A stretch of 40,040 nucleotides of DNA from Bacteroidota bacterium (GTDB lineage: Bacteria > Bacteroidota > Rhodothermia > Rhodothermales > Bin80): the NCBI GenBank assembly GCA_028875125.1, contig JAPPGC010000101.1, positions 1 through 40,040 of the forward strand. Direction: 5' to 3'. The position numbers and the translations under genes are program-made. This document shows positions 1 through 40,040 of the stretch, in pieces (position 1 is the first letter of the stretch; the number at the start of each line of letters is the position of its first letter). A model generated the notes under the pieces. That model had not been told where the DNA came from, ran no database searches, and was given only the letters and a program-made list of their open reading frames with translations.

Positions 1-121
1 CTGAGATCAGGTCAAAAAGTCAGACACGACGGAAGGGAAATGTCGAAGTCGCGCTAGACCCGACACATCCGAAACGGGAGGGAACGCCAGTGGAAGTGAA
101 CCCTCCTCTGACAAAACTGCA

Positions 122-535
122 TTGTGCGATGTTGAGATCCTATCGTCCCTTCCCGGAGTCGGCAAAAAGGTCTTGGCCACGCTCATCTCAGAGGCGTCTG
201 CACTACTCAATGATCGAGATTATCAGGCCCTGAGATGTTTATGCGGCGTAGCTCCCGTAACCCGACAATCTGGCAAATCCTGGCGAGTCGTACGACGACG
301 AGCCTCCCAAGGACGATTGGTCAATGCGCTCTATCATTGGGGCAGAGTGGCCGTCCAGCATGACCCCATCAGCAAAGCCAAATATAAGGCCCTGCGCGCC
401 CGCGGCCACAGCCATGGACGCGCCCTACGATCGGTCACTGATCGACTGCTTGCCATTGCGTGTGCGATGCTTCGTAACCGGTCGTGCTTTGATCCCAGTC
501 GTCCAACCGCAGCAGTTCAACCAACACAATCGTGA
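122..535 (+). pseudogene. IS110-family transposase, C-terminal remnant
   Basis: About 137 residues match the C-terminal (transposase_20) half of IS110/IS116/IS902 transposases. The SLPGVGKKV segment, the GVAPVTRQSGKS segment with the conserved serine, YHWGRVAVQHDP and the RARGHSHGRALRSVTDRLL tail are all visible. Full-length members have roughly 340-400 residues with an N-terminal RuvC-like DEDD domain, which is absent here. The frame stays open upstream only to a TGA at 2-4, and the roughly 40 residues between that stop and the recognisable part do not resemble the family. The listed start is a TTG of convenience. I read it as a decayed or frameshifted element whose 5' part lies outside the window or is lost. 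Family assignment is strong; activity is unlikely. Confidence 0.8.
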
Positions 536-812
536 CTTTGACAATCACTGGAAACGAAATAGTAAACGACCGAGCATGGTTAAATCAATCCCAGTTCAAA
601 CGAACTGGTGACCAAGAATTGCTCCAATCCAGCTTTTTTTCCATTTGGCCGGTTTTGAGTTGCATAAATGGTAGGGAGTCCCCCCCCCCCCAATTGTCTC
701 ATTTGCCGTACGACCACAAGAACTAGGGGCACTGATTGCGGTATCAAGATCCGCGCAACGTGTCTAACCTGGAGTATCAATTCCGAGTCATCAAGAACTA
801 CCGACAACTCGA
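536..812. other. gene-free stretch downstream of the IS110 remnant
   Basis: No convincing gene is seen. The region separates the IS110 remnant from the convergent phosphohexomutase gene, which ends at 813. It contains a run of 12 C at 680-691. I see no clear intrinsic terminator for either flanking gene. IS110 elements usually lack terminal inverted repeats, so the right end of the element cannot be placed by eye. Confidence 0.5.
680..691. repeat. poly-C homopolymer tract (12 C)
   Basis: Twelve consecutive C residues lie in non-coding DNA between the IS110 remnant and the phosphohexomutase gene. Tracts of this kind can vary in length through polymerase slippage, and they are also common sequencing error sites. 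No open reading frame that I believe in crosses it, so a phase-variation role is not supported. Confidence 0.9.
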
Positions 813-2198
813 TCAACCCTTCAGCCCAAGCTTAACTTGTGTGTCATACACTAAGTCTTCTGCTTCCTGACGAGAAGGAGCCTCCGCATAGATTCGAAGT
901 ATAGGCTCAGTTCCCGATGGGCGCACCAACAACCAGGCATCCTTCATCAGATGCTTGAACCCATCAAGCGTATCCATTGAGTGGACTTTTCGACCTGCGA
1001 TTTCATCCAATCCACCGGTGCGACGTAGGGTCTTAATGATCTCGGGCTGGTGCTCGGCATGCACATCTGCGCGACAGTAAGCGTGTGGCCCAAATTCGTC
1101 AAACAACTCCTGAACAAGTGCTGTGACCGACTTTCCGCGTTGCATTAGCAGTTCCAGAAGTACGAGCCCCACATAGATACCGTCACGCTCTGGGATATGG
1201 CCTGCCACAGCAATACCTCCTGATTCCTCTCCGCCAACGAGTACCTCTGTTTCCAGAAACCGCGGTGTCACATATTTAAAACCTATCGGAAATGTCTCTA
1301 CCGGGATTCCCCAGGCAACTCCCATTTTTTCTAGAATCGCTGAAGTTGCAAAAGTGCGAACAATCGCACCACTCATACCGTGATACTTGTGCAGATGCGC
1401 GACCAAGAGAGCCATCACCATATGGGAGGTGACTGTACACCCCAGTTCATCGACAACACCAATTCGATCTGCATCTCCGTCGTGGGCAATACCGATCGCA
1501 GCACCTTCCTGCACCACACAACGCATAAGGTCTTGGAGGTTACGTTCAATCGGCTCTGGCGGTATACCTCCAAAACTGGGATTGATGGTACTGTGAATCT
1601 CTGTCACGCAATCACTGCCTAACAGTGCCGACAATATTCCCTGCCCTGCCCCATACATTGGGTCATGAACGATGTCCAAATGAATAGATCTCAGATCAAA
1701 CCGAGTTTCCAGGAATTCCACATACTGGGCTGTAATATCTTCTTCACGTACCTTGCCTCCTCTACGCCCTTGACGATTCGGGGAATAGGGCCCAACTGCT
1801 GCCTCAACCGCTGCAGTCATATCTGAGGTCGCTGACCCCCCGAAATGAGCTTTGATCTTGTATCCGCTGTATTCTGGAGGATTGTGACTCGCCGTAATTA
1901 CCACACCTGCATCTGCCCCGCGCACCTTTGTTGCCCAGCTTATGGCCGGGGTAGGTGTATTGCCGCCTGCAAGAATTACTGCCGCTCCTTCATCCGCAAG
2001 TGTCTTCGCAACGTGCTCAGCAAATTGCCGACCCAGGAATCGCGTATCATGACCGACGATCACGGTTGGCGAGTTTCTGCCGGATTGCTTCAACCACTTG
2101 GCGGTTGCGCGGGCAAGTCGGTCCAAATTGGCGAACGTAAACTCACGCGCGATCACAGCACGCCAGCCATCCGTCCCGAAACGTAACGGTTCATTCAT
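813..2198 (-). CDS. phosphoglucomutase/phosphomannomutase family protein
   Basis: A 461-residue alpha-D-phosphohexomutase that would interconvert hexose 6- and 1-phosphates (glucose, mannose or glucosamine; substrate not decidable here). The four family signatures are present: FGTDGWR near the N terminus, the phosphoserine loop TASHNP with Ser104, the Mg-binding DGDADR, the sugar-binding GGEESGG, and the C-terminal phosphate loop RPSGTEP. The ATG at 2198 is preferred over an in-frame GTG at 2207, because the stop of the upstream pgm and this ATG form an 8-nt overlap (ATGAATGA). This suggests translational coupling. It is the last gene of the secA-recN-pgm run. Mannose-1-phosphate from such an enzyme would feed the GDP-mannose pathway encoded by gmd and fcl in this window; that link is inference. 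Confidence 0.93.
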
Positions 2199-3786
2199 GT
2201 GGATCACTGATCAAAAGTGCATCATCAACAATGAACTGAGCCTCCTCCAGGATCTGAACCAAATGAGATTCTCCCAGAAAGCTTTCAGCATAAATCTTGT
2301 ATATATCTTCCGTACCGGATGGCCTTGCAGCGAACCAGCCGTTTTCTGTTATCACCTTTAGCCCACCTATCGGTGCATCATTGCCGGGTGCACATGTGAG
2401 CTTGACCTTTATGGCCTCACCTGCAAGCGCATCCGCCGTTACACTTGCGGACGACAACTTGGAAAGCGCAGTCTTTTGATCAGGGGTGACAGGAGCATCT
2501 ACCCTCCGGTAAGCTGGCTCTCCAAAGCGCTCTGCTAGGAATTGGTAATGTTCCCCTGGATCATGTCCTGTGCGTGCAAGAATCTCTGCAGATAAAAGTG
2601 CCAGTATGATTCCATCCTTATCTGTGGTCCAGACAGTCCCATCCCGGCGCAAAAATGACGCTCCTGCACTCTCTTCACCCGCGAAACCGCACCTTCCTTC
2701 AAGTAACCCTTCCACAAACCACTTGAACCCAACGGGGACTTCAAAAAGATCTCTTCCCAGATCCTTGGCAACTCGGTCGATCATTGAGCTTGATACAAGC
2801 GTCTTAGCAAAACTGGCGCTCTTTGGCCAGCCCGAACGGTGCTCAAACAGATATTTGCCTGCCACCGCCAGATAATGATTAGGGTTTAACAGGCCACTGG
2901 ATTTAGTGACAATCCCGTGCCTGTCTACATCTGGATCGTTACCGAAGGCGATATCAAAGCGATCTTTTAGATCAACCAGGCGGCGCATTGCGTATCTGGA
3001 AGAACAATCCATACGCACTTTACCATCATGATCCAGCGGCATAAACCCGAAAGCTGGATCAACTTGATCATTAACTACGCTTATGGACAAGCCATAGTGC
3101 TCGGCAATCGGTTCCCAGTAGTGAACCGCGGCTCCACCCATTGGATCTACTCCAATCTGTACTCCCGCACCTTTAATTACTTCCATATCCAGTACCGCAG
3201 CAAGATCAGCCACATACGGAGTCATCAGGTCCTTTACCATGGTCGTGGAAGCATTGTATGCCTTCTGTAAGGGCACTCTATTGACTCCTTGTAACCCAGT
3301 CGCCATAAGCGCTCGCGCTCTCTCCTGGATCAAAGCTGTAAGATTACTCGGAGCAGGCCCGCCGGATGGAGGATTGTACTTAAAACCTCCATCTTCTGGC
3401 GGATTATGCGAGGGGGTAATAATCACGGCATCCGCCAATCCCTCCGTACGATCCCGATTCCACCCCAGAACCGCATGCGAAACTACTGGTGTGGGAGCAT
3501 ATCCCTCATCCAGAATCACCGGCACATCATTGGCTGCAAATACCTCTAGTGCTGTCGCACAGGCAGGCTCGGACAACGCATGCGTGTCCTTTCCCATGAT
3601 GAGCGGCCCTTTCGCTGGACGCAGTTCGCTGACCGCCTGACATACCGCCAAAATATGCGCCTCGTTAAAAGAACCATTCAGAGACGATCCCCGATGGCCC
3701 GAGGTGCCAAACGTGACTGCTCCACTTGGTGTTTCTGTGTAGTATGCACGTACTAAACGGGGGATATCTCTAGCAGTTGTACGCAT
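2191..3786 (-). CDS. pgm: phosphoglucomutase (alpha-D-glucose phosphate-specific type)
   Basis: A 531-residue enzyme close in size to Escherichia coli Pgm (546). It interconverts glucose 1-phosphate and glucose 6-phosphate in the cytoplasm, linking glycolysis to nucleotide-sugar and glycan synthesis. The sequence shows [10 protein letters not shown] at about 26-35, the catalytic serine loop TPSHNPP with Ser126, the metal-binding DPDVDRHG, the sugar-specificity GEESAGASF, and the C-terminal [12 protein letters not shown] phosphate loop. The ATG at 3786 lies 6 nt after the recN stop, and the 3' end overlaps the next phosphohexomutase by 8 nt, so these genes probably share a transcript. Two different phosphohexomutases side by side probably split substrates. 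Confidence 0.95.
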
Positions 3787-3792
3787 ATAGGA

Positions 3793-5511
3793 TTAAGATT
3801 CGTTTTTTATTTCCATGAGTTCTTTTGCACTCTGGCGCATCGCATCGGTAACCTCAGCTCCGGTGATCAGCATAGCCACATGTTCCAGAGATTCTTCAGG
3901 TCCCAGGCGCCGAATTTGCGTAGTTGCCCGTCCTTTCACCACGGGCTTTTCCACTACATAATGTGCCTGTGCTAGCGCTGCAATTTGAGGCAGGTGCGTA
4001 ATCGCTATAATCTGGTGATGACGCGCCAAATCCGCCATGCTCTTACCCACTTTTCGGGCGATGGAACCGCTGATTCCAATATCTATTTCGTCAAACACCA
4101 GAATGGATAGCTGCTCGGCCGCAGCCAAAACACGCTTGATTGCCAACATGATGCGGCTGATTTCTCCTCCTGAAGCCACACGCACAAGCGGCCTCAGCGC
4201 TTCTCCAACATTTGTTGTAATCAGGAACTCCACATCGTCCATCCCATGGCGGTAAGCCTTGTACCGCACCTTTTGCTGGTTCGCAGATTTTGGCGTTATC
4301 CAGCCTGTAGGATCCTCACGCCATTCAATACGAACATTGAAGCGCCCAGACGTCACCCCAAGGCTTACTAACTCCTCTGTGACCGAGGCTCCTACCTGTT
4401 CGGCAACCTCTTGACGTCTAGTCGACAACAGTAACGCTGCATCTGAAAGTGCACGTTGTGCTTCCGCAAGCGACTGCTCAATTTTTTTACGAGCGGCGTC
4501 GTAGTCAACAACAATTGCATACTCATCTGCAATCTGCTCACGATAAGCCAATACGGCCTGTATGGTACCCCCATACTTGCGCTTCAACGTATCCAATGCC
4601 CCCAAACGGTCGCGCACTTCTTCGAGTCTGGCCGGATTTGATTCTATGTTCTCACTGTAACTCTGCAGCATCGCTGCGATTTCTGACACCGAAATGTTTG
4701 CCTGATTGATCTCCTCACAGGCAGCTTCCAGCGTCTGGTCAATCCGTGCAAGGTCACGCAGTTCACTGTATGCAATAGACAACCGATCAGTGGCGGAGTC
4801 ATCGCTGGCATAGAGCATTGAATACAGGGAGGCCGCAGATCCACTGAGACGTTCCGCATGCGCCAATCGATGCATTTCTTTCCTGATCTCTTCCTCTTCA
4901 TCCTCCTGTGGTGAGACTGCATCAATCTCTTCTATCTCGTACGCCAATCGCTCCCGCAATACCGCGAGACTACCTTGATTGGACAACAGTTCCTCGCGCT
5001 GTTTTGTCAGATCACGTACCGAATTGTAGGCGTCCTCGTATGCTGAGCGTAGGTCTGCGAGTCCACCAAAGCCGTCCAGTAGTGCCAGATGAGTGTCAAT
5101 CTTGAGTAGGGACTGATGCTCATGTTGCCCATGCAGATCAATCATCTGCGCCGCAACCTTGCGCATCAAGATGAGCGTTGCAGGCGAATCATTGATAAAG
5201 CCGCGGCTGTACGCCTCCGTGATTTCCCGTCTCAAAATCAGTACGGGCTGCAACTCTATCTCAGACTCTTCAAGAAACTGGTCCAACTCAGGTGAGGATA
5301 CATTGTCAAAGACCCCTTCGACGATTGCTTTTTTTGCGCCTGAACGGATCATCTGACCGGAGGCACGCTCGCCCAACATCAACTTGAGCGCTCCAATCAA
5401 TATGGACTTGCCTGCACCCGTTTCGCCTGTCAGGATATTGAGGCCATTTTCAAAATTAACCTCAAGTTCATCAATGATAGCGTAATCCCGAATGTAGAGG
5501 GTACGCAGCAT
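3793..5511 (-). CDS. recN: DNA repair protein RecN (SMC-like ATPase)
   Basis: A 572-residue SMC-like ATPase of double-strand break repair (E. coli RecN 553). The Walker A GETGAGKS is at 29-36, followed by a long charged central coiled-coil region, the ABC signature VASGGEISR, and Walker B LVFDEIDIG near the C terminus. The N terminus MLRTLYIRDYAIIDELEV matches the family, which fixes the start at the ATG at 5511. A longer in-frame reading starting at 5790 would add 93 residues that merely retranslate the end of secA in another frame, so it is rejected. The gene begins 16 nt after the secA stop and ends 6 nt before pgm. Confidence 0.96.
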   Translation of the reverse strand: MLRTLYIRDYAIIDELEVNFENGLNILTGETGAGKSILIGALKLMLGERASGQMIRSGAKKAIVEGVFDNVSSPELDQFLEESEIELQPVLILRREITEAYSRGFINDSPATLILMRKVAAQMIDLHGQHEHQSLLKIDTHLALLDGFGGLADLRSAYEDAYNSVRDLTKQREELLSNQGSLAVLRERLAYEIEEIDAVSPQEDEEEEIRKEMHRLAHAERLSGSAASLYSMLYASDDSATDRLSIAYSELRDLARIDQTLEAACEEINQANISVSEIAAMLQSYSENIESNPARLEEVRDRLGALDTLKRKYGGTIQAVLAYREQIADEYAIVVDYDAARKKIEQSLAEAQRALSDAALLLSTRRQEVAEQVGASVTEELVSLGVTSGRFNVRIEWREDPTGWITPKSANQQKVRYKAYRHGMDDVEFLITTNVGEALRPLVRVASGGEISRIMLAIKRVLAAAEQLSILVFDEIDIGISGSIARKVGKSMADLARHHQIIAITHLPQIAALAQAHYVVEKPVVKGRATTQIRRLGPEESLEHVAMLITGAEVTDAMRQSAKELMEIKNES

Positions 5512-5527
5512 CAGATTCTCTGCCCGA

Positions 5528-8500
5528 TCAGGTACGTCCGTGACAATGCTTGTACTTCTTGCCACTGCCACATGGGCATGAAGAATTCCTTCCCACATGC
5601 TCACCAACCAGAACAGGTTTCCGCTTGGCGCTTGGGTCCCGTTGAGCCCCACCATTTCTAGATCCGACAACGCCGAAGGAGGCGGCGGCCGATTGATGTC
5701 TGGATGTTGCACGGCTACGATCCATTCGGCTACGCTGCCCCACACTACCATTGCCCCTGCGCTCAACCAACGGACCTGCCCTGAAAACAAAGGTCACGAC
5801 ATCCTCACCAATCTGGTCAATGACCTCCGAAAAAAGCCTGAACGCCTCCATCTTGTACTCTACAAGTGGATCCCGCTGGCCGTACGCCCGAAGCCCGATT
5901 CCTTCTTTTACCTCATCCAGAGAGCGTAAATGTTCAGTCCAATGCTCATCAATTAAAGATAGCATTGCGGTTCTCTCAAGGCTATCGTTAATCTCCTGCC
6001 CCTCTGATTGAACTACATCCTCAATGCGAACAACCGTACGCAGCTTACGATGTCCATCGGAGAAGTCTATAAATGCGCGTTCAGGCTTGTTCTCTACGTC
6101 ACTTTCCAGGACCGTCTTCATGCTGTTGGAGAATGGTACGGCCAATGCCCGACGCTTACGTTCATAGTATGCGACCGCTTTATTATAGGCGTCTTCTGCT
6201 ACACCATCATCACCCAGATCAAAGAATAGCTTACGGTCAATCTCATAGTCAAACGACAGGAGTCTGCGAAATTCCTCTCGTAACTCATCCACCTCTCCCT
6301 CTCCGTGATGACGCTGCACCAGTTGCTGTATAAGCTTCTGCAGCATGCTCAGAATTTCTCCGCGGAAACGCTCTCCTTTCAGCGCATGCGTGCGACGGTC
6401 GTAAATCACGGCACGCTGCGCATTCAGCACATCGTCGTACTCTAGCTGCCGTTTACGTATGGCGAAGTTGTTCTGCTCAACTTTTTTCTGCGCGCGCTCG
6501 ATACTTTTCGTAACCCATGGATGGGTGATTACAGCGCCAGTCTCTAGTTTGAGTCGATCCATGACGCCCGCGACCCGGTCGGGGCCAAAGAGACGCATTA
6601 GATCGTCTTCAAGTGAGATATAAAACTGACTCTCCCCTGGATCACCCTGTCGCCCAGAACGACCTCTGAGCTGCAAATCTATTCGCCGACTCTCATGCCG
6701 CTCCGTCCCGATAATGGCTAGGCCCCCCAGTTTGGGAATTCCTTGGCCCAGTTTAATATCTGTGCCACGCCCGGCCATATTTGTAGCGATGGTGACCGCA
6801 CCTCGCCGACCAGCTTCCGCTACTATCAGAGATTCCTGCTTTGCACGATCACGCTTGGCGTTGAGCACGTTATGTCGGATACGAGCACGTCTCAGCATCC
6901 GGCTCAATGTTTCGGATACCTCCACCGAAGTAGTTCCTACAAGCACTGGTTGGCCTTTGTCGTGATATTCTTCAATCTTGTCAATGACCGCGCTGTACTT
7001 TTCCCGTCTTGTTCTAAACACAAGATCCTCCAGATCCTGCCTTGCAATAGGCCTATTGGTCGGCACCGCCACCACATCCATCTTATAAATCTTGTGGAAT
7101 TCTTCGGCCTCGGTCTCTGCTGTACCAGTCATGCCAGCCAATTTGCTGTACATCCGGAAGTAATTCTGCAGCGTAACTGTAGCATACGTCTGCGTGGCTG
7201 CCTGAACTTTCACGCCCTCTTTGGCCTCAATGGCCTGATGCAGACCATCTGAATAACGGCGACCAGAGAGTACCCGCCCAGTGTGCGTGTCGACAATCTG
7301 CACCTTGTCATCCTGCACGATGTACTCCGTATCCCGCTCATACAGTGTGTAAGCCTTTAGGAGCTGTTCAATTGCATGTAATCGCTCCGCACGATTCGAG
7401 TAGGTTGAATAGAGTTTACGTGTTTGCTCATCAAGTGCATTCTTTAAAACACGTAAGTCATTCTGCAGCTTGTGCTCCCGCTTTTCCTCAGAGATATCTT
7501 CACGCTCTCTGAGCGAGTCATAGAGTTGATTCTTCCGATCCTCATATTCCCGATTCAGGCGCGCGGTCTCCTCCCCTACATCAGGAAGCACGAACAGATC
7601 TACTTCCTCGCCTGCCGACCGTGCAACAAATTCACGGCCTTGATCCGTGGGTTCCAAGGCGTGCTGCTTCTCGTCGAGTGCGTAATGTAACGCTCCATCG
7701 ACGATGGGCATGTTCTTTGCATTGTCCTGGAGATAGAAATACTCTGTTTTGCGCCGCAACTGCTCAACCCCAGATTCCTGCAAAAGCTTCATAAGTCGTT
7801 TATTACGTGGGAAACCGCGTGAGGCACGCAGGAGCTCCAATCCTGCACTTCCTTCCACCTCCTTCGCCTGTCTCTCATCGCCTCGTTCGAGCGCCAGATC
7901 ACGTTCCTTGAGATATTTTTCTGCTTTTGCCACGCACCCTGCTACGATTCGCTTCTGCGCCTGCACCAATCGTTCAACAGCTGGTTTGAGTTCATCAAAA
8001 CGGCTTTTGTTAGCCTGCGGAACCGGACCACTTATTATCAGAGGGGTTCGGGCTTCGTCCACAAGCACTGAGTCTACCTCATCCACGATTGCAAAGTGGT
8101 GACCTCGCTGTACAAGTTGGTTGGGATCAATTACAAAGGAATTGTCCCGCAAGTAATCAAAACCGAACTCATTATTTGTCCCATACGTAACATCGGCGCG
8201 ATAGGCGTCGCGGCGACCACCTGAGTGTGCATCATATCCATCAATTACATCCACCGTTAGCCCCAGGAACTCAAAAATAGGCCCCATCCACTCAGCATCC
8301 CGCTGCGCCAGATATGGGTTCACGGTGATCAGATGCACGCCACGGCCAAGGAGTGCATTCAGGTAGACCGGTGCAACAGCCACAAGTGTTTTGCCTTCTC
8401 CTGTTTTCATCTCGGCGATGTTTCCGCGATGAAGCACCACCCCTCCGAGTAACTGCACATCGTACGGAATCATTTCCCACTTGATCTGTGCTCCGCCTGC

Positions 8501-9004
8501 TTCCCACGTATTCGGCCAGATTGCGTACGATCCCTGAATTTTGGGGTAGGCGCGACGAGCACAAATGGCTCGATCATGATCGGTGGCTCGCACCCTCAAT
8601 GAACCCCTTTCGGACAATCTTCGACAAACCTCTTTTACGACTGCAAAGGCCTTTGGAAGAATTTCGTCTACGGTCTCCTCTGCTACCTCCAGCCATTCCT
8701 CCTCTAATTCATCCAGTTCTTCAAAGTAGTCCTGGCGATCATTTAGTGTAAGATATTCTTCTTCATCCCCCTGTGTATGACCCAATCGAAGCGCTTCATT
8801 AATCTCCTGCTGACGTGCTTCTATTTCACCTACTGCACTTCGGATCTGTTCACGATACACTATAGTTTGGCCACGCAGATCATCATCCGATAATCCTCTG
8901 ATCGCAGAAGTGGCTTCATGGATCTTATCAACCACAGGTTGATACTTGCGATCAAGCTCCCGCTGGTTCTTGTCACCGAAAAATTGATTAACGAACTTCA
9001 ACAT
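5528..9004 (-). CDS. secA: preprotein translocase subunit SecA
   Basis: The ATPase motor of the Sec pathway, driving unfolded preproteins through SecYEG. At 1158 residues it is far longer than E. coli SecA (901). The DEAD motor has Walker A MKTGEGKT at 199-206 and VDEVDS at 308-313. Then come the preprotein cross-linking region, the second motor domain with TNMAGRGTDI and QLRGRSGRQGDPG, and the scaffold and wing region. The protein ends in a zinc-binding SEC-C tail with Cys1143, Cys1145, Cys1154 and His1155. Extra length lies in an acidic, glutamate-rich helical insertion at about 58-118 and a charged coiled-coil insertion in the first third after the DEAD motif. Large SecA proteins occur in Bacteroidota and relatives. 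The ATG at 9004 gives MLKFVNQFFGDKNQREL, a normal N terminus. It heads the block with recN and the two mutases. Confidence 0.98.
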   Translation of the reverse strand: MLKFVNQFFGDKNQRELDRKYQPVVDKIHEATSAIRGLSDDDLRGQTIVYREQIRSAVGEIEARQQEINEALRLGHTQGDEEEYLTLNDRQDYFEELDELEEEWLEVAEETVDEILPKAFAVVKEVCRRLSERGSLRVRATDHDRAICARRAYPKIQGSYAIWPNTWEAGGAQIKWEMIPYDVQLLGGVVLHRGNIAEMKTGEGKTLVAVAPVYLNALLGRGVHLITVNPYLAQRDAEWMGPIFEFLGLTVDVIDGYDAHSGGRRDAYRADVTYGTNNEFGFDYLRDNSFVIDPNQLVQRGHHFAIVDEVDSVLVDEARTPLIISGPVPQANKSRFDELKPAVERLVQAQKRIVAGCVAKAEKYLKERDLALERGDERQAKEVEGSAGLELLRASRGFPRNKRLMKLLQESGVEQLRRKTEYFYLQDNAKNMPIVDGALHYALDEKQHALEPTDQGREFVARSAGEEVDLFVLPDVGEETARLNREYEDRKNQLYDSLREREDISEEKREHKLQNDLRVLKNALDEQTRKLYSTYSNRAERLHAIEQLLKAYTLYERDTEYIVQDDKVQIVDTHTGRVLSGRRYSDGLHQAIEAKEGVKVQAATQTYATVTLQNYFRMYSKLAGMTGTAETEAEEFHKIYKMDVVAVPTNRPIARQDLEDLVFRTRREKYSAVIDKIEEYHDKGQPVLVGTTSVEVSETLSRMLRRARIRHNVLNAKRDRAKQESLIVAEAGRRGAVTIATNMAGRGTDIKLGQGIPKLGGLAIIGTERHESRRIDLQLRGRSGRQGDPGESQFYISLEDDLMRLFGPDRVAGVMDRLKLETGAVITHPWVTKSIERAQKKVEQNNFAIRKRQLEYDDVLNAQRAVIYDRRTHALKGERFRGEILSMLQKLIQQLVQRHHGEGEVDELREEFRRLLSFDYEIDRKLFFDLGDDGVAEDAYNKAVAYYERKRRALAVPFSNSMKTVLESDVENKPERAFIDFSDGHRKLRTVVRIEDVVQSEGQEINDSLERTAMLSLIDEHWTEHLRSLDEVKEGIGLRAYGQRDPLVEYKMEAFRLFSEVIDQIGEDVVTFVFRAGPLVERRGNGSVGQRSRMDRSRATSRHQSAAASFGVVGSRNGGAQRDPSAKRKPVLVGEHVGRNSSCPCGSGKKYKHCHGRT

Positions 9005-9540
9005 ATTGCAACGACACTAGCTCGGCTAGTTTTGAGACGCTTCCTGCACTAACGAATTGAGGAGGAGATTCACGAGATGCATTCCACTCGAGCGGCGGAC
9101 TGCTGACACGCTTGTACACCGAATCCGTTCCCTTTACGCTCATATCCCGTGCCCTAAGAGCTGCCCTTGGGAGTCAATCGACAAACATAATTCCAATGCA
9201 TCCTTGAACGTCCTTCTATCTATGAAGCACATTATTATTCGCAATAGACGCGTATTTATACCACTAAATGTGTATATCAATTTCATGGAATCCAGAGCCG
9301 CTGAATCTTGAGGCTCGCTGACACCTCTTAACCCTTATTGAAAGCACTTAGCCTTCTTGTAGTTGCCATGTAACGTCTGCCTTCTTGTCGTTTTGATTGG
9401 AACAAATCCAAGTACTCAGTTTATCCCCCTCACTCCGCCGGAGCACTCAATAGTTTAGTCATATGGTCAGTCAATTTGCAAAACGGATTTTGCTAGTGCC
9501 TGCCGTATTACAACCCCTCAAGAATGTGAAGCTGAAACTC
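9005..9540. other. divergent intergenic region secA / porQ
   Basis: About 0.5 kb without a convincing gene lies between divergent secA and porQ. It must contain the promoters of both. On the minus strand, TATGTTTG (9182-9189) fits the TAnnTTTG -7 consensus of Bacteroidota, but no good -33 element is visible upstream of it. The segment 9225-9285 is AT-rich. Short open frames here look random. Confidence 0.4.
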
Positions 9541-10527
9541 ATGGCCCACCCCACTAGTGTGGTTGTTCGCAAGAATATTTTCTGGCTCACCACACTCACG
9601 TTCTTATGTGGGATAAACACTGTATACGGCCAGACGCTCTCAAGCTTTGATTTTCTTCGGGTTGAACCTTCTGCCCAAGCAGCTGCCCTAGGAGGTACAT
9701 CGCTGACTACTACCTCAAACCAAGGGAATGTCCTGTTCTATAATCCGGCCCTTCTGGGCGAGGATCTGGACGGAAATCTTTCTGTGTCCTGGCTGAACCA
9801 CCTCAGCGACCTCCAGGCCGGCGCACTTACCTATGCCCAAAACCTCGGTCCAATTGGCATAGGCGCAGTGGGGGTACGTTTTTTCCACTGGGGTAGCATC
9901 ACTAAAGCAGATATATACGGAGAGCGCAATGGCACACTCTCATCAAGTAATCTTGCACTCTCCGCTGGCCTGTCACGATCCTGGCAATCTGGACTCCGCT
10001 ACGGCGGGAGTATACATCTGATCTATGCTTCAGTAGGACAATTCAATGCAATAGCTGCCGCCGTAGATGTGGGCGCTGCCTACCATATGCCCGACCAGGG
10101 ATTTGTCGCCTCAGTGGCAGTAACGAACACGGGCATAGTCCTTTCGAGCCTTGGCCCTACACGTGACGAACTTCCAATGGATATTCGTATAGCCGTGTCC
10201 AAACGCCTCAAGTATATTCCAGTCCTGTTCGGCCTCACACTCCATAATCTGCAGAATGCTCACGAAATCACAGCCGTGGATGAAGGATTTCGTCATGCGA
10301 TCTTCAGCCTCCAGTTCGAGGCTATACCGGCGTTTCATCTTCGCCTCGGCTATAGCCACCGAAAACGCAACCTTAAATCTGACCGCCGGCTAGATTTGGC
10401 AGGTACTGCTGTCGGATTCGGACTCCGTGTACGGGGTTTTCAGGTTGACTATGCCTTCAGTTCCTGGTCATTTGCCGGACTGCACCAGTTCACCGTAGCC
10501 AGGAAGTTCAATAGGAGGCGTCAATAA
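9541..10527 (+). CDS. porQ: PorQ-like type IX secretion system outer-membrane protein
   Basis: A 328-residue predicted outer-membrane beta-barrel. A signal peptide (KNIFWLTTLTFLCGINTVYG, with cleavage before QTLSS) is followed by the typical PorQ/PorV-like opening SFDFLRVEPSAQAAALGGTS and NVLFYNPALLG. Alternating amphipathic strands continue to the C terminus, which ends in an aromatic-rich strand and a basic tail. In Bacteroidota, PorQ belongs to the type IX secretion system and works with PorZ in the surface attachment complex. An in-frame ATG at 9463 would add 26 residues before the signal peptide; I prefer 9541. The 3' end overlaps the convergent Xer-like gene by 20 nt. No other T9SS component is visible in the window. 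Family assignment is good, exact subtype slightly less so. Confidence 0.85.
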   Translation: MAHPTSVVVRKNIFWLTTLTFLCGINTVYGQTLSSFDFLRVEPSAQAAALGGTSLTTTSNQGNVLFYNPALLGEDLDGNLSVSWLNHLSDLQAGALTYAQNLGPIGIGAVGVRFFHWGSITKADIYGERNGTLSSSNLALSAGLSRSWQSGLRYGGSIHLIYASVGQFNAIAAAVDVGAAYHMPDQGFVASVAVTNTGIVLSSLGPTRDELPMDIRIAVSKRLKYIPVLFGLTLHNLQNAHEITAVDEGFRHAIFSLQFEAIPAFHLRLGYSHRKRNLKSDRRLDLAGTAVGFGLRVRGFQVDYAFSSWSFAGLHQFTVARKFNRRRQ

Positions 10528-11422
10528 GCCCTTGGGCTTTCAGATCATTGAGGCGGTGGAAGAGCCTCCACGGACGTGTACGTTGCCGTAATTCTGCCCT
10601 TGAAATGCCGCTCTGGATCAATAGATAAATAGAGGTATGTGTCAGGCTTTGTGGGGAAACATCCAGACGCGTTATTCCGGCTTGATCAAGCAACACACGC
10701 ATACGAGCCCGTACTGAACGAACTTTCAGGCGCTCATTTTGCCCGCGTGGACCATGCGACACAAAGAGCGGGTCGTTAAATCTGATATACTCAGCCCGAC
10801 TGGACAGGTAGGCTACAATACTCTTGTACGTTCGTGAATCCAGCGGCACACGTAAGCGCCCCCCTTTGCCACGAACAACCAACTCGTCACCCATTAATGT
10901 GTGCTCCAAGTCTTTATAGTTACACCGTACAGTTTCCCCCTCGGAAAGACCTTCTATAAGCATGCAGCACAGGATGGCCCGATCACGCAGGTCAATGGGA
11001 TCCGAGGATTCCGTTACCTGAAGCAACCGCTCAACTTCGTCCGTGGTCAATATGCCCCGACTTCCCGCCGACCCACTTACCTTCACCGAAAGCCCCTTTG
11101 ACGGATCTTCTTGCAGTAAACCCTTTTCGGAAAGAAATGCGAAAAACTGCCGCACAGCTGTCAGATAAGTCTGGATCGTTCGATCCTTGACTTTCCGTAC
11201 GCGGCGCAAGTACAGCAAATAATCCTCCAGACTTGCCCGGGAGAGCTGAACTCTGCCGCCCTTCTCATCGACCCACAACATAAAAACTCCGAGCGCTCTA
11301 CCGTATGTCTTCCGTGTTGCTGGAGATTTTTCAGAGGCCAGGCTGCTTAGGAAGTGCTCTACCCTCGCAGAAATCGCATCCGTAGTCAAAATTTTGGCTC
11401 GGTCACGATTATCAGACGACAT
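10508..11422 (-). CDS. Xer-like tyrosine recombinase lacking catalytic residues
   Basis: A 304-residue protein of normal XerC/XerD length. The N-terminal SAM-like core-binding domain (about 15-110) is well preserved, e.g. SPATRKTYGRALGVFMLWV and TIQTYLTAVRQFFAFLSEKGL. The catalytic domain fold is recognisable at LRDRAILCCMLIEGL and VRGKGGRLRVPLD (Lys186), but the active site is eroded. The box I arginine of GLRxSE is Ser160 (GLSEGE). The box II HxLRH reads QSLTH, with Gln258 and Thr261. No HxxxxT...Y nucleophile motif is seen; the C terminus is FHRLNDLKAQGLIDASY. It is unlikely to recombine DNA, and could be a DNA-binding relic or regulator. The frame is intact, starting 36 nt after the E2 gene, so it may be co-transcribed with it. 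Confidence 0.85.
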   Translation of the reverse strand: MSSDNRDRAKILTTDAISARVEHFLSSLASEKSPATRKTYGRALGVFMLWVDEKGGRVQLSRASLEDYLLYLRRVRKVKDRTIQTYLTAVRQFFAFLSEKGLLQEDPSKGLSVKVSGSAGSRGILTTDEVERLLQVTESSDPIDLRDRAILCCMLIEGLSEGETVRCNYKDLEHTLMGDELVVRGKGGRLRVPLDSRTYKSIVAYLSSRAEYIRFNDPLFVSHGPRGQNERLKVRSVRARMRVLLDQAGITRLDVSPQSLTHTSIYLLIQSGISRAELRQRTRPWRLFHRLNDLKAQGLIDASY

Positions 11423-11458
11423 GCCTCAGAGGGACCTGTGATTATTCCGCAAGCAAAC

Positions 11459-13129
11459 CTATAGCTCCATCTCTGGGTCAAGGTTTTCAATTACTTCCGT
11501 ATACCGGCGCAGGAAAGCTATCCCCATAGCGCCATCAATTACACGATGATCATAGGACAATGAAAGGATCATCATATGGCGAATCGCAATCGTGTCGCCA
11601 TGTTCAGGATGCTCGACTACAATTGGACGTTTCTTGATGGAGCCAGTGGCAAGAATGGCCACTTGGGGCTGTAAGATGATTGGCGTACCCATTAAGGATC
11701 CCAGTGAACCCACATTCGTCAAGGTGAAGGTTCCATCCTGTAAATCGTCAGGGAGTAATTCGGATGAGCGTGCACGATGCGCTAAATCGCTTGCTGCATG
11801 GGCAAGTCCAGCTATACTCAACCGCCCGGCGTGTCGGATTACTGGAACAATCAATCCAGATTCCTTGATCGCTACTGCGATACCAATATGGTAATCTTTT
11901 TTGACCAGGATCTGGTTTTTCTCTACCGAACTGTTCAAGATTGGAAACTCACGCAGTGCTTCTACGGCTGCATGAACAAAAAAGGGCGTGTAGGTCAGCT
12001 TCACTCCATCGCGTGCAAGAAAAGCCTGCTTATTGGCCTCTCGTATCCGGACAAGTCGTGTCACATCAACCTCTGAAAATGAAGTTACGTGTGCTGACGT
12101 GCGTTTGGAATGTGTCATATGCTCAGCAATAAGCTGACGCATCCGCCCCATCTGGATAACCTCTACCCGCTGTGAGTCCCCGTCAGTAGGTACAGGGTGG
12201 GAAACCTTTTTCCTTACAGGCGGGGGACTAAGCGGAGTTCTCGTACGCCCTGTGGGCCTCTTGCGAGATTCCAGATAGTTTACTACGTCTTTCTTAGTGA
12301 GCCGTCCCTCACGTCCAGATCCTTTTATCCTGGACAATTCATCCCTAGATATATTCTCAGCCTGTGCGATGCTGCGCACCAGTGGGCTCAGGAATCGTCC
12401 GTCCGCCAGATGCCGGTCGCTATCAATCTGTTCCGGCTCGCCCGCAGGTGTGATCTCAGAAGGCGGAGCAGGCTCCTCTACCGTTCCAGACGACAATGGA
12501 GCAGCTTCCTCTACGGTATCGGGCATTGATTCTGCATCCTGCACGGGCACGGTCCCTTCGGCACCTATCAATGCGATCGTAGTGCCTACTTCAACTGTCT
12601 CTCCTTCGGGCACCAGAATTTCTCGAAGAATGCCCGTGGCAGGGGCCGGCACGTCCGTATCTACTTTGTCTGTCCCGATTTCCAACAGGGTCTCATCCAG
12701 TTCAACCGAATCTCCTACCTGCTTATGCCAGACAATCACCGTCCCCTCGGTAATACTTTCGCCCATCTTCGGCATCACTACAGATATATCTGCCGCTGAC
12801 GCCAATGTCGATTCTGGTCCGGGTGACTTCGGAGCTTCCGCTGGTTCAGAAGCCGCAGCACCCTGAGTTGCACTGGGGGAATCCTCGCCCTCGGTGGCAA
12901 TAATAGCGATCACATGTCCTACCGGAACGGTCTCACCCTCCTGTGTGAGAATTTCCGTAACTACTCCGCCCGCTGGAGCAGGGACATCCGTATCTACCTT
13001 GTCGGTTCCTATTTCCAGCAAGACTTCATCCAGTTCGACTGGATCACCTACTTGCTTATGCCAGACAATCACCGATCCCTCGGTAATGCTCTCGCCCATC
13101 TTGGGCATTAGCACTTCAACCTTCGCCAT
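11459..13129 (-). CDS. 2-oxo-acid dehydrogenase E2 (dihydrolipoamide acyltransferase) with two lipoyl domains
   Basis: A 556-residue E2 core subunit of a 2-oxo-acid dehydrogenase complex. It transfers acyl groups from the E1-charged lipoyl arm to CoA. Two almost identical lipoyl domains (about 1-80 and 113-192) each carry the lipoylation motif EIGTDKVDTD, with Lys44 and Lys155. They are followed by Pro/Ala/Glu linkers, a peripheral subunit-binding domain at about 245-288, a second linker, and the catalytic domain (about 325-555) ending in SYDHRVIDG with His528 and Asp532. Whether the substrate is pyruvate, 2-oxoglutarate or branched-chain oxoacids cannot be decided: no E1 or E3 gene is adjacent, so no symbol is given. 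The gene lies alone upstream of the Xer-like gene. Confidence 0.94.
   Translation of the reverse strand: MAKVEVLMPKMGESITEGSVIVWHKQVGDPVELDEVLLEIGTDKVDTDVPAPAGGVVTEILTQEGETVPVGHVIAIIATEGEDSPSATQGAAASEPAEAPKSPGPESTLASAADISVVMPKMGESITEGTVIVWHKQVGDSVELDETLLEIGTDKVDTDVPAPATGILREILVPEGETVEVGTTIALIGAEGTVPVQDAESMPDTVEEAAPLSSGTVEEPAPPSEITPAGEPEQIDSDRHLADGRFLSPLVRSIAQAENISRDELSRIKGSGREGRLTKKDVVNYLESRKRPTGRTRTPLSPPPVRKKVSHPVPTDGDSQRVEVIQMGRMRQLIAEHMTHSKRTSAHVTSFSEVDVTRLVRIREANKQAFLARDGVKLTYTPFFVHAAVEALREFPILNSSVEKNQILVKKDYHIGIAVAIKESGLIVPVIRHAGRLSIAGLAHAASDLAHRARSSELLPDDLQDGTFTLTNVGSLGSLMGTPIILQPQVAILATGSIKKRPIVVEHPEHGDTIAIRHMMILSLSYDHRVIDGAMGIAFLRRYTEVIENLDPEMEL
12635..13110 (-). repeat. internal duplication encoding tandem lipoyl domains
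   Basis: The lipoyl-domain coding segments around 12640-12775 and 12965-13110 are near-identical direct repeats. Differences are mostly at third codon positions, e.g. the shared stretches around TGCTTATGCCAGACAATCAC. This indicates intragenic duplication with conserved protein sequence. Confidence 0.8.
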
Positions 13130-13460
13130 GGAATGGAAATACTTTGGAAATTTTGTACCGTAACGCTACATCCACTTCGCGGATCACAAGGATGGCTAGC
13201 TATAATCTCCATATGCAGATCCCTCGTCCCAGATACACTGGATGAATCACTTGGAAATCATACGCTGCCTTATCATCATGTTCCTGAAAGCATGCCCCAA
13301 TGCTGAATATAACGACTATTAAGGTGGTTACTTAGATATACAATCTCAAGGTCTGTTACTAGCTTCCGTGGATTGTGCATGATGTAGATTTGTCAAGACA
13401 TTCCTGGAACAAAATATGCATTGGAGATTCCCGATATTAAATGGAAGATGGGAGTTTCTT
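13130..13460. other. intergenic region upstream of the E2 gene
   Basis: About 330 nt without a gene, between the end of the TonB-dependent receptor gene and the start of the E2 gene, both on the minus strand. It presumably holds the E2 promoter, but I could not find a TAnnTTTG or a sigma-70-like pair that I trust. Confidence 0.4.
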
Positions 13461-16148
13461 TCATCGAAAGATCACGCGTGTACCGAGATTGAATGTTCTG
13501 GGTAGACCAAGAAATACTTCTGCGTCATCTGCCCTTCCCATATTTACTCCGTTAAGGGTGTAAGCGTGAAAACGGGAATTATTTACGGCATCCTGCACAT
13601 AGAATGTGTTCGCTACGTTGAAGACATGTAAAAACAATCGGACACCAAAACGCCCCCTATCAAAATTATAGCCCGCCTTGAGATCGAACACTGTGTACCC
13701 GGGGGCCTCCCAAACCGGACTGTTTCGTTCGCTATAGCCGGCAGGATCAAAATCCGCAAAATGTTTGGCATAGGAACGTCCAGTCAGCACAACATGCATC
13801 CCCGACCTGGGATATGCCGTTATGGCATAGGCGAGTTGAGCCTGCGGAGAGTCCCCCACTTTTACCCCGCTGAGGGGGAGAAACACCCGTTCTCGGCTAT
13901 CTGGATTGGAACGATCAGGCGTATATGTGCCAGAAACATCATCCGTGTATTTCCAGTCCCCCACAGAGAAAGCCCCATCCAAACGTACGAAATCTACCGG
14001 TTGCCAGGCAAGCTCTCCTTCAACTCCTCTGTGCAGCGCATTCAATCCTCCTATGTTGACTAATGCATCATTGCCACTCTGCTCCAACAGACTGCGTGTC
14101 ACGGTTCGATCATTCCATGTTGTATGATAGAGATTCAGCTTTGCTGTAACCCTCCTGTCTAAAGATCGATAATTCACACCGCTTTCGACCCCGATGAAGG
14201 ACTCATTCTGGGGATCCGGGTTAATACTGCCGGAGATGGCGTCAATGACACCATCAAAAACAGGAACCTTTGAAACGCGGCCGATACTGGCATAAGCAGA
14301 TAAGACCTCGTTCAGACGATAGTTTGCCCCTCCCTTGACTTGATAACCGCCGATAGGTGATGGCGAAGCAGCAAATGGCCTTCCATGGCCATCATCAGTA
14401 AAGAAATCTTCAAATGTATACTTGATTCTCGAATAACCCACTACTGCAAAACTGCTCAATGGTCCTGTTTCATATCGCCCCTGTAAAAATCCACCGATCC
14501 AGTTTATAGTCACGATATCATCGTAGTCAAACCGCTCCCCTAACTGTAGCGCACGTCCCCCCGAACCCCAGAAATCATTGTCGAATCGCAAATATCCCTG
14601 GCCCCCCAACAGATCTCTCACAGTACTGAAATGCTGAATTTCGGCACTGCGCCAGTCGAGTCCAGCTTCCAGTTCAATATGATCGTTGACTTGATGGGTC
14701 AACTTGGAAATAGCCCCCAGCGTCCATTGTACATTATGGCGGTTCCGAATTATACCGCGAGACAGTCCATTTCTTCTATTGGCCTCAATGGTTGCATCGT
14801 AATCGGGGACCGGAGAGGGACCGCTCTGATCTGCAACCAAGTCACCATGACGACTTGACCCGCCCCCCTTTCCTCCCGAATAATACACGATGGTCGAAAG
14901 AAGAGATTTTTCTGTCAGTTGTCCAAAATGACTTAAGCTTAATATGGGCTTGTGAAAGAAATTCTCGAATTCGTCAATATATCCGCTGTTCTTGCGTTGC
15001 ACAGGTCCAAAGCCATTATGCTGATCCCTTGTATAAGTCTCCGAAACTGCACCGAGATTTTGATTCCAGCGCCGCCCTCTTTCTGGATAAGCCTGCAGAA
15101 TCTCGCTGATGGTTGCGGCATCCAATCCATCCCGCTCAAATACTTTACTGGCATACTCGTGGTCGTAAGCAGCGATATTCTGACGGGAAAAATTTTGTCC
15201 GTGACGCTGTGGGGAGCCGACCGCCGAAAAGTCGAGGCGGTGCGTACTGCTCGCATTCCAACCAACCGCAGCATAGTAGGACCACATGTCGGTCCAAGTT
15301 CCATCTACATATCCCTGTCCGGTCTTGCGTACTCCAGAAACGGTTACAGCCACTTTGCCATCAATGAGCCCCGAGGATAGCATGAGGGTGGATTTACGCA
15401 GTCCATCGTTGCCGAACTCCTGTTTGAGCAGTACTTGTCGCGCATTGCGTGCCGGATCGGTAAGAATATTCATTGTACCCCCAATCGACGGCGTTGCCAC
15501 TGTGACAACTGACAACCCACGTTGGAGCTGGATAGAATTTGTCATTTCCTCCAGGCCATCCCAATTTGACCAGTAAAGCCAACCATTCTCCATATCATTT
15601 ACCGGGACGCCGTTGATCAAAATTGCTATGTTACGCTGATTAAATCCACGTACATTCACGCGTGCGTCTCCCGCTCCTCCCCCTTGTACTGTACTGTAAA
15701 CCGAAGGCATGGTGTTGAGCACAAGCGGGACATCACGCGAACCGAGATCGCGTTGCAATCGCGCCTTTCCCAGAGTTGTGAAGGCAACTGGCGTCCTCTG
15801 CTCCAAGGCTCTGGAAGCAAATACTTCCATACCCTCCAACGCCACACTGGTGGCCTCTATTTCAAAATTCAGTACGACATCCGAACTTCGTACCGTCACA
15901 ACCTGTGATTCATCATCATAGCCCACGAAAGAGACAGTGACGGTGTACGTACCTGGCGAAAGATCGGAGAGTAAAAAATGCCCTTCTAAGTCCGTAGTCG
16001 TACCACGCGAAGAACCTTCTATGATCACGGATGCTCCGGGTAGCAGTTCGTCGGTGTCACGAGTCGTTACAGTTCCAGAAAGGTTGTATTGCGCCCAGGA
16101 TACACTCACTGAAAAGAAGCTTGCAAGAATGAGCAAAATTGATTTCAT
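13461..16148 (-). CDS. TonB-dependent outer-membrane receptor
   Basis: An 895-residue TonB-dependent transporter. A signal peptide (MKSILLILASFFSVSVSWA, cleaved before Q) is followed by a carboxypeptidase-regulatory-like domain (about 22-105, with GASVIIEGSSRGTTTDLEG and FVGYDD). Next come a plug domain (VNVRGFNQRNIAILINGVPV, GLSVVTVATPSIGGTMNILTD) and a long beta-barrel with many aromatic strand ends, closing with FNLGTRVIFR. The ligand is unknown. No SusD partner is adjacent, which argues against a SusC-type glycan pair and fits a siderophore or cofactor-type receptor. The ATG at 16148 is chosen; an upstream in-frame start at 16304 would add 52 non-signal residues. It lies 127 nt downstream of hppA on the same strand. 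Confidence 0.92.
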   Translation of the reverse strand: MKSILLILASFFSVSVSWAQYNLSGTVTTRDTDELLPGASVIIEGSSRGTTTDLEGHFLLSDLSPGTYTVTVSFVGYDDESQVVTVRSSDVVLNFEIEATSVALEGMEVFASRALEQRTPVAFTTLGKARLQRDLGSRDVPLVLNTMPSVYSTVQGGGAGDARVNVRGFNQRNIAILINGVPVNDMENGWLYWSNWDGLEEMTNSIQLQRGLSVVTVATPSIGGTMNILTDPARNARQVLLKQEFGNDGLRKSTLMLSSGLIDGKVAVTVSGVRKTGQGYVDGTWTDMWSYYAAVGWNASSTHRLDFSAVGSPQRHGQNFSRQNIAAYDHEYASKVFERDGLDAATISEILQAYPERGRRWNQNLGAVSETYTRDQHNGFGPVQRKNSGYIDEFENFFHKPILSLSHFGQLTEKSLLSTIVYYSGGKGGGSSRHGDLVADQSGPSPVPDYDATIEANRRNGLSRGIIRNRHNVQWTLGAISKLTHQVNDHIELEAGLDWRSAEIQHFSTVRDLLGGQGYLRFDNDFWGSGGRALQLGERFDYDDIVTINWIGGFLQGRYETGPLSSFAVVGYSRIKYTFEDFFTDDGHGRPFAASPSPIGGYQVKGGANYRLNEVLSAYASIGRVSKVPVFDGVIDAISGSINPDPQNESFIGVESGVNYRSLDRRVTAKLNLYHTTWNDRTVTRSLLEQSGNDALVNIGGLNALHRGVEGELAWQPVDFVRLDGAFSVGDWKYTDDVSGTYTPDRSNPDSRERVFLPLSGVKVGDSPQAQLAYAITAYPRSGMHVVLTGRSYAKHFADFDPAGYSERNSPVWEAPGYTVFDLKAGYNFDRGRFGVRLFLHVFNVANTFYVQDAVNNSRFHAYTLNGVNMGRADDAEVFLGLPRTFNLGTRVIFR

Positions 16149-16180
16149 AGGAGCGAAATTAGTGGTCCAAAAGAATAGTG

Positions 16181-16204
16181 CGCCACCACCAATGTGGTGA
16201 GGCG
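16181..16204 (-). terminator. hairpin between hppA and the TonB receptor gene
   Basis: Read on the minus strand, CGCC-(TC)-ACCAC, a short ATTG loop, then GTGGT-GGCG forms a two-part stem with a 2-nt bulge. It lies 72 nt after the hppA stop and 33 nt before the receptor start. The downstream tract is only modestly T-rich. It could be a weak terminator or attenuator for hppA, or a leader structure of the receptor mRNA. Confidence 0.35.
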
Positions 16205-16275
16205 GGTTCAAGTTACGCAAATCACGACCCTGCAAAGCGGCCAATACTTGGAGCAGCCCTAGACAACGTTTGACC

Positions 16276-18384
16276 CTAAAGAAGCGGTGCAATAACAAGC
16301 GCAACCACTGCGATCAGCTTAATCAAAATATTCAAGCTCGGTCCCGACGTGTCCTTGAATGGATCCCCCACCGTATCGCCGACGACGGAGGCCTTGTGTG
16401 CTTCTGTTCCTTTCCCTAAAGCCACTCCATCAATACTGATCCCTCCCTCGATGCGCTTCTTCGCATTATCCCACGCCCCACCAGCATTCGATTGGAATAT
16501 GGCAAACAAAACACCCGAAACCGTTACGCCAACAAGTAGACCTCCTAGCATGTCCGGGCTAATGAATCCAACAATCACCGGCACCAGAATAGCCAACAAG
16601 CCGGGAGCAATCATTTCCCGGATTGCCGCCGCTGTTGAGATATCTACGCATTTGGCATACTCTGCTGTGGCTGTTCCCTCGCGCAATCCTGGTATCTCCC
16701 TAAACTGCCTGCCAACCTCCGTAATCATATCAGCCGACGCACGCCCTACTGCACCCATAGCCATTGCACTGAACACGTAAGGAAGCGTAGCCCCAACTAA
16801 AAGACCTGCAAGAATGTTGGGCTGAGCGACATTGATCGTTTCAAGCCCGGCCTGCTGCATGAACGCGGCAAACAGTGCCAGCGCAGTCAGGGCTGCCGAG
16901 CCAATGGCAAAACCTTTACCTATTGCCGCTGTCGTATTACCAACCGCATCCAGTTTATCGGTTCGTTCCCGAACCTCTGCCGGCAAATGGGCCATTTCTG
17001 CGATGCCACCCGCATTATCGCTGATTGGACCGTATGCATCCACTGCTAACTGAATACCGGTAACCGATAGCATACCCACCGCTGCAATGGCTATCCCGTA
17101 TAGACCGGCGGTACTGAAAGCTCCGACGATTGCTAGGGCAATCACCAATGCAGGAACTCCAGTTGAATACATGCCTGCTCCCAGACCTGAAATAATATTT
17201 GTTGCCGCCCCGGTTACACTCTGCTTTGCAATAAGGAATGTTGGTAATGTGGCCGTAGATGTGAAATACTCAGTTGCCAGACCAATGAGTACACCGGATA
17301 CCAATCCAATGAGCATTGCCCAAAACACACCCACCGACGTATAGACTTTTTCCCCCACAATGCTTGTAGTGGCCACCCACTCAGTAGGCAACATCCAGGT
17401 AATCACAAAAAATGCGAGAACCGCCATAACTGCACTCGCACCGAATTCACCAAGGTTCAGCCCTTTCTGCGGGTTTCCACCCTCTTTAACGCGAACGAAG
17501 AAGGATCCCAACACAGAAACCAGGATCCCCACAGCCCCTAGCACTAGAGGAAGGACCACTGCACTTAAATCTCCTAACGCCGCCCCCGAGCCCTCAAATA
17601 CCGTCAGGAAACCCGTACCAAGCACCATCGCCCCGATGATTGAGCCGACGTAACTTTCGAAGAGGTCCGCTCCCATACCGGCAACATCTCCAACATTATC
17701 TCCGACGTTATCGGCGATCGTCGCCGGGTTACGTGCATCGTCTTCAGGGATTCCTTCGTAAACCTTGCCAGCCAGATCAGCCCCTACATCCGCAGCCTTG
17801 GTATATATCCCGCCACCTACACGTGCAAAAAGAGCTATAGAAGAGGCCCCCAGAGAAAACCCGGAAATAACATCTATTACTTTGATCGTGGACCAGTCAG
17901 TCAATCCGCTGTATGCCAAAAACAGGCCAGCGAGCCCCAAAATACCTAGACCAACCACACATAATCCCATCACTAGACCACCGGAAAACGCAATGCTGAG
18001 CGCCTCGGATAGCCCCGTTCGTGCTGCATTGGTCGTCCGAACGTTCGCTTTTGTGGCCACACGCATACCAACAAATCCTGCAGCCCCACTACAGACGGCG
18101 CCAACCAGGAATGACACAGCAATGAGTGGGGAGCGACCTAAATCTGCTCCTCCCATCAGGCCGGTCACCGCGAGAATCACGGCTACTGAAATAACAAAGA
18201 TTGAAAGAACACGGTATTCCCGCCTCAGAAAGGCCTGGGCTCCCCGAGCTATGTAACCGGCAATCGCAATCATTTGCTCGGTGCCGGGAGATTGCCTAGT
18301 GATCCATCTTGCCTTGGTCCAGGCAAAGAAAAGTGCGACGAACCCACATGCGCACACCAGAGAAATCAAAAGACCTACTTGCAT
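16276..18384 (-). CDS. hppA: K+-dependent-type membrane-bound pyrophosphatase (Na+ or H+ pump)
   Basis: A 702-residue polytopic integral membrane pyrophosphatase that couples PPi hydrolysis to cation export. The substrate-binding block [22 protein letters not shown] continues into [20 protein letters not shown] (about 190-233). The second cluster near the C terminus includes [14 protein letters not shown] and [15 protein letters not shown]. The K+-dependence site reads [10 protein letters not shown] (482-491). Ala486 and Gly489 are the residues of the K+-dependent class; K+-independent enzymes have Lys and Thr there. K+-dependent members are often Na+ pumps, but the transported ion cannot be proved here. 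About 16 hydrophobic segments are visible. The gene starts 76 nt after pth. Confidence 0.96.
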
Positions 18385-18460
18385 TATATAATTGAATTGA
18401 ATTTAGACTTAGTGATCAAACCTGAGACTGGGCGGCTGTTGCTGCCGATATATATGCTCA

Positions 18461-19093
18461 TCAGCGGTCCAGCTTTTCTGTACCTCCAGATCTAACTGCG
18501 CCGGAGGGTGTCGTAGTTCGCCGATTAAACAGATTCATAGCTGGCACAATCCCATCTGTCACGTACATCAGTGCCGCATCCCGCGCGTCGTTGAGCGTTG
18601 TGTCCATTTTTATTTTTTCTTCTTCAGTGAACTTGGACAAGACATAATCCGACTGCCCGCCACGTTCAAAATCTCCTCCGATCCCTATTCGTAACCTTGG
18701 GATATTCTCATTTCCAAGGCTATCAATAATGCTCTGCATGCCGTTATGTCCTCCTGCACTTCCTCCCTGTCGCAATCGTAAAGCTCCGATCGGCAAATGA
18801 ATATCATCCAGCACTACCAGGAATTCCTGTTGGTCCAGATTCATTCGTCGTTGAAGGCTTCGTGCTGATTCCCCTGCACGATTCATCCATGTTTGAGGTT
18901 TTGCCACGACAAACTTGTAACCGCGCCAGCGCCCCTTGCCTGTGATTGCGTTGGTTCGAAGATTTGGCTTCAGCGATACATTGCACCGTTCTGCAATCCG
19001 GTCAACTACTTCAAATCCCACATTATGACGGGTACCCGCATACTTCGCCCCCGGATTGCCTAGCCCAAGAATCACGCGTTTTCGTCGCGCCAT
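18461..19093 (-). CDS. pth: peptidyl-tRNA hydrolase
   Basis: A 210-residue cytoplasmic esterase that releases tRNA from stalled peptidyl-tRNA. Family residues are visible: LGLGNPGAKYAGTRHNVGF with Asn13 and catalytic His23, KPQTWMNRAGES, LVVLDDIHLPIGALRLR with the conserved Asp, and GGSAGGHNGMQSII. A Shine-Dalgarno-like AGGTGG lies a few nt upstream of the ATG at 19093, which is why I prefer it to an in-frame GTG at 19102. It follows rplY by 30 nt in a prs-rplY-pth run. The rplY/pth pairing is a common arrangement in bacteria. Confidence 0.97.
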   Translation of the reverse strand: MARRKRVILGLGNPGAKYAGTRHNVGFEVVDRIAERCNVSLKPNLRTNAITGKGRWRGYKFVVAKPQTWMNRAGESARSLQRRMNLDQQEFLVVLDDIHLPIGALRLRQGGSAGGHNGMQSIIDSLGNENIPRLRIGIGGDFERGGQSDYVLSKFTEEEKIKMDTTLNDARDAALMYVTDGIVPAMNLFNRRTTTPSGAVRSGGTEKLDR

Positions 19094-19123
19094 AGGCCCC
19101 ACCTGTGAACGGTCTCTCTGGGC

Positions 19124-19729
19124 TTATTCGTCGTAAACTTCTTCTTCCTCTACTTCTTCTTCTCCTTCTTCTACTTCTTCCTCAGCAGCACGTGGAGCCT
19201 CTACGTTCATCAAAATCTGGTCCTCAGGTGCCAGAAATTCCAACGTGTCCTCGTTTAAGTCACGTACGTGAAGAGATTGTCCAATTCCCACTTGACTGAT
19301 ATCTACATCAATCTGGGTAGGAATGTCCCGTGGAAAACAGCTTACCGTCAACTCATTAAGTATATAACTCGGCAATCCCCCCTGGGCTTGTCCGACCGAT
19401 ACACCAACATAATTGAGTGGCACAGAAAGTGTAACCTTCTCACCTGCCTGCAGAACCTGAAAGTCTACGTGCATGGGACGGTCAGTAACCGGATGATAGG
19501 CCACATCCTTAATAATGCAATCCCAGCTGTCCTTTCCAAGACTCACATTAACAATGTGGGTGCGATTGGTGAAAATGAGTGGTTTGAGACTTCGCTCACT
19601 GGTTGTAAAGCATCGCGCCGCTACATGATGTCCATAGAGAACACATGGTACATTCCCTTGCCTACGCAATGCCCGGGCTGCGGCCTTTCCAGGCGCACGC
19701 GCTTCTGCTGTGATCGAAATAGCGTTCAT
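19124..19729 (-). CDS. rplY: 50S ribosomal protein L25/general stress protein Ctc
   Basis: A 201-residue member of the long (CTC) L25 family that binds 5S rRNA. The N-terminal L25 domain (about 1-95) begins MNAISITAEARAPGKAAARA and contains GNVPCVLYGHH. The C-terminal TL5/CTC beta domain (about 96-180) includes VPLNYVGVSVGQAQGG and IDVDISQVGIGQSLHV. The tail from about 180 is an unstructured run of Glu with few other residues, typical of the long form. It sits 14 nt after prs and 30 nt before pth, consistent with one transcript. Confidence 0.96.
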   Translation of the reverse strand: MNAISITAEARAPGKAAARALRRQGNVPCVLYGHHVAARCFTTSERSLKPLIFTNRTHIVNVSLGKDSWDCIIKDVAYHPVTDRPMHVDFQVLQAGEKVTLSVPLNYVGVSVGQAQGGLPSYILNELTVSCFPRDIPTQIDVDISQVGIGQSLHVRDLNEDTLEFLAPEDQILMNVEAPRAAEEEVEEGEEEVEEEEVYDE

Positions 19730-19743
19730 TCAAAAATGATGAC

Positions 19744-20688
19744 TTACGGATTGAACAGGGTAGAAACTGAGTCGTCAGTTGCGATGCGCTGAATTGCATC
19801 AGCAAACATCCCGGCAACACTGACTACCTCCACGCATTCAGACTCACGTTTGAGAGGGATACTGTCGGTAACCACGAGCTTGCTCAAAACAGACGACTCA
19901 ATCCTTTCATAGGCTTTGCCTGAAAGGAGTGGATGTGTACATGCTGCCATGATTTCGTGTGCTCCAGCTTCCCTGAGAGCATTGGCGGCATTCGTTAAGG
20001 TTCCCGCCGTATCAATTATATCGTCAATCAGGAGCACATTGCGTCCTTTGACCTCACCAATAATATTCATGATCTCCGCCGCGTTCGGATGTGGCCTCCG
20101 CTTATCTATGACCGCTAAATCTGTATCGAGTCTATTGGCATAAGCCCGGGCCATCTTGATCGCCCCCACATCGGGAGCAACCACAACCAAATTCGTCAGA
20201 CGGAGTTTCTGAAAATAGCCCGTGAATACTGCTGAAGCGTACAAATGATCCACAGGAACGTTAAAAAATCCCTGAATCTGTGAAGCATGCAGATCCATAG
20301 TCAGAACCCGGTTTATGCCTGCTGTCTGTAACAGATCTGCCATCAGTTTGGCAGCAATGGGCACCCTGGGTTGATCTTTGCGTTCCTGGCGTGCGTAGCC
20401 AAAGTAAGGGATCACAGCATTGATCCGAACCGCGGAAGCGCGTTTGGCAGCATCTATAAGCAAAAGAAGCTCCATCCAGTTGTCTGCATTCGGGTACGTA
20501 CTCTGGATAATAAAGAGATCTCTACCCCGAATAGACTCCTGATACTTCGCGTACAGTTCACCATCTGAAAACACTACCCGACTGAGTTTGCCAAGTGACT
20601 GACCATAGGCAGCCGCAATCTTCTCGGCAAGCGCCGGATTACTGCTACCAGTAAATATCCCAATGGGTAACTCTCGATATGACGACAT
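19744..20688 (-). CDS. prs: ribose-phosphate pyrophosphokinase
   Basis: A 314-residue class I PRPP synthetase making 5-phosphoribosyl 1-diphosphate from ribose 5-phosphate and ATP, for nucleotide, His and Trp synthesis. Visible motifs are FSDGELYAKYQESIRGRDLF (ATP side), YFGYARQERKD, the metal and ATP-binding DLHASQIQGFF (132-142), the flexible-loop KRRPH (196-200), and the PRPP signature LLIDDIIDTAGT (219-230). Length matches the family. The ATG at 20688 lies 34 nt after the tRNA-Gln 3' end on the same strand, so the gene may be read from the tRNA promoter. Confidence 0.97.
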   Translation of the reverse strand: MSSYRELPIGIFTGSSNPALAEKIAAAYGQSLGKLSRVVFSDGELYAKYQESIRGRDLFIIQSTYPNADNWMELLLLIDAAKRASAVRINAVIPYFGYARQERKDQPRVPIAAKLMADLLQTAGINRVLTMDLHASQIQGFFNVPVDHLYASAVFTGYFQKLRLTNLVVVAPDVGAIKMARAYANRLDTDLAVIDKRRPHPNAAEIMNIIGEVKGRNVLLIDDIIDTAGTLTNAANALREAGAHEIMAACTHPLLSGKAYERIESSVLSKLVVTDSIPLKRESECVEVVSVAGMFADAIQRIATDDSVSTLFNP

Positions 20689-20722
20689 CTCTTAAGGTCT
20701 GCGTTGTAATAAAACAAACAAG

Positions 20723-20793
20723 TTGCCCGGGGAGGACTCGAACCTCCACCGACGGCTCCAAAGGCCGCTGTCCTGCCATTAGACGACCGGGCA
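20723..20793 (-). tRNA. tRNA-Gln (anticodon TTG)
   Basis: On the minus strand a full cloverleaf can be folded. The acceptor stem TGCCCGG pairs with CCGGGCA, followed by discriminator A. The D arm is GTC...GAC around TAATGGCAG. The anticodon stem GCGGC/GCCGT encloses the loop CTTTGGA, giving anticodon TTG (reads CAA). The T arm is GGAGG-TTCGAGT-CCTCC. CCA is not encoded: after the discriminator the sequence is CTT. Confidence 0.95.
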
Positions 20794-20831
20794 ATAGCTA
20801 ACTTTGGGGATAGCCCATTACTTTGTGTACG

Positions 20832-20858
20832 CAAAGATAAAGATTACAACTTGGCCAA
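20832..20858 (-). promoter_or_regulatory. Bacteroidota-type promoter for tRNA-Gln (and possibly prs)
   Basis: On the minus strand TATCTTTG (20832-20839) matches the TAnnTTTG -7 consensus. A TTG lies 16 nt upstream (20856-20858), near the -33 position. Transcription would begin about 30 nt before the tRNA 5' end. It is a pattern match only. Confidence 0.45.
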
Positions 20859-20883
20859 TCACTAAATACTACAAGAAACATCA

Positions 20884-21636
20884 ATGGAACCTCCAATTAT
20901 TGGCATTATTGGCGGAATGGGACCACAAGCCGGTCTGAACCTTGCCGAAAAAGTGATCGCGGAAACCAAGGCTGCAAAAGATCAGGAGCATCTTCCAATG
21001 GCGCTTCTTTCGTACAGCCACAAGATCGGGGATCGAAGTGCGTATGTGTTCGGGGAAATTACGAAGAATCCCGGATTTGCCATCGCTTCTGTGGCCCGTA
21101 CACTTGCCGAATTGGGGGTTCGTGTTGCAGGCATACCCTGCAATTCTGCACATGCTCCTGAAATTTTCACCCCACTGACCCGCTCACTTAAGGACTTGAA
21201 CATCCGCATACTGCATCTTATCCAGGAAACCATTCGATATATACAGGAAGCACTACCGAGTATAACTAAAATCGGATGTCTGTCAACACTGAGTGTTCAC
21301 CGCCTGGGCTTGTACCAATCCGCAATAGAACGAGCTGGCCTTACGCCAATTATGCCCAGCAACGAAATCGCAGAACATGTGGTACACCGTGCTATATTTG
21401 ATCCAATACTTGGAATTAAAGCCAAGTCGGCCCCTGTAACTCCACAAGCACGCGATATGGTTCTTGCGGCTGTACACACATGCTGTGATCTGGGCGCAGA
21501 AGCTGTGATCCTGGGATGTACAGAACTGCCACTTGCTGTACCGCACATGCCGGATGTAACCCTCATTGATCCTGCCCGTGCCCTGGCACGCGCGCTGATC
21601 CGGGAAACCTCTCCGCAAAAGCTAGCCCCGCTCTGA
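20884..21636 (+). CDS. aspartate/glutamate racemase family protein
   Basis: A 250-residue cofactor-independent racemase-family protein with the two-cysteine catalytic pair, Cys86 in GIPCNSAH and Cys212 in LGCTELPL. The N-terminal GIIGGMGPQAG loop is typical of the aspartate racemase branch (YgeA/RacD-like). It would interconvert L- and D-Asp, Glu or a related acid in the cytoplasm; the substrate cannot be read. It is divergent from tRNA-Gln and 88 nt upstream of the nucleotide-sugar cluster. A promoter candidate lies between it and that cluster, so it may be a separate unit. Confidence 0.88.
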   Translation: MEPPIIGIIGGMGPQAGLNLAEKVIAETKAAKDQEHLPMALLSYSHKIGDRSAYVFGEITKNPGFAIASVARTLAELGVRVAGIPCNSAHAPEIFTPLTRSLKDLNIRILHLIQETIRYIQEALPSITKIGCLSTLSVHRLGLYQSAIERAGLTPIMPSNEIAEHVVHRAIFDPILGIKAKSAPVTPQARDMVLAAVHTCCDLGAEAVILGCTELPLAVPHMPDVTLIDPARALARALIRETSPQKLAPL

Positions 21637-21648
21637 ACAATCTGTCAA

Positions 21649-21675
21649 TTTGTGAGCATTCAGGTTGTAACTTTG
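21649..21675 (+). promoter_or_regulatory. promoter candidate for the nucleotide-sugar cluster
   Basis: TAACTTTG (21668-21675) matches the TAnnTTTG -7 consensus exactly. A TTTG lies 15 nt upstream (21649-21652); that spacing is somewhat short. It is about 50 nt before the ATG of the UDP-glucuronate decarboxylase gene, in the only sizeable gap before that gene. Confidence 0.45.
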
Positions 21676-21724
21676 TCCGGATATGAACATACGCTTAATC
21701 ACTTAGGACGGTCTCTCTTCGCTG

Positions 21725-22669
21725 ATGCCTCGGACCTTGATCACTGGTGGCGCAGGTTTCCTTGGATCTCATCTGTGTGACCGGCTACTGGACGATGGAC
21801 ACGAGGTTGTCTGCATGGACAACTTCCTGACTGGATCGTCCGGAAATATCGCCCACTTGGAAAAAAACTCCGGATTTACTTTTCTCGAACGCGATGTAAC
21901 CGAATATATTGAGATTGAAGGCCCGTTGGATTATGTCCTCCACTTTGCCAGCCCGGCCTCCCCTATTGACTACCTGCGACTCCCCATTCAAACACTCAAG
22001 GTTGGTGCACTTGGCACCCATAATGCACTCGGACTGACCAAAGCTAAGAATGCTTGTTTCCTGCTTGCCTCAACGAGCGAAGTGTACGGTGACCCGTTGG
22101 AGCATCCCCAAAATGAGACGTATTGGGGCAACGTAAATCCGGTTGGATTGCGCGGAGTCTATGATGAAGCCAAGCGGTTTGCCGAGGCGCTTACCATGGC
22201 CTACCATCGCTACCACGGCGTTCAGACACGCATTGTGCGCATCTTCAACACATATGGCCCTCGCATGCGTTTGAATGACGGGCGGGCACTTCCTGCCTTT
22301 ATGCGTCAGGCGCTTTGTGACGAGCCCGTTACGGTCCACGGAACAGGTGACCAAACACGATCATTCGCTTATGTGGACGACACTATCGAAGGAATCGTTC
22401 GGCTCCTCAACAGCAACGTCACGAGTCCAGTCAACATCGGTAGCCGTGATGAAATCTCCATAATGGATTTTGCAAAAGAAATTATTTCACTGACAAACAG
22501 CAAGAGTACGATCATACAGCACAAGCTACCTGAGGACGACCCAAAAAATCGGCAACCCGACACCTCCCTGGCTCAAGACCTTCTCGGCTGGCGCCCGCGC
22601 GTAGACCGCATCGAAGGACTCCAGCGCACGCTCGCCTATGTTCGCCAAAAAATTAGACAGACACCCTGA
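21725..22669 (+). CDS. UDP-glucuronate decarboxylase (UDP-xylose synthase) family SDR
   Basis: A 314-residue extended SDR enzyme. The NAD-binding [10 protein letters not shown] is at 7-16, the UXS-type [10 protein letters not shown] at 75-84, and the catalytic serine region [10 protein letters not shown] at 115-124. Tyr146 and Lys150 form the YxxxK pair in GVYDEAKR, and [10 protein letters not shown] is also typical. The family converts UDP-glucuronate to UDP-xylose via the 4-keto intermediate, supplying pentose for surface glycans. Length matches bacterial UXS (about 310-320). It heads a run of cotranscribed nucleotide-sugar genes; the next gene starts 4 nt after its stop. A related SDR specificity cannot be fully excluded. 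Confidence 0.9.
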
Positions 22670-22673
22670 CGGT

Positions 22674-23633
22674 ATGCATCTTGTTGATCCAGAGGCCTCC
22701 ATTTATGTGGCTGGACATAACGGACTGTTGGGACGATCGATCGTAAAGAAACTTCGTGCGAACGGGTGCAGGAATCTGCTGCTTCGAACAAGCAGTGAGC
22801 TGGACCTGCGTGCTCAGACTCCGGTCAATGATTTTTTTGCTGAGAATCAGCCAGAATACGTCATCCTGGCCGCAGCCCGTGTAGGAGGTATACTTGCCAA
22901 TGACCAGTACCCCGCAGATTTTTTGGGTGATAACGTCTCCATCCAGAACAATGTATTTCAAGCTGCGAAAAACAGCCGTGTAAAACGCCTGGTTTTTCTG
23001 GGCAGCACATGCATCTATCCCCGGGAAGCTCCGCAACCCCTGAAAGAAACCGCGCTGCTTACCGGCCCCCTCGAAATCACGAACCGATGGTATGCCGTGG
23101 CCAAAATTGCCGGTGTGGTTCAATGCCAGGCGCTTCGTCGGCAGCATGGATGTGATTTTATTACTCTCATGGCAACAAATCTCTATGGTCCAGGAGATAA
23201 CTTCGATCTGGCTTCGAGTCATGTACTGCCTGCGCTCATGCGCAAGTTTCATGAAGCACGTTTGCGGGGTGACGACCGTGTATCTGTATGGGGGTCCGGC
23301 ATACCCAGACGAGAATTTCTATACAGCGAAGACATGGCCGATGCCTGCGTGTTCGTGCTGGAAACTCCGGAAGATCAGCTTAACCATGTAGCCCCCGACT
23401 CGATGCTGAACGTAGGCTGTGGGAAAGATCTGAGCATCAGAGACCTGTGCGTGCTTCTTCAAGAAGTCATCGGCACGAACTGCACACTTGACTTCGATCG
23501 TTCCAAGCCTGATGGCACGCCCCGTAAGCTTGTAGATGTTTCTCGCCTTACACAGTTGGGTTGGCAGGCTCCAACACCGTTGCGAATGGGTATACAAAAG
23601 ACCTACACCTGGTACCGGGAAAACGTCTCATGA
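22674..23633 (+). CDS. fcl: GDP-L-fucose synthase
   Basis: A 319-residue bifunctional epimerase/reductase that converts GDP-4-keto-6-deoxymannose to GDP-L-fucose. The N-terminal [11 protein letters not shown] nucleotide loop is at 10-20, AAARVGGI at 67-74, catalytic Ser111 in LGSTCIYP, and Tyr140/Lys144 in [23 protein letters not shown] and [10 protein letters not shown] follow as in the family. The ATG at 22674, 4 nt after the upstream stop, gives the expected N terminus; an in-frame start at 22638 would overlap the upstream gene by 32 nt. It is coupled to gmd by an ATGA overlap, the enzyme that makes its substrate. Confidence 0.96.
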
Positions 23634-24682
23634 AAGAGAAAACAGCTCTGATCACTGGAGTGACCGGCCAGGACGGCGCATATCTCTCTGAGCTTCTGCT
23701 AAGCAAGGGATACATCGTTCACGGCGTCAAACGCCGCGCCAGTCTCTTTAACACCCAGCGGGTTGATCATCTGTACACGGATCCTCATGTAGGTGAGGCC
23801 CGGTTCCGGCTCCACTACGGAGATCTTACGGATTCTACGAACCTTATCCGCATTGTACAGGAGGTCCAGCCGGACGAGATCTACAACCTGGGGGCACAAA
23901 GCCATGTGCAAGTAAGCTTCGAAACACCCGAGTACACAGCCAATGCCGACGCGGTCGGTGTTCTGAGACTTCTAGAAGCGATACGTATTCTTGATATGGA
24001 GGATCGCATTCGCTTTTATCAGGCGTCTACCAGCGAACTTTTTGGCAACGCGCCCGAGTCACCTCAATCCGAGAAAACCCCATTCCGCCCGCGCAGCCCC
24101 TATGGCGCTGCCAAACTCTATGCGTACTGGATTACCGTCAACTACAGAGAGGCTTACGGCCTGTACGCATGTAATGGTATTCTTTTTAACCACGAGAGTC
24201 CACTGCGTGGAGAAACTTTTGTAACACGCAAGATCACCCGAGCAGCTGCAAGAATAAAGCTCGGAATTGATCAAAAGCTGTATTTGGGTAACTTGGATGC
24301 CAAAAGAGATTGGGGGCATGCACGAGACTTTGTGGAGGGCATGTGGTCCATGCTACAGCAGGAAGAACCTCGTGACTATGTACTTGCAACCGGGCGTGCC
24401 ACTTCGGTTCGTGACCTCTGTTCATTAGCCTTTAATAAAGCCGGCTTGCCATTGGAATGGACCGGAACGGGCAGAGCAGAAAAAGGACGATGCGTCAAAA
24501 CAGGACAGACACTGGTTGAAGTTGATCCACGCTACTACCGGCCTGCTGAGGTTGATCACCTGCTGGGAGATGCCTCCCTCGCACGAAAGGAGCTCGGCTG
24601 GATACCAACCACTTCTTTTGAAGAACTAGTTGAAGAAATGGTCGAACGAGACCTGCAGCGTGAACGGACATCCTCTGTTTAG
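23630..24682 (+). CDS. gmd: GDP-mannose 4,6-dehydratase
   Basis: A 350-residue NADP-dependent SDR that converts GDP-mannose to GDP-4-keto-6-deoxymannose, the first step to GDP-fucose. [14 protein letters not shown] is at 6-19, [14 protein letters not shown] at 34-47, and the catalytic site has Thr134 in ASTSELFG with Tyr158 and Lys162 in [26 protein letters not shown] and [18 protein letters not shown] are diagnostic for Gmd. The ATG at 23630 overlaps the fcl stop (ATGA). A longer frame from 23561 would add 23 residues copying the fcl 3' end and is rejected. Confidence 0.97.
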
Positions 24683-24684
24683 GT

Positions 24685-24714
24685 GGATCAAAGCGCCGGA
24701 AATTGCATTGATCC
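24685..24714. repeat. inverted repeat between gmd and the RmlA-like gene
   Basis: GGATCAA (24685-24691) and TTGATCC (24708-24714) are perfect 7-bp arms 16 nt apart, right after the gmd stop and 23 nt before the next start. No T-tract follows, so it could be an operator, a mRNA processing hairpin or a weak attenuator. Significance is uncertain. Confidence 0.4.
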
Positions 24715-24737
24715 GGCCCTAAACTACAATTTCACAA

Positions 24738-25499
24738 ATGCATGAATCCTTGAGCGGAATCGTCCTTGCTGGTGGCACAGGGAGCAGGCTTTACCCGCTC
24801 ACCAAAGTCACCAACAAACATCTACTGCCGGTTGGCCGATACCCCATGATTTATCACCCGCTTATGCGGCTCAGAGAAGCGGGGATTGAGCGTGTTGCTG
24901 TAGTAACCAGCCCAGAGCATATGGGGGATGTCGTCAATCTTCTTGGCAGTGGAAGGGCACTTGGACTGGACCTGACTTACCGTGTACAGGATAAACCGGG
25001 CGGAATCGCACAGGCCCTTGGACTCTGTGAAAATTTTGCTGGTGGTAAACCCTTTCTGGTTGCCCTTGGAGATAATATTCTGGAAGATGACCTTGTCGAA
25101 GAGGTGGAAGTATTCCGGAAGCAGAAGCGGGGAGCAAGAATTCTTCTGAAAGAGGTTCCCGACCCCGAACGTTATGGCGTCCCCCGGTTTGAAGGAGATC
25201 GGATCGTGGAAATCACAGAAAAACCCAAAAAACCGGCAAGCAAATATGCTGTGACCGGCCTTTACTTCTACGATGCACAGGTATTTGACTTTATTCGTAC
25301 GCTCTCGCCAAGTCGGCGTGGAGAATATGAGGTCAGTGATCTCAACTCCGCTTATGTTAATCAAAGCGAACTCACTTATGGAGTGCTTAGAGGCTGGTGG
25401 GGAGACGCCGGGACACTCGAGGGTTGGCATGAGGCGAATCAGCTTTCGAGACACTTGGTCTATCCCGATCTGAGCTCCCAACAAGAAGCAAGTACATGA
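24738..25499 (+). CDS. glucose-1-phosphate thymidylyltransferase-like nucleotidyltransferase (short RmlA type)
   Basis: A 253-residue sugar-phosphate nucleotidyltransferase. The NTP-binding loop GIVLAGGTGSRLYPLT is at 7-22, the KHLLPVGRYPMIYHPL segment follows, then the metal-binding LGDNILEDD, ERYGVPRF, EITEKPKKPASKYAVTGLYF and WWGDAGTLEGW. These fit the RmlA family (dTTP + glucose 1-phosphate to dTDP-glucose), but it is shorter than RmlA (about 290) and lacks the C-terminal allosteric part. dTDP-glucose is the usual product; another NDP-hexose is possible because no rmlB or rmlD is seen nearby. It ends with an ATGA overlap into the cupin gene. Confidence 0.88.
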   Translation: MHESLSGIVLAGGTGSRLYPLTKVTNKHLLPVGRYPMIYHPLMRLREAGIERVAVVTSPEHMGDVVNLLGSGRALGLDLTYRVQDKPGGIAQALGLCENFAGGKPFLVALGDNILEDDLVEEVEVFRKQKRGARILLKEVPDPERYGVPRFEGDRIVEITEKPKKPASKYAVTGLYFYDAQVFDFIRTLSPSRRGEYEVSDLNSAYVNQSELTYGVLRGWWGDAGTLEGWHEANQLSRHLVYPDLSSQQEAST

Positions 25500-25969
25500 C
25501 TTGGAAAACCGGCACTGTGCATGATTGTGTGGTCCGACAGCTAACACGCTACACCGATGCTCGCGGGTGGCTGTCAGAAATATTCCGGCAGGACGAGCTT
25601 GCCCCAGAAACGCATCCCGCAATGGCCTACGTCTCCATGACACACGCGGGTATCACACGCGGTCCCCACGAGCATCGGTACCAGACGGATATCTTTGCCT
25701 TCCTGAGCGGTACATTCAGACTTTATCTCTGGGATAACCGTAGTGGATCCCCGACCTACGGCATTCGTCAAATAGTTGACACCGGAAGGAATAACCCCTG
25801 CACTGTACAGGTCCCCCCAGGCGTAATTCATGCATACCGCAATACCGGTGCGTCTGATGCTATTGTCATCAACTGCCCGAATCGATTGTATGCAGGATAC
25901 GGAAGAGCAGAAACAGTAGACGAGATCCGCTGGGAAGACCGCACAGACCATAATTTAATTCTGGACTAG
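25496..25969 (+). CDS. RmlC-like dTDP-4-dehydrorhamnose 3,5-epimerase family cupin
   Basis: A 157-residue cupin. Family marks are TDARGWLSEIFR, the histidine motif GITRGPHEHRYQTDIFAF, GTFRLYLWDNRSGSPTYG, and VPPGVIHAYRNTG. Classical RmlC has about 180 residues, and the histidine motif here is PHEHRYQTD rather than LHYQ-type, so it may act on a different keto-sugar or be a sugar isomerase. It starts inside the end of the RmlA-like gene (ATGA) and ends 3 nt before the next nucleotidyltransferase, strongly suggesting a joint pathway. Confidence 0.85.
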   Translation: MTWKTGTVHDCVVRQLTRYTDARGWLSEIFRQDELAPETHPAMAYVSMTHAGITRGPHEHRYQTDIFAFLSGTFRLYLWDNRSGSPTYGIRQIVDTGRNNPCTVQVPPGVIHAYRNTGASDAIVINCPNRLYAGYGRAETVDEIRWEDRTDHNLILD

Positions 25970-25972
25970 ACC

Positions 25973-26971
25973 GTGAAACTCATTATCCCCATGGCTGGCC
26001 GTGGCAAGCGGCTGCGCCCCCAGTCATCAATCACCCCCAAACCGCTCCTGACCGTACGCGGTCAATGTATGGTGGAGCGTATCGTAGAAAAGTTTACCCA
26101 AACGCTTCCACGGCCGGTAACCGATGGCATTTTCATTCTGGGACCGGGTTTTGATCGCAAAGCATACGAAATACTGGATGCCGTTTGCGCACGACACAAC
26201 ATAAATGCGCATTACGTGATTCAGGAAGAAGCAAAGGGCACCGCTCATGCTGTGATCTGTGCGCAGGAATTTCTGGATGGTGAGGGCGTCGTCGTTTATG
26301 CGGACACAGTATTTGATATGGATCCCGTGCATAGCCTCGACAACAGCGATGTGGTTATCTGGGTCAAAGAGGTGGACGATCCCAGCCGGTTTGGCGTCGC
26401 CGTTCGTGAGGGCGACTGCGTGACCGCTTTTGTCGAAAAACCGCAGAAGTTTATTTCCAATGAGGCACTGATTGGCATCTACTACATAAGAGAACTCAGT
26501 AAACTGAGGTCTGCAATCCAGGTACTGTTCGACAAGAATATCTGTGGTAAGGGTGGAGAGTACTATTTGACAGATGCTTTTGATTTGATGCTCAACCAGG
26601 GTCTGACCTTTCGAACAGCTGCCGTAAAAGCGTGGCTGGACTGCGGTACGCTGGAGGCATTCATGGAAACAACCCGCTACCTGTTACAAAATGAACCGCA
26701 AGACACTGTACGCCCCGGCTGCAAGTACTCGGTCATTCGCGAACCTGTGTACATTGCCGAAGACGCAGTTGTTGAAAATTCAGTCCTTGGACCCTACGTA
26801 GCCGTTGAGTCTGGTGCCTACATTGGAAACTCGGTCATCCGGAATAGCATCATCTTTGAATCTGCGGAAGTCACGGACGCTGTACTCAACCATTCAATGG
26901 TTGGTGTGAACAGTTCTGTTTCGGGCAAATCCACGCAATTAAACATTGGTGATCACTCGTACTTATCCTGA
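25973..26971 (+). CDS. sugar-phosphate nucleotidyltransferase with C-terminal left-handed beta-helix
   Basis: A 332-residue protein with a GTG start (25973) 3 nt after the cupin stop. The catalytic Rossmann-like domain (about 1-240) has IIPMAGRGKRLRPQSSITPKPLL at its N terminus, a metal-binding Asp in VVYADTVFDMD, VAVREGDCVTAFVEKP, and WLDCGTLEAFMETT. The C-terminal part (about 250-332) shows hexapeptide-like repeats (VYIAEDAVVENSVLGPYVA, GAYIGNSVIRNSIIF), expected to form a left-handed beta-helix. The base and sugar specificity are not readable. It overlaps the altronate-dehydratase-family gene by 1 nt (TGATG). Confidence 0.9.
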   Translation: MKLIIPMAGRGKRLRPQSSITPKPLLTVRGQCMVERIVEKFTQTLPRPVTDGIFILGPGFDRKAYEILDAVCARHNINAHYVIQEEAKGTAHAVICAQEFLDGEGVVVYADTVFDMDPVHSLDNSDVVIWVKEVDDPSRFGVAVREGDCVTAFVEKPQKFISNEALIGIYYIRELSKLRSAIQVLFDKNICGKGGEYYLTDAFDLMLNQGLTFRTAAVKAWLDCGTLEAFMETTRYLLQNEPQDTVRPGCKYSVIREPVYIAEDAVVENSVLGPYVAVESGAYIGNSVIRNSIIFESAEVTDAVLNHSMVGVNSSVSGKSTQLNIGDHSYLS

Positions 26972-28599
26972 TGTCCGCGCGGGTGTTGCGAATTCATCCA
27001 GGTGACAATGTCGCTGTCGCACTGGTTTCACTCCCTGCAGGCATTGAATTCCTGCCCGGTTGCTTAACCCGATCACCCGTCCCTTCCAAGCATAAGGTCG
27101 TTACGGAGTTTATCCACCAATCTGAGGCCGTGATTATGTACGGAGTAATGGTCGGGCGGGCGCTGCGTGATCTTCATGTTGGAGATCGTCTCAACCGTAA
27201 TGATCTGACACATGATACTGCGGGATACTGTGTACGGTCGGCACACAGGCCCCCTGTCTGGCAAGCCCCCGATGTCTCAAATTGGGAAGAGGCCACCTTC
27301 CTGGGGTACCGCCGAAGCGATGGTCACGCAGGTACAGCAAATCACTGGATCGTGCTCCCTCTGGTATTCTGCGAAAATCGAAATATTGATGTACTCCGCC
27401 GCGCCTTTGAAGATGAACTGGGGTATAGTCGAATCTCTCCCTACCGTCAACAAGTCGCTGCACTGGCGCACGAATACCGTACCGGTAATCCAGCGACGGG
27501 CAAGACCGGGACAACGATTGCGTCTGGGCGGCTATTTCAATACGTGGACGGTGTTCAATTCCTTACACACCAATTAGGATGTGGTGGAACACGTCAGGAC
27601 GCCAGGAGCCTGTGCGGTCTTCTGGCAGGCTATTTGAATCATCCAAACGTGTGTGGTGCAACTGTATTAAGTCTGGGTTGTGAGAACGCCGAATACAAAA
27701 TACTCATGGAGGAGGTACACAAGCGCAACCCCGCATTTGACAAACCCCTTTACATATTCCGACAGCAGTCATTCGCAAGTGCAGATGCCCTTATCACAAA
27801 GGCCATTGCGGATACCTTCTCTGGCCTGCGGGAGGCCAACAAATTTCGACGTACCCCCGTACCTCTGAGCAAACTTACCCTGGGACTTGAATGTGGGGGG
27901 TCTGACGGGTTCAGTGGCATTTCAGCGAATCCGGCGATGGGGTACACTACCGACCTCCTCGTGGCACTTGGCGGCAGTGCTATCCTTGGGGAATTTCCAG
28001 AGCTGTGTGGTCTGGAGCAGTCACTGATTGACCGATGCACACATGAGTCGGCTGCGACTCGTTTTGCTGACTTAATGGAATCGTATGCCACACTGGCGGA
28101 GGCCGTAGGCTCCGGCTTTGAAATGAACCCCTCACCAGGAAACATCAGGGATGGGTTACTCACGGATGCAATGAAGAGTGCTGGCGCTGCGCGCAAAGGA
28201 GGTACCTCCCCGATTACAGCCGTACTTGATTACCCCGAATATTCCACTGAGCCCGGCCTGAACCTTTTGTGTACACCTGGAGGGGATGTAGAATCTACTA
28301 CGGCCCTTGCCGGAGCGGGGGCCCAGATCATACTCTTCTCAACCGGTATGGGTACGCCAACCGGTAACCCCATTGCCCAGGTTGTCAAGATCAGCAGCAA
28401 CTCGGCAATTGCTCAACGAATTCCAGACTTGATAGACGTAGATGCAGGAATGATTATTGGAGGCGATGAATCTGTTGAGTCTGTCGGGGCCAGACTCCTT
28501 GACTTTGTTGTGAACGTCGCAAGCGGTGATTACATCACTGCTGCATCGCGCTTGGGACAGCATGATTTTATCCCATGGAAACGTGGAGTCTCTCTGTAG
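26971..28599 (+). CDS. altronate dehydratase (UxaA) family protein
   Basis: A 542-residue UxaA-family protein. The N-terminal SAF-like domain (about 1-95) has HPGDNVAVALVSLPAG and GRALRDLHVGDRL. The large dehydratase domain follows, with GYRRSDGHAGTANHWIVLPLVFCENRN, QLGCGGTRQDARSLCGLLAGYLNHPN, LSLGCEN, LGLECGGSDGFSGISANPA and STGMGTPTGNPIAQVVKISSN. The family dehydrates altronate to 2-keto-3-deoxygluconate in hexuronate catabolism with an Fe/Mn centre. Its 1-nt overlap with a nucleotidyltransferase gene, and the lack of uxaB, uxaC or kdgK nearby, are unusual. It may therefore act on another sugar acid. It is the last gene of the run. Confidence 0.9.
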   Translation: MSARVLRIHPGDNVAVALVSLPAGIEFLPGCLTRSPVPSKHKVVTEFIHQSEAVIMYGVMVGRALRDLHVGDRLNRNDLTHDTAGYCVRSAHRPPVWQAPDVSNWEEATFLGYRRSDGHAGTANHWIVLPLVFCENRNIDVLRRAFEDELGYSRISPYRQQVAALAHEYRTGNPATGKTGTTIASGRLFQYVDGVQFLTHQLGCGGTRQDARSLCGLLAGYLNHPNVCGATVLSLGCENAEYKILMEEVHKRNPAFDKPLYIFRQQSFASADALITKAIADTFSGLREANKFRRTPVPLSKLTLGLECGGSDGFSGISANPAMGYTTDLLVALGGSAILGEFPELCGLEQSLIDRCTHESAATRFADLMESYATLAEAVGSGFEMNPSPGNIRDGLLTDAMKSAGAARKGGTSPITAVLDYPEYSTEPGLNLLCTPGGDVESTTALAGAGAQIILFSTGMGTPTGNPIAQVVKISSNSAIAQRIPDLIDVDAGMIIGGDESVESVGARLLDFVVNVASGDYITAASRLGQHDFIPWKRGVSL

Positions 28600-28795
28600 G
28601 TACCAATACCTTGCAGATGAGACGTGTCGGCAGCACCAGTTAGCATTTACACTGGATGTGTGAATTGGTGGCAACCTCTCCGTATGAGACTGGGAGCGTC
28701 CCAAATTGTTGGCAGATCAAATGAAAAGAATTTCATCCGGCCAGAAATACGTAATTTTCGGCCAGATACTGTGTGACTTCATAAGTAAACACATT

Positions 28796-29572
28796 ATGAG
28801 ATACGCGCTACTCATCATCCTTCTTGCGTTCAGCCTTCCTGTTCAAGCACAGACGGCCAGGGAATTATTACTCCAGGGAAAGGAGCTCCTGGACAACGGG
28901 ACCAATCGCAGAGATATTGACGTATTGCTGGAGGCGCGTACAATATTTGAGCAAGTCACCAATGATGATAGCTTATCAATGCTTGGCCATTATTACGCTG
29001 CATCCGCATCCAGTGATATAGCCACTGTAATGACAGATCGCGGGGCTTCGGGGAAACGGGGAGAAATTCGAACGCACATCAACTACTCCATCGAAAACTA
29101 TGAAGCATCGGTGGAAATAGACGAAACGTTTGCCGAAGGATGGGCCTTGCTTTCGACCTCCTATGCGCATAAGATCTCTGTAAGTCCCCTGAGGACTGTG
29201 GGCTTGGCGCGCAAGTACAACTGGGCTATGTCAAAGGCCTTGGAACTAGAACCCAATAACCCACGAATCGTGCTCTTAAAAGGCATCATGGACTATAACA
29301 TTCCAAGAATTGCTGGGGGTAATAAAGAACGCGGGATTGAGGGCTTGAAGCGGGCAATCGACATTTTTTCCGAGGAAAGGATTGAGGATCCTCTTATGCC
29401 ATCCTGGGGTCATGCCCACGCCCATATGCGACTCGGAATTGCTTATATGGATCAAAGAGAGCTAGAAAAGGCCCGATCATCGTTTGAAAAAGCACTTGAA
29501 ATAAACCCAGATTTCGGGTGGGTGAAAGATGAGCTAATTCCTTCACTGGAAGAACTGGAGTCCGAGAATTGA
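28796..29572 (+). CDS. exported TPR-repeat protein
   Basis: A 258-residue protein with a signal peptide (MRYALLIILLAFSLPVQA, cleavage before QT) and helical repeats. TPR-like units are recognisable at about 96-130, 138-165 and most clearly 207-240 (GIAYMDQRELEKARSSFEKA). The role is unknown; such periplasmic TPR proteins serve as protein-interaction scaffolds. The ATG at 28796 is selected because it places the hydrophobic core directly after MRY; longer in-frame starts near 28706 and 28721 add a non-signal leader. It stands alone, 196 nt after the sugar cluster and followed by a 750-nt gap. Confidence 0.8.
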   Translation: MRYALLIILLAFSLPVQAQTARELLLQGKELLDNGTNRRDIDVLLEARTIFEQVTNDDSLSMLGHYYAASASSDIATVMTDRGASGKRGEIRTHINYSIENYEASVEIDETFAEGWALLSTSYAHKISVSPLRTVGLARKYNWAMSKALELEPNNPRIVLLKGIMDYNIPRIAGGNKERGIEGLKRAIDIFSEERIEDPLMPSWGHAHAHMRLGIAYMDQRELEKARSSFEKALEINPDFGWVKDELIPSLEELESEN

Positions 29573-30324
29573 GACTACTGGATCCACGGGTCACGGCGCA
29601 CCCCATGCCAATTTGGGTAAACTGGAGTCGGCGCATACTTGTCATTGTCTCCCCCCGTAAAACCCTGGTACATTGAGAGGGTCAACTCAAGTAGAGCTAA
29701 CGGGGCGCTTCGTTTGTTTACAAGTACTATGTAGTTTGGCCTGAGAAGAAGCGGTCTCGTGGTTACTTGGCCTAATCAGCCTGGTAGTCATGTATATGGA
29801 TCTTGAAAGACGGAAAAGCTTGATTGCTGGTCCGCGTGGAGTTGCTACGTTCTAAAACCCGCATTCACTGGCAACAGGTCGGTTATCTCAGGGGAATTTC
29901 ATGGGTATCCCTACCCGGCCACTCGCGTTCCAAGTAATGGAAATGACCTCCGCAGACCCCGCTTGTTGCCGTTGCTCTACACCCTGTTGCATGGTGGAGA
30001 ACTTCCATACTCCGTGCTGCGGAGATGATTGCATTAGCACATGGACATTCCTGGTTTTGGGATTCTCCCTCGTTGTCCAGCGTCATACAGTTTGACCCTC
30101 AGGAATAATATGAACGCCCAAACGAAGGGGATTTTCATGACCTTCGAGTGTGACAACTCACCTGAAAAGAAAGTATGAGAAAAATGTACCTGGAGCTTGG
30201 CGCCAACGGTAATCTGCCAGAAAGTGCCGCTTTGACAAGATGGGACACTTTTTGGATATAAATGGAACATTGTTTATGGAATGGGGCTACATTCTAGCCT
30301 AAGGCAGATTCTTTTCACGAGTTG
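29573..30324. other. 750-nt gap without a recognisable gene
   Basis: All frames are broken by stops or give unconvincing short products. The best is a 64-codon plus-strand frame at 29901-30095 rich in Cys (ACCRCSTPCC, PCCGDDC), which has no evident start signal or family. The region separates the TPR gene from the permease and marks the start of the loosely packed part of the window. Confidence 0.5.
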
Positions 30325-32595
30325 ATGAGCAACGGTGACGAACGGCATTTGGGTCGTTTCGGCGCGACCGCGCTTGGCGTGGGTGCTATAGTCGGTGGCG
30401 GCATACTTGCGCTTGCAGGCGTTGCCTTCGCCACTGCCGGCACGGCTGCTATCGTAGCCTTTGCACTCAACGGCGGCATTGCATTCCTTACGGCTGTCAG
30501 TTTCGTGCGACTAGCCTCCCGCCACCCTGAGTCCGGCGGCACGTATGCCTACGCGAAGCGAGTAGTCTCGATCGAGGTTGCATTCATCGTGGGGTGGGTA
30601 GTCTGGTTTGCCTCGATCGTAGCCGGCGTGCTCTATTCACTCGGCTTCGCTGTCTTTGCCGTTGAAGGTGCAATCCGACTATTCCCAGCTCTTGCGGAAC
30701 AGTGGAGCTGGGTTGGAGACGGACGAGGAGAACTCCTGCTAGCACTCTCCGCCATCGGGGTTTATTCCTGGTTTCTTGTGAGACGCTCGGCAGGAGGTGG
30801 CAATGCAGCCACGGTAGGCAAAGTGGTCGTCTTTGGGCTACTCGTTGCAGGAGGACTTTGGGTGTGGCTAAGTGGAAGTCCGGCCGAAGCAGTCAGGCAG
30901 TTTCGCCCATTCGCCCCTGGTGGTGTATTGGGGGTCGTGCAGGCAATGGGCTACACGTTCATTGCTCTACAGGGATTCGACCTGATAGCCGCCGTTGGGG
31001 GCGAGGTGAAAGACCCGCAGCGCACTGTGCCGTTCGCGATGTACGCAGCCCTCGGCATTACGCTGGTGATCTACCTACCTCTTCTCGCCGTAATTGCTAC
31101 AGTGGGGGCTCCGCCCGAAGGCATCCATGCGGCGGCGCAGGCAAACCCCGAGGGGCTCGTTGCTGAGGCTGTGGACCGGTACTTGGGAACTCCCGGTTAT
31201 TGGCTCGTGATCGGTGCAGGCATTCTATCGATGCTGTCAGCCCTGCACGCCAATTTGTACGGTGCCTCCCGCGTGGCGTTTTCTATGGCCCGCGACCGCA
31301 CTCTTCCACGTCAAATTGGACAGATGCGCGGACAGACGGGAACACCTGCTACAGCGGTGATCACGACCGGGCTGATGATGGTAATAATTGTGCTCGCGGT
31401 GGATAACGTTGCAGCCGCAGGAGCAGCCGCTAGCCTGATATTTCTCGTTTCATTCGCCATGGTACACTGTACTGCGATCCTTACTCACCGGCGCTCTGGT
31501 GAGGGCCGCCTTCCGCTGCTACCTGTCTTAGGGGTAATCTTTTGCCTGGCCTTGGCAATATTTCAGGCCGTCGTTGTGCCTGAAGCGGGCCGCGTCGCGG
31601 CCCTGTGGCTGGGTGTCGGCGTAGTCCTATACCTTATGGCGCTTGCACCTGGCGCAAGACTGGCTGACGCAAGCGCTGAAGCCAAAGACCCAGAGCTGGC
31701 TCGTTCGAGGGGGCGGAATCCGCTTGTCCTTGCTCCGACCGCAAATCCAGCAAGCACCGCTAGTTTGTCCAATGTGGCCGCAACGGTATGCACACCGAAT
31801 GCGGGGAAGGTGGTTCTTCTTTCGGTGTTGCGCCCGGATCAAATTCCCGACGATGCAATAATCCGCGACGCAAAGGACATTTTAGCCGAGTCTTTCGGTC
31901 AGAATCTTGACATAACTGCGAGTCCAGAAACGCTGTTTACAGTAGCATCCGACGTGTGGGAGGAAATCGCACGCGTAGCAAACGAGCACAGTTGTGAAAC
32001 CGTCCTTCTCGGCCTACCTCGTATTGAGAAATCCGGGGTAGAAACCCGAATGGAGGGTTTAATCTCGGCCATCGATGCCAATGTGGTCATTGTGCGCGCC
32101 CCGACGCGGTGGCGTATCTCTGAGGCGACGCGGATTCTCGTACCCGTCCGGGGCCAACGCGTGCATAGTCCCTTGCGTGCGCGATTATTCGCCAGCTTGT
32201 CTCGAACGACCCCTCCGGACTTGACATTCGTTCAGACGTTGCCTTCCACCACAAGAGTGGAGGCCCAGCGACGACACCGGCAAACAATCCAGCGTCTTGC
32301 AAGGGACGAAGCTGCTGGACCATATCAAGTGGAAATCGATTTGGTGGACGATCCTATTGCCAGTATCGTGTCCAGGGCATCAAAGAGTGATCTTCTCGTG
32401 ATGGGGATGGAAAGCCGTCGCCGTCACAAACCTTCTATCGGCCCGTTCGCTCTAGAGGTCGCGAGAAGGACTACAGTGCCCTTAATCCTCCTCGGGTGCC
32501 GCTACTACGCTGGCTCCTTCACGGCACGTGGATTCGTACAGGCCGTCTCCGCAATCCAGAAGCCTGGCGGCCGAATACGAGATGAAAACTGGTGA
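30325..32595 (+). CDS. APC-family amino acid permease fused to universal stress protein domains
   Basis: A 756-residue fusion. The N-terminal part (to about 440) is a 12-helix APC-type transporter, with the TM1 glycine motif GVGAIVGGGILALAG at 18-32, ESGGTYAYAKR, and GFDLIAAVGGEVKDPQRTVP between helices 6 and 7. The cytoplasmic C-terminal third contains two universal-stress-protein-like domains (about 490-590 and 600-735). The second has the signature region DLLVMGME...SIGPFALEVARRTTVPLILL, but a clear GxxG-9x-GS ATP loop is not obvious. The substrate is probably an amino acid or amine. TTG at 30322 precedes the chosen ATG at 30325. The 5' part is G+C-rich (41 of 60 bases at 30361-30420), unlike its surroundings, suggesting transfer. 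Confidence 0.9.
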   Translation: MSNGDERHLGRFGATALGVGAIVGGGILALAGVAFATAGTAAIVAFALNGGIAFLTAVSFVRLASRHPESGGTYAYAKRVVSIEVAFIVGWVVWFASIVAGVLYSLGFAVFAVEGAIRLFPALAEQWSWVGDGRGELLLALSAIGVYSWFLVRRSAGGGNAATVGKVVVFGLLVAGGLWVWLSGSPAEAVRQFRPFAPGGVLGVVQAMGYTFIALQGFDLIAAVGGEVKDPQRTVPFAMYAALGITLVIYLPLLAVIATVGAPPEGIHAAAQANPEGLVAEAVDRYLGTPGYWLVIGAGILSMLSALHANLYGASRVAFSMARDRTLPRQIGQMRGQTGTPATAVITTGLMMVIIVLAVDNVAAAGAAASLIFLVSFAMVHCTAILTHRRSGEGRLPLLPVLGVIFCLALAIFQAVVVPEAGRVAALWLGVGVVLYLMALAPGARLADASAEAKDPELARSRGRNPLVLAPTANPASTASLSNVAATVCTPNAGKVVLLSVLRPDQIPDDAIIRDAKDILAESFGQNLDITASPETLFTVASDVWEEIARVANEHSCETVLLGLPRIEKSGVETRMEGLISAIDANVVIVRAPTRWRISEATRILVPVRGQRVHSPLRARLFASLSRTTPPDLTFVQTLPSTTRVEAQRRHRQTIQRLARDEAAGPYQVEIDLVDDPIASIVSRASKSDLLVMGMESRRRHKPSIGPFALEVARRTTVPLILLGCRYYAGSFTARGFVQAVSAIQKPGGRIRDENW

Positions 32596-32852
32596 CATTG
32601 TTATCGTGATAACTGGTGGTCCTTTTCCTGAGCGAATGGGTCGAGTATTTCGGACACGGTCGGAGCCTTGTGGCGCGCATGACCAGGCATGTACGAACCA
32701 CTAGTTGTCAGGTAGGAACTCGATTGTCCATCATCGAGCTGTCCAGGTGCAGCGGCTGCCGGACTGGAGTTTAATGTTGACTACACGTGTGTGCATGTTG
32801 TGCTTCGGCACGAATATTGTGATTGTAAACGTGGAAGAGTATTTATCGGCTA

Positions 32853-32858
32853 TATAAT
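32853..32858 (+). promoter_or_regulatory. TATAAT-like -10 element just before the beta-propeller gene
   Basis: TATAAT at 32853-32858 ends only 8 nt before the ATG at 32867, so a transcript from it would be nearly leaderless. No -35 hexamer is found at a normal distance. It may be chance. Confidence 0.25.
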
Positions 32859-32866
32859 GTGTCACG

Positions 32867-33928
32867 ATGGTTAATCTCAAGAATCTGATCATTGCTGCTG
32901 TAGCGATCACAGGGGTGATAGCCACTAGTAATTTGTGCCATGCGCAGGCCGTGCGAACGGCGCAAATTGCAGACTTTGATGAACTGTTCGTTGTGGAGGA
33001 CACGATACGACTGGATCAGTCTGTGCTTATAGGAAGGATTGACGATCTGGACATTAATGTCTCTGGCGAAATGCTAGTAGTTGACGACGTTGGAAATAAG
33101 GTCTATCATTTCTCTGCTACGGGTCGGTTATTACACGAGCTTTCGGTTGCGGATTGCCACCCTGGCGGAATGCCAAGACCTCACAGCGCCCGCTTTTTGG
33201 GGGATGGACAGATAATCATGTGGGATACAGGAAATGTCAGTACATATCTGTTTGACAGCAATGGTCAGTGCGTACAGCACGTGAAATCTCCTGATCTCAT
33301 AAACATAAACGGTATGTGCGCACACGGAGACAAGATCTTTGCAATGCCTATTCATTCATCGCTAAAAGCAAAGGCCTTTTCTCGCGACTTGGATTTATTG
33401 GATGAGTTTGAACTTGAGCCAGAAAGGTGGCACGTGCTTATAACGTCTATATTGGTACGATCAGGACATAGCCTGGAGTGCTTTGACGATGGGCCGTGGT
33501 ACGTTTACATCTATAGCATGGATGCGACCCCCATTGGGCGTGAAGCGGGTTTTTCACGTTACGAGCCCGCCTTTTTTGTCGAACGGAAGCGTGATATACG
33601 CAGGCCTGTTCCAACTAGCCTCATAGGTGCTAACGATGCTTCCAATGTGGTCGGGTTATATCGTCTGGACAACTCCACACGTATTGTCGTACATAGTCGC
33701 ATAAGGCACCGCAACAAATGGTTAAGTGATTGGGGCCTCACAATTGTAAGCCACAAGAACCTGTTTCCGAGTGTAAGTGTGCCACTATTCCCGCGCAAAG
33801 GATTCAAAGGAGGCGCAAACGGGATGTTGTACTTCCAAGGGGACCACGAACCGCTTGAAGATGGGCTATTGGGCAACCCCGAGCTTGTCCGGTACCGATT
33901 TATACCACCTAAGAACGTAGAAGAATAG
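32867..33928 (+). CDS. secreted 6-bladed beta-propeller protein
   Basis: A 353-residue exported protein. The signal peptide (about 1-26, hydrophobic core LIIAAVAITGVIATS, cleavage near HAQ) precedes NHL/6-bladed-propeller-like blades such as IGRIDDLDINVSGEMLVVDD with VYHFSATGRLLHEL, and VSTYLFDSNGQCVQHV. The blade pattern (residue D/G-x-G-x turn, then hydrophobic strands) resembles that in the three downstream lipoproteins, but overall similarity is low and there is no lipobox. Function unknown; relatives in Bacteroidota are envelope or periplasmic binding proteins. It lies on the same strand about 0.6 kb before the tandem array. Confidence 0.8.
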   Translation: MVNLKNLIIAAVAITGVIATSNLCHAQAVRTAQIADFDELFVVEDTIRLDQSVLIGRIDDLDINVSGEMLVVDDVGNKVYHFSATGRLLHELSVADCHPGGMPRPHSARFLGDGQIIMWDTGNVSTYLFDSNGQCVQHVKSPDLININGMCAHGDKIFAMPIHSSLKAKAFSRDLDLLDEFELEPERWHVLITSILVRSGHSLECFDDGPWYVYIYSMDATPIGREAGFSRYEPAFFVERKRDIRRPVPTSLIGANDASNVVGLYRLDNSTRIVVHSRIRHRNKWLSDWGLTIVSHKNLFPSVSVPLFPRKGFKGGANGMLYFQGDHEPLEDGLLGNPELVRYRFIPPKNVEE

Positions 33929-34503
33929 ACGAGTCCAGCCCACTTTGTGGTTGGAGTGTCGATTCTAATCACACTGTCCCTGGTTACGGGTTTTAGGATG
34001 TGGCTTGTCAATGACACTCCGCCTTTACAGGTAAGAAATCCGGCGCTCGGATCTAGGAGCGAATTGCTTTTTGGCCAAAACCCTCCTTTGAGGAATTTCT
34101 TGAAATACAGCTCCAAGTTCGGCAGTTGAGTTGGAAATGGTCGTACTTGAGACAGCTGATCGTTCCGAACACATAAATACTGTTGGACTGCAATCCTTGC
34201 AATCCTCTCTGCACGGTTTATCTGAGTGAAACACCTCAACCAATTCTCTCAGTCGAAACAGCCCCGTCTCGGAATTCGAAAACGCTCTGGTTAAAACCAC
34301 ACGTCCAGACAAATACATTGTCCTAGAACACAGTTGCCCGCGTACGCGTCCACCCCGGATCACGAGAATTGTATATGAGAACGAGGATTCTATGAGCATT
34401 GCTACAAGCGCGCGATAGCATCCGTTTTTTTCGTTGAACCTCAATGGGAGCAACAATATCAACTCAAGTGTATCATCCCCCGACTTAACTCGTTCATCAA
34501 AGG
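33929..34503. other. leader region upstream of the tandem array
   Basis: No credible gene. The last 135-180 nt (from about 34320-34370) are recognisably homologous to the sequence before the second and third paralogous genes, so the left boundary of the repeat unit falls here. The 5' part has no match to the spacers that I can see. Confidence 0.6.
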
Positions 34504-35754
34504 ATGTATAGAGCTCGACTTCATCCACGGATTGGAAGGACTCGCCTGGCCACGATTGATAGTATTGGCCACACGAGCCTACATGGCTTGAGTATTTTGA
34601 TTCTGTTGTGTTCCGTAGGGATCAGTGCCTGCTCCGATCATCAATCCCAGAGGCAAAGTGGTACGCCTGGAAGCAGCCCACCGGCTACATTATCCATAGA
34701 AGAAATTGTTCGCATTGGTGACGAAGCGGCCGGTGATACAGTATTCTTCGCGTCCATCGGGAACATTGCTGTCAATAGCCGCGGGCAAATGTTCATCGAA
34801 GAGCGCTGGCCGGCCGCTATTCGCGCGTTCGATTCTGATGGTTCATACTTGGCTGACGTCGGCGCAGTAGGCAATGGCCCTGGAGAGTACCCGGATGAAC
34901 TATCTGGCGGTGTGCTCACTGGCCCAGCAGATTCTGTGTACGTGTATCATAGCTGGGGGAGAAATCTGCTTATCTATGGACCGGACAAGTTCGAGTTTGT
35001 GCGAAATGTTACACTTCCCCGGTATCCCGCTGAGGAGGGCTTTAGTGTAGAGAATTTCCGCATTCTGGGTGTGGAAAAGGATGGATACGTTGTTCAGTTT
35101 GGGTTGGTACCCTCGGAGATGCTGGTAACCGCGCATCGCGAAACGAGTGATGTGATACAATTGGTGAATTTGGATGGCAACCTCGGGCCAATTATAACCA
35201 CGAGTCCAATTAGCTACGAGGGCGTCGTAGAATTTACAACGTTGGCGGAGTTCGAGATTGACCAGAAGCTTCTATTGCCGGCCGACATTCCTTTTGGGCG
35301 TAGCATGATGCGGGGGCTTGGTTCGGATGGCATGCTGTTCTCCGGCTGGAATGACTCCATAAACATTGCCGTGATGTCGATCTACGGCCCCGAGGAAAAA
35401 CACATTTCGCTGACGCATGATCCGATTCCGATCTCAGATGCCGAAATGGAAAATCGGCAGTCGTTCTATGGCCCCGAAATGAGAGCAAAGTTCAGCGAGC
35501 GAGGCCTGCACACAACAAAGCCCGCTTTCAGGAGGCTACTAGTGGATAATAATAATCGCGTATGGCTCAAGCCTGGCGCAACTCAGGATTCTACAGACGT
35601 GAAGTGGATCGTAGTGGATATGGATTCCCGCGTGGTTGGTAAGGTGATATTCCCGTTTGGCACGAGCCTCAGGGCCATTCGCGGCGGACGAATCTATGCC
35701 GTTGAGACAAAAAGTGGCGTGCCTACGGTTGCTGTTTATGAGCTCAATGCATAG
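34504..35754 (+). CDS. 6-bladed beta-propeller lipoprotein, array copy 1
   Basis: A 416-residue predicted lipoprotein. An unusually long basic N-region (MYRARLHPRIGRTRL...) precedes the hydrophobic core LSILILLCSVG and the lipobox ISAC with Cys43, then a Ser/Gln/Gly linker. The mature part shows propeller-like blades: IGNIAVNSRGQMFIEE, IRAFDSDGSYLADVGAVGNGPGEY, SDGMLFSGWNDSINIAVMSI, LLVDNNNRVWLKPG and IYAVETKSGVPTVAVYELNA. The conserved GxGPGEY turn is typical of the 6-bladed beta-propeller family. It is probably anchored to a membrane; ligand unknown. The first of three paralogues, it is the most divergent in the middle (about 215-260). Confidence 0.85.
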   Translation: MYRARLHPRIGRTRLATIDSIGHTSLHGLSILILLCSVGISACSDHQSQRQSGTPGSSPPATLSIEEIVRIGDEAAGDTVFFASIGNIAVNSRGQMFIEERWPAAIRAFDSDGSYLADVGAVGNGPGEYPDELSGGVLTGPADSVYVYHSWGRNLLIYGPDKFEFVRNVTLPRYPAEEGFSVENFRILGVEKDGYVVQFGLVPSEMLVTAHRETSDVIQLVNLDGNLGPIITTSPISYEGVVEFTTLAEFEIDQKLLLPADIPFGRSMMRGLGSDGMLFSGWNDSINIAVMSIYGPEEKHISLTHDPIPISDAEMENRQSFYGPEMRAKFSERGLHTTKPAFRRLLVDNNNRVWLKPGATQDSTDVKWIVVDMDSRVVGKVIFPFGTSLRAIRGGRIYAVETKSGVPTVAVYELNA

Positions 35755-36341
35755 GGTGCCCGAAAGCGTCGGACCTATGGTTAAGTAAGTCGGTGTCCAG
35801 CACGCGTGTCAATCGGCGGGACACCATCGAGAAACGCCCACACCCTACGTATGCCGACAAGTGCAGAGGCAACTGGCCCTTGGCATGCGGGCTCATGCTC
35901 TGGTACTCGGTGCCTTTAAAGGAATCTGCCGAGACGCCTGATAAACCTGTCGGCAGCGTACGGATTGCGCACTGGAAACACCTCCCACTCAACTCTGGCT
36001 CGAAACGCGACCTCAGCGTCCGAACCGTAGCGGCCTAACTCGTGTCGGTTTTTGAATGTTGCCTGGTCTCTTCATTTTGTACTCCGAAGATCTATTTCAT
36101 TAAGCTATCTTGGAGTGCGGGCTTGCTGACTTTGGTCCCGCAAACGAGATCACTCCGCTGATGCCAGAACACTGGTGCGCGTGCGGCATCCACTCCAGAT
36201 CAATAGAGTTGTACACGAGGTCGAGAATACTATGTGTATAGCAACGAGCGCAAGATAGCGCCCGGTTTTGCCATTTGCCTCGATGGGAACAACAATTTCA
36301 ACTCAAGTTTATCACTCTCCAACTTAACTCATTCATCACGA
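35755..36341 (+). other. array spacer 1 (non-coding, conserved)
   Basis: 587 nt between copies 1 and 2. It is similar to spacers 2 and 3 along most of its length, but the open frames are not shared between spacers, so it looks non-coding. It contains the palindrome CACGCGTG (35801-35808), a conserved block near 35865-35890 (GCAGAGGCAACTGGCCCTTG), and a hairpin at 36116-36142. Confidence 0.7.
36116..36142. repeat. conserved hairpin in spacer 1
   Basis: TGCGGG (36116-36121) and CCCGCA (36137-36142) are perfect inverted arms. The equivalent site in spacer 2 has 7-bp arms, whereas in spacer 3 the arms are mutated (TGCGGA/TCACTCA). It lies about 200 nt upstream of the next gene. Confidence 0.55.
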
Positions 36342-37586
36342 ATGTCTAGATCTCGACTTCATCCACGCATTGCTCGGACTCGGCCGGGCTCGACTGACAG
36401 AATTGGCTACAAAAGTATTCATGGCCTGAGCAGTTTGATTCTATTGTGTTCCGCAGTGTTCAGTGCTTGCTCCAATAATCAATCCCAGAATCAAAGTGGT
36501 ACGTCTGGAAGCAGTCAACCGGCTGTATTGTCCATAGAAGAAGTTGTTCGCATTGGTGACGAAGCGGCCGGGGATACCGTATTCTTCGCACATATCAGTG
36601 ACATTGCTGTCAATAACCGCGGGCAAATCTTCATCGAGGAGTTCCAACCGACAATTATTCGCGCGTTCGATGCCAATGGTTCATACTTGGCTGACGTCGG
36701 CGCAGTTGGCAGCGGTCCCGGAGAATATTCGGATCCACTATTCGGCGGTATGTTTACAGGCCCAGCGGACTCATTTTACGTTTTCGACTCTTGGCGAGGG
36801 AGGCATCTTTCTATTTATGGACCGGACCAATTCGAGTTTGTGCGAAGTGTTACGGTTCCCGAGTATCCCGTTGAGGAAGGTGACCGTGTTGAAAATTTCG
36901 GCATTCTGGGTGTGGTTGAGGACGGATACATTGCTCAATTGAGGTTGGTACCCTCAAGAAGATTGGTAACCGCGTATCGCGAAACGAGTGAAGTGATACG
37001 AATAGTAAATCTGGATGGCAGTTACGGGCCAGTTGTAGCTACGGGTCCAGGTTTTGAGGGCGTTGTAGCATTAAGACACGTGCCGCTGGTGGGTCGAAAA
37101 ATACCAAGTGCCAACGGCATTCCTTTTGGGCGCAGCATGAACTGGGGACTGGGATCAGACGGAATGCTGTTCTCCGGCTGGAGTGACTCCATAAGCATTG
37201 CGGTGATGTCGATCTACGGCCCCGAGGAAAAACACATTTCGCTTACGCATGATCCGATTCCGATCTCAGATGCCGAAATGGAAGACTGGCTGTCGCACTT
37301 TGGCCCCGAAATGAGAGCAAAGTTCGGTGAGCGAGGTTTGCACACAACGAAGCCCGCTTACGAGGAACTGCTGGTGGATGACAATAATCGCGTATGGCTC
37401 GAGCTTAGCGCAACTCAGGATTCCACAGATGTGAAGTGGATCGTACTGGATATGGATTCCCGTGTGGTTGGTAAGGTGATACTCCCGTTCGGTGCGAGAC
37501 TCAAGGCCATACGCGGCGGACGTATCTATGCCGTTGAAACAAAAGATGGCATGCCTACGGTTGCCGTTTACGAGCTCAACGTGTAA
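36342..37586 (+). CDS. 6-bladed beta-propeller lipoprotein, array copy 2
   Basis: A 414-residue paralogue of the preceding lipoprotein. The start is set by alignment with copies 1 and 3 (MSRSRLHPRIARTR), although an in-frame GTG at 36234 exists. The lipobox is FSAC with Cys43, followed by SNNQSQNQSG. Blades match copy 1 with identical or near-identical stretches around SDGMLFSGW, AVMSIYGPEEKHISLTHDPI and DSRVVGKVI. Local differences include HISDIAVNNRGQIFIEE and DSWRGRHLSIYGPDQ. The region around 230-260 is reworked and slightly shorter than in copy 1. The protein is presumably envelope-anchored; function unknown. Confidence 0.85.
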   Translation: MSRSRLHPRIARTRPGSTDRIGYKSIHGLSSLILLCSAVFSACSNNQSQNQSGTSGSSQPAVLSIEEVVRIGDEAAGDTVFFAHISDIAVNNRGQIFIEEFQPTIIRAFDANGSYLADVGAVGSGPGEYSDPLFGGMFTGPADSFYVFDSWRGRHLSIYGPDQFEFVRSVTVPEYPVEEGDRVENFGILGVVEDGYIAQLRLVPSRRLVTAYRETSEVIRIVNLDGSYGPVVATGPGFEGVVALRHVPLVGRKIPSANGIPFGRSMNWGLGSDGMLFSGWSDSISIAVMSIYGPEEKHISLTHDPIPISDAEMEDWLSHFGPEMRAKFGERGLHTTKPAYEELLVDDNNRVWLELSATQDSTDVKWIVLDMDSRVVGKVILPFGARLKAIRGGRIYAVETKDGMPTVAVYELNV

Positions 37587-38179
37587 CGTGCTTGAAAGGG
37601 TCAATCCTCTGATTGCGTAAGTCAGTGGCCAGCACGCGTGTCAATTGGAGGGACACCGCCGGGAAACGCTTCACACCGCACGTTAGCTGATAAGTGCAGA
37701 GGCAACTGGCCCTTGGCATGAGGGTTCATGCTCTGGTCCTCGGTGCCATTAGAGGACTCTGCCGAGACGTCTGATTAACATGTCGGCAACCCTTGGACTG
37801 CACTCTAGAAACCCTTCCACTCAACTCTGGCTAGATAACGTATCCCTCGCGTCCGAACAATACCGGCCTTGTCCAAGTCGCTTTATCGAATGTTGTCTGG
37901 TTTCTTGGTTTTGTACCCGGAAGATCTATTTCTTTAAGCTGCCTTGTAGTGCGGGATTGCTGACTCTGGTCCCGCAAACGAGATCACTCCGCAGATGCCA
38001 GAACACTGGCGCCCGTGCGTGCATTCACACCAGATCAATAGAGTTGTACACGAGGCCGAGAAAACTATGTGTATAGCAACGAGCGCAAGATAGCAGGCCC
38101 GGTTTATTCGTCGGACATCAATGGGAGCAACATAATAAACTCAAGCGTATCATTCACCAACTTAGCTTACCACTAACCA
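37587..38179 (+). other. array spacer 2 (non-coding, conserved)
   Basis: 593 nt between copies 2 and 3, similar to spacer 1 through nearly its whole length. Palindrome CACGCGTG is at 37633-37640. I see no conserved open frame. The segment just before the next gene (around 38065-38100, with ATGTGTATAGCAACGAGCGC) is nearly identical to that before copy 2 (around 36232-36260) and is a plausible shared promoter or leader region. Confidence 0.7.
37950..37976. repeat. conserved hairpin in spacer 2
   Basis: TGCGGGA (37950-37956) and TCCCGCA (37970-37976) form a perfect 7-bp stem around a 13-nt loop, at the same relative place as the hairpin in spacer 1. Retention of both arms while the loop differs at one base suggests, weakly, that the structure matters. 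Confidence 0.55.
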
Positions 38180-39424
38180 ATGTCTGGAGTTCGAATTCAT
38201 CCGCGGACAGCGATGACTCGCCCGGCCAAGATTGACAGAATTGGCCACAAGAGCCTCTATGGCTTGAGCTGTTTGACTCTTTTATGCGTCGTAGCGCTCA
38301 GCGCCTGCTCTAACAATCAATCTCAGATGCAAGGTGGCACGCCTGGAAGCAGTCCACCGGCTATGTTGTCCATAGAAGAAGTTATTCGCATTGGTGACGA
38401 AGCGGCCGGGGATACCGTAGTCTTTGCGCCAATCGAGAACATTGCTGTCAATAGCCGCGGGCAAATGTTCATCAAAGAGCGCGGGCCGACAGCTATTCGC
38501 GCGTTTGATTCTGATGGGTCATACTTGGCTGATGTCGGCGCAGTAGGCGACGGACCCGGAGAATACTCGGATCCACTAATCGGCGGTGTGCTTACCGGCC
38601 CATCGAACTCTGTGTATGTTTTTAACACTTGGCGGGGAAGGACACTGACCATATATGGGCCAGACCAATTCGAGTTTGTGCGAAGTATTACGGTTCCGCC
38701 GTATCCCGTTGAAGAGGATAATCGCGAAGAGAATTTCGGCATTCTGGGTGTGGTTGAGGACGGATATGTTGCTAAGTTGAGCTTGGTACCCTCAAGACTG
38801 TTGGTAACCGCAAATCGAGAAACGAGTGATGTGATACGAATGGTGAATCTGGATGGCAGCTATGGGCCAGTTGTAGCTACGGGGCGAGGTTTTGAGGGCG
38901 TCGTATCATTGAGAGAGTTTGCGCAGTTGCCGCAAAAGATACCATTCCCGGACCGCATTCCTTTTGGGCGCAGCATGAACTGGGGCCTGGGATCGGACGG
39001 CATGCTGTTCTCCGGCTGGAATGACTCCATAAACATTGCCGTGATGTCGATCAATGTCCCCGAAGAACGACACATTTCGCTGATACATGATCCGATTCCG
39101 ATCTCAAATGCTGAAATGGAGGACTGGCTGTCGTACTTTGGCCCAGAAACGAGGGCAAAATTCAATGAGCGAGGCCTACACACAACGAAGCCTGCCTTCG
39201 AAGAGCTGTTGGTGGATGACAATAATCGCGTATGGCTCGAACTTAGTGCAACTCAAGATTCCACGAAAGTGGAGTGGATCGTACTGGACATGGATTCACG
39301 CGTGGTTGGTAAAGTGACGCTTCCGTTTGACGCAAGACTCAAGGCCATACGCGGGGGATGTGTTTACGCAATTGAATCAAAAGGTGGCGTGCCTACGGTT
39401 GCTGTTTACGAGCTCAACGTATAA
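38180..39424 (+). CDS. 6-bladed beta-propeller lipoprotein, array copy 3
   Basis: A 414-residue third paralogue. N-region MSGVRIHPRTAMTRP, hydrophobic core, lipobox LSAC with Cys43, then SNNQSQMQGGT. The mature part shares the blade sequences of copies 1 and 2: IENIAVNSRGQMFIKE, VGAVGDGPGEYSDPL, TWRGRTLTIYGPDQFEFVRS, SDGMLFSGWNDSINIAVMSI, LLVDDNNRVWLEL, AVYELNV. It is closest to copy 2 in the central part and to copy 1 in some N-terminal blade positions, a mosaic that hints at gene conversion. Function unknown. Confidence 0.85.
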   Translation: MSGVRIHPRTAMTRPAKIDRIGHKSLYGLSCLTLLCVVALSACSNNQSQMQGGTPGSSPPAMLSIEEVIRIGDEAAGDTVVFAPIENIAVNSRGQMFIKERGPTAIRAFDSDGSYLADVGAVGDGPGEYSDPLIGGVLTGPSNSVYVFNTWRGRTLTIYGPDQFEFVRSITVPPYPVEEDNREENFGILGVVEDGYVAKLSLVPSRLLVTANRETSDVIRMVNLDGSYGPVVATGRGFEGVVSLREFAQLPQKIPFPDRIPFGRSMNWGLGSDGMLFSGWNDSINIAVMSINVPEERHISLIHDPIPISNAEMEDWLSYFGPETRAKFNERGLHTTKPAFEELLVDDNNRVWLELSATQDSTKVEWIVLDMDSRVVGKVTLPFDARLKAIRGGCVYAIESKGGVPTVAVYELNV

Positions 39425-39905
39425 CGTGCTCGTAAGCGTCAGACCTGTGGTTGTATCAATGAATGGCCAGCACGCGTGTCAATCAGAGGAGTGCCCCCGG
39501 GAACTGTCGCATGCCTCACATAGGCTGAAAAGTGCAAGGCCAACTGCCACGTGGATTGGGGTATGATACTTTGGTCTTCGGTGCCTGTGCGAGGCTCTAC
39601 TGCGACTTTTGATTAACATCTCGGCGGCCCATAGATTACACTCTGGAAAACCGTTCTGCTCAACTCCGACTGGGTAACGCGTGACGCAGCCATCGTCTCT
39701 GAGTTATCGCGGTCAACTCATTCGATTCCTTGGATGTTGTCCGATTGCTTGACGTTGTACACGGAAGACCTAATTCTTCGAATCTACCTTGGAATGCGGA
39801 CTTGCTGACGCTGGTCACTCAAACGAGATTACGGTGCTGGAGCAAGGGTGGGATGGATTCTGACCCAATCAAGAGCTTCACAGAAGGTCAAAGCAGTATG
39901 TCGTG
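39425..39905 (+). other. array spacer 3 (degenerating, array end)
   Basis: Homologous to spacers 1 and 2 but more diverged. Palindrome CACGCGTG is retained at 39471-39478, the hairpin arms are lost, and similarity fades near 39905. No gene is seen. Confidence 0.65.
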
Positions 39906-40040
39906 CACTACATGAGCCTCTTCCACGCCCGTTAGCTTGTGATCCAGCCCCCGAAACTTCACCGTAAGACGATTGTGGTCGATACCCAACTCCTGACTTC
40001 GACAGTTTGCAACTCTCTGAAGGCCAAAAAGGCCCTGTTT
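39888..40040 (-). CDS. possible 3' end of a gene entering from the right edge
   Basis: On the minus strand a frame is open from the window edge to a TGA at 39888-39890, giving 50 codons (…[21 protein letters not shown]…). It has a plausible amino-acid mix but no family that I recognise, and its end falls in the decaying repeat spacer. It could equally be a chance open frame. Confidence 0.2.

Follow-up and report, generated by a model that had tools for sequence, protein, structure and literature searches.

The window, meaning the whole stretch of 40,040 nucleotides that was analysed, carries a gene, here called B, whose product has the fold of an Xer-like tyrosine recombinase (Table 1). Its reading frame starts with ATG and runs for 304 residues with zero internal stops, and its neighbours in the window are sucB, porQ and secA. 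The protein matched the Pfam models of both the SAM-like N-terminal core-binding domain (38.8 bits, cut-off 27) and the Phage_integrase catalytic-domain fold (54.4 bits, cut-off 27.1), with further matches of the N-terminal domain to SAM_4 at residues 30-95 and to SAM_1 at residues 21-100. The intact frame and preserved N-terminal domain described in an earlier sequence-only reading of this DNA were thus borne out. As for the convergent neighbour, the PorQ-family protein scored 216.6 bits, just below the equivalog cut-off of 220, and represents a type IX secretion marker in the lineage of the window.

Table 1. Features of gene B and of its flanking genes in the window
Feature	Position	Strand	Basis
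B gene, Xer-like tyrosine-recombinase-fold protein without catalytic site, 304 aa	10508..11422	(-)	
N-terminal SAM-like core-binding domain, about residues 11-111	11090..11392	(-)	Pfam and model helices
Ser160, box I arginine position (XerD R148)	10943..10945	(-)	XerD alignment
Lys186, sole catalytic residue left (XerD K172)	10865..10867	(-)	XerD alignment
R231-LKVRSVRA-R240, family-invariant arginine motif, start of helix 234-247	10703..10732	(-)	
QSLT, residues 258-261, replacing box II HxLR	10640..10651	(-)	
Pro284, H-III position (XerD H270)	10571..10573	(-)	Alignment
Asp293, tyrosine nucleophile position (XerD Y279)	10544..10546	(-)	Alignment
sucB-type E2 (2-oxoacid dehydrogenase acyltransferase), directly upstream of B, gap 36 bp	11459..13129	(-)	
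PorQ-family (type IX secretion) gene, convergent, 20-bp overlap with the 3′ end of B	9463..10527	(+)	

The AlphaFold2 model of the window protein had a mean pLDDT of 88 and contained every recombinase element, including the N-terminal helices 14-28, 34-53, 62-74 and 80-99. The model stops after helix 284-296, which would carry the tyrosine, and the C-terminal exchange helix is absent, while an additional low-confidence C-terminal helix (312-319), lacking in window B, is found in a probable R. marinus relative. The nearest solved folds were XerA (5hxy), XerD, the integron integrase, Tn1549 Int, Cre and XerH (5jk0), with modest whole-chain TM-scores of 0.40-0.56, probably because the two domains sit at different angles. 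By sequence, the best solved relative was E. coli XerD (1a0p, E 5e-13), and B shares with XerC and XerD, the double-recombinase dif system, the two-domain fold, the length and sequence homology. However, it lacks their R, H, R, H and Y, belongs to a clade of its own and scored 100.9 bits against 329.6 for the XerD equivalog model and 88.4 against 335.2 for that of XerC. The single recombinases XerA, XerH and XerS also differ from B in being catalytic, with RKHR(H/W)Y, and the active Xer-like protein of the window genome is a separate one (A2, see below).

Catalytic positions were assigned in XerD numbering with control sequences from E. coli K-12. The alignment with E. coli XerD gave R148 to Ser160, K172 to Lys186 (kept), H244 to Gln258, R247 to Thr261, H270 to Pro284 and Y279 to Asp293, so that window B reads S-K-Q-T-P-D in place of R-K-H-R-(H/W)-Y and five of the six catalytic residues are absent. 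The sequence-only reading had named Ser160, Gln258 and Thr261 correctly and had seen no tyrosine nucleophile, which agrees with Asp293; the retained lysine and the proline at H-III go beyond it. The isoelectric point of window B is 9.9. Some relatives are not basic, such as a probable Salinibacter sequence (L041) with a pI of 5.1, which could be a halophile adaptation.

Two relatives of the same genus (L008 and L009), 91 and 88% identical to window B, share its substitutions, and sequencing error is therefore excluded. The dN/dS values among these three sequences, calculated by the Nei-Gojobori method, were 0.141 and 0.123 between window B and each relative and 0.156 between the relatives, far from the value near 1 that had been named as the sign of decay, and were lowest at residues 250-304, the former active-site end (0.040 and 0.088). 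For the neighbouring genes they were 0.14 (PorQ), 0.06-0.11 (SucB) and 0.03-0.05 (SecA), and the constraint on B is thus comparable to that on an ordinary functional neighbour.

An orthologue of B was found in 56 of 59 relatives, usually as one copy, a count in which the match in G037 is a different protein and G005 carries one extra fragment. The assemblies of G009, G030 and G037 are fragmented, with estimated completeness of 94%, 85% and 96%, respectively. Across the class, B occurred in 58 Rhodothermales genomes, making it nearly universal in that order, and in two genomes of another family, f16. Lower-scoring members came from some 15 other Bacteroidota families (including f25, f30, f32, f35, f37, f41, f42, f44, f53, f54, f58 and f59), most of the genomes compared being metagenome assemblies. 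Within the class, the listed genomes of f17 and f18 gave no B, and a peptide-pattern scan of genome contigs returned the two nearest relatives only. In the maximum-likelihood tree all tested B sequences formed one clade (support 100/99), separate from XerC, XerD and the active recombinases; the window gene falls within it and lacks the pair of catalytic arginines, R-I and R-II. A mobile-element origin was rejected, as viral contigs yielded no B and the plasmid and phage matches were generic tyrosine recombinases with <33% identity. B is a vertically inherited, single-copy chromosomal family.

Within the order, sucB lies directly upstream of B on the same strand at 35 of 50 loci, with a gap mostly <370 bp, and porQ is found in the flank at 26 loci, convergent in every one. 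This conserved context speaks for stable inheritance of B rather than for a function, and neither sucB and porQ nor the neighbours outside the order, which differ, gave a functional clue. In the two f16 sequences (L136 and L137, from genomes G061 and G059), B carries an insertion before the H-III region and lies near recX/ispE-like genes, alongside canonical Xer recombinases.

The residues lost follow a pattern across the family. At R-I (XerD 148), arginine appeared in none of the 59 order sequences and serine in 49, and at R-II arginine appeared in two and threonine in 51, while in 28 wider sequences R-I was serine in 20 and R-II was arginine in 23. Both catalytic arginines occurred together in L225 only, a marginal match (126 bits) of doubtful membership. 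The catalytic lysine was kept in 53/59 order and 27/28 wider sequences, and the tyrosine in 41/59 and 27/28, respectively. Among the 44 order sequences outside the family of the window, the lysine and both histidines were invariant and the tyrosine was present in 91%, L017, L020 and L025 being examples with these residues conserved and the arginines gone; about half of the wider set lacked both histidines, with F and I instead. In the 15 sequences of the window's family, the catalytic K/H/H/Y were kept in 13 of 60 cells, as compared with 140 of 150 for ten other family-invariant arginines; R217, R221 and R226 (XerD numbering) were found in 15/15 and R224 in 14/15, and the motif R231-LKVRSVRA-R240 is among these conserved arginines. 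The sequence-only reading had foreseen neither the family-wide loss of the two catalytic arginines nor the confinement of the histidine and tyrosine loss to the window's family. The pattern suggests an order of events in which the arginines were lost first, family-wide, followed later by the histidines, the tyrosine and the exchange helix in the family of the window, and intermediate states are still visible, namely no arginine with histidines and tyrosine kept, and then nothing kept.

Near-invariant, family-specific arginines of the clade were located at XerD positions 154, 217, 221, 224, 267 and 269. They lie near the recognition helix and beside H-III and are candidate substitute or DNA-contact residues. 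By homology, helix 234-247 would correspond to helix J and may be the DNA-recognition helix; its Cre counterpart contacts the major groove. The putative DNA-contact residues have been retained throughout the history of B.

The sequence-only reading had proposed looking for a separate active XerC/D pair. No canonical pair was found in the order, which instead has a lone recombinase, either type A or type A2, with RKHRHY intact. Orthologues of B with all RKHRHY residues, named in that reading as grounds for refutation, were not found in the order. None of the 59 relatives had a match above the XerD equivalog cut-off, which is strict, as 4 of 14 control genomes passed it; with phmmer against E. 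coli XerC/XerD, the best proteins of the order reached about 115 bits, and most recombinases of f16-f18 reached 180-225. The window genome has A2 on contig C88, and neither A nor A2 was found in several fragmented genomes (G015, G016, G025, G034 and G044). A canonical dif-like site with one or two mismatches was present in f17, f18 and one distant member of the phylum. Among 12 Rhodothermales genomes (G000, G011, G017, G022, G026, G028, G031, G038, G039, G046, G048 and G053), none had such a site at up to three mismatches, the one 3-mismatch match, in G048, being unlike dif. FtsK-gamma was intact in 10 of the 11 dif-tested genomes searched for it (all but G046) and was not found in G053.

Genomes with A2 carried a 28-bp palindrome of 11-6-11 structure, ATGTAACATAA-N6-TTATGTTACAT, generally in a single copy and in many cases immediately upstream of the A2 gene, and a reversed-pattern control gave 0 matches in 78 genomes. 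In the window genome, contig C86 carries one exact copy and C29 one copy with a single mismatch. For the family of the window, f4 and part of f5, A2 and its palindrome are a candidate single-recombinase Xer/dif module. Entries for this module are C86:18284-18309 (the exact copy) and C88:8537-9031 of G000 (L001, L074), as well as L059, L075, L076, L079 and L108. A different palindrome, GATAA-N6-TTATC, was found at about 10 of 17 type A loci, mostly just upstream, and all five f15 genomes had an exact match to TTCCGATAA-N6-TTATCGGAA. Type A recombinases (ARHK.IETTM.YVHQRD) with an upstream 11-6-11 palindrome were recorded at L091, L092, L094, L095, L098, L100 and L106. A recombination site linked to its recombinase gene has been called a possible hallmark of systems with a single recombinase (PMC5357621), and we infer that A and A2 are single-recombinase replacements of XerCD/dif. 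Separately, two mutually similar phage-type integrases in opposite orientation were observed at G000:C54:133096-134764; about 0.5 kb from them, at C54:132637-132660, lies an imperfect palindrome, TTCC.ATAA-N6-TTAT.GGAA.

Several explanations of B were weighed against these results. The loss of catalytic residues might suggest a decaying former recombinase or an assembly error, which is extremely improbable given dN/dS values of 0.12-0.16, the same substitutions in close relatives and an order-wide frame and synteny. Pseudogene and sequencing error were accordingly ruled out, and the preference of the sequence-only reading for a retained non-catalytic role over decay was upheld, also by the single-copy orthologues. 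The partner role suggested there fared less well. In such a role, B would assist dimer resolution as a non-catalytic subunit or regulator of the active Xer; it would bind either dif or the recombinase and determine the order in which strands are exchanged or the control by FtsK. This would fit an order that keeps FtsK-gamma with no canonical XerC/XerD, as well as the Rhodothermus-type genomes G017, G031 and G041, in which B and a single active Xer-like protein are the sole matches at E<=1e-10. However, the sites of the active Xer are near-perfect palindromes suited to a homotetramer, and where a lone active recombinase acts on a palindromic site, a dead partner for one half-site has no evident place. 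B is moreover older than the lone-Xer system and is also found in lineages with canonical XerC/XerD-type recombinases (f16, G148, G172 and G160), its arginine motif is constant where the sites differ between type A (GATAA) and A2 (AACATAA), and the C-terminal exchange helix is missing in the window's family. A partner role is thus unlikely, and B is probably not half of an XerC/D pair. In particular, B as a replacement of XerD in an XerCD pair was rejected because canonical Xer recombinases coexist with it elsewhere and the sites in the order are palindromic.

A second possibility is that members bearing the tyrosine cleave DNA with relocated arginines, so that the family of the window alone would be truly dead. 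The frequencies of tyrosine and lysine given above are in keeping with this, as are candidate relocated arginines at XerD positions 154, 217, 221 and 269, of which 221 and 269 are near-invariant and family-specific and 269 adjoins H-III. Against it stand the absence of both Arg-I and Arg-II in most of the order and of both histidines in about half of the wider set; to our knowledge, relocation of both catalytic arginines has no precedent. For the window protein this chemistry is impossible, since it has no tyrosine. In IntDOT, the integrase of CTnDOT, Arg-I is relocated and a substitute arginine is used by the active enzyme (PMC8138268), so B resembles it as a Bacteroidota tyrosine recombinase with a non-arginine at the Arg-I position, but window B also lacks Arg-II, both histidines and the tyrosine. 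Furthermore, Cre and Flp mutants that had lost a single arginine needed methylphosphonate substrates for rescue (PMC4499138). Taken together, rewired catalysis is decidedly improbable. A fold kept purely for protein-protein contact, which the lost catalytic centre and the acidity of some members would allow, is very improbable in view of the invariant arginines kept in the putative DNA-contact helix and in the core-binding domain.

B is therefore probably best regarded as a sequence-specific DNA-binding protein that gave up strand exchange. In window B, loss of the catalytic residues coincides with a frame under purifying selection, and the conserved arginines and the basic charge would fit DNA binding. 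The arginine-rich helix of the C-terminal domain would, together with the SAM-like core-binding domain, clamp around one half-site in the fashion of an Xer monomer, so that B would bind or bend DNA with no cleavage, with regulation or chromosome architecture as the possible outcome. In most of the order the former pocket has Lys-His-His-Tyr and no arginine. As both histidines, the tyrosine and the C-terminal exchange helix are gone in the family of the window, assembly of a cyclic tetramer is unlikely there. Moreover, since B predates the lone-Xer system and its arginine motif is unchanged across the switch of sites, it most likely binds a target of its own. A binding site adjoining the B gene was rejected, as no 11-bp palindrome with at least 9/11 matches was found in window positions 8901-13500 and visual inspection of the secA-porQ and sucB upstream regions showed nothing clear. 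The main misfit of the DNA-binder reading is the retention of the lysine and the tyrosine in most of B, and of both histidines in the order, which is odd for a chemistry long abandoned.

Dead tyrosine recombinases acting as DNA binders are already known from one Tn7-like transposon and from eukaryotes. TnsF of Tn6022, a protein derived from a tyrosine recombinase and no longer active as one, binds its target DNA (PMC10293859). Like B, it is a catalytically dead relative of these enzymes, the binding of a specific DNA site being a property of TnsF. Its catalytic domain is partial, and it has zinc fingers, tandem core-binding domains and TniQ/Tn7 partners, unlike B, a core gene of full length that encodes two domains and is not near transposons; no TnsF-type Pfam domains or tniQ/Tn7 neighbours were found for window B. 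The DUF3504 proteins, Cbf2/Ndc10 and Gcr1 are domesticated Crypton recombinases and a case of lasting domestication in eukaryotes (PMC3212892). They resemble B as conserved host proteins derived from tyrosine recombinases with most catalytic residues lost, but they are eukaryotic, sit in other domain settings and have shown no close sequence kinship to B. No conserved bacterial core-gene family of dead tyrosine recombinases was found in the open-licence literature, and a description in subscription journals is possible.

The Rhodothermales, having neither canonical XerC/XerD nor canonical dif but keeping FtsK-gamma, form an order in which chromosome dimer resolution is directly testable through the two candidate single-recombinase replacements and their sites. 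An arginine-less pocket in a core protein found throughout such an order might, speculatively, mean that this protein acts on the chromosome in a new, sequence-specific way, through arginine-independent tyrosine chemistry or as an Xer-derived DNA binder with an organising or regulatory task, in bacteria where single-recombinase systems replaced XerCD/dif. If B binds DNA specifically, it would be a case of an Xer fold converted, on the timescale of a phylum, to a DNA-binding protein of the chromosome.
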